Shown here: positions 1 through 64,000 of the stretch, piece by piece
How the letters are laid out: each line of letters begins with the position of its first letter
Position numbering within the stretch: position 1 is the first letter of the stretch
Origin: Rhizobium sp. Q54
Lineage (GTDB): Bacteria > Pseudomonadota > Alphaproteobacteria > Rhizobiales > Xanthobacteraceae
Assembly: GCA_945907045.1 (NCBI GenBank)
Contig: CAMDSH010000012.1
Span: 1-64,000 of the forward strand
Reading direction: 5' to 3'
DNA length: 64,000 bases
Notes under the pieces: model-generated
The model's database searches: none
Told to the model about the DNA's origin: nothing
What the model saw: the letters and a program-made list of their open reading frames with translations, nothing else
Made by a program: the position numbers and the translations under genes

Positions 1-1
1 C

Positions 2-2287
2 GTGCTGCGCACACTGACCGAGGAAGAGCGCAGCGCGCGCGCTCACGCGCTGGCCGACAGCCGCGTTCGCGAAGCCGAAGAGCGCAAGGTCGCCGAGGAA
101 GAAGGCCGCCGCCGCGGCGCGCGCGAGGTCACCGATCAGGCCGATCGCATCGCCGCCGAGGCGCGCAAGCGCGAAGAGGACGAGCGCCGCAAGCACGAGG
201 AAGAAACCAAGCGCAAGGCCGGCGAAGTCGCCAAGAAACGCTTCGGCGAGGACGAGACCAAGCGTCCCGGCGCACCCGGCCGCATGACGGTCGAAGCCGA
301 GGACGACGACGCTCCGCGCACCGCGCGCCGTGGTCCCGGCGGCGCAGCGCGCCCGGTTCCCGCTCCACGCCCGACATTGCGTCCCGCCGGCGAAAAGCAG
401 CGCGGCCGCCTCACGCTGGTGACGGCATTGCGCGCCGACGAAGTGCGCGAGCGCTCGGTCGCATCGTTCCGCCGCCGCACCCAACGGCTCAAGGGACAGG
501 CTTCGTCCGAGCCGAAGGAAAAGCTCGTGCGCGAAGTCACTATCCCCGAGGCGATCAGCATTTCCGATCTCGCCAACCGCATGTCCGAGCGCGCCGTCGA
601 CGTGATCCGGCTGCTGATGCAGCAGGGTCAGATGCTGCAGATCAATGACGTGATCGACGCCGACACCGCGCAACTCATCGCCGAAGAAATGGGCCACAGC
701 GTCCGCCGCGTTGCCGAATCCGACGTCGAAGAAGGCCTGTTCGATGTCACCGACGATCCGGCGCAGCTCGTATCGCGCGCCCCCGTCGTCACCGTCATGG
801 GCCACGTCGATCACGGCAAGACTTCGCTGCTCGATGCGATCCGCTCGACTGAAGTTGCCTCCGGCGAAGCCGGCGGCATCACCCAGCACATCGGCGCTTA
901 CCAAGTGACATCACCTTCGGGCAGCAAAATTACATTCATCGACACGCCCGGCCACGCCGCCTTCACGGCGATGCGCGCGCGCGGCGCGAAAGTCACCGAC
1001 CTGGTCATTCTCGTCGTCGCTGCCGATGACGGCGTGATGCCGCAGACGGTGGAAGCCATCGCGCATGCGAAAGCGGCGAAAGCACCGATGATCGTTGCGA
1101 TCAATAAAATCGATAAACCCGATTCCAAGCCGGAGCGCGTGCGCACCGAATTGCTGCAGCACGAGGTTCAGGTTGAATCGCTCGGCGGCGATGTCGTCGA
1201 CGTGGAAGTCTCCGCCACCAAGAAGCTCAATCTCGACAAGCTGCTCGAGATGATCGGGCTGCAGGCGGAAATCCTCGACCTCAAAGCCAACCCGACGCGC
1301 CCCGCCGAAGGCACCGTGATCGAAGCCAAGCTCGACCGCGGCCGCGGCCCGGTCGCCACCGTGCTCGTGCAACGCGGCACGCTGCATGTCGGCGATCTCG
1401 TCGTCGCCGGCGCGGAATGGGGCCGCGTGCGCGCGCTGGTGTCCGACACCGGCACATCGATCCAAATCGCAGGCCCCTCGATGCCGGTGGAAGTGCTCGG
1501 CTTCTCAGGCTTGCCGGAAGCGGGCGATCGCCTCGCGGTGGTCGAGAACGAAGCCCGCGCCCGCGAAGTCACCGATTACCGGCTGCGCCAGAAGCGCGAA
1601 AAGGTTTCCGCGCGCGCAACCGGCATGCGCGGCTCGCTCGAACAGATGATGACCCAGCTGCGCACCAGCGGGCTGAAGGAATTCCCCCTTATCGTCAAAG
1701 CCGACGTGCAGGGCTCGCTGGAAGCGATCATCGGCGCGCTGGAGAAATTGGGAACCGAGGAAGTCGCCGCGCGCGTGCTGCACGCGGGCGTTGGCGCCAT
1801 CACCGAATCCGACGTGACATTGGCCGAGGCCTCGTCCGTTCCGATTATCGGTTTCAACGTGCGCGCCCACAAGGAAGCGCGCGAAGCAGCCGAGCGCGCC
1901 GGCATCGAAATCCGCTACTACAACATCATCTACGATCTCGTGGACGACGTGAAAAAGGCGATGTCCGGCCTGCTGCCGCCCACGCTGCGCGAAACCATGC
2001 TGGGCAACGCGCAGATTCTGGAAATCTTCACCGTCTCCAAAGTGGGAAAGATCGCCGGCTGCCGCGTAACCGACGGCACAGTGGAGCGCGGCGCGAACGT
2101 GCGCCTGATCCGCGACGGCGTGGTCATTCACGAAGGCAAGCTGAGCCAGCTCAAGCGCTTCAAGGATGACGCCAAGGAAGTGACCGCCGGCCAGGAATGC
2201 GGCATGGCCTTCGAGGCCTATCAGGATATGAAGGCCGGTGACGTTATTGAATGCTACCGGGTGGAGACGATTCAACGCAGCCTCTAA
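2..2287 (+). CDS. infB: Translation initiation factor IF-2 (5' end outside window)
   Basis: GTPase core [42 protein letters not shown]; charged N-terminal region; followed by rbfA/truB. Confidence 0.97.
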
Positions 2288-2334
2288 GTCCGACACTTGG
2301 GTCTGCGCGCAGACAATCATTCCGCCTTTTTCAC

Positions 2335-2426
2335 CGTCATGCCCGGCCTTGTGCCGGGTATCCACGACTTCCTTCGCCGAGAAGGAAGATAGACGTGGAT
2401 GGCCGGGAACGAGCCCGGCCATGACG
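2335..2426. repeat. Long imperfect inverted repeat (REP/BIME-like) between infB and rbfA
   Basis: Outer arms CGTCATGCCCGGC...GCCCGGCCATGACG, inner TCCACGACTT...AGACGTGGA; each arm is itself a GCCCGGC/GCCGGG hairpin. Confidence 0.75.
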
Positions 2427-2443
2427 ACAGCCACTGGATTGTC

Positions 2444-2860
2444 ATGCCACGGAAGAAATCACACCGCGAAATCGCAACGCCCGGCGGCTCGCAGCGCCAA
2501 TTGCGCGTCGGCGAACTGGTGCGCCACGCCATCGCCGAGATGCTCACGCGCGGCGACGTGCACGATCCGGTGATCGAGGGTCATCTCATCACGGTGCCGG
2601 AAGTGCGCATGAGCCCGGATCTGCGGCTCGCCACCGTCTACGTCATGCCGATGGGCGGGCGCGACACCGACGAGGTGATCGCCGCATTCGAGCGCAACAA
2701 GAAATTCCTGCGCGGCGAGATCGCGCACCGCATCAATCTGAAATTCGCGCCCGACTTGCGCTTCCACATCGACGAACGCTTCGCGGAAGCCGACCGCATC
2801 GACAAATTGTTGCGCTCGCCCGAAGTGGCGCGCGATCTCGGCGATAAAAAAGATGAATAA
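2444..2860 (+). CDS. rbfA: Ribosome-binding factor A
   Basis: [17 protein letters not shown]...[16 protein letters not shown]...[14 protein letters not shown]; start set at ATG 2444. Confidence 0.95.
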
Positions 2861-3899
2861 GCCCGTGCCATTTCAAGATCCGAATCCGCAGCCCACCCCC
2901 CTCCCCAACCCTCCCCCGCAAGGGGGTAGGGAAAAGAAAGAACAATTCAAACGCGACAAGCGCGACGTGCACGGCTGGATCGTGCTCGACAAGCCGGTCG
3001 GCATGACCTCGACGCATGCGGTGAGCGTCGTGAAGCGGCTGTTCTCGGCGAAACGCGCCGGCCACGCCGGCACGCTCGACCCGTTGGCGTCGGGCTGTCT
3101 GCCGATCGCACTCGGCGAAGCGACCAAGACCGTTCCGTTCGTGATGGACGGGCGCAAGGCCTATACCTTCACCGTGCGCTGGGGCGAGGAGCGCGACACC
3201 GACGATGCCGAAGGCCGCGTCGCCGCGAGCAGCGATCAACGGCCCACGCCGGACGCAATCCGCGCGCTGCTCCCTGAATTTACCGGCACCATCGGCCAGG
3301 TGCCGCCGCGTTTCTCCGCCATCAAGATCGATGGCGAGCGCGCCTACGATCTCGCCCGCGACGGCGAGCATGTGGAATTGGCCGAGCGCCCGGTCGTGAT
3401 CCACCGGCTCGAACTCGCCGGTATCCCTGGCCCCGATCATGCGGTTCTGACCGCCGAATGCGGCAAAGGCACCTATGTGCGCGCCATCGCCCGCGACATG
3501 GGCCGAAAGCTCGGCTGTTTCGGCCATGTCTGCGCTTTGCGCCGGGTTTCGGTCGGCCCGTTCGCTGAAAACACCATGATTTTGCTGGCACAACTGGAGG
3601 CTTTGTGCCAGAAAGCCGCTGCCGGCGAGGGTAGCCTCGCCGACGCGCTCAGGCCCGTTGAGACCGCGCTGGACGACATCCCGGCGCTGGCCATTAGCAG
3701 GGCAGATGCGGCAAGGCTGCAAAGAGGCCAAGCCGTTTTGTTGCGCGGACGGGACGCTCCGATTTTCCGCGGCACGGTTTACGTCACGGCATCGGGCCAA
3801 TTGATCGCCCTTGCCGAAGTCGACCGCGGCGAGATCGTCCCCAAGCGCGTGTTCAACCTCACCGGCCTGACAGGCAGCGCCGGTGTCATGAAAGGGTAG
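2853..3899 (+). CDS. truB: tRNA pseudouridine(55) synthase TruB
   Basis: [40 protein letters not shown]. Confidence 0.97.
2895..2935. repeat. C-rich palindromic repeat inside the 5' end of truB
   Basis: CACCCCCCTCCCCAACCCTCCCCCGCAAGGGGGTAGGGAAAAG; related to the 28068-28118 copy; encodes [15 protein letters not shown]. Confidence 0.65.
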
Positions 3900-3904
3900 T
3901 AACG

Positions 3905-4174
3905 ATGTCGCTAACGACCGCCCGCAAGGCCGAAGTGATCAAGGCCAATGCGACGAAATCCGGAGACACCGGATCGCCGGAAGTGCAAGTGGCGATCCTG
4001 TCGGAACGGATCAACAGTCTCACCGACCATTTCAAGACTCACGTCAAGGACAACCATTCCCGGCGTGGTCTGCTCAAGATGGTTTCTCAGCGGCGTCAGC
4101 TGCTCGATTATCTGCGGCGCATCGATGAGGCGCGCTACAAGAAACTGATCGAGAAGCTGAACATCCGCCGCTAG
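3905..4174 (+). CDS. rpsO: 30S ribosomal protein S15
   Basis: [53 protein letters not shown]. Confidence 0.98.
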
Positions 4175-4210
4175 CCTAAGTTTCCGCGCGGGCACTCCGC
4201 GCGTTTCGTG

Positions 4211-4232
4211 AGCGGACGCCAAGGCGTCCGCT
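4211..4232 (+). terminator. Hairpin after rpsO (terminator or processing site)
   Basis: AGCGGACGCC-AA-GGCGTCCGCT perfect 10-bp stem; no strong U-tract follows. Confidence 0.45.
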
Positions 4233-4435
4233 GTATTCGGGTCCGGCAGCGATCGCGCTGCGGACAATCAAGAACCGGACGGGAAAGATCGTCCGGTTGC
4301 CAACGGCAAGGTTCTTTAGGCCATGGCAGGATCGCCGGATGCTGTTCCAGTCCGCTCTGCGGCTTCGCGGAACAGCCTCTCGCCGTCTTGCTCATGGCTT
4401 TCGGGATCGGCCGATAACCATGAGAGAAAATACCA

Positions 4436-6586
4436 ATGTTCGAAACTCATCGAGTTGAGCTCGATTGGGGTGGGCGTCCGCTCATCCTCGAGACCGGCCG
4501 GATAGCGCGCCAGGCTGACGGTGCCGTCTTCGCCAGCTACGGCGAGACCACCGTGCTCGCCACCGTCGTCGCGGCGAAAACGCCGCGCGAAGGCGTCGAC
4601 TTCCTGCCCCTCACCGTCGACTACCAGGAAAAATATTACGCCGCGGGCCGCATTCCCGGCGGCTACTTCAAGCGCGAAGGCCGCCCGACCGAAAAGGAAA
4701 CGCTGGTCTCGCGCCTGATCGACCGCCCGATCCGTCCGCTGTTCGCCGACGGCTGGCGCTGCGAAACGCAAGTGATCGTGACGACGCTGTCGCACGATCT
4801 TGAAAACGATCCCGACATTCTCGCGCTGGTGGCCGCCTCGGCGGCGCTCACGCTCTCGGGCGCTCCGTTCATGGGACCGATCGGCGCGGCGCGCGTCGGC
4901 TTCATCAATAACGAGTACGTCCTCAACCCGACCATCGAAGAGGCGAACGAAAGCCAGCTCGACCTCGTCGTCGCCGGCACCGCCGACGCCGTGCTGATGG
5001 TCGAGTCGGAAGCCAAGGAACTCAACGAAGACGTGATGCTCGGCGCAGTGATGTTCGGCCACCGGCATTTCCAGCCGGTCATCCAGGCCATCATCCAGCT
5101 CGCCGAAAAGGCCGCCAAGGAGCCGCGCGATCACAAGGTCGCCGACGACAAGGCGCTGGAAAAGGAAATGCTCGGCATCGCCGAGAAGGAGCTGCGCGCC
5201 GCCTATTCGATCCCGCGCAAGCAGGAGCGCCAGAACGCCGTCGCCGCCGTCAAGGTCAAGGTGATGGAGCATTACTTCCCGGGCGGCGCAGAAAATCCGA
5301 ACTACACCAAGCTGCGCATCGCCGGCGTGTTCAAGGAACTCGAAGCCAAGATCGTTCGCTGGAACATTCTCGACACCAGCAAGCGCATCGACGGCCGCGA
5401 CCTGAAAACCGTGCGGCAGATCGTGGCGGAAGTCGGCGTGCTGCCGCGCGCCCACGGCTCTGCGTTGTTCACCCGCGGCGAGACGCAGGCGCTGGTCGTC
5501 ACCACGCTCGGCACCGGCGAGGACGAGCAATGGATCGACGCGCTGCAGGGCACCTACAAGGAATCGTTCCTGCTGCACTATAACTTCCCGCCATATTCGG
5601 TCGGCGAGACCGGCCGCATGGGCGGCACCAAGCGCCGCGAAATCGGCCACGGCAAACTGGCGTGGCGCGCGATCCATCCGGTGCTGCCGGGCAAGCTCGA
5701 CTTCCCCTACACCATCCGCGTCGTCTCGGAGATCACCGAGTCGAACGGTTCGTCGTCGATGGCCTCCGTCTGCGGCGCCTCGCTGGCGCTGATGGACGCG
5801 GGCGTGCCGATCGCGCGGCCGACCGCCGGCATCGCCACGGGCCTCATTCTCGAGGACAAGCGCTTCGCCGTGCTCTCCGACATCCTCGGCGACGAGGATC
5901 ATCTCGGCGACATGGACTTCAAGGTAGCCGGCACCGAAAACGGCATCACCTCGCTGCAGATGGACATCAAGATCGCCGGCATCACCGAAGAGATCATGAA
6001 GGTGGCGCTCTCTCAGGCGAAAGACGGCCGCCTGCACATCCTCGGTGAAATGTCGAAGGCGCTCACTTCGGCGCGCGCCGAGCTTGGCGAACACGCTCCG
6101 CGCATCGAGATGTTCAAGATCCCGACCGACAAAATCCGCGAAGTGATCGGCACCGGCGGCAAGGTGATCCGCGAGATCGTCGAGAAGACCGGCGCCAAGA
6201 TCAACATCGAGGACGACGGTTCGGTGAAGGTTGCGTCCGCCGACGGCGAGTCGATCCGGAAGGCGATCGAATGGATCAAGTCGATCGCTTCCGATCCGGA
6301 GCCGGGCAAGATCTATGAAGGCACCGTGGTCAAGGTGATGGAGTTCGGCGCCTTCGTGAACTTCTTCGGCGCCAAGGACGGCCTCGTCCACATCAGCCAG
6401 CTCGCTGCCAGCCGGGTGAACAAGGTCACCGACGTCGTCAAGGAAGGCGACAAGGTGAAGGTCAAGCTGCTCGGCATGGACGAGCGCGGCAAGGTCCGCC
6501 TCTCGATGAAGGTCGTCGACCAGACCACCGGCGAAGACTTAGAGGGCAAGCAGGGCAGCGGCGAGCGCCAGCAGGCGGCGGGCTGA
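4436..6586 (+). CDS. pnp: Polyribonucleotide nucleotidyltransferase
   Basis: Two RNase PH domains, KH ([25 protein letters not shown]) and S1 ([28 protein letters not shown]) domains. Confidence 0.98.
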
Positions 6587-6622
6587 TTTCCTGCAACTTT
6601 CCGCATCACTTCAGAAATAAAG

Positions 6623-6647
6623 AAGGGCGGCCTTGCGGGCCGCCCTT
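6623..6647. terminator. Intrinsic terminator hairpin downstream of pnp
   Basis: AAGGGCGGCCTTGCGGGCCGCCCTT; identical 25-mer recurs at 7269-7293. Confidence 0.75.
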
Positions 6648-6679
6648 CGCCGTTCTTAGTCTAAGTCTCGCGATTGAGA

Positions 6680-6859
6680 CTAAGCGTACTGGGTCAAAAT
6701 CCAAGTAACCGCCTGATTGTTGTACGGAGGCATACGGTTGCCCTTTGCGATCGGCGCAGTCGTTGAAGGCGTACCTTCAACTTTCCACACGCCGCTTTCA
6801 GGGCAAACTGCTCCTGTACGCGCTTTCGTTCCGATTGGTGTTCTTCCTGAGTAGTTCAT
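6680..6859 (-). CDS. Small 59-aa protein with CPxSGxW motif (unknown function)
   Basis: Translated by hand: MNYSGRTPIGTKARTGAVCPESGVWKVEGTPSTTAPIAKGNRMPPYNNQAVTWILTQYA*; AGGAGGTG Shine-Dalgarno a few nt upstream of ATG; absent from the ORF track (below its length cutoff). Confidence 0.75.
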   Translation of the reverse strand: MNYSGRTPIGTKARTGAVCPESGVWKVEGTPSTTAPIAKGNRMPPYNNQAVTWILTQYA

Positions 6860-6989
6860 GGTCCCACCTCCTGTGGGTTGCTGTTGAGAAGGAGGTCGGG
6901 CCTTGACGTGCGAATCAGGTCCATGATTCAGTGCGTTTGTCCGAATACACGTCGTCCACGGCCCGACCAGGTTATGTGGACTAGGACTT

Positions 6990-7023
6990 GAGGTCGCTCC
7001 GAAGTTCCAATTCGGGCGACCTC
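6990..7023. repeat. Stable stem-loop in the islet
   Basis: GAGGTCGC-T-CCGAA-gttccaa-TTCGG-GCGACCTC, 13 bp paired with one bulge. Confidence 0.55.
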
Positions 7024-7268
7024 ACTTAATTTTGTCCTGCTTAGTTCGTGCAGCGAGTCTGCTTGTTCGGTCAAGCTACGGAACTCAAACGCATTTTCGA
7101 TCAGCGCGCCAAAAAATCCCCTTGTCGCAAAGTGGTTTGCGTAACGACCTGATTTGTCACGTTTAAATCTAGTTCGGCTGGAAGATTGGGCTATTAGTTC
7201 GATCCCGCCGTTAACTTTTTATCCCAGCAATTCACATACTTAACTGCCTTGGCAACAAGCCCGGCCAA

Positions 7269-7293
7269 AAGGGCGGCCTTGCGGGCCGCCCTT
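7269..7293. terminator. Terminator hairpin at the end of the fabI operon, identical to the pnp one
   Basis: AAGGGCGGCCTTGCGGGCCGCCCTT flanked by T-tracts on both strands. Confidence 0.75.
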
Positions 7294-7316
7294 TTTGATT
7301 CGTCCTCAGACTCTAT

Positions 7317-7475
7317 TCAGCCCAATCGCCACACCAGCCAGATCGCTACGATCAGCGCGATTGCAAACGCGCCGCTGGCGAGCCGGAACAGATGACGCCG
7401 GATCAGCGCGCGCATGAATCCCTGATCGGACGGCGGATCACGCGGCTCCGGCGGGAGATAGAACGGATCGCTCAT
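7317..7475 (-). CDS. Small single-pass membrane protein (52 aa)
   Basis: Translated by hand: MSDPFYLPPEPRDPPSDQGFMRALIRRHLFRLASGAFAIALIVAIWLVWRLG*; follows fabI on the same strand. Confidence 0.6.
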   Translation of the reverse strand: MSDPFYLPPEPRDPPSDQGFMRALIRRHLFRLASGAFAIALIVAIWLVWRLG

Positions 7476-7492
7476 AATACCTTTGATTGGCG

Positions 7493-8317
7493 CTACTGCG
7501 CCGCGTCTTTGCCGTTACCGGCGTCGGCCTTGAGCGCGTCGGGCTGCGGCATGGCGATGACGTTGTAGCCGCTGTCGACGAAATGAACTTCGCCGGTGAC
7601 ACCGCCCGATAAATCAGAGCAGAGATAAAGCCCCGCGCCACCGAGTTCTTCCAGCGTCACGCCGCGGCCCAATGGCGAGTGCCGCTGCTGGAACGCAAAC
7701 ATATAGCGCGCGTCGGTGATGCCGGCGCCGGCGAGCGTGCGGATGGGACCGGCGGAAATCGCGTTGACGCGGATTTTCTGCGCGCCGAAATCGACCGCCA
7801 GATAACGCACGGACGCTTCCAGCGCCGCTTTCGCCACGCCCATCACGTTGTAATTGGGCATCGCGCGCAGGCCGCCGTTATAGGTGAGCGTCACCATCGA
7901 GCCGCCGTCCGGCATCAGCGCAGCCGCGCGCCTGGCGGCTTCGGTGAAGGCGTAGCAGGAGATCACCATCGTGCGGATGAAGTTCTCGCGCGTCGAGTCT
8001 GCGTAGCGGCCCTTGAGTTCGTTCTTGTCGGAGAACGCGACGGCGTGCACGAGGAAATCCATCGTGCCCCATTGCTTCTTGATCTCGCTGAACACCGCAT
8101 CGACGGAGGAGATGTCCTCGACATCGCACGGCATCACGAACGATGAATTGACCTCGGCGGCGAGCGGCTTTACGCGCTTTTCCAGCGCTTCGCCCTGATA
8201 GGTGAATGCGAGCTTGGCGCCGTGTTGCGCCAGCGTTTTCGCGATACCCCAGGCGATCGAGTGGTCGTTGGCGACCCCCATGATCAGCCCGCGCTTTCCC
8301 TCCATAAGCCCCGGCAT
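7493..8317 (-). CDS. fabI: Enoyl-[acyl-carrier-protein] reductase (NADH) FabI
   Basis: GLIMGVANDHSIAWGIAKTLAQHGAKLAFTYQGE; SGPIRTLAGAGI; start uncertain (8317 or 8329). Confidence 0.95.
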   Translation of the reverse strand: MPGLMEGKRGLIMGVANDHSIAWGIAKTLAQHGAKLAFTYQGEALEKRVKPLAAEVNSSFVMPCDVEDISSVDAVFSEIKKQWGTMDFLVHAVAFSDKNELKGRYADSTRENFIRTMVISCYAFTEAARRAAALMPDGGSMVTLTYNGGLRAMPNYNVMGVAKAALEASVRYLAVDFGAQKIRVNAISAGPIRTLAGAGITDARYMFAFQQRHSPLGRGVTLEELGGAGLYLCSDLSGGVTGEVHFVDSGYNVIAMPQPDALKADAGNGKDAAQ

Positions 8318-8325
8318 GCTTACGA

Positions 8326-9543
8326 TCACGCGTCCAGACGTTTAAAGACAATCGACGCGTTGGTGCCGCCGAAGCCAAACGAGTTCGACAGCACGCAGCC
8401 GAGCTTCACGTTGTCCTTGCGCTCGCGCACGATCGGCATGTCGGCGAAGGCCGGGTCCATGTTCTCGATATTGGCGCTCTCGCAGATGAAACCGTTCTGC
8501 ATCATGAGGAGCGAGTAGATCGCTTCCTGCGCGCCGGCCGCGCCAAGCGAATGGCCGGTGAGCGATTTCGTCGCCGAAATCGGCGGGCATTTGGCGCCGA
8601 ACACTTCGCGGATCGCCTCGATCTCTTTTTGATCGCCGACCGGCGTCGCGGTGGCGTGCGGATTGATGTAGTCGACCGGCACCTTGACGTTCTGCAGCGC
8701 CATCTTCATGCAACGCACCGCGCCTTCGCCCGACGGCGCCACCATGTCGAAACCATCCGAGGTCGCGCCGTAACCGGCGACCTCGGCGTAAATTTTCGCG
8801 CCGCGCGCCTTGGCGTGTTCGAGTTCTTCGAGCACCAGCACGCCTGCACCGCCGGCGATGACGAAGCCGTCGCGGTCCTTGTCGTAGGCGCGCGAAGCCT
8901 TCTGCGGCGTGTCGTTATATTTCGACGACATCGCGCCCATCGCGTCGAACAACACCGAGAGCGTCCAGTCGAGTTCTTCGCAGCCGCCGGCGAAAACCAT
9001 GTCCTGCTTGCCGTACTGGATCATCTCGGCGGCGTTGCCGATGCAGTGATTGGAGGTCGCGCAGGCCGAGGAGATCGAATAGTTGACGCCCTTGATCTTG
9101 AACCAGGTGGCGAGCGTGGCCGATGCGGTCGACGACATCGCCTTCGGCACGGCGAAAGGACCGACGCGCTTGGGTCCCTTGCTGCGCGCGGTGTCGGCGG
9201 CTTCGATCACGGCGCGGCAGGACGGACCGCCCGAGCCCATGATGATGCCGGTGCGCTCGTTGGAAATGTCTTTTTCCTCGACGCCGGAATCGCGGATCGC
9301 CTGTTCCATCGCGACGTGGTTCCAGGCGGTGCCGCCGCCGTGAAACCGCATGGCGCGGCGGTCGACGATTTCGGTCGGGTCCAGCGTCGGCGCGCCGTGC
9401 ACCTGACAGCGGAAGCCCATTTCGGCGTATTTCTCGGCGCGCACGATGCCGGATTTGGCCTCGCGCAAGCTCGCCATCACTTCCTGGGTGTTATTGCCGA
9501 CAGATGAGACAATGCCCATCCCGGTGACGACGACCCGTCTCAT
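8326..9543 (-). CDS. fabB: Beta-ketoacyl-ACP synthase I
   Basis: [61 protein letters not shown]. Confidence 0.95.
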
Positions 9544-9666
9544 GCTCGCCTCATTTTGAATACTCAGCCCGGATTACCAGTGATTGGGCCACACATGGCC
9601 CGGCCATGGCAATCCCGCAACCCCCCGGTTTAGGCTTTATGACACCGGCTGCCTGAGCCCGCGTGC

Positions 9667-10245
9667 TCAGGCTCCGCTCGGCAGCATCTGGTCTTGCTTG
9701 AACAGACCGACTTTGAGATCGCTCGCCTTGTAGATCACGGTGCCGTCCGCCGAGAGCCAGCCGTCGGCAATGCCGAGAACAAGTTTCGAGCGCATCACCC
9801 GCTTGAAGTCGACCCCGTAGACAACTTTCTTCACCGTCGGCAGCACCTGACCGGAAAATTTCAACTCGCCTAACCCCAGCGCGCGGCCCTTGCCCGGCGC
9901 GCCGAGCCAGCCGAGGAAGAAGCCGACCATTTGCCAAAGCGCATCGAGACCGAGGCAGCCGGGCATCACCGGATCGCCCTTGAAGTGGCAGAGAAAGAAC
10001 CAGAGGTCAGGCTTCACCTCGAGTTCGGCGCGCACCATGCCCTTGCCGTGAGGCCCGCCGTCTTCCGAGATTTCGGTGATGCGGTCGAACATCAGCATCG
10101 GGGGGAGCGGCAACTGGGCATTGCCCGCGCCGAACAACTCGCCCCGGCCGCACGCCAGCAAATCTTCGTATCCGAAACTGTGCCGCCGGTTCTGCATTCC
10201 GACTGCTTCCTTGATGTCTGCGCCCGGCTGAGGTCCCATCGGCAA
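9667..10245 (-). CDS. fabA: 3-hydroxydecanoyl-ACP dehydratase/isomerase FabA
   Basis: [14 protein letters not shown]...[16 protein letters not shown]...[19 protein letters not shown]; start uncertain. Confidence 0.95.
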
Positions 10246-10459
10246 TTCCTAACATAGAGCCGCAAAGGGGCAAAGTTCGGGCCGGGCGCGGCAAATTAAG
10301 CCCTTTAGAATCAATACAAAACGTGCCTCGCGCGGCCGTTGCGAAAGAGTTGCACCTGGCCACCGCCGTCGTATATGTTACAAATGCAACGGTCTCGTGA
10401 ACCGCTGCTATCTTGTTTCACTGACATCGTTCGATCACGCCAACGTTTTGAATGTGTGC

Positions 10460-10969
10460 ATGACCCAATTGCGTACCACCATCGTGGAGCAGACCTTGGC
10501 CGAGACGGCCGACGCGGAACTTTCGGCGCCTGCTGAGCGTACCGCGCTCACGGGCTGCCCGTGGCATGACGTCAAAGCCATGCTGCGCGGAGTTGGTTTG
10601 CGCCCGACGCGTCAACGCATGGCGCTGGGCTGGATTTTGTTCGGCAAGGGCGACCGCCACCTCACCGCCGAAATGCTTTACGAAGAAGCCACCAAGGCGA
10701 AGGTGCCGGTGTCGCTTGCGACGATTTACAACACGCTGCACCAGTTCACCGAAGTCGGTCTGCTGCGCCAGGTCGCGGTGGACGGTTCGAAAGCCTATTT
10801 CGACACGAATGCCTCCGAGCACCACCACTTCTTCGTCGAAGACGTGAACGAGTTGCTCGACATTCCCGGCGCCGAAGTGATCCTCGGCAAAATGCCGACC
10901 GCGCCCAAGGGCTACGACATCGCCCGCATCGACGTAGTCGTGCGGCTGCGCCGCAAGGGCAACAAGTAA
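10460..10969 (+). CDS. irr: Iron response regulator Irr (Fur family)
   Basis: Fur-family wHTH (GLRPTRQRMALGWILF...SLATIYNTLHQFTEVGLLRQV), GCPW heme-motif-like N-terminus, EHHHFF; divergent from fabA. Confidence 0.92.
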   Translation: MTQLRTTIVEQTLAETADAELSAPAERTALTGCPWHDVKAMLRGVGLRPTRQRMALGWILFGKGDRHLTAEMLYEEATKAKVPVSLATIYNTLHQFTEVGLLRQVAVDGSKAYFDTNASEHHHFFVEDVNELLDIPGAEVILGKMPTAPKGYDIARIDVVVRLRRKGNK

Positions 10970-10996
10970 CTTCGAAATTACTGCGTTGGATTTTTC

Positions 10997-11028
10997 ATGG
11001 CCGGGTTCATCCCGGCCATTTTGCTTTT
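10997..11028 (+). terminator. Intrinsic terminator after irr
   Basis: ATGGCCGGG-ttcat-CCCGGCCAT followed by TTTGCTTTT. Confidence 0.8.
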
Positions 11029-11044
11029 AAGGGCGCGGCGAAAT

Positions 11045-11590
11045 CTACTCGACCTTCTCGTTCGGATAGGCGCCCCACAGCCGTTCCTGCTGGATCCAGC
11101 CGTCGAAATCCTTGCCGATGAGACGGCACCAGGTGCCGCTGCACGATTTGACCGTGCTCAGCACGCCTGACTGCAAGCGCGCCACCACATTCCCTTCGGC
11201 GTTTGCGTTGTCGTAAAGCGGCACCAGCTCGTCCTTCGACTTCGGAACGATCACCGCGCTCCGCCGCCCCGACAGCAGTGAGTGATAGACCCAGCCCTCC
11301 GCCCCTTCCCAGTCGCGGATGCGCCGCCAGTTCTCGAACTCGGCGGTGATCTCAACCGGCATCCCAATGCGCGTATAGACCCAGCGGACCTCCTGATCCT
11401 TGTTGGGACCGGCGCGCACGTTCACGCGATCAGACTTAAGGCTGACGAAACGCGGGACCGGGAGCCCGCTGGCCGTGCCGGTCGCGATCTCGCCCGCGGC
11501 CCGGACAGGCTGCATCTGCGCGGCAAGCACGAACGACAATGCCGCCGCGGCCAGCAACAGGTTCCATATGCTTTGTCTTGTCACGGCCAT
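11045..11590 (-). CDS. Secreted SH3 domain-containing protein
   Basis: Signal-like MAVTRQSIWNLLLAAAALSFVLAAQMQPVRAA; FVSLKSDRVNVRAGPNKDQEVRWVYTRIGMPVEI...WRRIRDWEGAEGWV. Confidence 0.85.
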   Translation of the reverse strand: MAVTRQSIWNLLLAAAALSFVLAAQMQPVRAAGEIATGTASGLPVPRFVSLKSDRVNVRAGPNKDQEVRWVYTRIGMPVEITAEFENWRRIRDWEGAEGWVYHSLLSGRRSAVIVPKSKDELVPLYDNANAEGNVVARLQSGVLSTVKSCSGTWCRLIGKDFDGWIQQERLWGAYPNEKVE

Positions 11591-11682
11591 CTGATAGGAA
11601 AGACCAAGGTTGGAACTCGACATCGCGCCCAAAATCAGGCCGGAGAGCGGCAGTGTCGGCGAGCACGGTTAAAGAGGGCTGA

Positions 11683-12684
11683 ATGCCGAAGGCGAAGAAA
11701 CCGCTGGTCGTCGTCACCCGCAAATTGCCCGATAGCGTCGAGCTGCGGATGCGCGAGCTGTTCGAGGCGCGGTTCAACGCCGACGACAAGCCGATGAGCC
11801 AGGCCCAGCTCGCTGAAGCCGTGAAAACCGCCGACGTGCTGGTGCCGACCGTGACCGACCGCATCGACAACGGCGTGCTGGCGAAGGCCGGCGAGCAACT
11901 GAAATTGATCGCGAATTTCGGCAACGGCGTGGACAACATCGACGTCGCCACCGCCATTCAGCGCGGCATCACCGTCACCAACACGCCGGGCGTCCTCACC
12001 GAAGACACCGCCGACATGACGATGGCGCTCATTCTCGCCGTGCCGCGACGGCTGGCCGAGGGTTCCGTCATCCTCACCACCGACAAGGATTGGGGCGGCT
12101 GGACGCCGACCTGGATGCTCGGACATCGCATCTGGGGCAAGCGGCTCGGCATCATCGGCATGGGGCGCATCGGCCAGGCGGTCGCGCGCCGCGCACGCGC
12201 GTTCGGCCTGCAGATTCATTATCACAACCGCCGCCGCGTCGCGCCGAAGACCGAGGAAGAACTCGACGCGACCTATTGGGAGAGCCTCGACCAGATGCTC
12301 GCCCGCATGGACATCATCTCGATCAACTGCCCGCATACGCCGGGCACTTATCATCTGCTCTCGGCGCGCAGGCTCAAGCTCATCCGCCCGGAGGCCTACA
12401 TCGTCAACACGGCGCGCGGCGAAGTGATCGACGAGAATGCGCTCACCCGTTTGCTTGAAGCCGGCGAAATCGCGGGCGCTGGCCTCGACGTGTTCGAGCA
12501 CGAACCGGCGGTGAACCCGAAACTGGTCAAGCTCGCGCGTGCCGGAAAAGTCGTGCTGCTGCCGCACATGGGTTCGGCCACCGTGGAAGGCCGCGTCGAC
12601 ATGGGCGAAAAAGTCATCATCAACATCAAGACCTTCATGGACGGCCACAAACCGCCGGACCGGGTCTTGCCTTCAATGCTGTAG
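11683..12684 (+). CDS. D-2-hydroxyacid dehydrogenase (glyoxylate/hydroxypyruvate reductase-like)
   Basis: NFGNGVDNIDV, LGIIGMGRIGQAVARRARAFG, NTARGEVIDENAL, GLDVFEHEPAVNPKL. Confidence 0.92.
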   Translation: MPKAKKPLVVVTRKLPDSVELRMRELFEARFNADDKPMSQAQLAEAVKTADVLVPTVTDRIDNGVLAKAGEQLKLIANFGNGVDNIDVATAIQRGITVTNTPGVLTEDTADMTMALILAVPRRLAEGSVILTTDKDWGGWTPTWMLGHRIWGKRLGIIGMGRIGQAVARRARAFGLQIHYHNRRRVAPKTEEELDATYWESLDQMLARMDIISINCPHTPGTYHLLSARRLKLIRPEAYIVNTARGEVIDENALTRLLEAGEIAGAGLDVFEHEPAVNPKLVKLARAGKVVLLPHMGSATVEGRVDMGEKVIINIKTFMDGHKPPDRVLPSML

Positions 12685-12703
12685 AGTCTTCCGGAGACAT
12701 TCC

Positions 12704-13105
12704 ATGCGCGCAGTCATTGCAAGTGCCATCACGCTTCTCATGCTGTCGCAGGCCAACGCCGCGCCGCTTGAGGTGAGGCCCGGCTTCAAGCCGCCGCCGC
12801 CGCCCGCCAGCGCGAAAGTCCGCCCCGACGAGATCAAGACAAAGTTCTTCAACGGCGAGCCGTTCACCGCCGCGACGCCGGCCGGCGTGAAATTCAAGAT
12901 GACCTACACCGCCGACGGCAAGATGACGCGCGAACCCGCCGGCAAGGGCGGCGCCAAAAGCGAAGGCACATGGGCGCTCAACAAAGACGGCTTCTGCACC
13001 ACGTGGAAGGGTTCGAAGCAGAATTGCTACAAGCTGTTCGCGAAGGACGAGAAGACCTGGTCGGTGACCGGCGGCGGCTCGACGCTCGCGACCTGGAGCA
13101 AGTAG
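12704..13105 (+). CDS. Small secreted protein of unknown function
   Basis: Signal peptide MRAVIASAITLLMLSQANAAP, then a compact domain GVKFKMTYTADGKMTREPAGKGG...GFCTTWKGSKQNCYKLF. Confidence 0.7.
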   Translation: MRAVIASAITLLMLSQANAAPLEVRPGFKPPPPPASAKVRPDEIKTKFFNGEPFTAATPAGVKFKMTYTADGKMTREPAGKGGAKSEGTWALNKDGFCTTWKGSKQNCYKLFAKDEKTWSVTGGGSTLATWSK

Positions 13106-13107
13106 TC

Positions 13108-13911
13108 CTAGCGCGCGTGGATCGATAGATCCTTGATCGTCGGCGTCTTGCCGGAGAGCGGATTGTCCGGATTCCAGCGATAGCCGACGGTCTCGAAGCG
13201 CATCGCGCGCGCATCCAGCATCACGAGACGGCCGACGAGATTTTCACCGAAGCCGACGATCTCGCGGATTACCTCGAACGCCATCATCGAACCGAGAATG
13301 CCCGGCAACGCGCCGAGGATTCCAGCCTCCGCGCAGGCCGGTACCATGCCCGCGGGTGGCGGCTCCGGAAACAGACAGCGATAGCTTGGATTGGGTTCGC
13401 CGTTGGCCGCGCGTTCGTGCGCGCGGATCGTGGTGAGCGTGCCGTCGAACGTGCCGACCGCCGCCGTCACCAGCGGCTTTTTCGCAAAATAACATGCGTC
13501 GGACACGAGATAACGCGTCGCGAAATTATCGGAGCCGTCGGCGACAACATCATAACGCGCGATCAGATCGAGCGCGTTCTTTGCATTCAGCCGCGTTGCG
13601 TGCGTCTCCAGCGCGACGTCCGGATTGAGACGGCGGATCGCCGCAGCCGCGCTTTCGACTTTCGCTTTGCCGATGTCGGGCGTCGCGTGGATCACCTGCC
13701 GCTGCAAGTTCGAGAGCGAGACTTCATCGTCATCGACAATGCCGATCGTGCCGGCGCCGGCAGCGGCGAGATACAGCAGCACAGGCGCGCCCAGCCCGCC
13801 CGCGCCGACGACCAGTACGCGCGCGGCTTTCAGCGCCGCCTGGCCAGGGCCGCCGACCTCGCGCAGCACGATGTGGCGGGCATAGCGTTCGAGTTCTTCG
13901 GGAGTGAGCAT
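13108..13911 (-). CDS. moeB: HesA/MoeB/ThiF family adenylyltransferase
   Basis: RYARHIVLREVGGPGQAALKAARVLVVGAGGLGAPVLLYLAAAGAGTIGIVDDDEVSLSNLQRQVIH. Confidence 0.9.
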   Translation of the reverse strand: MLTPEELERYARHIVLREVGGPGQAALKAARVLVVGAGGLGAPVLLYLAAAGAGTIGIVDDDEVSLSNLQRQVIHATPDIGKAKVESAAAAIRRLNPDVALETHATRLNAKNALDLIARYDVVADGSDNFATRYLVSDACYFAKKPLVTAAVGTFDGTLTTIRAHERAANGEPNPSYRCLFPEPPPAGMVPACAEAGILGALPGILGSMMAFEVIREIVGFGENLVGRLVMLDARAMRFETVGYRWNPDNPLSGKTPTIKDLSIHAR

Positions 13912-14054
13912 CGCCTTTCAACATACAGGCTGGCGGGCTTTGCCGTCACGCGGGGCGCTTAACCAGCGTGGGAAACCGCCAACAGGCCGTATTTGCCCCG
14001 GCCAAACCATCGGCTAAGGTGCCTTGGAAATTATGGTTTGTAAGGCGTTAACGC

Positions 14055-15491
14055 ATGCGTTCGGCCCTGTTTTACGTGGCTTTTGCCCTGACTGTCGGCG
14101 CCTTCCCGGCGCTGGCGCAGGATTCGACGTCCACCGGGACGAAGACCAAAAAGCCTGCCGCCGCCAAGACTGACAAAAAGCCCGGCGCGACGCCCGCTTC
14201 GACCAAACCCGGCACTCCGAAGCCACCCGGGACGACGACGACCGCCTCGAAAGTCGTTGCCGCTCCCACCGCCGACACCAATCCCGACATTCCGCCGGCC
14301 GAGCGCAATTCGATCCGCGCTGCACTCTCCTGGGCGGGCGATTTCGGCGCCGCCGCCAACAACGAGGATCCTTTCACCGCTGCGGTGAAATCTTTCCAGA
14401 AGCGCACCAATGCGAATGTCACCGGCACGCTCACCTCGGCGGAGCGCACGAAGCTGCTCGCCAGCGCAAAAGAGCGGGAAGAGGAATTCGGCTGGCAAGT
14501 GATCGACGATCCCGTCACCGGCGTGCGCATCGGCCTGCCGGGCAAAATGCTTTCGGTGACGAGCGAAGCGCGCGGCGGCAGCCGCTGGTCGTCGCGGCAC
14601 GGCGACGTGCAGGTCGAGACTTTCAAAATTAAAGACCCCGATACGACTCTCGCCTCGCTGTTCGAGCGGCAGAAGAAAGAACCAACGACGCGCCGGGTCG
14701 AATACAGCGTGCTGCGGAGCGACAGTTTCTTCATCAGCGGCTTGCAGGGCCTGAAAAAATTCTCCGTGCGCGCGCACATCAAGGATGGCGAAGTGCGCGG
14801 CTTCGTCATGCTGTTCGATCAGGCGGTCGAAGGCATCGTCACGCCGATCGTCACCGCGATGGCCAGCACCTTCTCGCCGTTCCCGGTCAGCGGCATGCAG
14901 CTCGCCTCGGTGACGACGAAGAAGGTCGAGTACGCCACAGCGCTGGTGGTGAGCGCGGGCGGACATCTCCTCACGGATCGCAAGGTAACCGAAGGCTGCC
15001 AGGTCATCGTCGCCGCCGGGCTCGGCAACGCCGAGCGCGTCGCCGAAGACCAGACGAGCGGCCTTGCTCTGCTTCGCGTTTACGGCGCGCACAGGCTTGC
15101 GCCTGCGGTGCTCGCCGGTGAAGCGCCGCAAGGCTCCGACGTGACGCTGGTCGGCGTGCCCGATCCGCAATCGCAAGGCGGCGGCAAGGATGTGACGACG
15201 GCGAGCGCGCGGCTGATCGCAGGCGGCGGCGTTTCGTATCTGCAACCGGCGCCGGCTTCCGGATTTTCCGGCGGCGCGGCGCTCGACCGTCAGGGACGCC
15301 TTTTCGGCATGATCGAGTCGCGCAATACCGTCGTCGCCAGCGCAAGCGCCACCGCGCCGCAGGCCGCCATCGTGCCTGTTGAGACGATCAAGACGTTTCT
15401 CGGCAGCCAGAAAATCGCAGCCGCCACCGGCACTGCCAGCATTGAGAACGCCAAGGCGTCGGTGGTGCGGGTGATTTGCGTTCGGAAGTGA
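14055..15491 (+). CDS. Exported trypsin-fold protein with N-terminal low-complexity region
   Basis: Signal peptide MRSALFYVAFALTVGAFPALA; K/P/T-rich linker; C-terminal trypsin-like domain ending GFSGGAALDRQGRLFGMI. Confidence 0.75.
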   Translation: MRSALFYVAFALTVGAFPALAQDSTSTGTKTKKPAAAKTDKKPGATPASTKPGTPKPPGTTTTASKVVAAPTADTNPDIPPAERNSIRAALSWAGDFGAAANNEDPFTAAVKSFQKRTNANVTGTLTSAERTKLLASAKEREEEFGWQVIDDPVTGVRIGLPGKMLSVTSEARGGSRWSSRHGDVQVETFKIKDPDTTLASLFERQKKEPTTRRVEYSVLRSDSFFISGLQGLKKFSVRAHIKDGEVRGFVMLFDQAVEGIVTPIVTAMASTFSPFPVSGMQLASVTTKKVEYATALVVSAGGHLLTDRKVTEGCQVIVAAGLGNAERVAEDQTSGLALLRVYGAHRLAPAVLAGEAPQGSDVTLVGVPDPQSQGGGKDVTTASARLIAGGGVSYLQPAPASGFSGGAALDRQGRLFGMIESRNTVVASASATAPQAAIVPVETIKTFLGSQKIAAATGTASIENAKASVVRVICVRK

Positions 15492-15502
15492 ACGCGAAAG
15501 CG

Positions 15503-15599
15503 GTCATTCCGGAAGCCGCTGAGCGGCTACCCGGAATCCAGCAAAGTAAATGAGCCTTCTGGATTCCGGGTTCGCGCTCATCGCGCGCCCCGGAATGAC
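15503..15599. repeat. Long imperfect inverted repeat (REP-like)
   Basis: GTCATTCCGG...CCGGAATGAC outer arms; CCCGGAATCCAG...CTGGATTCCGGG inner 12-bp arms. Confidence 0.75.
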
Positions 15600-15602
15600 A
15601 AG

Positions 15603-16376
15603 TCATTTATTCTTGAACTTCGCCGGGCGTTTTTCGATGAACGCCGCCATTCCTTCCTTCTGATCTTCGGTCGCGAACAGCGAGTGGAACACGCGCCGCT
15701 CGAAGCGCACGCCTTCGGCCAGTGATGTCTCGAACGCGCGGTTGACCGCTTCCTTAGCCACCAGCACCGAGGGCAGCGACATCGAGGCAATCGTCTCCGC
15801 GACCTTCATCGCCTCGTCCATCAGTTGCGCCGCCGGAACCACGCGCGCGACCAATCCCGAGCGCTCCGCCTCGGTTACATCCATCATCCGGCCGGTGAGG
15901 ATCATGTCCATCGTCTTCGCCTTGCCGATGGCGCGCGCCATGCGCTGCGTGCCGCCGATGCCGGGGATAACGCCGAGCTTGATCTCAGGCTGACCGAATT
16001 TCGCATTGTCGGCGGCGATGATGATGTCGCACTGCATCGCCAGTTCGCAGCCGCCGCCGAGTGCAAAGCCGGCCACCGCGGCGACAATCGGCTTGCGCGC
16101 ACGCGCGGCGCGATCCCAGGTGCCGGCAAAGTCGCCGAGCAGCACGTCGATGAAGGATTTGTCCGCCATCTCCTTGATATCGGCGCCGGCGGCGAAAGCC
16201 TTCTCCGAACCGGTGATGAGCATGCAGCCGATATTCGCGTCGGCTTCGAAGGCGTCGATGGCCAGACTCAATTCGGATTTGAGCGCCATGTTGAGCGCGT
16301 TGAGCGCCTGCGGGCGATTGAGGCGGATGACGCCGACGCGGCCCTTGGTCTCGACGATGATGTTCTGGTAGCTCAT
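15603..16376 (-). CDS. Enoyl-CoA hydratase
   Basis: [67 protein letters not shown]. Confidence 0.93.
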
Positions 16377-16426
16377 GACTTGTCCTTCCCGGCTTTAATT
16401 CAATCGAGCAATTCAACCAAACTCGT

Positions 16427-17386
16427 TCAATCCAGCTTTGCGCCCGAACGTTTAATCACTTCCGCCCATTTGGCGGAATCTTTCCTGATCGCTTCGGCAT
16501 ATTGTTCGGGCGTGCCGCCGCCCGGCTCATCGCCGATGGCGGCGAATTTTTCGATGAACGCGGGCGAGGCAATCGCCTTGTTGATCGCGGCGTTGAGCTT
16601 ATCGACGATCGCACGCGGCACACCGGCCGGCGCGATGACGCCCGTCCAGGTGCCAGCTTCGTAACCCGGCACCCCCGCTTCCGCCACCGTCGGCAGATCA
16701 GGAAAACCGGGTGAGCGTTTCACGCCACTCACCGCCAATGCGCGTACGGAACCGGCTTTCGCGTGCGGCGCAATCGATTGCAGGCTCTCGAACATCAGCT
16801 GCACGTGCCCCGCGATCAGATCGTTGATCGCCAGCGAACCGCCCCGGTAGGGGATATGCACGATGTCGGTGCCGGTCATGTATTTGAACAATTCGCCGCC
16901 GACGTGGCCGGGCGAGCCGTTGCTGGACGAAGCGTTCGACAGCTTGCCGGGATTTTTCTTGGCGTAGTCGATCAGCTCGGCGACCGACTTGACGGGGAGC
17001 GACGGCGAAACCGCGAGCAGCAGATGCCCGCGCGTCACCAGCGCGATGGGCTGGAAATCCTTTTCGATGTCATAAGGCAGCTTGCCGACCATGTGGCGGG
17101 TGATCGCCAACGCGCCGATCGGTCCCATGCCGATGGTGTAGCCGTCGGGCTCGGATTTCGCGGTGAGATCGAGGCCGATGGTGAGCGCGCCGCCGGGGCG
17201 ATTATCGACGACGATCTGCTGGCCGAGTTCTTTCGAGAGTTCGGCGCCGAGAATGCGCGCGACCGTGTCGGTGGCGCTGCCCGCCGCTTGCGGAACAATC
17301 AGCCGGATCGGCCGGTCGGGATAATCGGCGGCGGCGGCCGCTACGCTCGAGCCGAGGATGAGAGCCGCGAAGACAAGCCGGCGCAT
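16427..17386 (-). CDS. Bug/TctC-family tricarboxylate transporter substrate-binding protein
   Basis: DYPDRPIRLIVPQAAGSATDTVARILGAELSKELGQQIVVDNRPGG. Confidence 0.92.
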   Translation of the reverse strand: MRRLVFAALILGSSVAAAAADYPDRPIRLIVPQAAGSATDTVARILGAELSKELGQQIVVDNRPGGALTIGLDLTAKSEPDGYTIGMGPIGALAITRHMVGKLPYDIEKDFQPIALVTRGHLLLAVSPSLPVKSVAELIDYAKKNPGKLSNASSSNGSPGHVGGELFKYMTGTDIVHIPYRGGSLAINDLIAGHVQLMFESLQSIAPHAKAGSVRALAVSGVKRSPGFPDLPTVAEAGVPGYEAGTWTGVIAPAGVPRAIVDKLNAAINKAIASPAFIEKFAAIGDEPGGGTPEQYAEAIRKDSAKWAEVIKRSGAKLD

Positions 17387-17416
17387 GTCGTTCTCCCTGG
17401 CCGCAAAAGTGGCCGC

Positions 17417-18298
17417 CTATTTCTGGCACACCGGACAATAGAACGTCGAGCGGCCCGTCTGCACGATGCGCTTGATGCTGCCCTTGCAGCCACGCGTCGG
17501 GCACGGTTTCCCGGCGCGGTCGTAGACGCGGAAATTGTGCTGGAAATATCCAAGATTGCCGTCGGTCTGGCGATGGTCTCGCAAGGACGAGCCGCCGGCT
17601 TCGATGGCGTCTTTCAACACGGCCTTGATCCCATCGACCAGCACGTTGGCGCGCTCGTTCGGCTTGGCTGAGCGATCAGCGATAGTGGACGCGCGGCGCT
17701 TTGGCGACAGATGCGCGCGGTGCAGCGCCTCGCAGACATAGATATTGCCGAGGCCCGCAACGATCTTCTGGTCGCTCAACGCCGCCTTCAAACTTGTCTT
17801 CTTGCCCGCGCAGGCTTGCGCCAGCATCTCCGCGCCGAAGGCATTGCCGAGCGGTTCCGGCCCCATCGCCTTCATCAGCGGATGCGCGTCGAGTTCGCTA
17901 CGCGGCGTCAACTTCATGAAACCGAAACGGCGCGGATCGTTGTAGCTGACCAGCGCGCCATTCGACATGTGGAACACGACATGATCGTGTACCGATAATT
18001 TCGAGCGCTCGTGATGAAACTTTCCCGGCGACTCTTTTTCGCCCGCGCGCACGATGTGGAACGAGCCGGACATGCCGAGATGCATCATCAGCACATCGCC
18101 GGACGATAAATCCGCCAGCAGATATTTTCCGCGCCGGCCAATGCCTTCGACCCTGGTGCCTTCCAGCCGCTTGGCGAAATCCTTCGGCAGCGGCCAGCGC
18201 AAATCGCCGCGCCGCGCTTCCACCCGGGAAAAGCGCGCGCCTTCCATCACCGGCGCCAGACCCCGGCGCACGGTCTCAACTTCGGGAAGCTCCGGCAT
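17417..18298 (-). CDS. mutM: Formamidopyrimidine-DNA glycosylase
   Basis: [15 protein letters not shown]-terminus; C-terminal zinc finger [35 protein letters not shown]. Confidence 0.97.
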
Positions 18299-18385
18299 GG
18301 TTAACGGCCTCGTTCCCCACACATAGCGCCCTTGGCGCTGCCGCGCTATGGTCCTGTCCGTAAAGGATTATTGGGGCGGCGGACG

Positions 18386-19147
18386 ATGGCGCGAGCCAGC
18401 AGCGACACGCATTTCGGTTTCAAGCAGGTGCCGCTCGACGAGAAGCAGGCGCTGGTCGATGGCGTGTTTCATAACGTCGCGAAACGCTACGACCTGATGA
18501 ACGACCTGATGTCGGGCGGGCTGCACCGCGCCTGGAAAGATGCGCTGGTGACGGCGGTCAATCCGCCGCGCTCGGACAGAGCGTTCGCGCTGCTCGATGT
18601 GGCGGGCGGCACCGGCGACATTTCCCTGCGCGTGATCGAAGCGGGCGGCGCAGGCACGCGCGCCACCGTGCTCGACATCAACGCCGGCATGCTCAGCGTT
18701 GGGCGCGAGCGCATCGCGGCGCAGGGGCGAGACAACGTCATCGACTTCATCGAGGGCAACGCCGAGGAACTGCCGTTCCCGGACAAAAATTTTGACGCCG
18801 TCACCATTGCCTTCGGCATCCGCAATGTGCCGCGCATCGAGCGCGCGTTGAGCGAAGCCTTCCGCGTGCTGAAAACCGGCGGGCGTTTCCTCTGCCTGGA
18901 ATTCTCCACCGTCGATGTGCCGGGCCTCGACGCGCTCTACGAACTCTATTCCTTCAACGTCATTCCGGCGCTCGGCGGCGCGGTGACCGGCGACAAGGAA
19001 GCCTACCGATATCTTGTCGAATCCATCCGCCGTTTCCCGAAGCCGAACGATTTCGCGGAAATGATGAAGGCCGCGGGCCTGCGCCGTGTTTCGTTCACGC
19101 CGATTACCGGCGGCGTTGTGGCGCTGCATTCCGGCTGGCGCTTGTGA
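18386..19147 (+). CDS. ubiE: Ubiquinone/menaquinone C-methyltransferase UbiE
   Basis: [49 protein letters not shown]. Confidence 0.96.
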
Positions 19148-20715
19148 TCGGAAGCGTGTCCCATCTGTTGCGTCTCGGACGCGCGGGTTTCGTGTTCGCG
19201 CGCGAAGGCGTGCTCGCGCTGGTCGATACCGGTCCGCTGCCGCCGCCGGCGAAATTCGCCATCGCGTTGGCGCGATTGCTGGAGCGGCGCAGCGCGAAGA
19301 CGCGCGCCAATCGGCTCGCGGCGGCGCTCACGCGGCTCGGGCCCACATATGTAAAGCTCGGGCAGTTCCTCGCGACACGGCAGGACGTGGTCGGCGCGGC
19401 GTTGGCGCGCGATCTCGAAAGCCTGCAGGACAAGATGGCGCCTTTCCCGCAGGCGCAGGCAGAGGCGCAAGTCGCCGCCGCGTTCGGCCAGCCGCTTAAC
19501 GAAGTCTATGTCTCGTTCGGTCCGGCGGTCGCGGCTGCGTCAATCGCGCAGGTGCACAAAGCGGAAATCGACACGCCGGAGGGGCGCAAATCGGTTGCGG
19601 TGAAAGTTTTACGCCCCGGCATCGAGCGCCGCTTCAAGGCCGATCTCGACGCGTTCTTTTTCGCCGCGCGCAAAGCGGAAGCGCATTCGCTCGACGCGCA
19701 GCGCCTGCGGCTGATCGAGGTTGTCGCCACGCTGGCGCGTTCCGTCACCATCGAAATGGATTTCCGTCTGGAGGCCGCGGCGCTTTCCGAGATGGCGGAG
19801 AACACGAAGAACGACGGCGGCTTCCGCGTGCCTTCAGTGGACTGGAACCGTACCGCGCGCGCGGTGCTCACGCTGGAATGGATCGACGGCACGCCACTCA
19901 ATGACCGCGCCAAACTCGCGGCCAAAGGTTTCGATCTGCCCGCGCTCGGGCGTCAGGTCATTCAGACATTCCTGCGTCATGCATTGCGCGATGGTTTCTT
20001 CCACGCCGACATGCATCCGGGAAATCTTTTCGCCGACGACGAGGGCAAGCTTGTCGCGGTCGATTTCGGCATCATGGGACGGCTCGGGCCGAAAGAGCGC
20101 CGCTTCCTCGCTGAAATTCTGTTCGGCTTCATCACGCGCAACTATCAGCGCACCGCGCAGGTGCATTTCGACGCCGGCTACGTGCCGCATCACCATTCGG
20201 TCGAGAGTTTCGCGCAGGCGATCCGCGCCATCGGCGAACCGATCCACAGCCGCACGGCAGAAGAAATCTCGATGGCGAAGCTGCTGATGCTGCTGTTCGA
20301 GGTCACCGGATTGTTCGACATGCGCACGCGGCCCGAACTTTTACTCTTGCAGAAGACGATGGTCGTCGTCGAAGGCGTCGCGCGCTCGCTTGATCCCAAG
20401 CTCGACATGTGGACCACCGCCGATCCGGTCGTGCGCGAGTGGGTCGAGCGCCATCTCGGTCCCGCCGGGCAGATCGAAGGCGCGGTCGAGGGCGCAGGCG
20501 AGATCGGGCGTTTCCTGGGGCAGGTGCCGTCGCTTCTGTCACGCGCGGTGAACCTCGCGGATCAGTTCGACGCCATCACCCGCAACGGCCTGGTGCTCTC
20601 GCCCGAGACGATTGCGGCCATCGGCGCGTCGGAAGCAAATCGCAACCGCTGGCTCACCCGCGGTGTCTGGGCCATCGTTATCCTGTTGGGGTGGATCGCT
20701 TTTTCACTGCTTTGA
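19144..20715 (+). CDS. ubiB: 2-polyprenylphenol 6-hydroxylase accessory factor UbiB
   Basis: [63 protein letters not shown]. Confidence 0.95.
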
Positions 20716-20718
20716 TTG

Positions 20719-20741
20719 CAATGATTGCAATGCAATCATTG
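20719..20741. promoter_or_regulatory. Perfect 23-bp palindrome, candidate operator upstream of coaBC
   Basis: CAATGATTGCA-A-TGCAATCATTG, inside the 44-nt ubiB-coaBC gap; GATTGCAAT also repeated directly on its left. Confidence 0.55.
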
Positions 20742-20759
20742 AGTGATTAAATTGGCCGC

Positions 20760-22160
20760 ATGGCCAGCCTGACCATCCGCCAGCTCGACGAGGCCTCGAA
20801 GAAGCGCCTGAAGCTGCGCGCCGCGCGGCATGGCCGCTCGATGGAAGACGAGGCGCGCACGATTTTGCGCGAGGCGTCTGAGGCCGGCGAGGACCGCGCC
20901 ACCCCGCCCGAACGCAAGAAATCCGCGCGCGGCACGCACGCCGTCCCTGCGCCCGGCGTCAAACGCGTGCTGCTGATCGTCGGCGGCGGCATCGCGGCCT
21001 ACAAATCGCTCGACCTGATCCGGCGGCTGAAAGAGCGCAAGATCGCCGTGCGCTGCATTCTCACCAAGGCAGCCCAGGAGTTCGTCACGTCGCTCGCGGC
21101 GGGCGCCATCGTCGGCGAACGCGTGTTCACGGATTTGTTCGATCCGGCGGGCGAGTTCGACATCGGGCACATTCGTCTGGCGCGCGAGACCGATCTTGTT
21201 GTCGTTGCGCCTGCCACCGCCGACCTGATGGCGAAACTCGCCGGCGGTCACGCCAACGATCTCGCCACCGCTGTGCTGCTCGCAACCGACAAGAATATTC
21301 TGCTCGCACCGGCAATGAACCCGCGCATGTGGTCGCACAAGGCGACGCAACGCAATCTCGCACAGCTCAAGGCCGACGGCGTCGCTTTCATCGGACCGAA
21401 CGAAGGCGAGATGGCGGAATCCGGCGAGCGCGGATTGGGGCGCATGGCGGAGCCGCTGGAAATCGCCGCCGCCATCGAGGCACAACTCAAGCCGCGAGGC
21501 GCGCTCACGGGCAAGCGCATTCTCATTACGTCAGGTCCAACGCACGAGCCGATCGATCCGGTGCGCTACATCGCCAACCGTTCCTCCGGCAAACAGGGTC
21601 ACGCCATCGCAGCAGCGGCTGCGGCGGCAGGCGCGGATGTCACGCTGGTGCGCGGACCGGTGAGCCTTTCCGATCCAGTGGGCGTGCGCGTTATCAAGGT
21701 GGAGACCGCGCGCGAGATGCTGGAGGCCGTGGAGAAAGCATTGCCCGCCGATGCCGCGATCTTTGCCGCCGCGGTCGCCGACTGGCGCATGGCCGGCGAG
21801 CACACCCAGAAGATCAAGAAGTCCGGCGGCAAGATTCCGGAACTGTCGCTCACGGAAAACCCCGACATCCTCGCCACCGTCGCGAAGCACAAGTCGAAGC
21901 GGCCAAAACTCGTGATCGGCTTTGCCGCCGAAACCGAGAACGTCGCTCGCAACGCCAAGGCCAAACTCGCCGCCAAAGGCTGCGACTGGATCCTCGCCAA
22001 CGACGTATCGCCTGCGACCGGCATCATGGGCGGTGACCGCAACACCATTCAATTCGTCACGCCGTCCGCCACCGAAACTTGGCCGACGCAAAGCAAGGAA
22101 GACGTGGCTAAGATGCTGATCGAGCGTATTGCAACGGCGCTCTCAGGGGCAAAGGCATGA
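20760..22160 (+). CDS. coaBC: Phosphopantothenoylcysteine decarboxylase / phosphopantothenate-cysteine ligase with N-terminal FitA-like RHH domain
   Basis: N-term [39 protein letters not shown]; then [56 protein letters not shown]. Confidence 0.93.
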
Positions 22161-22609
22161 GCGAATCCGAAGTGCGCGTGATGCGCCTGCCGCACGGCGC
22201 GGATTTGCCGCTGCCGGCCTATCAAAGCGCGCACGCGGCGGGACTCGATCTGATGGCCGCCGTGCCGGAAGGCGCCCCGCTAAACCTCAAGCCCGGCGCC
22301 CGCACGCTCGTTCCGACCGGCATCGCCATCGCGCTGCCGCCGGGACACGAAGGCCAGGTGCGCCCGCGCTCCGGCCTCGCGGCAAAGCACGGCGTGACGG
22401 TGCTCAATTCGCCCGGCACGATCGACGCGGATTACCGCGGCGAATTACAGGTCATTCTTGTGAATCTGGGGAGCGAATCATTTGCGGTCACGCGCGGGAT
22501 GCGAATTGCCCAATTGGTGATCGCGCCAGTGAAACATGCACAGCTTCGCGAGGTGGCAAACCTCGACGAAACTCCCCGTGGCATCGGCGGTTTTGGCTCA
22601 ACCGGCTGA
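22157..22609 (+). CDS. dut: dUTP diphosphatase
   Basis: [59 protein letters not shown]. Confidence 0.97.
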
Positions 22610-22624
22610 CTACAATTTTAATCC

Positions 22625-22690
22625 GGTAATTGAGGCGCTGGACGGCAGTAACCCCGTACCGCTATGAGGGGTTTGCTGCATCTGATTACC
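22625..22690. repeat. Long imperfect stem-loop between dut and the Rrf2 gene
   Basis: GGTAAT...GCAG-t-AACCCC-(gtaccgctatga)-GGGGTT-tg-CTGC...ATTACC. Confidence 0.5.
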
Positions 22691-22718
22691 ACTCGCACTT
22701 AGCCCGGATCACCGTTCC

Positions 22719-23129
22719 ATGCCGCTGCTCTCCCGCAAAGGCATCCTCGCCATTGCCGCGGTGATCGATGTCGCTCTCAATTCGAAGGGCCGTCCGGTCT
22801 CGGCGAAAGCGCTTGCCGGACGCCACAAGCTGCCGCCCCGTCATCTCGAGCCGGTGCTGCAAGCGCTGGTGCGCGACGGAATCCTCAAAGGCATTCGCGG
22901 ACCGCGCGGCGGCTACGAACTCGCGCGCGAGCGCAAGCGCATCACCGCCGAGGACATATTGCGCGCGGCCAGCAAGGTTGAGGAACCGGGCGAGCCGCCG
23001 CTGCCCGCATCCACACTGGTCAATCAGGTGGTGCTGCCAGCGCTGGCGCAGGCCGAGGCTGCGTTCTCGGCGGCGTTGGGCCGCATCAATATCGAGGACA
23101 TGGCGGCGCGCGGCGAGAACACGAAATAG
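22719..23129 (+). CDS. Rrf2-family transcriptional regulator
   Basis: ALNSKGRPVSAKALAGRHKLPPRHLEPVLQALVRDGILKGIRGPRGGYELARERKRITAEDIL. Confidence 0.9.
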   Translation: MPLLSRKGILAIAAVIDVALNSKGRPVSAKALAGRHKLPPRHLEPVLQALVRDGILKGIRGPRGGYELARERKRITAEDILRAASKVEEPGEPPLPASTLVNQVVLPALAQAEAAFSAALGRINIEDMAARGENTK

Positions 23130-23209
23130 CGCCGGCTTATCGTTCACGGTCTGGACTCTTACGGGCCGATTCCCCTTAGGGCTAAAGTACTTGGCGATTC
23201 GCGGGCGGT

Positions 23210-25753
23210 GTGGCGGACGCGTTTCGGACCCTGGGGCAATCCTGTATGCCGGAGACAATCCGGACGACCAACGGAGAGCTGCGCGCTCATCCGCGGCGAG
23301 GCGGATTCCTCGCCCTCATCCTCCCGGCATCATTGTGTGCAACGCCTGCCCGCGCCGAAATCGGTATCGGCGCGGCGCTCGACGGCACCATCGCCGCCTT
23401 CGCCAATCTCAGCCAGCAGGAAATCGCCGGGCTGACGCTCACGCTCGGGCTGCTTTGCTTCGCGGTGCTGACCGCGATCATTCTGATGCGCACGCGCGTG
23501 CGCACCGAGCGGATCGAAGCGGCCGCGCAGGACGAAATCGTCACGCTGAAAGCCGACATCGACCGCGTCAACACACTGCTGCTGGCGGAGCCGCAAATTC
23601 TCATTGCCTGGGCGGCGGCGGGCGATGCACCGGACATTCTCGGCGACACAAGTCTGGTGACGCCCGCGCAGGTGCCCGAGAGGGTGCTCGCCTTCGGCAC
23701 ATGGCTCGAGCCTGCTGAAGCGCAGCGGATGGAAAACGCTGTCGCGCTGCTGCGCGCCGAAGGCAAAAGCTTCGTCATGGCGCTCACGACACTGGCGGGG
23801 CGTCAGGTGGAAGCCGAAGGCCGCGCCATCGGCGGCCGCGCGGTGTTGCGGCTCAAAGACGTGAGCGGAATCAAGCGCGATCTTGTCGCGCTGACTGCCC
23901 AGCATCAGAAACTCACCACCGATGTCGAAACCTTGCGCGGGCTGATCGATTCAATGCCGACGCCGGTGTGGGCGCGCGATGCGGCAGGACAGCTTGTGTT
24001 CGCCAATTCCGCTTATGCGCGCGCGGTCGAAGCCAAGGACGGCGACGACGCCGCGGAGCGCAATCTCGAATTGCTCGACCGCGCCGCGCGCGAGGAGCTT
24101 GTTCGCGCGCGGGTGGCCGGCACGTCCTATTCCGCGCGGCTGCCGGCGATCGTCGCCGGCGCGCGCCGCATCTTCGATGTCGTCGATGTTCCAGGGCAAC
24201 ACGGCAGCGCAGGCATCGCGATCGACGCCACCGAAGTCGAAACCATGCGCGCCGAACTAAAACGCATGATGGAGGCGCATCGGCGCATTCTCGATCAGCT
24301 CGCCACCGGCGTCGCCATCTTCGCCGCCGACCAGACGCTGATCTTCTACAACACCGCCTATCGCTCGCTCTGGGATCTCGATCCCGGCTTTCTCGATCAG
24401 AACCCGACCGATGGCGCGGTGCTCGACCGCTTGCGCGCCGCGCGCCGCCTGCCCGAGGAGCAGGATTTCCGCCAGTGGAAGGCGCAGTTGCACGAGGCCT
24501 ATCGCGCGGTCGAGGCCAAAGAGAACATGTGGCATCTGCCCGACGGGCGCGCGATGCACGTTGTCACCACGCCCAACCCGGAAGGCGGCGTGACTTATTT
24601 GTTCTACGACGTGACCGAGCGGCTCGGCATGGTCCGCCGTTACGACGCACTGATCAAAGTTCAAAGCGAAACGCTCGACAATCTCGCCGAAGCCGTCGCC
24701 GTGTTCGGCAGCGACGGGCGCATCCGCCTGCACAACCCCGCCTTCGCGCGCATGTGGAAGCTCGCGCCCGAGGCGCTGGCCGAGCGCCCGCATATCGAGG
24801 CGGTGACGGCGTGGTGCCAGGCGCTGCACGACGACAACGCGATCTGGCGCGCACTGCGCGAGGCGGTGACCGCGATCGATAATCGCGAGCCGATGTCAGG
24901 CACGCTGGAGCGCCGCGACGGCAGCGCGCTGATTTGCGCGACCGTGCCGCTGCCCGACGGCGCGACGCTGGTCACGTTTCAGGACGTCACCGACAGCGTC
25001 AATGTCGAGCGCGCGTTGCGAGAGCGCAACGAGGCGCTGGAAGCCGCCGACGAGATCAAGGTGGATTTCGTGCACCACGTTTCCTACGAACTGCGCTCGC
25101 CGCTCACCAACATCATCGGCTTCGCGCATTTCCTCGGCGATCCGGCGTTCGGTCCCCTCACCGACAAGCAGCGCGAATATCTCGGCTACATCACCGTATC
25201 GACCAACGCGCTGCTCGCGATCATCAACAACATCCTCGATCTTGCCACCATCGACGCCGGCGCGATGACGCTCAATCTCGGCTCGGTCGACATCAAGGCG
25301 ATCATGCAGGAGGCCGCGGAGGGCATTCAGGATCGTCTGGTGAAGGACAACCTCAAGCTGGATATCCGCGTTACGCCCGGCATCGGCAGCTTCATGGCTG
25401 ACGAGCGCCGCCTGCGTCAGGTGCTGTTCAATTTGCTCGCCAACGCCGTCGGCTTCTCGCCGCAGGGCGAGACGATCACGCTGTCAGCCGAGCGGCACGA
25501 GCGCGCCGTGGTGTTTTCGGTCACCGACCGGGGGCCGGGCATACCGGCGGAGGTCAAGGACAAGGTGTTCGACTGGTTCGAAACCCATTCGCTCGGCTCC
25601 AGCCACCGCGGCACGGGGCTGGGGCTTTCGCTGGTGCGCTCGTTCGTGGAATTGCATGGCGGCACCGTCGGTATAGACTCCGCCGTCGGGCAAGGTACCA
25701 CTGTGGTATGCACCTTCCCTCTCGAACACGCGGCCAAGCAGACCGCGGCCTAG
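23210..25753 (+). CDS. divL: DivL-like PAS sensor kinase homologue (Tyr replaces H-box His)
   Basis: Repeated PAS-like segments; H-box VHHVSYELRSPLTNIIGFAHFL; HATPase_c DRGPGIPAEVKDKVFDWFETHSLGSSHRGTGLGLSLVRSFVELHGG. Confidence 0.8.
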   Translation: MADAFRTLGQSCMPETIRTTNGELRAHPRRGGFLALILPASLCATPARAEIGIGAALDGTIAAFANLSQQEIAGLTLTLGLLCFAVLTAIILMRTRVRTERIEAAAQDEIVTLKADIDRVNTLLLAEPQILIAWAAAGDAPDILGDTSLVTPAQVPERVLAFGTWLEPAEAQRMENAVALLRAEGKSFVMALTTLAGRQVEAEGRAIGGRAVLRLKDVSGIKRDLVALTAQHQKLTTDVETLRGLIDSMPTPVWARDAAGQLVFANSAYARAVEAKDGDDAAERNLELLDRAAREELVRARVAGTSYSARLPAIVAGARRIFDVVDVPGQHGSAGIAIDATEVETMRAELKRMMEAHRRILDQLATGVAIFAADQTLIFYNTAYRSLWDLDPGFLDQNPTDGAVLDRLRAARRLPEEQDFRQWKAQLHEAYRAVEAKENMWHLPDGRAMHVVTTPNPEGGVTYLFYDVTERLGMVRRYDALIKVQSETLDNLAEAVAVFGSDGRIRLHNPAFARMWKLAPEALAERPHIEAVTAWCQALHDDNAIWRALREAVTAIDNREPMSGTLERRDGSALICATVPLPDGATLVTFQDVTDSVNVERALRERNEALEAADEIKVDFVHHVSYELRSPLTNIIGFAHFLGDPAFGPLTDKQREYLGYITVSTNALLAIINNILDLATIDAGAMTLNLGSVDIKAIMQEAAEGIQDRLVKDNLKLDIRVTPGIGSFMADERRLRQVLFNLLANAVGFSPQGETITLSAERHERAVVFSVTDRGPGIPAEVKDKVFDWFETHSLGSSHRGTGLGLSLVRSFVELHGGTVGIDSAVGQGTTVVCTFPLEHAAKQTAA

Positions 25754-25771
25754 CCGCCTAGAGTCGCCCCG

Positions 25772-27313
25772 ATGTTCCCCACCACATCCGGCGGCTTCAG
25801 CTTCAACGTCGCGCTGGCCGACGAGCAGGCCACCTACCGGCTGATGGTCGATATCGTCGCCGTGCTGGAACCGGGTGATCTGATTACGCTCTCGGGCGAT
25901 CTCGGCGCCGGAAAATCCACCTTCGCGCGCGCCTTCATCCGCCACCTCGCAGGCGATGAAACCGTCGAAGTGCCGAGCCCGACATTCACCCTGATGCAGA
26001 CCTATCAGCTGCCGCGCTTTCCCGTCGTGCATGCCGACCTCTATCGTCTCGCGGGTCCGGCCGAGCTGGCCGAACTCGGCTTCGACGATCTCCCCGAAGG
26101 CGCAGTGCTGATGCTGGAATGGCCGGACCGCGCGGCCGGATTCCTGCCCGCCGACCGGCTCGATGTCGCGCTCACGCTCTCGCCGCAGCACGGCATCACT
26201 TTCCGCAACGCGCGCGTCACCGGCTACGGCACTTTCGCGCGGCGCGCGGAGCGTATTTCGGTGATGCGCCGCTTCCTCGATCAGGCGGGATTGGCCGAAG
26301 CCGAGCGCCAGCGCATGCAGGGCGACGCCTCCACGCGTTCCTATGAGCGGCTGAGCGCGGGCGGCAAGAGTCTTATTTTCATGAACTCGCCGCGGCGGAT
26401 GGACGGGCCGCCCGTGCGCGACGGCAAACCTTACAGCGCCATCGCGCATCTCGCCGAAGACGTGACGCCATTCGTTGCCATCGCGAAGGGTCTGCGCGAG
26501 CGCGGATTCTCTGCGCCGGCCATCGCGCATGCCGATCTCGATGCTGGTCTGGTCATCCTCGAAGATCTCGGCAACGAAGCCGTTGTCGAAGGCGATCCGC
26601 CGGAACCGATTGAAGAGCACTACGAGGTCGCGGTCGATTTTCTGGTGGCGCTGCATCGGGAGAATTTGCCGGAAGTGCTGCCGGTCTCAGGACGCGGAGA
26701 ATATCGAATCCCGCATTACGACATCGACGCATTTTTGATCGAAGCTGAGTTGCTGCTCGACTGGTATCTGCCGCTCATCAACGCCGCCATCCCCGACAAC
26801 CGGCACGACACTTATCTTGCGCTCTGGCGCGATGCGTTGATGCCCGCGATTGAAAGTCCGCCGACCTGGGTATTGCGCGATTTCCATTCGCCGAATCTGT
26901 TGTGGCTGCCGCATCGGCAGGACACTGCGCGCATCGGGCTGCTTGATTTTCAGGACGCGCTGATCGGCCCCGCCGCTTACGATCTTGCTTCATTGTTGCA
27001 GGACGCGCGCGTCGATGTGCCGGAGATGATGGAGATCGCGCTGTTCTCCCGCTACACCAAGGCGCGGCGTTTCGCCGAGGAAAGTTTCGATGCGCCCGCG
27101 TTCGCGCGCATCTATGCAACGATGGCCGCGCAGCGCGCCTCGAAAATTCTCGGCATCTTCGCGCGCTTGGATCGGCGCGACGGCAAGCCGCAATATTTGC
27201 GTCACATCCCGCGCGTATGGGGTTATCTGCAGCGCGCACTCTCGCATCCGGCGCTCACACCGCTCAAAGCCTGGTACAGCGTCAACGTGCCTGAAGACCA
27301 CCAACCGCGATGA
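25772..27313 (+). CDS. TsaE fused to an aminoglycoside-phosphotransferase-like (AmgK-type) kinase
   Basis: N-term TsaE Walker A LSGDLGAGKSTFARAFIRHL; C-term APH-like VLRDFHSPNLLWLPHRQDTARIGLLDFQDALIGPAAYDLASLLQDAR. Confidence 0.9.
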   Translation: MFPTTSGGFSFNVALADEQATYRLMVDIVAVLEPGDLITLSGDLGAGKSTFARAFIRHLAGDETVEVPSPTFTLMQTYQLPRFPVVHADLYRLAGPAELAELGFDDLPEGAVLMLEWPDRAAGFLPADRLDVALTLSPQHGITFRNARVTGYGTFARRAERISVMRRFLDQAGLAEAERQRMQGDASTRSYERLSAGGKSLIFMNSPRRMDGPPVRDGKPYSAIAHLAEDVTPFVAIAKGLRERGFSAPAIAHADLDAGLVILEDLGNEAVVEGDPPEPIEEHYEVAVDFLVALHRENLPEVLPVSGRGEYRIPHYDIDAFLIEAELLLDWYLPLINAAIPDNRHDTYLALWRDALMPAIESPPTWVLRDFHSPNLLWLPHRQDTARIGLLDFQDALIGPAAYDLASLLQDARVDVPEMMEIALFSRYTKARRFAEESFDAPAFARIYATMAAQRASKILGIFARLDRRDGKPQYLRHIPRVWGYLQRALSHPALTPLKAWYSVNVPEDHQPR

Positions 27314-28050
27314 ACGCCGCGAGCCGAAATTCCGCCGTGCCGAAACGAGCCATGGTGCTCGCCGCCGGGTTCGGAACGCGCATGCGCCCACTCACGGAGA
27401 AAATTCCGAAATCGCTGGTCAAGGTTTCCGGCAAGGCGCTGATCGATCATGTGCTCGACCGGCTTGGCAATGCGGGCGTCGAGCAAGCGGTGGTGAACGT
27501 GCATCATTTCGCCGATCAGATGGAAAGTCATCTTGGCCAACGCAAAAAACCGCAGGTCGTCATTTCCGACGAACGCGCGAAAATACTCGGCACCGGCGGC
27601 GCGGTGATAAACGCACTCGGAAAATTGGGCGACGCGCCGTTCTTTCATCTCAACGCCGACACCATCTGGATCGACGGCCCGCAGCCCAATCTCGCGCGGC
27701 TGGTCGATGCATTCGATGCGAGTGCGATGGACGCGCTGCTGCTGCTCGCGCCGACCACGGGAAGCATCGGTTATTCGGGACGCGGCGATTACGCCATGGC
27801 GGCGGATGGGCGGCTCACACGCCGCGGCGAGCGCGAGGTTGCGCCCTTCGTCTTCGCGGGAGCGGCGCTGCTCAGCCCCGCGCTGTTCGCTAATGCGCCG
27901 GGAAGCGATTTCGCCCTCACTGAGCTTTTCGACCGCGCCGCGGAAGCCGGGCGGCTCTTTGGCCTGCGGCTCGAAGGCCTGTGGATGCATGTCGGCACCC
28001 CGGATGCGATCACAGCCGCCGAAACGGCGATTGCCGCCAGCACTGTGTAA
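27310..28050 (+). CDS. murU: Nucleotidyltransferase, MurU-like
   Basis: AMVLAAGFGTRMRPLTEKIPKSLVKVSGKALIDHVLDRL; 4-bp overlap with the tsaE-amgK ORF. Confidence 0.85.
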   Translation: MNAASRNSAVPKRAMVLAAGFGTRMRPLTEKIPKSLVKVSGKALIDHVLDRLGNAGVEQAVVNVHHFADQMESHLGQRKKPQVVISDERAKILGTGGAVINALGKLGDAPFFHLNADTIWIDGPQPNLARLVDAFDASAMDALLLLAPTTGSIGYSGRGDYAMAADGRLTRRGEREVAPFVFAGAALLSPALFANAPGSDFALTELFDRAAEAGRLFGLRLEGLWMHVGTPDAITAAETAIAASTV

Positions 28051-28067
28051 TTCCCGCCGCTAAATTT

Positions 28068-28118
28068 GACCCCCACCCTTACCCTCCCCCTTGCAGGGGG
28101 AGGATTGAGGAGGGGGTC
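28068..28118. repeat. C-rich palindromic repeat
   Basis: GACCCCC...CCCTCCCCC-ttgca-GGGGGAGG...GGGGGTC; related to the copy inside truB. Confidence 0.7.
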
Positions 28119-28179
28119 ATTTGCTGCACAAGAGAACTTCAGCCAAGTCGATTGGCCTGACAATCGGTATGATTCGGAA

Positions 28180-31100
28180 ATGGCGAGTCCCATCCCGCGC
28201 GTTTTCAATATACCGGCGTCGGCGCCGTTTCTTCCCGCGCTGATCGCAGCGCTGGTCGAAGGACGGCTGGTGCCGGGCTTTACCGCGCGCGATCCGCTGA
28301 GTCTCACCGCAGCGACGCTTTATCTGCCGACGCGTCGCGCCTGCCGTCTCGCGCGCGATCTTTTCCTCGACGCATTGCAAGGCGACGCCGCCATCCTGCC
28401 GCGCATCCTCGCCATCGGCGATGTGGACGAAGACGAAATCGCATTCGCCGAAGCCGCCATGGATGAATTTTCCGCCGGCGCGCTCGATCTGCCGAAGGCT
28501 ATCGGCGGGTTCGAGCGCCGCGTGGCGCTGGCGCAAATGGTGATCAAGTGGGCCAACTCGCCGGGAATGCGCGGCGCGGCCGGCGCGCCGTTGATTGCCA
28601 GCAGCCCGGCGGCGGCGCTGGCGCTCGCCGACGATCTCGCCCGGCTGATGGACGACATGACCACGCGGCAGGTGCCGTGGGACAAATTCGACGGCCTGGT
28701 GCCGGACGATCTCGACCGCTACTGGCAACTCACGCTGCGGTTTCTGAAAATCCCGCGCGAGACTTGGCCAGCACTGCTTAAAGAACGCGGCGCCATCGAA
28801 CCGGCCGCGCGGCGTGACTTGTTGATCGAGGCGGAAGCAAAACGGCTCGGGCAAATCGACGCGCCGGTGATCGCTGCAGGCTCGACCGGCTCGATGCCGG
28901 CGACCGCTATGCTGCTCGCGACCATCGCCAAACTTCCGCACGGCGCCGTGGTGTTGCCGGGGCTGGACACCAATTTGGATGAGGCGTCGTGGGAAACGAT
29001 TGCGGGCGAAGACACCATCCCGGCACCCGGCCATCCGCAATTCGCCATGCACGCGCTGCTCAAGCGCATCGGCATTGCGCGCGGCGCAGTGGAAACGCTT
29101 ACGCCCGCCGCCGCGCATGGCCGCGAACTCATGGTCTCGGAGGCGTTGCGCCCCGCGGCGACAACCGAGCACTGGCATCAGCGATTGGCAACGCCTGCGT
29201 TCGCAAAACAGGCGGATGCGGCGGTGGCTTCGCTCGCCGTAGTGGAAGCCGCCAATGCCGAGGAAGAAGCGCTCGCCATCGCGGTGGCGCTACGCCAGGC
29301 GTATGAGACACCGGACGCGACCGCAGCTTTAGTGACGCCCGACCGCGCGCTCGCGCGCCGCGTCGGCGCGGCGCTAATGCGCTGGCAAATACAGTTCGAC
29401 GATTCCGGCGGCGACTCGCTCGCCGATACATCTGCCGGCGTGTTCGCGCGGCTTGGCGCTGAAGCAGCGCTCGGCGGCCTCGCGCCGGTTGGCCTGCTGG
29501 CGCTGCTCAAGCATCCGCTGCTGCGCCTCGGCGCGAATGAGGGCGATCATGCGCACGCCATCGCCACGCTGGAGCGCGCAATTTTGCGCGGGCCGCGTCC
29601 GCGTCCCGGCAGTGGCGGGCTTGGTCATGCGCTGGCGAGCTTCCGCGCGGAACTCGAAAAGCTCCGGCGCAAGGAAGCGTCCGAACTGCATCGCTCCGAT
29701 CCGCGCGCCAGTCTTACCAATACCGAACTCGATGCCGCCGCAGCGCTCGTTGAAAAACTGGCAACCGCGCTGAAGCCGCTGGAAAGCATAGGCAAGGCCC
29801 CCCGTGCGTTCGCTGAGATCGGCAAACATCACCGCGATGTTGTCGCAAGCCTTAGCATCGATGCCGATGGTGTCAGCGCTGCATTCAGCGGAACCGCCGG
29901 CGTGAGGCTTGTCGCGGCGTTCGACGACATCGAGCTGCACGGCAAATTCGAAGTCGCTAAGGCGGATTACGCCGAGCTGTTTCACGCCGCCATTGCCGAC
30001 CGTGTTGTGCGCCGGCCGGAAGCAGCCGATGTGCGCATCCGCATTTTCGGCCCGCTGGAATCGCGCCTGCAAAATATAGATCGCATGGTGCTCGGCGGCC
30101 TCGCAGAAGGCGTCTGGCCGCCGGAGGCGCGCAGCGATCCGTGGCTCAGCCGCCCGATGCGCCAGCAACTCGGCCTCGATCCGCCGGAGCGGCGCATCGG
30201 ATTGTCGGCGCACGATTTCGCGCAGGCGCTCGGCGCTAAGCAAGTGATTTTGACCCGCGCCGCGAAAATCGCTGGTGCGCCGACCGTCATGTCGCGTTTC
30301 GTGCAGCGGCTCGCCGCCGTCGCGGGCGAAAAACGCTGGCGCGAAGCGCGCGAAAGAGGTGAAAATTATCTTGTTCTCGCACGTTCACTCGATACGCCTG
30401 CCTCACCGCCAAAGCCCACAGCGCGGCCTGAACCACGGCCGCCGCTCGCAGCACGCCCGCTCGCGCTTTCGGTCACCGCCATCGAGGATTGGCTGCGCGA
30501 TCCCTACACGATCTACGCCAAACACATCTTAAGGCTGATGCCGCTCGATGCCGTCGATACGCCGCCCGGCGCGCGCGACCGCGGCACGGTGATCCACGAA
30601 GCCATCGGCGAGTTCACGCAGAAATTCGCCGGTAAATTGCCTGCCAATCCGGCGGGAGAGCTCATCGCATTGGGCCGTAAGCATTTCGCCGCACTGGAGG
30701 ATTATCCCGAGGCGCAGGCGTTCTGGTGGCCGCGCTTCGAGCGCATCGCAAACTGGTTCGCCGGTTGGGAGCTGGAGCGGCGCGAAAACATCGCCGCGCT
30801 GCACGCGGAAATTCGCGGCGAGATTTCCATTCCGCTCGGCAAACGTGAATTCAAGCTCTCCGCCCGCGCCGACCGCATCGAGCGCCGCACCGACGGCAAC
30901 TATGCCATCCTCGATTACAAAACAGGACGCATTCCCGGCCACGACGAGGTGAAGGTCGGCTTCGCGCCGCAGCTCACGCTGGAAGCTGCGATCCTGCGCG
31001 CGGGCGGTTTTCCTGAAATTCCGCGCGGGGCGTCGGTGTCCGAGCTCGTTTATGTGAGCCTGAAGGGCGACGCCGAGGGCGGCGAAGAGAAGCAAGTGAA

Positions 31101-31311
31101 GCTCAAGGATACTACGGCGGACGACGTCGCCGGCAGCGCGCTGGAAAAACTGCGCGCGCTCGCACTGCGCTTCGAGGATGAAAAGCAAGCCTACGCGTCG
31201 CTCATGCATCCGATGTGGAAGACGCGCTACGGCGACTACGATCACCTCGCGCGCGTGAAGGAATGGTCGCTCAGCGGCGGCGCGGACAGCGACGAGGGAG
31301 GCGGCGAATGA
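28180..31311 (+). CDS. addB: Double-strand break repair protein AddB
   Basis: MASPIPRVFNIPASAPFLPALIAAL; LPTRRACRLARDLFL; C-terminal nuclease YAILDYKTGRIPG; directly before addA. Confidence 0.95.
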   Translation: MASPIPRVFNIPASAPFLPALIAALVEGRLVPGFTARDPLSLTAATLYLPTRRACRLARDLFLDALQGDAAILPRILAIGDVDEDEIAFAEAAMDEFSAGALDLPKAIGGFERRVALAQMVIKWANSPGMRGAAGAPLIASSPAAALALADDLARLMDDMTTRQVPWDKFDGLVPDDLDRYWQLTLRFLKIPRETWPALLKERGAIEPAARRDLLIEAEAKRLGQIDAPVIAAGSTGSMPATAMLLATIAKLPHGAVVLPGLDTNLDEASWETIAGEDTIPAPGHPQFAMHALLKRIGIARGAVETLTPAAAHGRELMVSEALRPAATTEHWHQRLATPAFAKQADAAVASLAVVEAANAEEEALAIAVALRQAYETPDATAALVTPDRALARRVGAALMRWQIQFDDSGGDSLADTSAGVFARLGAEAALGGLAPVGLLALLKHPLLRLGANEGDHAHAIATLERAILRGPRPRPGSGGLGHALASFRAELEKLRRKEASELHRSDPRASLTNTELDAAAALVEKLATALKPLESIGKAPRAFAEIGKHHRDVVASLSIDADGVSAAFSGTAGVRLVAAFDDIELHGKFEVAKADYAELFHAAIADRVVRRPEAADVRIRIFGPLESRLQNIDRMVLGGLAEGVWPPEARSDPWLSRPMRQQLGLDPPERRIGLSAHDFAQALGAKQVILTRAAKIAGAPTVMSRFVQRLAAVAGEKRWREARERGENYLVLARSLDTPASPPKPTARPEPRPPLAARPLALSVTAIEDWLRDPYTIYAKHILRLMPLDAVDTPPGARDRGTVIHEAIGEFTQKFAGKLPANPAGELIALGRKHFAALEDYPEAQAFWWPRFERIANWFAGWELERRENIAALHAEIRGEISIPLGKREFKLSARADRIERRTDGNYAILDYKTGRIPGHDEVKVGFAPQLTLEAAILRAGGFPEIPRGASVSELVYVSLKGDAEGGEEKQVKLKDTTADDVAGSALEKLRALALRFEDEKQAYASLMHPMWKTRYGDYDHLARVKEWSLSGGADSDEGGGE

Positions 31312-34300
31312 GCGCCGCTGTCCCGAAGGAAGTGCTCGCGCGCCAGCACGAGGCCTCCAATCCCGCCGTCTCCGCATGGGTGTCCGCCAACGCCGGCTCC
31401 GGCAAAACTTACGTTCTGGCGCAACGCGTGATCCGCCTGCTGCTCGCCGGCACCAAGCCTGAGAAAATTCTCTGTCTCACGTTCACCAAGGCCGCCGCCG
31501 CCAATATGGCGAACCGCGTATTCGAAACGCTGGCGGCGTGGACCGCGCTCGACGATACGGCGCTCGATAAAGCCATCCGCGCGATGTCGAATGAAAAGGC
31601 GGACGCCGCACATCGCGCGCTGGCGCGGCGGCTGTTCGCACAGGCGCTGGAGACGCCGGGCGGGCTGAAAGTGCAAACCATCCACGCCTTCTGCACCCGG
31701 CTGCTGCATCAGTTTCCGTTCGAAGCCAACGTCGCCGCGCGCTTCGGCGTGCTCGACGAGGCGACCGAGTCGCAAATGCTGGAACAGCTCACGCTGGATG
31801 TGTTGCTGGAAGGGGCGGGAAATCCGGATTCCGCGCTGGGACGCGCGCTTAACATTGCGGTTTCCAGCGCGGCCGATCAGACGTTCCGCGACATCGTCAA
31901 CGAGGCCATCCGCAAGCGCGATGTGCTCAACCAATGGATCGCGCAAGCGGGCAGCGTCGAGGCGGCGATGGCGCAGCTCTCGCGCATGCTGTCTATCGCG
32001 CCCGACGATACGCTCGCGAAAGTCGAAGCGGAGATCGTCGATGGCCCGTTGCTGCCGTCGTCCGATTGGAGCGCCACGGCCAAGATATTTTCCGAAGGCT
32101 CCGCAAACGACCAGAAGCAAAGCGAGCGTTTGACTGCCGCTGCCGCGGCAACGGGCGCCGCGCGCGCTGAACTTTATCTGTCCGTTTTCTTCACCGGCGA
32201 CGAGAAGCCACGCAAATCCATCATCACCGGACCGCTGGCGAAGAAACATTCCGATCTGGCGCAGCGCCTGAGCGACGAGCAACAGCGCACGATCAAGCTC
32301 GCCGAACGCCGCCGCGCCGTCGCCTGCCGCGAGCGCACAGCCGCGCTGCTCACCATCGCGCATGAAGTGATCGCGCGTTACCGCGCCGAGAAAGACCGGC
32401 GCGGGCTGCTCGACTACGACGACCAGATCGACAAGACGCTGGCGCTGATGAACGATGTCGCGGCCGCCTGGGTGCACTACAAACTCGATCTCGGCATCGA
32501 TCATGTGCTGATCGACGAGGCGCAGGACACCAGCCCGAAACAATGGGCGATCATATCAAAGCTGGTGTCGGAATTCACGGCGGGCGCGGGCGCGCGCAAC
32601 TTCAAGCGCTCGATGTTCGCGGTCGGCGATGACAAACAATCCATATTTTCGTTCCAGGGCGCGGCGCCGGAAGCGTTCGCGAACAAGCGCGGCGATTTCA
32701 AGCGCGACTATGAAGCCGGCGGGCTTCCCTTCGAGGCGATCGAGTTCAAGTATTCGTTTCGTTCGTCGCAGATCGTGCTCGACGCGGTCGATACGGTTTT
32801 CAGGCAACCGGCGGCGCATCGCGGCCTGACCGCCGATCCGGCGCCGACCGCGCACACCGCCGTGCGCGACAAGGCGCCGGGCCTCGTCGAAATCTGGCCG
32901 CTAGTCGAACCGGATGAAACGGCCAAGGTCGAAGCCTGGGACACGCCGTTCGACACGACGTCGGAAACAAGCCCGCGCGTGAAACTGGCGGGCAAGATCG
33001 CCGCCAACGTGAAAACATGGATCGCGCGCGGCGACATGGTTGGCGACGGCGGTGCGCGTCATGGCGTGACGCCCGGCGACATTCTCGTTCTCGTGAGGCA
33101 ACGGGGTCCGCTGTTCGAGGCGATCATCCGCGCGCTCAAGAACGCGCAAATTCCCGTGGCCGGCGCCGACCGGCTAGTGCTCACCGAACACATCGCGGTG
33201 ATGGATTTGATGGCGCTCGCGGACGCATTACTGCTGCCGGGCGATGATCTTGCGCTGGCGACCGTGCTCAAGAGTCCGCTGTTCGGCCTCAACGACGATC
33301 ATCTTTTCAAGCTGGCGTGGAATCGCAAAACCTCGCTGCGCGATTCATTAATCGCAAAGGCGGGCGACGACCCGCTGTTCGCGCAGGCCGCCGTGCGACT
33401 CGAACGCATGAACGAAGCCGCGCGTCGCGAAACGCCGTTCGCCTTCTATGCGGGAGTGCTCGGCGCGGAAGAAGGCCGCAAGCGTTTTCTGGCGCGGCTC
33501 GGCTTTGAAGCCGCCGACGTGCTCGATGAATTCCTCAACCTCGCGCTCGACTACGAGCGCCGCATGACGCCCTCGCTGCAGGGCTTTGTCGCCTGGCTGC
33601 GCAGCGTGAATTCGCAGATCAAGCGCGACATGGAAATTACGCGCGACGAAGTGCGGGTGATGACGGTGCATGGCGCCAAGGGACTGGAAGCGCCGGTCGT
33701 GATCCTCGCCGACACCACCGCGCCGCCAAGCGGGCCGTCGCAACGCAAACCAAGACTGCTGGAATTACCCGCTGTGGATGCGCCGCCGGATACGCCGAAC
33801 CGCTTCGTGTGGTCGGCGCGCAAGGATGACGATGTCGCGGTCATCGCCACTGCGCGTGAGGCCGCCGCGCAAGCTTCCGAAGATGAATACCGCCGCCTGC
33901 TTTACGTCGCGATGACGCGCGCCGCCGACCGGCTGGTGATCTGCGGCGCGGTTGGCGCGCGCGGCAAGCCGGATGGCTGCTGGTATGATCTGATGTTCGC
34001 GGCGCTCGAGCCGGCGTCCGTCAAGGAACCCGCAGACGACAAAGACGGCGAAGTCTGGCGTTTCCGCAAAGGGCCGCCGGACACGGAAAAATCCGCCGGA
34101 ACAAAAGCTGCGGCGGCAGTAGCCGTCAAGCAACCGGACTGGCTGCGGCAAATCGTAAAGCCGGAAATGCCATCGTTCGTGACGATGGCGCCGTCGAGCG
34201 CCCACGACGACGATAAGTTTTCACCAAAGAAAGCCGAAGGCGCGCGCGAGCGGAAAGAAGCGCTGGCGCGTGGAACGCTCATTCACCGGCTGCTGCAATC

Positions 34301-34781
34301 GCTGCCCGAAATTACATCCGACCGCCGTGCCGGGGCCGCGCAACGTTATCTCGCACGCAACGCAACCGAATTCACCGCTGAGCAAACCAAATCGATGACC
34401 GCGCAAGTCCTCGCGCTGTTGAACGATGCCCGCTTCGCCCCGCTGTTCGCTGCGGGAAGCCGCGCCGAGGTGCCGATCGTCGGCCGCCTCGCGCGTACGG
34501 GCCTGCCAACCATTCTGGTGTCCGGCCAGGTCGACCGTCTTATCGTGACCGGAACGGAAATCCTGATCGCCGACTACAAGACGAATCGCCCCGCGCCGCG
34601 CAAGACCGAAGACGTGCCCACGGGCTACGTGCGGCAGCTCGCGCTGTACCGCGCCGTGCTGGCGAAATTATTTCCCAAGCACACCCTGCGCGCGGTGCTC
34701 GTTTGGACCGATGTACCTGATTTAATGGAGATTTCAGCCGCCGCGCTGGATGCCGCGATGACGCAGGTCACCAGCGCGTGA
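31308..34781 (+). CDS. addA: Double-strand break repair helicase AddA
   Basis: UvrD-like ANAGSGKTYVLAQRVIRLLL, LTFTKAAAANMANRV, IDEAQDTSPKQW, VGDDKQSIFSFQGA, TVHGAKGLEAPVV; nuclease ILIADYKTNR. Confidence 0.97.
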   Translation: MSAAVPKEVLARQHEASNPAVSAWVSANAGSGKTYVLAQRVIRLLLAGTKPEKILCLTFTKAAAANMANRVFETLAAWTALDDTALDKAIRAMSNEKADAAHRALARRLFAQALETPGGLKVQTIHAFCTRLLHQFPFEANVAARFGVLDEATESQMLEQLTLDVLLEGAGNPDSALGRALNIAVSSAADQTFRDIVNEAIRKRDVLNQWIAQAGSVEAAMAQLSRMLSIAPDDTLAKVEAEIVDGPLLPSSDWSATAKIFSEGSANDQKQSERLTAAAAATGAARAELYLSVFFTGDEKPRKSIITGPLAKKHSDLAQRLSDEQQRTIKLAERRRAVACRERTAALLTIAHEVIARYRAEKDRRGLLDYDDQIDKTLALMNDVAAAWVHYKLDLGIDHVLIDEAQDTSPKQWAIISKLVSEFTAGAGARNFKRSMFAVGDDKQSIFSFQGAAPEAFANKRGDFKRDYEAGGLPFEAIEFKYSFRSSQIVLDAVDTVFRQPAAHRGLTADPAPTAHTAVRDKAPGLVEIWPLVEPDETAKVEAWDTPFDTTSETSPRVKLAGKIAANVKTWIARGDMVGDGGARHGVTPGDILVLVRQRGPLFEAIIRALKNAQIPVAGADRLVLTEHIAVMDLMALADALLLPGDDLALATVLKSPLFGLNDDHLFKLAWNRKTSLRDSLIAKAGDDPLFAQAAVRLERMNEAARRETPFAFYAGVLGAEEGRKRFLARLGFEAADVLDEFLNLALDYERRMTPSLQGFVAWLRSVNSQIKRDMEITRDEVRVMTVHGAKGLEAPVVILADTTAPPSGPSQRKPRLLELPAVDAPPDTPNRFVWSARKDDDVAVIATAREAAAQASEDEYRRLLYVAMTRAADRLVICGAVGARGKPDGCWYDLMFAALEPASVKEPADDKDGEVWRFRKGPPDTEKSAGTKAAAAVAVKQPDWLRQIVKPEMPSFVTMAPSSAHDDDKFSPKKAEGARERKEALARGTLIHRLLQSLPEITSDRRAGAAQRYLARNATEFTAEQTKSMTAQVLALLNDARFAPLFAAGSRAEVPIVGRLARTGLPTILVSGQVDRLIVTGTEILIADYKTNRPAPRKTEDVPTGYVRQLALYRAVLAKLFPKHTLRAVLVWTDVPDLMEISAAALDAAMTQVTSA

Positions 34782-34870
34782 GAGCGCCTTGACGGTCCGG
34801 GGTCGCGTTCATAGGTTCTGCCCTCCACTGGCGCTGCGAGTCGCGCCGTTTCCACGAACAGAGGTGTTTC

Positions 34871-35191
34871 ATGGCCGTCGGCAAGGTTTCTGACGCGAGC
34901 TTCGAACTGGACGTGCTCAAATCGAGCGGGCCGGTGGTAGTCGATTTTTGGGCCGAATGGTGCGGCCCGTGCAAGCAGATCGCGCCGGCGCTGGAAGAAA
35001 TCGCGGGCGCCATGGGCGACAAGGTGAAGATCGTCAAGCTCAACGTCGACGAGAATCCCGGCACCGCGGCGAAATACGGCATCATGTCGATCCCGACGCT
35101 GATGCTGTTCAAGAACGGCGAGGTCGCCTCGCGCCAGGTCGGCTCCGCGCCGAAGCAGAAGCTGCAGCAGTGGATCAGCGGCGCTGTGTGA
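34871..35191 (+). CDS. trxA: Thioredoxin
   Basis: [40 protein letters not shown]. Confidence 0.98.
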
Positions 35192-35215
35192 CCCCGCCGG
35201 CACTGGAAGATTTTC

Positions 35216-35248
35216 AACGGCCGGCCTCATCGCCGGCCGTTTTATTTT
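35216..35248. terminator. Terminator between trxA and folC
   Basis: AACGGCCGGC-ctcatc-GCCGGCCGTT then TTATTTT. Confidence 0.8.
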
Positions 35249-35256
35249 GGGCGATG

Positions 35257-36576
35257 CTAGAGCGGCGGCGTTCCGTTCTGCGCCAGCACTTCACCGGCCA
35301 GATAGAGCGAGCCGGTGATGAGAATGCGCGGCGGCGGATCGAGATCGAGCTTGGCCGCCGCGATGAGCGCGTCCTTGAGATTGTCGCGGCTGGTAGCGCC
35401 AAGCCCGATGGCGCGCGCGGTCCCGGCGACAGTCTCCGCCGGCAAGCCCTTGTCCTGATGCGGCACCGGCACCGCGATCACGCGGCGCGCAAGGCCAGAA
35501 AAATTCCGCAGGAAACTTTCGCTGTCCTTGGTCGACAGCATTCCGACGATCAGCACCAGCGGGCGCGACACGCGCTCTTCCAGATCGGCCAACGCCGCCG
35601 CGACCGCGCGTCCGCCTTCCGGATTATGCCCGCCGTCAAGCCACAGCTCGCTGCCTTTTGGTGCAAGTTCGACCAGGCTTCCATGCGTAAGCCGCTGCAG
35701 ACGCGCCGGCCAGTCGGCCTTGACGATTCCGGTCTCGAACGCAGCCTGCGGAATTTTGAACTGCTTGATCGCGCGTAACGTCGCGATAGCGAGCCCGGCG
35801 TTCTCGAACTGATGGCGGCCGTAAAGTTTCGGCGCCGGCAGATCGAGCAGGCCCGCCTCGTCCTGATAGACCAGCCGCCCGCGCTCTTCCGTCGCGGTCC
35901 AATGCTCGCCCGCAACGCTTATGGGCGCTTCCAGCCGCGCGGCCCTGCGCTCGATCACGCTGAGCGCGTCGCGATGCTGCGCGGCGACAATGACGGGCAC
36001 GCTTTTTTTGATAATGCCGGCTTTTTCCGTGGCGATCTGGTCGATGCTGCCGCCGAGATATTCGGTGTGGTCGAGCGCAATCGGCGTAATCACAGTGGCA
36101 AGCGGGCGCTCAATTACGTTGGTGGCGTCGAGCCGCCCGCCCATGCCAACTTCGAGCAGCAGCACATCGGCGGGATGGCGCGCGAACAGCACAAGGCCGA
36201 CGGCGGTGGTGATTTCGAACACCGTGATCGGCGCTCCGGCATTGGCGCGCTCACACTCTTCCAGCGTGCGCGCCAATTCGGCATCCGTCACCAGCTCGCC
36301 GCCATTCGGACCGGCCAACCGGAAACGCTCGTTGAAGCGCACCAGATGCGGCGAGGTGTAAACGTGCACGCGCTTGCCGGCGGCTTCGAGCATCGCGCGC
36401 AGGAACGCGATAGTCGAACCCTTACCATTGGTGCCTGCGACATGGATGACCGGCGGCAATTGCCGTTCCGGATGTCCGAGCGCATCGAGAATGCGCAACA
36501 CCCGGTCGAGCGAGAGATCGATGAGTTTGGGATGCAGCGCGGTCAGCCGCGCGACGATGGCATCGACGGACGTCAT
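35257..36576 (-). CDS. folC: Folylpolyglutamate synthase / dihydrofolate synthase
   Basis: VIHVAGTNGKGSTIAFLRAMLEAAGKRVHVYTSPHLVRFNERF; EVGMGGRLDATNVI; LDGGHNPEGG. Confidence 0.96.
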   Translation of the reverse strand: MTSVDAIVARLTALHPKLIDLSLDRVLRILDALGHPERQLPPVIHVAGTNGKGSTIAFLRAMLEAAGKRVHVYTSPHLVRFNERFRLAGPNGGELVTDAELARTLEECERANAGAPITVFEITTAVGLVLFARHPADVLLLEVGMGGRLDATNVIERPLATVITPIALDHTEYLGGSIDQIATEKAGIIKKSVPVIVAAQHRDALSVIERRAARLEAPISVAGEHWTATEERGRLVYQDEAGLLDLPAPKLYGRHQFENAGLAIATLRAIKQFKIPQAAFETGIVKADWPARLQRLTHGSLVELAPKGSELWLDGGHNPEGGRAVAAALADLEERVSRPLVLIVGMLSTKDSESFLRNFSGLARRVIAVPVPHQDKGLPAETVAGTARAIGLGATSRDNLKDALIAAAKLDLDPPPRILITGSLYLAGEVLAQNGTPPL

Positions 36577-36583
36577 CGCAACG

Positions 36584-37471
36584 TCACGCGTGCGCCGGGA
36601 CCGGCAATTTGGTCTGCGGCTTCGGCGCCTTGGTCAGCAGCCGGCACAATTCGGCGAGCGTGCCGCGCAATTTGTGGCGATGGACCACCATGTCCACCAT
36701 GCCGTGCTTCTCCAGATATTCGGCGCGCTGAAACCCTTCCGGCAATTTCTCGCGGATGGTCTGCTCAATGACGCGCGGTCCGGCGAAGCCGACAAGCGCG
36801 CCCGGCTCCGCGATGTGCACGTCGCCGAGCATGGCGTAGGACGCGGTGACGCCGCCGGTGGTCGGATTGGTGAGCACGACGATGTAGGGCTTCTTCGCTT
36901 CGCGCAGCATCTGCACCGCGACGGTGGTGCGCGGCAATTGCATCAGCGAGAGGATGCCTTCCTGCATGCGCGCGCCGCCCGAAGCCGCGAAAATAATGAA
37001 CGGCGTCTTGCGCGCGGCGGCGGTTTGCAAGCCGACGATCACAGCTTCTGCCGCCGCCATGCCGAGCGAGCCGCCCATGAAATCGAAATCCTGCACGCCG
37101 GCAGTGACGGGCAAACCTTCGAGCTTGCCGAAGCCGATCTTCACCGCGTCCTGCATGCCGGTTTTGGCGCGCGCGTCCTTCAGGCGGTCGGCGTAGCGGC
37201 GCTCGTCGCGAAACTTGAGCGGATCGATCTGCACTTCCGGCAGCGCGATGTCCTCGAACTCGCCGCTGTCGAACAGCGATTTGAGCCGCACCGAAGCGCT
37301 GATGCGCATGTGATAATTGGAGCTCGGGATGACGAACTGGTTGCTCTCTACGTCTTTATAAAAGACGAGCTGGCCGGTTTCCGGACACTTGATCCAGAGA
37401 TTTTCCGGCGTTTCGCGGCGGCTCAGGATGCTGCGAATCTTCGGCCGGACGACGTTGGAGATCCAGTTCAT
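36584..37471 (-). CDS. accD: Acetyl-CoA carboxylase carboxyltransferase subunit beta
   Basis: [12 protein letters not shown]...[17 protein letters not shown]...[17 protein letters not shown]...[15 protein letters not shown]. Confidence 0.96.
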
Positions 37472-37485
37472 GATTTTCCCGGAGC

Positions 37486-37603
37486 TGTCATGCCCTGCGC
37501 AGGCGGGGCATCCAGTAGTCACAAAGATAAGTAATCATCATCTAACGTGCCACAATGAATATTTCGTGGCTACTGGATCGCCCGGTCAAGCCGCGCGATG
37601 ACA
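37486..37603. repeat. Long imperfect inverted repeat (REP-like) upstream of accD
   Basis: TGTCAT...CATCCAGTAG ... CTACTGGAT...ATGACA arms. Confidence 0.65.
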
Positions 37604-37616
37604 CACATTAACGTAA

Positions 37617-38456
37617 CTATTCCGCCGCGACCCGGCGGGCCAAACGCACGCCCTCGGCCAGTGACGCCACCAAATCGGTGACGGCCTTCACAGTTCCGGC
37701 CGTGGCCTTGTTGTCCTTGTCGAGGCTGGAGCGCAAGGCATCGACCAGCGCCGAGCCGACCACAACCGCATCGGCGCCTGCGGCGATGCCGCGCGCCTGT
37801 TCTGCCGTTCGCACGCCGAAGCCGACGGCAACCGGCAATTTCGTGTGCCGCTTGATGCGCGCCACGGCGGAAGAGACCTTGTCAGCCTGCGGCGTCGCGG
37901 CGCCGGTGATGCCGGTGATGGAGACGTAATATACAAAGCCCGATGTGTTCATGAGCACGGCGGGTAGCCGCTTGTCGTCGGTCGTCGGCGTCGCCAGCCG
38001 GATGAAATTCAATCCGGCTTTCAGCGCGGGGAGGCAAAGCTCCTCATCCTCTTCCGGCGGCAGATCGACGACGATCAATCCATCGACGCCCGCTGCCTTA
38101 GCATCGACAAGAAATTTATCGACGCCGTAAGTGTAAATCGGATTGTAATAACCCATCAGCACGATCGGCGTATCGCTTTCGCCTTTGCGGAAATCGCGCA
38201 CCAGCGCCAGCGTTTTCTTCAACGTCGCGCCCGCCTTGAGCGCGCGCAATCCCGCGGCCTGGATCGCAGGACCATCCGCCATCGGATCGGTGAACGGCAT
38301 GCCGAGTTCGATCACGTCGGCGCCCGCTTTCGGCAGCGCCTTGGCGATGGCCAATGAAGTCTCGTGATCGGGATCGCCCGCCATGAGGAACGTCACCAGC
38401 CCGGCGCGGCCTTGCTTGTTCAGTTCGGAAAACCGTTTGTCGATGCGCGTGGTCAT
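37617..38456 (-). CDS. trpA: Tryptophan synthase alpha subunit
   Basis: [43 protein letters not shown]. Confidence 0.97.
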
Positions 38457-38460
38457 GAAA

Positions 38461-38682
38461 TCAGTTCAGCCGGTTTTGTTTTTGTTTCTCTTCACGCATC
38501 GCGGCCATGCGCACGTTGATGGTGCCGAGCATGATGCCAACGAAAGAAAAAATGAAGTAAATCCATTCCTTCCGCTCCAGCGCCGGGCCAACCGGAAACA
38601 TCCGCTCGCGCAAAATATAAATGATGTAGCCGGTGGACAGGACGATCAGAATCCAGCCGATGAGCTTTTGCCGGCCGATCAA
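38461..38682 (-). CDS. Small two-TM membrane protein between trpB and trpA (73 aa, TTG start)
   Basis: (M)[76 protein letters not shown] overlap with the trpB stop. Confidence 0.65.
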
Positions 38683-39893
38683 AGCTTGCCCCCGAGATGC
38701 TCCGCGACGGTTGCGAGATCCTTGTCGCCGCGGCCGGAGAGATTGACCACCATCAAGTGATCCTTCGGCTTTTTCGGCGCGATATCGAGCACCTTGGCGA
38801 GCGCATGCGCCGGCTCCAGCGCCGGGATGATGCCTTCCAGCTTCGAACACAGCTTGAACGCATGCAGCGCCTCGTCGTCGGTGGCGGAAAGGAAATTCAC
38901 CCGGCCCATGTCGTTGAGCCACGCATGCTCCGGGCCGATGCCGGGATAATCGAGACCCGCCGAGATCGAATGCGCGTCCTTGATCTGTCCGTCGTCATCC
39001 ATCAGCAAATAGGTGCGATTGCCATGCAGCACGCCGGGCCGTCCGCCCGCGATCGACGCCGCGTGCAATCCGGTGAGCCCGTGGCCCGCGGCTTCCACGC
39101 CGTAAATTTCCACCGAGCGGTCGTCGAGGAACGGATGGAAGAGCCCCATCGCATTCGAGCCGCCGCCGATGCAGGCGATGAGCGAATCCGGCAGGCGGCC
39201 TTCGGCTTCCTGCATCTGCTCGCGTGTCTCGCGACCGATGATCGACTGGAAATCGCGCACCATCATCGGATAGGGGTGCGGACCCGCCACCGTGCCAATG
39301 CAATAGAAAGTGTCGGCGACGTTGGTCACCCAGTCGCGCAGCGCTTCGTTCATCGCGTCTTTCAGCGTCTTGGTGCCGGATTGCACGGGCCGTACTTCTG
39401 CGCCGAGCATTTTCATGCGGAAGACGTTCGGCTTCTGCCGCTCGACATCGACCGCGCCCATGTAGACGATGCACTCAAGCCCGAAGCGCGCGCATAGCGT
39501 GGCGGTGGCGACGCCGTGCATCCCGGCGCCGGTCTCGGCGATGATGCGTTTCTTTCCCATGCGGCGCGCGACCATGATCTGGCCGAGCACGTTGTTCACC
39601 TTGTGCGCGCCGGTGTGGTTGAGCTCCTCGCGCTTGAAGTAGATTTTCGCGCCGCCACAGTGTTCCGTAAATCGCTCGGCAAAATACAGCGGCGACGGAC
39701 GGCCGACGTAATGCGTGAGATAGCCGTCCATTTCCTTTTGAAACGCCGGATCGGCCTTCGCCTGCGCGTAGGCTTTCTCAAGTTCGAGCACCAGCGGCAT
39801 CAGCGTCTCGGCGACGAAGCGGCCGCCATAGATGCCGAAATGCCCGCGCTCGTCAGGGCCGGTGCGGAACGAATTGGGCTGCTGCACGCTCAT
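38679..39893 (-). CDS. trpB: Tryptophan synthase beta subunit
   Basis: [57 protein letters not shown]. Confidence 0.98.
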
Positions 39894-40567
39894 GCGCGGC
39901 TCATGATCTTTTGCGCGAGCTGGCTTTCCGCCGCGCGAGCGGCGCGAACGAATTCACGAATTTTATCGATATCCTTCTCGCCCGGAGCGCGCTCGACGCC
40001 GGAGGACACATCGACGCCCGGCGCGCGCGTAATGGAAAGCGCCTCGGCGACATTTTCCGCGTCCAGCCCGCCCGAAAGCATGAAGGGAACGCCCGGATCG
40101 ACGCCCTTGAGCAGCGTCCAGTCGAACGGCGTGCCAAGGCCGCCCGGACGCGTTGCCTCGCGCGGCGGCCGCGCATCGAAGATCAGCCGCTCGGCGACAT
40201 TCGCGTAAAGCCGGATCGGCGAGAGGTCGGCGCGCACTGCGATGGGCAGCGCCTTCATGACCGGAAGTCCGAAACGCGTACGCACGACCACCACGCGCTC
40301 CGGCGTCTCCGTGCCGTGCAATTGCAGCATGTCGGGCTTAAGCGCCGCGACGATATCGGCCAGCATCTCGTCGCTGGCGTTGACGGTGAGCGCCACCTTG
40401 CCGGCGCGGCCTTTCACGCGCGCGCCCAGCGTGCGCGCGGCCTCAAGGCCGAGATTGCGCGGCGACGGTTCGAAGAACACGAAGCCGACGAGATCGGCGC
40501 CCGCGTCCAGCGCCACGTCGAGCGCATCGGGGGTCTTCAACCCGCAGATTTTGACCGAAAGCGGCAT
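39890..40567 (-). CDS. trpF: Phosphoribosylanthranilate isomerase
   Basis: [55 protein letters not shown]. Confidence 0.96.
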
Positions 40568-40621
40568 GTTTTTCCTTAGGCGTCGCGGGGTTCTACCCCG
40601 CCCGGCGCGATTTGTCTGCCC

Positions 40622-40999
40622 TCAGGCCACCGGAGGCGGCATCACCAGCGGCGGCGGAGGCTCGGCCCGCGCCGGCAGGGCCGCCTGCTCAGGCGTTCCG
40701 AAGCGGCGGCGAATGCCGTCGAGTTCGCCGTGCAGCTCGCGCGTCTCGGTTTCGAGTTTGCGCACCGCACGCCGCCATTTGCCCTGGCGGAGCCAGGCTG
40801 CAACGCCGCCTATCAGCACGCCGAGGATCAGCGCCGCAAAAATAACCACGAACAGCGGCAGCGCCGCGGCATATGCCGGTTGCGCACTGTCGAACGGATC
40901 GAACGAGACCGTGATGGTCTGCCGGTTCGCCACCGCGAAGGTGACGATGAGGATAGCGAGCGGGATGAGAATGAGAGCCGTGACGATCTTGCGGATCAT
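40622..40999 (-). CDS. LapA/DUF1049-type inner membrane protein
   Basis: MIRKIVTALILIPLAILIVTFAVANRQTITVSFDPF...LPLFVVIFAALILGVLIGGVAAWLRQGKWRR. Confidence 0.85.
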   Translation of the reverse strand: MIRKIVTALILIPLAILIVTFAVANRQTITVSFDPFDSAQPAYAAALPLFVVIFAALILGVLIGGVAAWLRQGKWRRAVRKLETETRELHGELDGIRRRFGTPEQAALPARAEPPPPLVMPPPVA

Positions 41000-41041
41000 G
41001 CCGTGGCTCCTCGGCGGCGCGTGGCGTAACAGGCTCTCTGT

Positions 41042-41338
41042 TTAGAGAGCGCCGTTCTTGTTCAGCCGCTCGCGCATTTCCTTGCCGGTCTTGAAGAACG
41101 GCACGGACTTTTGCTCGACCGAAACGTGCGCGCCTGTGCGCGGATTGCGGCCCGTGCGGGCCGGGCGATTTTTCACCGAGAAGGCGCCGAAGCCGCGCAA
41201 CTCAACGCGGTCGCCCTTCGCCATCGCGCTGGTGATCTCGCCGAGGATTGCGTTGACGATGTTTTCGACGTCGCGTTGGTAAAGATGCGGGTTCTGTGCG
41301 GCGATGCGCTGAACAAGCTCGGATTTGATCATTGGCAT
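41042..41338 (-). CDS. ihfB: Integration host factor subunit beta
   Basis: [67 protein letters not shown]. Confidence 0.97.
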
Positions 41339-41353
41339 TGGCCGCCCGCTTTC

Positions 41354-42328
41354 TCAGTTAGACGACGAAGGGTGCCAAAGCGCCAAGAGACCGTCAAGGT
41401 TGAGACGCTCGACCGCTTGCACCGCACCCCACGTTTCGATGCGCCGCGCAAACGCGCTCAGGCCCACCGCTTCGAAGGCGAATGCCGCGACGTGCAGGAA
41501 CGGAAGATCGCCGAAACGCGGCTGCAGCTTGTAATCGCGCACCGGCGAATTGGCCGGCACGTTCTTTTCCTTTTCCAGCCATGCCACCGCGGTCTTTTCG
41601 TTGCCCAGGGCGTCGATCAGCTTCATGCCCACCGCCTGCCGTCCGGTGAATACCCGCCCGTCGGCAACGCGCGTGAGCAAAGCATCGTCCATCTGGCGGC
41701 GATCCTTCACCATCCCGCGAAACCAGGCATAGGAATCCAGCACGATCGATTCGAGCGCGGCGCGCGCTTCCGGGCTGGTCGGCTCAAATCCGTTCGGCGC
41801 GGCTTTGAGCGGGGAGGATTTCACCTCCTCGACTTTGATGCCGATGGTTTTGAGCACTTCGGTGAAGTTCGGATATTGGAAAAGAACGCCGATCGAGCCG
41901 ACCAATGATGTGTCCTGCGCGATGATGTAGTCGCCGGCCATCGCCGCGATGTAGCCGCCGGAAGCGGCCAGCCCATCGACCACCACCACCATCGGCTTGC
42001 GGGCTTTCAGCGCCGTCAACGCGGTGTAAAGCTGCTCGGCGCCTGCGGTGGTTCCGCCGGGGCTGTCGATGTGCACGATGACGCCGCGCACCTGCGATTT
42101 AGCCAGCCGCTCCAGCGCCTCGACGCGATCCTGATCGCCGCGGATCAATCCGGTGATCTTGATGCGCGCGATGTAGCCGCCGGGCTCGGCCATCATGCCG
42201 CCCGGCGCCAGCGCAAGCGCCAGCCCGACGACGGCGAGCACGGCGACGAGAATGGCGGACACGCGCCAGAACGTCAGCTTCCGCCGCATGCGGCGGCGAT
42301 CGACGATGATATCGGCATCGAGCGACAT
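41354..42328 (-). CDS. sppA: Signal peptide peptidase SppA
   Basis: VHIDSPGGTTAGAEQLYTAL, LAASGGYIAAMAGDYIIAQDTSLVGSIGVLFQYPN. Confidence 0.95.
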   Translation of the reverse strand: MSLDADIIVDRRRMRRKLTFWRVSAILVAVLAVVGLALALAPGGMMAEPGGYIARIKITGLIRGDQDRVEALERLAKSQVRGVIVHIDSPGGTTAGAEQLYTALTALKARKPMVVVVDGLAASGGYIAAMAGDYIIAQDTSLVGSIGVLFQYPNFTEVLKTIGIKVEEVKSSPLKAAPNGFEPTSPEARAALESIVLDSYAWFRGMVKDRRQMDDALLTRVADGRVFTGRQAVGMKLIDALGNEKTAVAWLEKEKNVPANSPVRDYKLQPRFGDLPFLHVAAFAFEAVGLSAFARRIETWGAVQAVERLNLDGLLALWHPSSSN

Positions 42329-42399
42329 GGTTCGCTCCTATCGCTATTGACTGTTTTCCGCGTTAAGCGGGCCGCACCAACGCAACAGATGTTTCGCCG

Positions 42400-44139
42400 T
42401 TAATCTTTCTTCTCTTTGAGCGCGGTGCCGAGAATATCGCCCAGCGTCGCACCGGAATCCGACGAACCGTATTGCGCGATGGCTTCCTTTTCTTCGGCCA
42501 TTTCGAGCGCCTTGATCGAAACGCCGACCTTGCGCGACTTGCGGTCGAACTGGGTGACGCGCGCGTCGACCTTCTGCCCGACCTGGAAACGGTCGGTGCG
42601 CTGATCGGCGCGGTCGCGGGCAAGATCGTTGCGCTTGATGTAGGCGGTCAAGTCGGTGCCGGCGATGGTGACTTCGAGACCCATCTCCTCGACCTTGGTG
42701 ACTTCGCAGGTGACCACGGCGCCCTTCTTGAGTTCGCCGCCGCCTGCACTGCCGCTGCTGCCGCCAGCCGACGAAGCGCTCGCGCCGCCCATCGGATCGG
42801 CCGCCAGCTGCTTGATGCCGAGCGAGATGCGTTCCTTCTCGACGTCGACGTCGAGAACCTGCGCCTTCACCATGTCGCCCTTTTTGAATTCCTCGATCAC
42901 CTGCTCGCCCGGACGTTTCCAGTCCAGGTCCGACAGATGCACCATGCCGTCGACATCGCCGTCGAGGCCGAGGAACAGGCCGAACTCGGTCTTGTTCTTG
43001 ACTTCGCCTTCGATGACGGTTCCGGGCGGATGCTTCTCGACGAAAGCTTCCCACGGATTGCGCATGGTCTGCTTGAGGCCGAGCGAAATGCGGCGCTTGA
43101 CCGGATCGACTTCCAGCACCTGCACTTCGACTTCCTGCGAGGTGGAAACGATCTTGCCGGGATGCACGTTCTTCTTCGTCCACGACATTTCGGAGACGTG
43201 GATCAGGCCTTCGATGCCCGGCTCGAGTTCGACGAACGCGCCGTAGTCGGTGATGTTGGTCACGCGGCCCTTGAAGCGCGCGCCGACCGGGAATTTGGCT
43301 TCGATGCCCTGCCACGGATCGTCCAGCAATTGCTTCATTCCGAGCGAGATGCGGTGCGTCTCGTGGTTGATCTTGATGATCTTGACCTTCACCTGCTGGC
43401 CGATGTTGAGCACTTCGGTCGGGTGATTGACGCGGCGCCACGCGATGTCCGTGACGTGCAGCAAGCCGTCGATGCCGCCGAGATCCACGAACGCGCCGTA
43501 GTCGGTGATGTTCTTCACGACGCCGTCAATGACCTGGCCCTCTTCGAGATTCTGCACCAGTTCCTGGCGCTGCTCGGCACGCGTCTCTTCCAGCACGGTG
43601 CGGCGGGAGACGACGATGTTGCCGCGGCGGCGGTCCATCTTGAGGATCTGGAATTGCTGCGGCTGATTCATCAGCGGGCCGACATCGCGGATCGGGCGGA
43701 TGTCCACCTGACTGCGCGGCAGGAAGGCCACGGCGCCGTCGAGATCGACGGTGAAACCGCCTTTGACCTGATTGAAGATGACGCCGGAAACTTTTTCGTT
43801 GTTCTTGAACGAAGTCTCGAGCTTGCCCCAGCTTTCCTCGCGCCGCGCTTTGTCGCGCGAGAGCACCGCTTCACCGAGCGCATTCTCGACGCGCTCAAGG
43901 TAGACCTCGACGGTGTCGCCGATCTTGATTTCGGACTGGCGGCCGGGCGCCGCGAATTCACGCAAGGCCACGCGGCCTTCGGTCTTCAAGCCGACATCGA
44001 TGACGGCGAGTTCCTTCTCGATCCCGACGACGATGCCCTTGATGACGGCACCTTCTTGCAGGTTGCCGGTGGTGAACGACTCATCCAGCATCTTGGCGAA
44101 ATCTTCGCGCGAGGGCGCAGTTGTGGCAGCCATAATCAC
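42400..44139 (-). CDS. rpsA: 30S ribosomal protein S1
   Basis: Multiple S1 repeats, e.g. VIDGVVKNITDYGAFVDLGGIDGLLHVTDIAWRRVNHPTEVL. Confidence 0.98.
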   Translation of the reverse strand: MIMAATTAPSREDFAKMLDESFTTGNLQEGAVIKGIVVGIEKELAVIDVGLKTEGRVALREFAAPGRQSEIKIGDTVEVYLERVENALGEAVLSRDKARREESWGKLETSFKNNEKVSGVIFNQVKGGFTVDLDGAVAFLPRSQVDIRPIRDVGPLMNQPQQFQILKMDRRRGNIVVSRRTVLEETRAEQRQELVQNLEEGQVIDGVVKNITDYGAFVDLGGIDGLLHVTDIAWRRVNHPTEVLNIGQQVKVKIIKINHETHRISLGMKQLLDDPWQGIEAKFPVGARFKGRVTNITDYGAFVELEPGIEGLIHVSEMSWTKKNVHPGKIVSTSQEVEVQVLEVDPVKRRISLGLKQTMRNPWEAFVEKHPPGTVIEGEVKNKTEFGLFLGLDGDVDGMVHLSDLDWKRPGEQVIEEFKKGDMVKAQVLDVDVEKERISLGIKQLAADPMGGASASSAGGSSGSAGGGELKKGAVVTCEVTKVEEMGLEVTIAGTDLTAYIKRNDLARDRADQRTDRFQVGQKVDARVTQFDRKSRKVGVSIKALEMAEEKEAIAQYGSSDSGATLGDILGTALKEKKD

Positions 44140-44328
44140 TCCTAAAAACGCCGGCGTTGGATAAAGGGCATTCCGAACACGCGGGCCAAAGGTCCTTGCA
44201 GACCTTCGGCAGCCTCCGGGAATCCCGGATGGCCGGCGCTCATACCGTATGATCGGAACGATGGTTTAAGTCCGGAGCGCCGCATCAAGGCTCGAAGCGG
44301 GGCTTGGTCCTCCAACCACGAGGGGCGG

Positions 44329-44967
44329 TCAACCGCGTCCTCGGCCCGCTCGGGTGGCCTCGACGATGTCGATGGCAGCCCGGACTGCGGCGTCTATATC
44401 CAAATGCGTGGTATCGAGCAAGTGCGCATCGGAGGCGGCTTTCAGGGGGGCTTCGGCCCGGTTGGTGTCGCGCTCGTCGCGCTTAACGATATCGGCCAGC
44501 ACGGCAGCGGGATCGACGGGATCGCCCCGGCCTTTAAGTTCCAGTACCCGGCGGCGGGCGCGCTCCTGCGGGGTGGCGGTGACGAAAATCTTCACCTCGG
44601 CATTGGGCGCGATCACGGTTCCGATGTCGCGGCCATCGATCACGGCACCCGGTTTGCTGGCGGCAAACGTGCGCTGGAACGTCACCAGCGCTGCGCGCAC
44701 TTCCGGGATAGGAGCCACCACCGAAGCGGCCTTGCCGATGTCATCTGACTTGAGCGCGTTTTCATCGAGATGCGCCGGATCGAGCAATTTAGCGGCGGCG
44801 ATGGCGGCAGCGCGATCGTCGATCGGCTTGCCGGCGTCGAGCACAGCCTTCGCCACCGCACGGTAGAGCAAGCCGCTGTCGAGATGGCGGAAGCCGTAAT
44901 ACGCGGCCAGCCGTTTGCCGAGCGTGCCTTTGCCGGACGCCGCCGGACCGTCGATCGCAATAATCAT
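44329..44967 (-). CDS. cmk: Cytidylate kinase
   Basis: [50 protein letters not shown]. Confidence 0.97.
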
Positions 44968-46298
44968 GACAGATCGGCTCCGAGCGAGCGCATCATACCG
45001 GCGAAGTCGGGGAAACTTGTCGCAATGAAAGCGCTGTCGTCGACCTTGACCGGCTGCTCGCTCGCCAGCCCCATCACCAGCGCCGACATCGCGATGCGGT
45101 GATCCATGTGCGTTGCGACCGTGCCGCCGCCCGCCGCGCGGCCTTTGCCGTGCACGATAAGATCGTCGCCTTCGATCTCGACCTTCACGCCGTTGACGCT
45201 CAGCATGTCGGCGGTGGCTTTAAGCCGGTCGGATTCCTTCACGCGCAATTCTTTCAAGCCGCGCATCCGCGTCGTTCCTTCCGCGAAGGCTGCGGCGACC
45301 GCCAGGATCGGATATTCATCGATCATCGAAGGCGCGCGCGCCGCCGGCACATCGACACCCTTGAGCACGGACGTTTTCACGCGCAGGTCGGCGATTTCCT
45401 CGCCACCGTCGGTTTTAGCTTCCAGCGTTTCAATCGCGGCGCCCATCTCTCGTAATGTCGCGAACAGTCCGGTGCGTAAGGGATTCGTCATCACGCCTTC
45501 CAGAATCAATTCAGAGCCGGGCACTATCAACGCTGCAACCAGCGGAAACGCGGCGGATGACGGATCGGCCGGCACGACGACCGGCGCGGGTTCAAGTTCA
45601 GGCTGGCCCTTGAGCGTGATGCGGCGGCCGCCGTCGCCGTGCGATTGCACCCGCAGCGAAGCGCCGAAATGCACGAGCATCTTTTCGGTGTGATCGCGGG
45701 TGGCCTCAGCTTCGATCACCACCGTCTCACCCGGACTGGCGAGTCCCGCGAGCAGCACCGCCGATTTCAATTGCGCCGAAGCGACCGGCGGCTCGTAAAT
45801 AATAGGGATGGCGTCGCGCGCACCTTGCAGCTTGATAGGCAGCCGGTCGCCATCGCCGGCCTTGATCGCCCGCGCGCCCATGCGCGTGAGCGGATCGAGC
45901 AGGCGGCGCATCGGGCGCGAGCGCAGACTGGCATCGCCGTCGAAGGTCGCGGTGATCGGGCAGCCCGCGACCGCGCCGATGACGAGGCGGCAGCCGGTTC
46001 CCGAATTGCCGAAATCGAGCGCCGCGGACGGTTCGCTAAAGCCGCCGACGCCGACGCCGTGAATACGCCAACTGCCTTCGCCGGTCCGCTCCACCTTGGC
46101 GCCCAAGGCGCGCATCGCCTTGCTGGTGTTGATGACATCCTCGCCTTCCAGCAGACCGCTGATCCGGGTTTCACCCACCGTGAGCGCTCCGATGATGAGT
46201 GCGCGGTGCGAAATCGACTTGTCGCCGGGCACACGCACGCGGCCCTGAATCGGGCCGCCACGGCGGGCGGTGAGTGGCGTTAAGACATATTTTGTCAC
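44964..46298 (-). CDS. aroA: 3-phosphoshikimate 1-carboxyvinyltransferase
   Basis: [52 protein letters not shown] start at 46298 is likely. Confidence 0.96.
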
Positions 46299-46469
46299 GT
46301 GCAGGGTCCGTACAAGGTCGCGCCGTCCTACCATGCGCTCGCGCGGCGCGTCATCCTGCCGCAAAAAGGGGCCAGCCCGGACCGGGAAGACCGCTGGACG
46401 CTATTGACAGCAGCCGTGCAACTAGCCAAGTGAAACACCGATTTTCGAACCATTTCCGAGGAACCGCCC

Positions 46470-46883
46470 GTGGCTAAACCCGAGCTCGGCACCAAGCGTC
46501 TGTGTGCCAATTGCGGCGCTAAGTTCTACGACCTGAGCAAGACTCCGATCGTCTGCCCGAAATGCGAGACCGTTTTCGTAATTCCGGTGGTCACGTCGCG
46601 GTCGCGCCAGCCTGAGCCTGTAGCCGCGCCCGTGCCGGTGGCCGTTGTTCCGGAGGCCGTGATACCGGAAACGCCGGACGTGGAATTCGTGTCCCTTGAG
46701 GACGCCGATGCCGACGCCCAGGGCAAGAAGCCGGCCGAGGGCGAAGCTGCCGAAGGCGCCGAGGAAGAGATCGCGGCCACCGATACCCTGGACGACGCCG
46801 CCTTCATCGAAGAACAGGAAGAAGGCGATCCCGACGTCACCGACATCATCGGCGACGGCATCGAAAAGGAAGAGGAGGCCTGA
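46470..46883 (+). CDS. TIGR02300-type small acidic zinc-ribbon protein
   Basis: MAKPELGTKRLCANCGAKFYDLSKTPIVCPKCETVF; acidic C-terminal tail. Confidence 0.85.
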   Translation: MAKPELGTKRLCANCGAKFYDLSKTPIVCPKCETVFVIPVVTSRSRQPEPVAAPVPVAVVPEAVIPETPDVEFVSLEDADADAQGKKPAEGEAAEGAEEEIAATDTLDDAAFIEEQEEGDPDVTDIIGDGIEKEEEA

Positions 46884-46989
46884 GAACGGCGCGGAATTAA
46901 AGCCGCAGGAGCCATTCACGCTCCGGGCACATTGCCAATGCCAGGCGATGACGATGTGTTAAATTTCGTGGCGTATCGTTTTGCGAATT

Positions 46990-47065
46990 GGGGCCATAGC
47001 TCAGCTGGGAGAGCGCCTGCATGGCATGCAGGAGGTCGGCGGTTCGATCCCGCCTGGCTCCACCA
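46990..47065 (+). tRNA. tRNA-Ala (GGC)
   Basis: GGGGCCATAGCTCAGCTGGGAGAGCGCCTGCATGGCATGCAGGAGGTCGGCGGTTCGATCCCGCCTGGCTCCACCA; cloverleaf closes; anticodon loop ATGGCAT. Confidence 0.97.
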
Positions 47066-47155
47066 GCCTTCGCCGCTTCGCGGCTACGGCTGGCAAGCCA
47101 ACCGTCGAGACACTGAAGGTTGGACATCCCCGACATCGCGAAGCGGCGAAGGCTG
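47064..47155. repeat. 19-bp perfect inverted repeat starting at the tRNA-Ala CCA end
   Basis: CAGCCTTCGCCGCTTCGCG (47064-47082) / CGCGAAGCGGCGAAGGCTG (47137-47155). Confidence 0.8.
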
Positions 47156-47473
47156 CCCGCCATAGCCCCTTGGGCGAAGGCGGGCTGCCGATAGGTCGTA
47201 CTTTGAAATATGTCTATCTACTCGAAAGCATCGGCCACTCCGAACAGCGGTATGTCGGGTTGACGGATGATTTGCCCGCACGAATTGCAGCACATAACGC
47301 AGGCCAGTCGCCGCATACGGCAAAATTCAAACCGTGGCGTCTCGTGACGTATGTCGGGTTTTCCGACGAAGCGAAGGCCGTCGCGTTCGAGCAATATCTC
47401 AAGACGGCGTCCGGGAGAGCCTTCGCTAACAAGCGCCTTCGATAATGCGCGCTTCGCGGCTACGGCTGGCAAG
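47074..47473. mobile_element. Putative GIY-YIG cassette bounded by 24-bp direct repeats
   Basis: CGCTTCGCGGCTACGGCTGGCAAG at 47074-47097 and 47450-47473 flank the GIY-YIG ORF. Confidence 0.45.
47203..47445 (+). CDS. Single-domain GIY-YIG nuclease family protein
   Basis: KYVYLLESIGHSEQRYVGLTDDLPARIAAHNAGQSPHTAKFKPWRLVTYVGFSDEAKAVAFEQYLKTASGRAFANKRL; TTG start. Confidence 0.85.
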   Translation: MKYVYLLESIGHSEQRYVGLTDDLPARIAAHNAGQSPHTAKFKPWRLVTYVGFSDEAKAVAFEQYLKTASGRAFANKRLR

Positions 47474-47490
47474 TTCCCCGCAATAAGAAA

Positions 47491-47519
47491 AAGCCGCCCT
47501 CGGGCGGCTTCTTTGTTTT
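47491..47519. terminator. Intrinsic terminator
   Basis: AAGCCGCCC-tc-GGGCGGCTT then CTTTGTTTTTT. Confidence 0.8.
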
Positions 47520-47525
47520 TTGGAT

Positions 47526-48788
47526 TTAGTTGACCTTCGCCGATTTCGCGGCGGTCTTGGTCGGAATGCCCCAACCGGCTTCGTTCGATCCATCGCCCCA
47601 GTTGTACGGGCGATAGAACAAATGAATTCCCGTCTTGAACATCCGGCGCATCTCGCGCACCCAATACGGGTGCACGTAGGCTGCGTGGTAATGCGTCGAC
47701 TTTGCGACTTCCGGCACCCACAGCTTGCCGTCGAGCGTCTGCTTGGCGATGCGGTTGGCGCGTCCCCAGGCGCCGCGCTCGGTGATGGCTTTGCTCTTGC
47801 CATCGCAAGCGAAAGTGAACTGGCAGGCCAGGCGGCGATGCGCATTCTGGTAGACCACCGAACACACATCCTTCGGATAGAACGGCGAGAACGTGCGGTT
47901 CATCACCACCTGCGCGACCGCCATCTGGCCGCGCAACGGTTCGCTGCGCGATTCAAAATAGACGGCGTTGGCGAGACACTTCTCCGCCTTGGCGCGCGCC
48001 TTCGGATCCTTGTCGAGGCCGAGCAGTTCGGCAGGCGTCGGTTCCTTCGGCTCATCGAGAGCGGCGCGGTCGGGCGCCGGACGCGGCAGCGGAATTGAAC
48101 TCAGAATAGGAAGCGATGCCGTCGACGGCAGCGGGATGATGTCCGGCACGGATGCCGGAGCCAACGGCACAGCTGAAGGCTCAGGAATCGACGACGCGGC
48201 AGCGTTGGGAAGCGAAGCCAGCACCGGTCCGCGTGCGGGCGCAGGCGGAGTTGCAACCGGCGCAGGCTCAGCCATGACAACGGGCGCAGGCGCGGCAACG
48301 ACAGGAGCCGGTGCGGGCGCGGGCATTGCCAGCGGCGGCGGTGCGACTGTCGCGACCGGAGCCGGCGCGGGTTCAGGCAAAGGCATCGGCGCGGGCGCGG
48401 CCGACGGCGCAACAATCGGGATGCGCACGGCGACGGCAGGCGTATTCACGGGCTCAGGCAACGCGATCGGCATCGGCTTCGAATTCGATACGCGCAGCGG
48501 CCGCGCATCGGAACCCGGATCGTCGAGCGTGAGATAAGCAACGCGCTGCATCTCGGAATCCGCCGAGTCCAGCAACGCGCCGAGCTGCGGCCGGATTCGC
48601 TGCTGCCAGAAATTCGCAACGTCTGTGCGCGAGCGAATTTCAAGCACGTCGAGCGCGCTGAACATCAGCGCGACAATCGCGAGGCCGATGCTCGCCTTCT
48701 TGGCGAACATGAAAACTTTTTGTTCGACCGACTCTTCGAAATGATCCTGCAGATCATTGTGATTGTGGCCGAGAATGTCCGTGCTCAA
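47526..48788 (-). CDS. SleB-like cell wall hydrolase with Pro/Ala-rich linker
   Basis: N-terminal TM; long P/A/V low-complexity segment; C-terminal CLANAVYFESRSEPLRGQMAVAQVVMNRTFSPFYPKDVCSVVYQN. Confidence 0.88.
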   Translation of the reverse strand: MSTDILGHNHNDLQDHFEESVEQKVFMFAKKASIGLAIVALMFSALDVLEIRSRTDVANFWQQRIRPQLGALLDSADSEMQRVAYLTLDDPGSDARPLRVSNSKPMPIALPEPVNTPAVAVRIPIVAPSAAPAPMPLPEPAPAPVATVAPPPLAMPAPAPAPVVAAPAPVVMAEPAPVATPPAPARGPVLASLPNAAASSIPEPSAVPLAPASVPDIIPLPSTASLPILSSIPLPRPAPDRAALDEPKEPTPAELLGLDKDPKARAKAEKCLANAVYFESRSEPLRGQMAVAQVVMNRTFSPFYPKDVCSVVYQNAHRRLACQFTFACDGKSKAITERGAWGRANRIAKQTLDGKLWVPEVAKSTHYHAAYVHPYWVREMRRMFKTGIHLFYRPYNWGDGSNEAGWGIPTKTAAKSAKVN

Positions 48789-48963
48789 TCGCCGCTCCCG
48801 CTATCGCCGAAAAATTTTTCTTTTCGTTGACGGCGATCTTATCGGCGCGAATGAGCAAGCGACGGAAGTTAAGAATTTTTTGAGCAAACAAGGTAAAACG
48901 CCGAATGTTAATTTAACCATGCCGCACGCGCGGCGCATTTGCGATTAACGATGCGCGGCGCGG

Positions 48964-50070
48964 TCAGCGCAGGCGAAAATGTTCGACGGCGTCTTTTTTC
49001 CAGCGCAAACCGTTGCCCGGACGCTGCGACGGCGTGGCGTGACCGCCGGAGATGACGAGAGGCTCTTCCAGCAAAACGTCCGCCCAATCGACATATTCGA
49101 GGTAATGGCAGGTCGGCGTGGCGGCGAGCAGATGCGCGCTCACTTCCGGAAACAAATGTGACGACATTTCGACACGGTTAACGGCGGCGAGCTTCGCGGC
49201 GCGTTGCCAGCCGGTGACGCCGCCGATGCGCTCGAGATCCGGCATAACGTAATCGGCCGCGCCGGCATCGAGCGCCGCCGCCATCGCATAGGTTTCGGAA
49301 AAATTTTCACCGAGCTGGATCGGCGTTTTAAGTTCGCGGGCGATCTTCGCCGCTCCAGCATAGTCGTCGTGGCGGATCGGTTCTTCCAGCCAATAGATGT
49401 TTTCTTTATCGAGCGCACGGCCCCGCGCGAGCGCCTCGTCGATACTGAGCGCCTGATTGTAATCGACCATCAGCCGCACTTCACCGGGAATGCGCTTGCG
49501 CACGGCATGCACGGCGGCGATGTCCTCGGCCAGCGTCGCATAACCAAGACGCAGCTTCATTGCGCCAAATCCGCCGGCGAGAAGTTTTTCTGCCTCGTCG
49601 GCGAGCGCGGCCTTGTCCATAAGCCCAAGCCCGCAACTGTTGTAGGCCGGGATCGGACGGCACTTGGCGCCGAGAAAAACCGTCAACGGCAAACCGGCGG
49701 CAAGCGCTAGTGCGTCCCAGCACGCAACGTCGAACCCTGCCATCGCCATGCGCACGATGCCTTGCACGCCGATCAGCGTGAAGCGTTTCGCGAGATTGTC
49801 CCAATGCTCCCCCGGCGCAACGCGCGCGCCTTTGGTGAGCGTTTCGATTTCGCCCAGCATGCTGACCATGGCTGGCGCGGCGGCGCGCAAATAACAAAAC
49901 AGATAAGCGTGACCGGTGACGCCTTCCTCGGTTTCGAGATCGATCAGCAGCAACGGCGCCTTCGTCACCGCGCCCCGGCTGGTGCCGAGCACATAGGTCA
50001 GCGGCACTTCCACCGGCGTCGCGCGGATCGCGCGGATGGTGAGCGCCGGCGCGGATTTATCGGGCGGCAT
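48964..50070 (-). CDS. Mandelate racemase/muconate lactonizing-family enzyme
   Basis: MKLRLGYATLAEDIAAVHAVRKRIPGEVRLMVDYNQALS, YWLEEPIRHDDYAGAAKIARELKTPIQLGENF, YVMPDLERIGGVTGW. Confidence 0.9.
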   Translation of the reverse strand: MPPDKSAPALTIRAIRATPVEVPLTYVLGTSRGAVTKAPLLLIDLETEEGVTGHAYLFCYLRAAAPAMVSMLGEIETLTKGARVAPGEHWDNLAKRFTLIGVQGIVRMAMAGFDVACWDALALAAGLPLTVFLGAKCRPIPAYNSCGLGLMDKAALADEAEKLLAGGFGAMKLRLGYATLAEDIAAVHAVRKRIPGEVRLMVDYNQALSIDEALARGRALDKENIYWLEEPIRHDDYAGAAKIARELKTPIQLGENFSETYAMAAALDAGAADYVMPDLERIGGVTGWQRAAKLAAVNRVEMSSHLFPEVSAHLLAATPTCHYLEYVDWADVLLEEPLVISGGHATPSQRPGNGLRWKKDAVEHFRLR

Positions 50071-50210
50071 AACAAGGGTCTCCCCGGACCGGGCCAATAT
50101 AGGGCTCAAAACGCCTGTTCTTGAACCTTTAACCGCTGCCTCCCATATTAGGCAGGTCGGACGCCATGAAGGGTCCGCCAAAGTCGCTTCAAGCGAGGGC
50201 TTTGAAATCC

Positions 50211-50636
50211 ATGAGCCGCATTCCTTCACTATCCAGCCCGTTCCTTCTGGGCTTCGACGAGATCGAGCGTGCGCTCGACCGCGTCGCCAAGGGATCTGAC
50301 GGCTATCCGCCCTACAACATCGAGCGGCTTGCGCGCGACGGACAGAGCCCGGAGCGCCTGCGGATCACGCTGGCGGTTGCCGGCTTCACCCGCGACCAGC
50401 TCGATGTGTCGATCGAGGAAAACCAGTTGGTGATCCGCGGCCGGCAGCAGGACGACAAGACCCGGCAATATCTTCACCGCGGCATCGCCGCGCGCCAGTT
50501 CCAGCGCACGTTCGTGCTGGCGGAAGGCATGGAGGTGCTGGGCGCCGATCTGAAAAACGGGTTGCTGGCGATCGATCTCGCCCGGCCGGAGCCGGAGCGA
50601 ATCGTGAAGACAATCGCCATCAGTGAAACGGAATGA
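50211..50636 (+). CDS. Hsp20 family small heat shock protein
   Basis: MSRIPSLSSPFLLGFDEIERALDRVAKGSDGYPPYNIE...LRITLAVAGFTRDQLDVSIEENQLVIRGRQ. Confidence 0.93.
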   Translation: MSRIPSLSSPFLLGFDEIERALDRVAKGSDGYPPYNIERLARDGQSPERLRITLAVAGFTRDQLDVSIEENQLVIRGRQQDDKTRQYLHRGIAARQFQRTFVLAEGMEVLGADLKNGLLAIDLARPEPERIVKTIAISETE

Positions 50637-50688
50637 GGGTTTCGCAGCAGGTCTCGACCGCGAAGCATGTAGAAAGGAGTCGAGGGCC

Positions 50689-50961
50689 ATGAATACAAAA
50701 ATGACAAACGAACACACTGTGCATCCCGCAATCACGCAGGAAGCGCTCGCGCATCTCGGCGGCGGCCGCATCGCTTATGTGAAAGCGATCCGTTCCGAGG
50801 ACGTGGCGACGCTGTTCCCGCAGGCGCCGCAGATCGCGCCGGGCGTTAAGCTGTTCGTGCTGCACGCAGCCGACGGCACGCCGATCATGCTCACCGACAC
50901 GCGCGAAGCCGCGCTGGCGAATGCATGGAGCCAGGAACTGGAAGCGGTGAGCGTGCACTGA
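50689..50961 (+). CDS. DUF1150 family protein
   Basis: LAHLGGGRIAYVKAIRSEDVATLFP...LFVLHAADGTPIMLTDTREAALANAWSQEL; immediately after hsp20. Confidence 0.85.
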   Translation: MNTKMTNEHTVHPAITQEALAHLGGGRIAYVKAIRSEDVATLFPQAPQIAPGVKLFVLHAADGTPIMLTDTREAALANAWSQELEAVSVH

Positions 50962-50991
50962 CGCTTCGCCGTCCAACGGCACACGAATCAA

Positions 50992-51021
50992 AATGCCCGG
51001 TGCAGGTTTGCGCCGGGCATT
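50992..51021 (+). terminator. Candidate terminator after the DUF1150 gene
   Basis: AATGCCCGG-(tgcaggtttgcg)-CCGGGCATT. Confidence 0.5.
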
Positions 51022-51061
51022 CGTGTCTCTGACAGAATTTTAGAAAATCAGGCCGCGCTTT

Positions 51062-51523
51062 TTACGCAGCACTTGCCGGCTGCATCGCGAGCACGGCGTA
51101 GAGCGCGTCCGAGTCGCGCGATTCGCGCAGCTTGCGCGCGATTTCCGAATCGCGCAGCAGCCGCGCCACGCGCGCCAGCGCCTTGAGATGATCGGCGCCG
51201 GCGGCTTCCGGCGCCAGCAGCAGAAACGCCAGATCGACCGGCTGGCCGTCGAGCGCTTCGAAATCGATCGGGCGGTCGAACCGCGCGAACAATCCGAACA
51301 GCCGGCCCAGTTTGGGCAGCTTGCCGTGCGGAATCGCAATGCCATTGCCGACCGCAGTGGAACCCAGCTTTTCCCGCTGCAAAAGGATTTCCAGAATCGC
51401 GCGCTCGTTCTGGCCCGTGAGCTGGGCCGCACGCGCGGCGAGTTCCTGAATCGCCTGCTTCTTGTTGTTCACCTTGAGCGCCGGAATAATCGCGTTCGGC
51501 GCAACGAGATCGGTGAGCGGCAT
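51062..51523 (-). CDS. ptsN: PTS IIA-Ntr protein PtsN
   Basis: LLQREKLGSTAVGNGIAIPHGKLPKLGRLFGLFARFDRPIDFEALDGQPVDLAFLLLAPE. Confidence 0.95.
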   Translation of the reverse strand: MPLTDLVAPNAIIPALKVNNKKQAIQELAARAAQLTGQNERAILEILLQREKLGSTAVGNGIAIPHGKLPKLGRLFGLFARFDRPIDFEALDGQPVDLAFLLLAPEAAGADHLKALARVARLLRDSEIARKLRESRDSDALYAVLAMQPASAA

Positions 51524-51654
51524 GTAACCGTCCAATGTTCAGCGATCGGGAAAAGGTAACGCCGCGTTGTGTGGGGGCGCTAAAGGCGGCGGACCATAAG
51601 GACCGGGCAGGGTCACGTCAATGGCCCGAAGCCATGCGATTGTGACAGGGCGCA

Positions 51655-51969
51655 TTATTGTTTCCCGCGCATGGCCGCATGATCTTTTCGCATGCGTTTG
51701 TAACGGCGCAGACGTTTTTCGATGTGGGTCGCGGCAAGATCGGCGCTCTCATAAGCGTCCGCCGCCATGCCTTCAGCTTCAAGCGTCACGCCCGAATCAA
51801 GATGCAGCGCGCATTCGGTGCGAAAGCCGAATCCATCCTTGCCGATGGTGGCGTGGCCGGAATACCCGCCGTCGAAATATTTGCTCATTGCTTCACTCAC
51901 GCGGTCGCTCACCCGCTGCTGCAAAGCTCCGCCGATTTCGATATTTTTACCCGATACGCGAAACGGCAT
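51655..51969 (-). CDS. hpf: Ribosome hibernation-promoting factor, short form
   Basis: MPFRVSGKNIEIGGALQQRVSDRVSEAMSKYFDGGYSGHATIGKDGFGFRTECALHLDSGVTLEAEGMAADAYESADLAATHIEKRLRRYKRMRKDHAAMRGKQ*. Confidence 0.92.
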   Translation of the reverse strand: MPFRVSGKNIEIGGALQQRVSDRVSEAMSKYFDGGYSGHATIGKDGFGFRTECALHLDSGVTLEAEGMAADAYESADLAATHIEKRLRRYKRMRKDHAAMRGKQ

Positions 51970-52094
51970 GGCGCGCCTCCTTAAAATACGTCCACGGCGT
52001 GCTGCCCGCACGCCGGCCATCCCCGCCCGGCCCTTAACCTGAGTTAAGAACTGCCAGGGCCGCGGTCAATGCGCCGTCTGGCCGCTGCGACAAT

Positions 52095-53639
52095 TTATGA
52101 TGCGGCGCCGACTTGCGCCTGTTTTTCACGCCGGCGCTGCACCGATGAAGGAATCCGCATCGCATCGCGATATTTGGCGACGGTGCGGCGGGCAATTTCG
52201 ATGCCGGACTCGCGCAGCTTCTCGACGATGGTGTCGTCGGAGAGCACGTCGGAAGCCAGTTCGGCGTCGATCATCTGCTTGATGCGGTGACGCACGGCTT
52301 CCGCCGAATGCGCCTCGCCGCCGTCGGATGCGGCAATCGACGAGGTGAAGAAGTATTTGAGTTCGAAGATGCCGCGATTGGTCGCCATGTATTTATTCGC
52401 GGTGACGCGCGAGACAGTCGACTCGTGCATGCTGATGGCGTCGGCGATTGTTTTCAGATTAAGCGGCCGCAGATGCTGCACGCCTTTGACGAAGAAGGCG
52501 TCCTGCTGGCGCACGATCTCGCTGGAAACTTTCAGGATTGTTTTAGCGCGCTGGTCGAGCGCGCGCACCAGCCACGTCGCCGTCTGGAAGCAATCGGCGA
52601 AATAAGTCTTGTCCTTGTCGCTGCGCGCCATTTTCGAGACCTGCGAATGGTAGCGCTGATTGATCAGAACTTTCGGCAGCGTGTCGGAATTCAATTCGAC
52701 CAGCCAGCCGCCGTCCGGCCCCGGCCGCACGAACACATCCGGCACGATCGGCTGCACTACGGTGTGACCGAAGGCGAGGCCAGGTTTCGGATTGAGCCGC
52801 CGGATTTCCGCGATCATGTCGGCGAGGTCTTCATCGCCAACGCCGCAGATTTTACGCAACGCGCCAAGGTCTCGCTTGGCGAGCAGATCGAGATGCGCGA
52901 CCAGCGCCTGCATCGCAGGATCGAAGCGGTCGCGCTCTTTCAGCTGGATGGCGAGGCATTCGGTGAGATTGCGCGCGCACACGCCCTGCGGATCGAAGGC
53001 GTGCAGGACGGAAAGCACTTCCTCGACTTGTTTGCGCGGCGCGCCGAGCTTGTCGGCGACGGCGTCGAGATCGCCGGTGATGTAACCGGCTTCATCGACC
53101 ATATCGATAAGGTATTGCCCGATCATGCGTTGCACCGGATCGGAAATCGCCAGCGCCAGTTGCGCGGCGAGATGATCGGCGAGCGTGGTCTCGGCGGAGA
53201 CGAAGGCTTCCAGATTGTAGTCGACATCCTCGCGGCCGCCGGAACCGGTGCCTGTGCCCGACCATTCGGAATAAGCCGGCTGCGCCTGCGCCTCGACCGG
53301 CGCATTGCTCTCGCCAGCATCGTCCGGAAAAGCGTTTTCGATGCCGTTGCCAAGGCCCTCGTCCATCGGGACGTGGCCGCTTTCCATTTCTTCGCCCATG
53401 GATTGTGCAACGCCGTCGCCTTCGGCGGCGGGCGGCTCGGCTCCGGCAAGGGCCTGCGGTTCGGGACTGGGCTCGTTGTCGCTGGCGCGCTCGAGCAGCG
53501 GATTGCGTTCGAGCTCGTTCTCGACGTAGGCCGCAAGATCAAGGCTCGAGAGCTGCAGCAGCTTGATGGCTTGCATCAGCTGCGGCGTCATCACGAGCGC
53601 TTGGCTCTGACGGAATTCTAGTCGTTGGGACAGCGCCAT
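52095..53639 (-). CDS. rpoN: RNA polymerase sigma-54 factor
   Basis: LEFRQSQALVMTPQLMQAIKLLQLSSLDL; RpoN box ARRTVAKYRDAMRIPSSVQRRR. Confidence 0.98.
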   Translation of the reverse strand: MALSQRLEFRQSQALVMTPQLMQAIKLLQLSSLDLAAYVENELERNPLLERASDNEPSPEPQALAGAEPPAAEGDGVAQSMGEEMESGHVPMDEGLGNGIENAFPDDAGESNAPVEAQAQPAYSEWSGTGTGSGGREDVDYNLEAFVSAETTLADHLAAQLALAISDPVQRMIGQYLIDMVDEAGYITGDLDAVADKLGAPRKQVEEVLSVLHAFDPQGVCARNLTECLAIQLKERDRFDPAMQALVAHLDLLAKRDLGALRKICGVGDEDLADMIAEIRRLNPKPGLAFGHTVVQPIVPDVFVRPGPDGGWLVELNSDTLPKVLINQRYHSQVSKMARSDKDKTYFADCFQTATWLVRALDQRAKTILKVSSEIVRQQDAFFVKGVQHLRPLNLKTIADAISMHESTVSRVTANKYMATNRGIFELKYFFTSSIAASDGGEAHSAEAVRHRIKQMIDAELASDVLSDDTIVEKLRESGIEIARRTVAKYRDAMRIPSSVQRRREKQAQVGAAS

Positions 53640-53732
53640 TGAATTTGCCGAACTGGTCCGATTCTTGCTTGTTATTATACCAGTTCCCCGGGCAACGGGG
53701 TATGTGATTTCGCACGTGAGCTGTGCACGTGC

Positions 53733-54623
53733 TTAAAGCCGGAACTCCTCCCCCAGATAAAGGCGGCGGACATCCGGATTATTGACGATGTCCTCGGCGC
53801 GGCCCTCCATCAAAACCTCGCCGGAATAGATGATGTAGGCCCGGTCCGTGAGGCCCAGGGTCTCACGCACGTTGTGGTCGGTGATCAGCACGCCGATGCC
53901 GCGATTGGTCAGGTGGCGAACCAGCGCCTGAATGTCACCCACCGCGATCGGATCGATGCCGGCAAACGGTTCGTCGAGCAGCATGTAGCTCGGCCGCGTC
54001 GCCAGCGCGCGCGCGATCTCGACGCGGCGGCGCTCGCCGCCGGAGAGTGCAATCGACGGCGTCTTGCGCAGCCGCGCAATGTTGAATTCTTCCAGCAGCG
54101 CGTTGAGATCGGCCTGCCGCCGGCGCGGATCGGGCTCGACGACTTCCAGCACCGAGCGGATGTTGTCCTCGACATTGAGGCCGCGAAAGATCGAGGCTTC
54201 CTGCGGCAGATAACCGATGCCAAGCCGCGCGCGCTGATACATCGGCAAACCGGTGACGTCATATCCGTCGAGTTCGATGCGGCCGCGGTCGGCCTTGATG
54301 AGGCCAGTGATCATGTAGAACACGGTGGTCTTGCCGGCGCCGTTAGGTCCGAGAAGTCCGACCGCCTCGCCACGGCGCACATACAGCGTCGCGCCCTTGA
54401 CGACCTTGCGTCCGGCAAAACTTTTTTCCACGCCATGCGCCGCGAGATAGCCGTGAGTCGCGGCCTGACGGCTGTCGCCCTGGCGCTGACGGCTGGCGAT
54501 CTGCTGGGCGGCGGCTGGGTTGCGGACTTGCTGCTGCGCGGCGGCTTCCTGCTGCCAGCCTTCGGCTTGCGTCCGCCGGCGTGCGGGAGGTTGGCGGCGG
54601 CGAAACAGCGAAAGAATATTCAA
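53733..54623 (-). CDS. lptB: LPS export ABC transporter ATP-binding protein LptB with N-terminal extension
   Basis: GLLGPNGAGKTTVFYMITGLIKADRGRIELDGYDVT; LSGGERRRVEIARALA; about 60-residue Q/A/R-rich extension. Confidence 0.95.
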   Translation of the reverse strand: MNILSLFRRRQPPARRRTQAEGWQQEAAAQQQVRNPAAAQQIASRQRQGDSRQAATHGYLAAHGVEKSFAGRKVVKGATLYVRRGEAVGLLGPNGAGKTTVFYMITGLIKADRGRIELDGYDVTGLPMYQRARLGIGYLPQEASIFRGLNVEDNIRSVLEVVEPDPRRRQADLNALLEEFNIARLRKTPSIALSGGERRRVEIARALATRPSYMLLDEPFAGIDPIAVGDIQALVRHLTNRGIGVLITDHNVRETLGLTDRAYIIYSGEVLMEGRAEDIVNNPDVRRLYLGEEFRL

Positions 54624-54767
54624 ACCTGCCTCGGGGGGATTGCTGCGATCCGGCCAGCACGCGCAAACATCGGTGGCCGAAACTCTATCTGATTCCAGTG
54701 AATCTGATTGAAGGAAGTTTGCCGGGGCGGGGGAAATCCCTGTCCCTGATCATCCATCGGCCCGGCA

Positions 54768-55550
54768 TCAATAGATGCGCGACGGCACGGGGCTATAGGG
54801 CTGGGAGCTGCGCGGCGCCGGTTGCGGGGCCGTCTGTTGCGGGGCCACGGCCTGCGCAGGCGGCGGTGGAGCCGGAGCCGGTTGAGTCGCGGCGCCGGGC
54901 ATTATCTGCTGCACTCCCATTTGCGGCATTCCCGGAAGGAGGCCATCCGATTTGCCAGAGGGGGTGCCGCCAGCCTGGAACAAGCCCTGCACGCGGCCAC
55001 CTTGTCCCGGCTTGCCGGATTCGACCCGCGAGGTGCCGGTCGTGAGATCGACGATCAGGCGCTCGCCGCGCAGCACGTTCTGTCCCTGAGTCATGACGAC
55101 ATTGCCGGCGAGGGTGACCGTATTCGAGCGCATGTCGAACGCGCCGGTATCGCCGGTGACGGTCTGTTCCTTCTGCGTCACGACGACGCCGCCCTTCATT
55201 TCAAGCCGCTTGATCTGCTGCTTGCCGCCGGGCCCCGGAGTAGCGGCTTTCATGCCGGTATTGCTGGCCTCGTCCTGCTCGTAAAAAACCAGCAGCGACT
55301 TGCAACGCAATCCTGTGTCGCCCTGCTGCACGCGGACATTGCCGCTGAAGGTCGCGACCTTGTCCTTGTCGCGCACTTCCAGCGTCGCAGCTTCGATGTG
55401 CACCGGCTTGTCGCGGTTTTGCGAAAATCCCTGCAGCGCGTTCGGCGGGCCTTGCGAAGCTTGCGGCGCCTGCGCCATCGCGGCGGTGGGCGCGCAAATC
55501 ACGGCCGCGAACACCAGCAACGTCTGCGGATGAAACAATCGCCGGATCAT
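54768..55550 (-). CDS. lptA: LPS transport protein LptA
   Basis: Signal peptide; KPVHIEAATLEVRDKDKVATFSGNVRVQQGDTGLRCKSLLVFYE...; between lptB and lptC. Confidence 0.9.
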   Translation of the reverse strand: MIRRLFHPQTLLVFAAVICAPTAAMAQAPQASQGPPNALQGFSQNRDKPVHIEAATLEVRDKDKVATFSGNVRVQQGDTGLRCKSLLVFYEQDEASNTGMKAATPGPGGKQQIKRLEMKGGVVVTQKEQTVTGDTGAFDMRSNTVTLAGNVVMTQGQNVLRGERLIVDLTTGTSRVESGKPGQGGRVQGLFQAGGTPSGKSDGLLPGMPQMGVQQIMPGAATQPAPAPPPPAQAVAPQQTAPQPAPRSSQPYSPVPSRIY

Positions 55551-56293
55551 CGCTTCACATCCGGCCTGAGAACGGGAGATTTCGGTTCGGGCGCCTTGGC
55601 GCCGGGCAATGCTTCATCGTTGAGTATCAGCATCATCGACACGCCGCCGTCGAAGCGCACCAGATCGCCGGCGTCCGTCACTTCGAGCCGGTTGGCATTG
55701 AGCGTGCCGTTGAGCATTTCAAGTTCGACCGGCTTGTCGGAGACGATATTGCCCTTGCGGATATCCACCACGGCGACGCTCAGCCGCCCGCGATAGCCGG
55801 TCGAGGATGACAGCACGATATTTTCGCCGAGCGTGAGCATCTCGCCCTTGGCGTCGTACAGTCCGTTGACCGCCGACATTTCCATCAGGCTTTTGTCCTG
55901 CATCTCGATCTTGGCGTGGATGTCGCTCAGCTCAACCAGATCGGGCTTGGTGACGTCCTGCGCGGCGGCGCGGGCGGTCAATTCATAAGCTCTCGAGTCG
56001 CGCGTGTAGCCGGACAGCTTCGGCGATTCCATCGTGATGCGGGTGCCGGAGACCACTAGATCGCTCATCGAGACCGGCAGCTTCGAGAGCATGCGCATCG
56101 GGTTGAACCAGACCGCGAGGAACACCCCGGCGGCAACGAGCAAAACGCCGGCTGGAATCGCGATACGCAACACGCGCACCACCACGCTGTGGCGGACGGC
56201 GGAGCGGAACGCCCGGTCGCTGTCCCGGCGGCCCATGGTCCAATAGGTCCGCGTGCCGCGTGGATCGACCGGTGCTGCGCTTAAGTGGTTCAT
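55547..56293 (-). CDS. lptC: LPS export protein LptC
   Basis: Single N-terminal TM; PKLSGYTRDSRAYELTARAAAQDVTKPDLVELSDIHAKIEMQD. Confidence 0.88.
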   Translation of the reverse strand: MNHLSAAPVDPRGTRTYWTMGRRDSDRAFRSAVRHSVVVRVLRIAIPAGVLLVAAGVFLAVWFNPMRMLSKLPVSMSDLVVSGTRITMESPKLSGYTRDSRAYELTARAAAQDVTKPDLVELSDIHAKIEMQDKSLMEMSAVNGLYDAKGEMLTLGENIVLSSSTGYRGRLSVAVVDIRKGNIVSDKPVELEMLNGTLNANRLEVTDAGDLVRFDGGVSMMLILNDEALPGAKAPEPKSPVLRPDVKR

Positions 56294-56468
56294 GCTCAGG
56301 CCGGAGCCCGGTTCCGTGGCTTGCGCGCGATGAGAATCATTCTACGCCCCCTGCGCGCCCCAAGCCGCACCATGATGGGCGAATATGGCCCAGGCGCGGC
56401 GGATTTCGGCCTGTTTTTGCTCTTGGGACGGCGCCCCGGCAATCGAAAACGCTTGAGATCGTAAACGC

Positions 56469-57086
56469 TTATGACGAATGCGCGAAGATATCCTCAGCGC
56501 CCCAGCCGGCCAGATCGAGCCGCACCCGATCCGGCAGGAAGCGGAAACAGGCCGCCGCCATTTCGGCGCGGCCTTCGCGCGCCAGCATGCCGTCGAGTTT
56601 TTCCCTGAGCGCGTGCAGATGCAGCACGTCGGAGGCGGCATAGGACACTTGCGCGTCAGTCAATTCATTTGCGCCCCAGTCGGAGGATTGCTGCTGCTTA
56701 GAAACCTCGATGCCGAGGATTTCGCGCGTGAGATCCTTCAGCCCGTGTTTGTCGCTGTAAGTGCGGGCAAGTTTCGAGGCGATCTTGGTGCAATAGACCG
56801 GTTCGCCCATCACGCCCAGCGCCTGATACAGCACGCCGAGATCGAAGCGGGCGAAATGGAAGATTTTGACGATCGACTTGTCGGCGAGCAGCTTCTTGAT
56901 GTTGGGCGCGGATACTTTACCGGCGGGAATCTGCACCACGTCGGCGGAACCATCGCCGGGCGACAACTGGACCACGCACAGCCTGTCGCGGTTGGGATCG
57001 AGCCCCATGGCCTCGGTATCGATAGCCACCGCTCCCTTGTAACGGGAGAGGTCGGGGAGATCGCCGCGATGCAGCCTGACGGTCAT
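56469..57086 (-). CDS. rnd: Ribonuclease D
   Basis: AVAIDTEAMGLDPNRDRLCVVQLSPGDGSADVVQI; KIFHFARFDLGVLY; DAQVSYAASDVLHLHALREKL. Confidence 0.93.
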   Translation of the reverse strand: MTVRLHRGDLPDLSRYKGAVAIDTEAMGLDPNRDRLCVVQLSPGDGSADVVQIPAGKVSAPNIKKLLADKSIVKIFHFARFDLGVLYQALGVMGEPVYCTKIASKLARTYSDKHGLKDLTREILGIEVSKQQQSSDWGANELTDAQVSYAASDVLHLHALREKLDGMLAREGRAEMAAACFRFLPDRVRLDLAGWGAEDIFAHSS

Positions 57087-57108
57087 GCGGTCTCACGGTC
57101 CGAATAAC

Positions 57109-57193
<85 letters not shown>

Positions 57194-57314
57194 TCGCGGC
57201 GATAGGTACGGAGGCCGTTTTGCGTTGTCAAATGAGGAACTGCGCCCCTATACAGCATAGGGGCGATCCTGTATTGCCCCGGCGCTAACTTCAATCGCCG
57301 GTTCCCGGACCAGC

Positions 57315-58286
57315 ATGACCGCACGATCCGCTTCCGAAACCCTCGTTACCGTCTATGGCGGCTCCGGATTCCTGGGCCGTCACGTGGTGCGCGCGCTGGC
57401 CAAGCGCGGCTATCGCATCCGGGTCGCCGTGCGCCGGCCCGATCTTGCCGGTCATCTACAGCCGCTCGGCCGGGTCGGCCAGATCCACGCCGTGCAGGCG
57501 AATTTGCGTTACCCGCGCTCGGTGGAATCCGCGGCGCGCGATTCGCAAATTCTCATCAATCTCGTCGGCATCCTGTTCGAGCGCGGACGCCAGCGCTTCG
57601 ATGCCGTGCAAACTTTCGGCGCCGAACAGGTGGCGCTTGCAGCTTCGGCGCACGGCGCGCGCATGATTCATGTCTCGGCCATCGGCGCCGATGAAAAATC
57701 CACATCGCTTTATGCGCGCTCGAAGGCGGCCGGCGAAAAGCTGGTGCTCTCGGCGCAACCGTCGGCGACGATTATCCGGCCTTCGATCGTATTCGGGCCT
57801 GAGGACGACTTCTTCAATCGCTTTGCCTCGCTGGCGCGTTTCATGCCGGCGCTGCCGCTCGTCGGCGGCGGCGCGACGCGCTTTCAGCCGGTGTTCGTGG
57901 GCGATGTCGCCACCGCCATCGCCGACACAGTCGATGGCAAGGCGCGCGCAGGCAAAATGTATGAGCTCGGCGGACCGGACGTGCGCAGCTTCAAGGAACT
58001 GATGCAATTCACGCTCGCCACCATCGAGCGGCAAAGGCTGCTGGTTCCGCTTCCCTTCGCGCTGGCGAAATTCAAGGCGGCGTTCCTGCAATATCTGCCG
58101 AAGCCGCCGCTCACGCCCGATCAGGTCGAGTTGCTGCGCACCGACAATGTCGTTTCAGACCTTGCCAAACGCGAGGGCCGCACGCTCGAAGGACTCGGCA
58201 TCGTGCCAACATCGTTTGCAGCCATCGTCCCGTCTTATCTCTGGCGCTTCCGCAAGACCGGCCAGTTCCGCGGCCGCGTGGCGTAA
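57315..58286 (+). CDS. NDUFA9-like NAD(P)-binding Rossmann-fold protein
   Basis: LVTVYGGSGFLGRHVVRALAKRGYRIRVAVRRPDLAGHLQPLGRVGQIHAVQANLRYPRSVESA; IRPSIVFGPEDDFFNRFA. Confidence 0.88.
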   Translation: MTARSASETLVTVYGGSGFLGRHVVRALAKRGYRIRVAVRRPDLAGHLQPLGRVGQIHAVQANLRYPRSVESAARDSQILINLVGILFERGRQRFDAVQTFGAEQVALAASAHGARMIHVSAIGADEKSTSLYARSKAAGEKLVLSAQPSATIIRPSIVFGPEDDFFNRFASLARFMPALPLVGGGATRFQPVFVGDVATAIADTVDGKARAGKMYELGGPDVRSFKELMQFTLATIERQRLLVPLPFALAKFKAAFLQYLPKPPLTPDQVELLRTDNVVSDLAKREGRTLEGLGIVPTSFAAIVPSYLWRFRKTGQFRGRVA

Positions 58287-58295
58287 GCGGACAGC

Positions 58296-59465
58296 ATGCC
58301 CGTCATCACCAATATCGAGGATCTGCGCCAGCTTGCGCGCCGGAAAATCCCGCGCGCGATTTTCGATTACGTCGACCGCGGTTCCTACGACGAGATCACG
58401 TATTCGGCCAATAGTTTCGAGTTGAAAGACATCCGCTTCCGCCAGCGCGTGCTGCTCGACGCCACCAAGCGCTCACTCGGCACGACGATGCTCGGCGAAC
58501 AGGTCTCGATGCCAGTGGCGATCGCCCCGACCGGTTTGACCGGGCTGGTACATGGCAATGGCGAAATTCTCGCGGCCCAAGCGGCGGAAGCCGCCGGCAC
58601 GCGCTATTGCCTCTCCACCATGTCGATCTGCTCGATTGAAGATGTGCGCGCCGCGACGAAGCAGCCGTTCTGGTTTCAGCTTTATGTTTTCCGCGACCGG
58701 AAATTCAGCGAAAGCGTGATCGCGCGTGCGCGCGCTGCCGGATGCACGGCGTTGTTCGTGACCGTCGATCTGCCGCTGCGCGGCCAGCGTCACGCAGATT
58801 TGAAAAACGGCCTGGAAGTGCCACCGAAGCTGCGCATGCGCAATCTGTTCGACATTGCCAGCAAGCCGGCGTGGGCGCTCAAAGTGCTGATGGGCAAGCG
58901 CAAGTCGTTCGGCAACATCGACGCTTACCTGAAAAGCAAAGGCGGCGTGTGGGCGGCGGGCCGCTGGGCCAACGACAATTTCGATTCGACGCTGAGCTGG
59001 CGCGACATCGAATGGGTGCGAAAGCTCTGGCCGGGCAAACTGGTCCTCAAGGGCATTCTCGATCCGGAAGACGCAAAGACTGCGGCGAAGGTCGGCGCCG
59101 ACGCCATCGTCGTCTCCAACCATGGCGGGCGGCAGCTCGACGGCGCGCCGGCGACTGTGACGGTTCTCCCGGATATCGCCGACGCAGTCGGCAATAAACT
59201 CGAAGTGCTTTTCGACGGCGGCGTGCGCTCCGGGCAGGACGTGCTCAAAGCGCTGGCGCTCGGCGCGCACGGCTGCATGATCGGCCGCGCTTATCTCTAC
59301 GGCCTCGGCGCGATGGGTGGAGCGGGCGTGAAAACCGCGCTCGACATCATCCGCAAGGAACTGGAAGTGAGCATGTCGCTCACCGGCGTGCGCGACGTGC
59401 GCAAAGTGAGCCGCGACATTCTCTACGGCGAAAATAAATCAGCGGCTCAGAAAAAGCGCAAATAG
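58296..59465 (+). CDS. lldD: FMN-dependent alpha-hydroxy acid (L-lactate) dehydrogenase
   Basis: [75 protein letters not shown]. Confidence 0.93.
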
Positions 59466-60290
59466 TCCGGCGGTGCCGATGACGATGCGCCACCATGCGA
59501 ACAGCGCGAAGCTGTGGCGCGAGACGTAACCGAGAAACGTCTTCACCACGATCCATCCGCAGATGAACGACATGATGAATCCAACCGCGATCACGAGCTT
59601 GTTCGCGCCGGTGAAATCCGCGCCGCTTTTGTAAAGCTCGTAGGCGAATGCGCCGATCATCGTCGGCATCGCCAGCCAGAACGAAAATTCCGCCGCCGAG
59701 CGCCGGTCGGCGCCGAACAGCATCGCGCCAACGATGGTCGCGCCCGAGCGCGAAACGCCCGGCACCATCGCAAGGCACTGGATGAAACCGACGCCGAGAT
59801 ACATCGGCAGCGTGAATTCGGTGGCGTCGTGAAAGCGCGCCTGCAGGTTCTTGCGATCCACCCACAGCAGCACGAAGCCGCCGAGAATGAACATGACGCA
59901 AACGACGCGCACGTCGAACAGTTTGGCTTTGATGAAGCTGTGCGCGAGCGCGCCGATTACCGCAGCGGGTATGAACGCCAGCAGCACGCCGATGACAAAA
60001 CGCGCCGCCGCCCATTGCGTGAACATCCCCGTCGCCAGCCGCAGCAGCCGGCCGAAATAGATCGTCAGCAGCGCCAGGATCGCGCCGAGCTGGATCAGGA
60101 TGGCGAAGGATTTGCCGAAGTCGTCGTCGCCGAAGCCGAGGAAGTGCTCCATCAGCAGCAGATGCCCGGTGGAGGAGACGGGCACGAATTCGGTCAGCCC
60201 CTCGACGATGCCGAGCACCGCCGCCTTGAACAGCTCGATATGCGCCGTAACGATGCCGAGAATGCTGGCCTTGATCGCATCGAAATTCAT
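59439..60290 (-). CDS. uppP: Undecaprenyl-diphosphatase UppP/BacA
   Basis: [68 protein letters not shown]. Confidence 0.97.
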
Positions 60291-60471
60291 CCGAAAGCTC
60301 CGGGGAGATCAGCCCGCTCAAGGGCTTGATATACATGCGGCCTTGCGCTTTTCGCGCAACCGCGCCGCCGGGGCAACGAAAAAGGCGGAGGTGCTCACAG
60401 GTTGCTCCGCGCGTCTGGCTCTCTCATAGTGTCCCCGTTTCGAGTCCCTCTGTCCGCCTGTCCGGCCTTCC

Positions 60472-61164
60472 ATGCTCACGCTGTTTCATCAATCGCTCTG
60501 CCCGCATTCGCGTTTCGTGCGCCTGGCGCTCGGCGAATACGGGCTCTCCGCGCGGTTGGTGGAGGAAAAATTCTGGGAGCGGCGCGAGGAATTTCTCATC
60601 CTCAATCCCGCGGGTACCATTCCCATGCTGATGGAATTGGGCCAGCCGCCGATTCCCGGCGCCATGATCATCGCCGAATATCTCGATGAGACGCGCGGCG
60701 CCGAGCGCGGCGAGGGCCGCCTGCTCCCCACGGGCGTCGGCCAGCGCGTCGAGGTGCGGCGGCTGGCGAGCTGGTTCAACGACAAGTTCCACGCCGAGGT
60801 GAGCGGCCCGCTGGTGAACGAGCGTGTGTTCAAGCGCTACATGCGGCTCGATGAAGGCGGCGGGCCGCCCGACACCGACGCCATGCGCGCCGCGCGCCAC
60901 AATATCCGCTATCATCTTGCCTATATCGGCTGGCTGGTGCGCACGCGCGATTGGCTCGCCGGCGACCGGCTGAGTTACGCTGATCTGGCCGCGGCGGCGC
61001 ATTTGTCCGCCGCCGATTACCTGGGCGATGTGCCGTGGAACGAAGACGAGGCCGCCAAGAGCTGGTACGCGCGGGTGAAGTCGCGCCCGGCGTTCCGTCC
61101 GCTGCTGGCGGACGCGGTGGCGGGCCTCCCGGCGGCGAAGACTTACGCCGATCTCGACTTCTGA
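60472..61164 (+). CDS. Glutathione S-transferase family protein
   Basis: [54 protein letters not shown]-terminal [23 protein letters not shown]. Confidence 0.92.
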
Positions 61165-62282
61165 AAGATCCCGCCGAACTTAAAGCCGCGCTGGCGCAAA
61201 CCGCGCGCGAGCACGGCTTCGATACATTTGGCGTTACGCGGCCCGATGCGGTGCCGGAAGCAAAAGCGCGGCTTGAGAAATTTCTCGCCGACGGCGCGCA
61301 TGGCGACATGATCTGGATGGAGACAACGGCAGAGCGGCGCGGCTCGCCCAGCGCGTTGTGGTCCGAGGTGCGCTCGGTCGTCATGCTGGGAATGAATTAC
61401 GGGCCGGACAGCGATCCGCTCGCGATTCTGAAAAAGCGCGATCTCGGCGCTGTCTCGACCTACGCCAAGGGCGACGACTATCACGAACTCATCAAGTCAC
61501 GATTGAAGCATGTCGCGCGCTGGCTGGTAGCAGCGGGCGGCGGCGATGTGAAAGTGTTCGTCGACACCGCCGCCGTGATGGAAAAGCCCCTCGCCGCCGC
61601 GGCGGGTCTGGGCTGGCAGGGCAAGCACACAAATTTGGTGTCGCGCGAATTCGGCTCGTGGCTGTTTCTCGGATCGATTTTCACGACATTGGAACTGCCG
61701 CCGGATACGCCGGAGCCGGAGAGTTGCGGGAGTTGTCAGGCTTGTCTGGACATCTGCCCGACCGCGGCGTTCCCGGCGCCGTTCCAGCTCGATGCGCGGC
61801 GCTGCATTTCGTATCTCACCATCGAGCACAAGGGGCCTATCCCGCGCGATCTGCGTCCCCTGATGGGCAATCGCATTTACGGCTGCGACGATTGTCTCGC
61901 CGTCTGTCCGTGGAACAAATTCGCGCAACAGGGCCGCGAGGCGAAGCTGGCAGCGCGTGAAGTCTTGCGCGCGCCGAAGCTTGCCGAGTTGGCGCGGCTC
62001 GATGACGCGCAATTCCGCGCGCTGTTTGTAAAAACGGCAGTGAAACGCGCGGGCCGCGACCGTTTCGTGCGCAACGTGCTTATCGCCATCGGCAATTCCG
62101 GCAATGCTTCGCTCGCTGCGGAAGCCGAGCGGCGGTTGAAGGATGAATCGGCACTGGTGCGCGGCGCTGCGGTTTGGGCGCTGGGCCGTTTGCTGCCGCG
62201 TGATAAATTTATGGCGCTGGCAAAACAGCACGACGACAAAGATGCCAGCGTCGCCGAAGAATGGGCCGCCGCGCTGACTTAA
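61161..62282 (+). CDS. queG: Epoxyqueuosine reductase QueG
   Basis: [97 protein letters not shown]; start codon uncertain. Confidence 0.93.
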
Positions 62283-63049
62283 AACTCCGCCACCGCCGCG
62301 AGCAGCCGCTCGATATCCTCGGGGCGCGACAGGCGATGATCGCCGTCCTTGATCAGCGTAATCGTCACATCGTCGCGCGCGAAGCGCGACACCAGTTCAA
62401 GCGCATGCCGCCACGGCACGTCCGGGTCCTGCACGCCTTGCAGGATGCGCACAGGACAGCCGGTCTCGATCAGACCATCGAGAAGAAGATGATTGCGGCC
62501 TTCTTCGATCAGATGGCGCGTGATGGCGTAAGGCTCGCTTGAATATTCCGAGGGCCGCTTCCATTCGCCTGTCAGCTCGATTTCTTTTTTGATCTCGGGT
62601 GAAAACTTTTTCCACATCAGCTCTTCGGTGAAATCGACCGCCGGCGCGATCAGCACCATCCCGGCGATGCTCGCCGATATTGTGCGTTTTGAAAGCTCTC
62701 GCGCCAGCAGCAACGCAAGCCAGCCGCCCATTGAGGAGCCGATGACCACCTGCGGCCCCTCGCACATTTGCGTAAACACCTGGGCGCTTTCTTCCAGCCA
62801 AAGCCCGATGGTGCCGTCGGTGAACGCGCCGCCGGATTCGCCGTGGCCGGAATAATCGAAACGCGTGCAGGCGCGGCCCTGAGCAGCCGCCCAGTCGTCG
62901 AGCGCGGCGGCCTTGGTGCCCTGCATGTCGGATTTGAACCCGCCGAGCCAGAACAGGCCGGGGGCTGCGCCCGCGCGCTGACGAACGGCGATAGTCCGCG
63001 CCTTCGGACCCTTTCCTACGTTGAGCGATTTGAGGCTAGACTCAGCCAT
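62279..63049 (-). CDS. Alpha/beta hydrolase
   Basis: [43 protein letters not shown]; nucleophile elbow [29 protein letters not shown]. Confidence 0.93.
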
Positions 63050-63139
63050 GATGCGACTCGCGCAAACAACTCTCTGCCGGATTGTTTCGCCGCAAGACAC
63101 CCCTGAATGCAAGGGGCTGGCGGCGACGGGTTTGCGATC

Positions 63140-64000
63140 ATGAACCCCGCCACCGCACGGGCCAAGCCGCGCACGCTCGCCGGCGCGACCATTCTGCAAA
63201 TCGTACCGGCGCTGCGTGACGATCTCGCCGGTCACGCCGCGATCGATATTGCATTGACCCTGCTGCAATCGGGCGCGCGCGCCATCGTCGCCGGCGAAGG
63301 CGGGCCGCTGGTAGGCGAGCTGCGCGCCTTCGGCGGCGAGTGGCTGCCGTTCAAGAACGACACCGTCAATCCGCTGCAGCTGCGGCGCAACGCGAATTTT
63401 CTGGAAAAATACATCCCGTCCGAGCGCATCGACATCGTGCACGCGCAAAGCGCTGGCGCGGCGTGGAGCGCAATCTCCGCCACCGACCGCCAGCCGGTCT
63501 GGCTGGTGACATCGTTCCCCGACCGTCTGGCGGCGGATTCCTGGCTGCAAAACATGTATCGCGGCTCGCTGGCGCGCGGCGACCGCGTCATCGCGCCGTC
63601 GAGCTTCGTCTCGCTCGCCATGATCGCGCGTTATAAAATTCCGCCCGAGCGCGTCACCGTCATCCCGCGCAGCGTCGATACGGCGGCGTTCAGCCCGGCG
63701 ATGGTGCCGCCCGAACGAATCGGCGCGCTCCGCCGCGCCTGGGGAATTGTCCCCAACATGCGCGTTGTGCTTTGCCCCGGCCGCATTGCGCCGTGGAACG
63801 GACAGATGACGCTGGTCGATGCCGCGCGGATGATGGCGGGCGCGGGCGATCGCAATATCGCCTTCGTGCTCGCGGGAGATGACCGCGCACAGCCGAATTA
63901 CACGCGCGACATCCTCAAGCGCGCGCGGGCGCACGGCGTCGACACGCTGTTCCGCCTGATCGGCCGTTGCCCAGACATGCCGGCCGCGTTCGCCGCCGCG
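63140..64000 (+). CDS. Glycosyltransferase (GT4-like), truncated by the window end
   Basis: ILQIVPALRDDLAGHAAIDIALTLLQSGARAIVAGEGGPLVGEL; VTVIPRSVDTAAFSP; VVLCPGRIAPWNGQMTLVDAARMM; no stop before 64000. Confidence 0.88.
   Translation, partial: MNPATARAKPRTLAGATILQIVPALRDDLAGHAAIDIALTLLQSGARAIVAGEGGPLVGELRAFGGEWLPFKNDTVNPLQLRRNANFLEKYIPSERIDIVHAQSAGAAWSAISATDRQPVWLVTSFPDRLAADSWLQNMYRGSLARGDRVIAPSSFVSLAMIARYKIPPERVTVIPRSVDTAAFSPAMVPPERIGALRRAWGIVPNMRVVLCPGRIAPWNGQMTLVDAARMMAGAGDRNIAFVLAGDDRAQPNYTRDILKRARAHGVDTLFRLIGRCPDMPAAFAAA

What the first reader, a model, noticed from the sequence alone, without database searches (positions are those of the whole stretch)
6623..7293. Non-core islet between pnp and the fabI operon bounded by two identical 25-bp terminator hairpins
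AAGGGCGGCCTTGCGGGCCGCCCTT occurs exactly at 6623-6647 and 7269-7293. The ~620 bp between them is visibly more AT-rich than its surroundings and has no long listed ORF. It holds a small gene with a near-ideal Shine-Dalgarno plus several stem-loops. This fits a module inserted by recombination at, or duplication of, an intergenic terminator, giving a 'terminator-cargo-terminator' cassette.
Basis: partly seen in the sequence, partly recalled or inferred. Interest (0 to 1): 0.6.

Follow-up and report, generated by a model that had tools for sequence, protein, structure and literature searches.

The report
Imported gene with switch-like RNA leader
Between two copies of a duplicated transcription terminator sits a horizontally acquired gene for a tiny, widely exchanged protein, preceded by a folded RNA leader that appears able to flip between exposing and hiding the gene's ribosome-binding site.

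Summary
The 25-mer occurs only at 6623-6647 and 7269-7293 in the 3.3-Mb genome, and the 621 bp between is the most AT-rich stretch of its size in the window. Same-genus relatives carry ONE terminator hairpin of this design after pnp, so the empty site is real. The cargo is one minus-strand gene (6680-6859, 59 aa), absent from 36 same-genus relatives. Homologues 65-85% identical are scattered through several phyla and plasmids; no curated family claims it. The 'several stem-loops' are a structured 5' leader (6866-7023, minus). In about ten Hyphomicrobiales leaders the same plan recurs: hairpin HP1, pseudoknot helix X:X', helix A:B after a conserved GTCAA, and a B strand that can instead pair with the Shine-Dalgarno. 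Own strands pair far better than swapped ones (p = 5e-5); the motif is not in Rfam. This looks like a translational RNA switch; the ligand is unknown and nothing was tested experimentally. Elsewhere the gene often lies beside CapH+CapP, DNA-damage regulators of defence operons, so a damage or defence role is plausible. The duplicated-terminator boundary was not seen elsewhere.

The parts
6623..6647 (.). Left copy of the 25-bp terminator hairpin; end of the minus-strand small gene (T-rich tail on the minus strand)
   Evidence: exact match, unique pair in genome; terminator scan
6648..7268 (.). Inserted islet, 51.4% GC
   Evidence: lowest-GC 621-bp stretch of the window; absent from relatives, which have a single hairpin
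6680..6859 (-). Small gene, 59 aa, basic beta-protein of an uncurated family
   Evidence: homologues at 65-85% identity; AlphaFold2 pLDDT 88.5
6866..6872 (-). Strand C: Shine-Dalgarno AGGAGGT
   Evidence: sequence; coordinates
6890..6896 (-). Anti-SD bases ACCTCCT, overlapping the 3' end of strand B
   Evidence: complementary to 6866-6872
6894..6902 (-). Strand B (GGCCCGACC), pairs with A
6903..6907 (-). Conserved GTCAA directly 5' of B
   Evidence: conserved in the Hyphomicrobiales leaders
6912..6929 (-). Inner hairpin GAATC-ATGGACCT-GATTC
   Evidence: fold
6954..6959 (-). Strand X' (GTGGAC), immediately 3' of A
6960..6968 (-). Strand A (GGTCGGGCC), pairs with B
6976..6981 (-). Strand X (GTCCAC), pairs with X' across A (pseudoknot)
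6990..7023 (-). Hairpin HP1
   Evidence: recurs in the other leaders
6894..7022 (-). Match to covariance model R1 (a training sequence)
   Evidence: 104.9 bits
7069..7074 (-). Possible -35 element TTGACC, weak
   Evidence: similar TTGAC stretches precede most of the other leaders; no full promoter match
7269..7293 (.). Right copy of the 25-bp terminator hairpin, with T-tract on the fabI side

Best explanation
A single-gene module was acquired horizontally and integrated at the bidirectional terminator between convergent pnp and fabI, leaving a hairpin on each side. It consists of a 59-aa basic beta-protein gene and its own roughly 160-nt 5' leader. The leader folds into HP1, then an H-type pseudoknot (X:X' crossing A:B) with a small branched part and a conserved GTCAA. 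When A pairs with B the Shine-Dalgarno is free and translation is ON; when A:B is absent, B pairs with the Shine-Dalgarno and translation is OFF. The signal that favours A:B is most likely something bound by the pseudoknot domain, a small molecule first, the basic protein itself second. Homologues are often beside CapH+CapP, so the protein is probably a stress, DNA-damage or defence effector. Shown by sequence comparison: the insertion, the empty sites, the patchy distribution, the conserved helices and the B:SD complementarity. Inferred: the direction of the switch, the ligand, and the function of the protein.
For: Hairpin pair unique in genome; single hairpin in relatives; gene absent from 36 genus relatives but 65-85% identical in distant phyla and present in only 7 of 398 genomes of the order; lowest GC of the window. 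Leader: own versus swapped strands p = 5e-5 for each of A:B, X:X' and B:SD; 3-5 standard pair types in each of the first seven A:B pairs; model from 5 leaders finds 3 further leaders; strict descriptor in 8 of 101 leaders against 1 of 748 controls, that one in a positive locus; no Rfam match. CapHP link.
Against: A:B pairing helped to choose the leader set, so its permutation value is biased (X:X' was found afterwards). L124 and L127 fit imperfectly and are not found by the model. Other lineages have other leaders. Scores of the three extra model hits are modest (E 0.003-0.05) and opposite-strand HP1 hits score alike. No clear promoter. No experiment; ligand unknown. A local hairpin CCCAC/GTGGG around the SD (6863-6877) competes in the window fold.
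Confidence: 0.6

Rival explanations
1. Autogenous feedback: the leader is not a metabolite switch but an operator for the 59-aa protein itself, which binds the pseudoknot region and adjusts its own translation.
For: The protein is basic (pI 9.7, 93% of the family above 9); the motif was found only in front of this gene.
Against: Homologues in other lineages have other leaders or CapHP control, although the protein is nearly invariant, so one fixed RNA target is not general.
Confidence: 0.25
2. The leader is structured but passive: HP1 and the pseudoknot protect the mRNA or set a constant translation level, without a signal.
For: Only sequence evidence exists; strong hairpins near 5' ends can stabilise mRNA.
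Against: Strand B is complementary both to A and to the SD, and both pairings are kept by own sequence; a passive role does not need this.
Confidence: 0.2
3. Integration by a site-specific recombinase that uses the terminator palindrome as attachment core, the hairpins being attL and attR of an element now reduced to one gene.
For: 25-bp identical direct repeats flank the islet and an empty site with one copy exists.
Against: No recombinase in the islet; no flanking repeats at 80 other loci of the gene. Homologous or illegitimate recombination would leave the same trace.
Confidence: 0.2
4. The interval is an ordinary conserved pnp-fabI intergenic region with a tandem terminator.
For: Convergent genes often carry several terminators (general knowledge).
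Against: Absent from relatives; protein 65-85% identical to homologues in distant phyla; atypical GC.
Confidence: 0.03

Closest known systems
Translational riboswitches built on an H-type pseudoknot (such as preQ1-II, SAM-II, SAH; from general knowledge)
   Same: 5' leader of one gene; pseudoknot; a strand shared between the folded domain and an anti-Shine-Dalgarno pairing
   Different: No Rfam family matches; HP1, GTCAA and strand order differ; ligand unknown; found only with this gene
Autogenous leaders of ribosomal-protein type
   Same: Structured leader confined to one gene, whose product is small and basic
   Different: The protein is not ribosomal and its homologues mostly have other leaders
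CapH+CapP-controlled operons (Lau et al. 2022, as summarised in PMC13373217)
   Same: Homologues of the gene lie beside CapH/CapP-like pairs in many loci
   Different: No M78 motif anywhere in the window; here a structured leader takes that place
YjzC-like proteins (Pfam PF14168)
   Same: Similar length and a weak profile match along most of the protein
   Different: 13.6 bits against a cut-off of 25; best member E 5e-4

Membership tests
Riboswitch (translational) | Conserved folded domain supported by covariation | tested here: met
   A:B and X:X' own versus swapped p = 5e-5; pair types; RNAalifold recovers HP1 and A:B
Riboswitch (translational) | Expression platform: alternative pairing that hides the Shine-Dalgarno | tested here: met
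   B:SD own versus swapped p = 5e-5; examples. Complementarity only, not function
Riboswitch (translational) | Direct binding of a small molecule | not testable with these tools
   needs in-line probing or binding assay
Any riboswitch or leader family in Rfam 15 | Match at the curated threshold | tested here: not met
YjzC-like (PF14168) | Score at or above the gathering cut-off of 25 bits | tested here: not met
   13.6 bits; best member E 5e-4
CapH+CapP-controlled operon | CapH/CapP pair adjacent to the gene | tested here: not met
   met in many homologous loci, not in the window
Site-specific integrative element | Direct repeats at both ends and an empty site with one copy | tested here: met
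Site-specific integrative element | Own recombinase, and recurrence of the same boundaries at other insertions | tested here: not met
   no further gene in the islet; no flanking repeats elsewhere

The most novel reading that the evidence does not exclude
A new class of pseudoknotted translational riboswitch, so far unlisted, that senses a stress-linked molecule and controls a highly mobile, deeply conserved 55-60 aa protein which elsewhere is controlled by the DNA-damage regulators CapH+CapP: two unrelated control devices for one new stress or defence effector.
Probability: 0.35. Interest if true: 0.8.

Novelty: new variant of a known kind. Interest (0 to 1): 0.62.

Why it matters
It joins three things that can be tested at once: an RNA switch candidate missing from Rfam, a tiny protein exchanged across phyla with little sequence drift and without a curated family, and a recurrent genomic link to DNA-damage-sensing defence regulators. 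The protein's role and the leader's signal can each be used to find the other.

Tried and rejected
Generic terminator repeat: rejected, 2 copies in the genome. Recurrent terminator-flanked cassette: not seen in 80 loci. Known RNA family: none; the chance-level MicX match scores 27.8 against a threshold of 75. Phage gene: no match in 50,697 phage records; 7 loci in the viral-contig collection encode it. Fold: AlphaFold2 gives a confident small beta model (pLDDT 88.5) but no PDB chain at E <= 0.001 and no PDB sequence match. The upstream ORF 6928-7074 (-) looked protein-like by eye, but it has no supported family and its DNA is absent from relatives. A MAFFT alignment of all 10 leaders misplaces the 5' strands, so pairing was tested by position-anchored own-versus-swapped comparison instead. 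Genome scan with the RNA model: the two marginal extra hits are not comparable leaders. The literature library has no paper with the peptide CPESGVW and nothing useful on YjzC.

Full report
Observation. The 25-mer AAGGGCGGCCTTGCGGGCCGCCCTT is at 6623-6647 and 7269-7293 and nowhere else in the 3.3-Mb genome within 3 mismatches. The 621 bp between have 51.4% GC; 621-bp windows average 63.5% (sd 2.5) and the lowest ones overlap the islet. The only convincing gene is on the minus strand, 6680-6859, 59 aa, with AGGAGGTGGGACC before ATG. Its GC3 is 0.51 against 0.87 for pnp and 0.83 for fabI.

Empty site. In same-genus genomes the sequence after pnp contains a single hairpin of the same stem (GGGCGGCC...GGCCGCCC, T-tract), usually 18-36 nt and sometimes 60-150 nt after the stop, with varying loops. 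In L088 and L099 the 52-aa ORF of the window follows directly, and in L086 after about 300 nt. The gene is absent from the 36 genus relatives searched, and the DNA upstream of it occurs in no other of 61 genomes. So the islet was inserted at the terminator, and the terminator was duplicated. The left copy keeps the pnp-side flank; the right copy keeps the T-tract of the fabI side. How it happened is open; 80 other loci of the gene show no such flanking repeat.

The gene. Relatives are 65-85% identical in Proteobacteria, Bacteroidota, Planctomycetes, Actinomycetota and Latescibacterota, with 17 invariant columns in 71 sequences. They occur in 667 plasmid records, most of them partial matches on Klebsiella plasmids, and in no phage record. 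Yet only 7 of 398 genomes of the order, 7 of 385 of the class sample and 1 of 399 of the phylum sample have it, the window's own genome counted each time. High identity with patchy presence points to frequent horizontal exchange. Pfam, NCBIfam, PHROGs and PADLOC give no accepted family; the nearest is YjzC-like, below cut-off. AlphaFold2 predicts a compact beta protein (pLDDT 88.5) without a significant PDB match. The protein is basic (pI 9.7).

Neighbours. In 15 of 81 loci one of the three nearest ORFs on the upstream side is a divergent M78 metallopeptidase with the HExGH motif. Those tested match PADLOC CapP (E 2e-54 to 1e-40) and the HTH partners tested match CapH (3e-25 to 7e-15). Acinetobacter and Rhodococcus plasmids show the same layout. 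Two Phycisphaerales loci have an HTH-M78 fusion upstream, and L012 an M78-UvrD-nuclease fusion. [quoted passage not shown] So the family is probably damage-inducible in those genomes (inference). The window copy has no such neighbour.

The leader. Upstream of the window gene, and of most Hyphomicrobiales homologues without CapHP, lies a structured stretch. The plan, 5' to 3': HP1 hairpin; 16-24 nt linker carrying X; A; X' immediately after A; a small branched part; GTCAA; B; a spacer; SD; ATG. A:B and X:X' cross, so together they are a pseudoknot. B is also complementary to the SD. In the window: X GUCCAC: X' GUGGAC; A GGUCGGGCC: B GGCCCGACC; ACCUCCU at the end of B: SD AGGAGGU.

Tests of the leader. 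With 10 leaders anchored on GTCAA (GTCGA in L124), pairing of own strands beats pairing with strands of the other leaders: A:B 21.4 vs 12.8, X:X' 16.4 vs 10.4, B:SD 17.2 vs 12.5, each p = 5e-5 in 20,000 permutations. The first seven A:B pairs show 3-5 standard pair types each, all standard. RNAalifold on five leaders recovers HP1 and A:B unaided. A covariance model from those five finds L004, L009 and L125 at the right place with E-values of 0.003-0.05 in 469 kb; opposite-strand hits on HP1 hairpins score in the same range. Its two marginal extra hits in 199 genomes of the order are not comparable leaders. A strict X/A/X'/GTCAA/B descriptor is met by 8 of 101 leaders of the gene and by 1 of 748 control upstream regions; that one lies in L061, itself one of the positive loci. 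Window leader energy z = -3.45. Rfam has no match. Caveats: A:B helped to choose the set; L124 and L127 are imperfect; other lineages have other leaders, some also rich in hairpins.

Mechanism proposed. The shared strand B makes two states: A:B with X:X' (SD free, ON) and B:SD (OFF). Which signal chooses between them is unknown. A small molecule bound by the pseudoknot domain, or the basic protein itself, are the main candidates. Transcription of the minus strand probably ends at the left hairpin, which has a T-rich tail on that strand.

Verdict. The insertion is real (about 0.9). The leader is a conserved structured RNA (about 0.85). That it is a translational switch is likely but untested (about 0.65). 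A terminator-flanked cassette as a general mobile unit is not supported.

Noticed in passing
plasmid hits H45-H80: Hundreds of large Klebsiella plasmids carry an unannotated stretch matching only residues 19-59 of the protein (73% identity): a truncated copy or a missed start.
   Followed up: no
L049 4736-4867: A diverged paralogue (TGQDCPATGLWE...GDIIPP...VVWEL) lies just upstream of the gene in a Desulfovibrio, hinting at a larger superfamily with the pattern TG..CP.sG.W...G..PP...W.L.
   Followed up: no
L012 1425-4838; L005 and L063 have upstream ORFs of the same size: A 1138-aa M78 (IrrE-like) + UvrD helicase + PD-(D/E)XK nuclease protein lies directly upstream of the small gene; a multiubiquitin protein follows in L012.
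   Followed up: partly
L046, L047, L058 upstream ORFs: DndB/DpdB-like proteins near the gene, again a defence-type neighbourhood.
   Followed up: no
L011, L029, L038, L039, L041, L043, L045, L051, L065, L066, L071: In Bacteroidota the gene often follows a ~220-aa ORF (a response regulator in L038, preceded by a histidine-kinase-like ORF; read by eye), and a TTACGGxTTTCCGTAA-like palindrome lies upstream of the gene in many.
   Followed up: no
L046, L047, L058, L075, L077, L080 leaders: A second leader type with HP1, a second hairpin and a possible anti-SD (TTACTCC/GGGAGTGA) in sphingomonads, Sinorhizobium and a Pseudomonas.
   Followed up: partly
window 7317-7475 (-): 52-aa ORF with one hydrophobic segment beside the right hairpin; conserved (63-79% identity) next to the pnp terminator in several relatives.
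   Followed up: no
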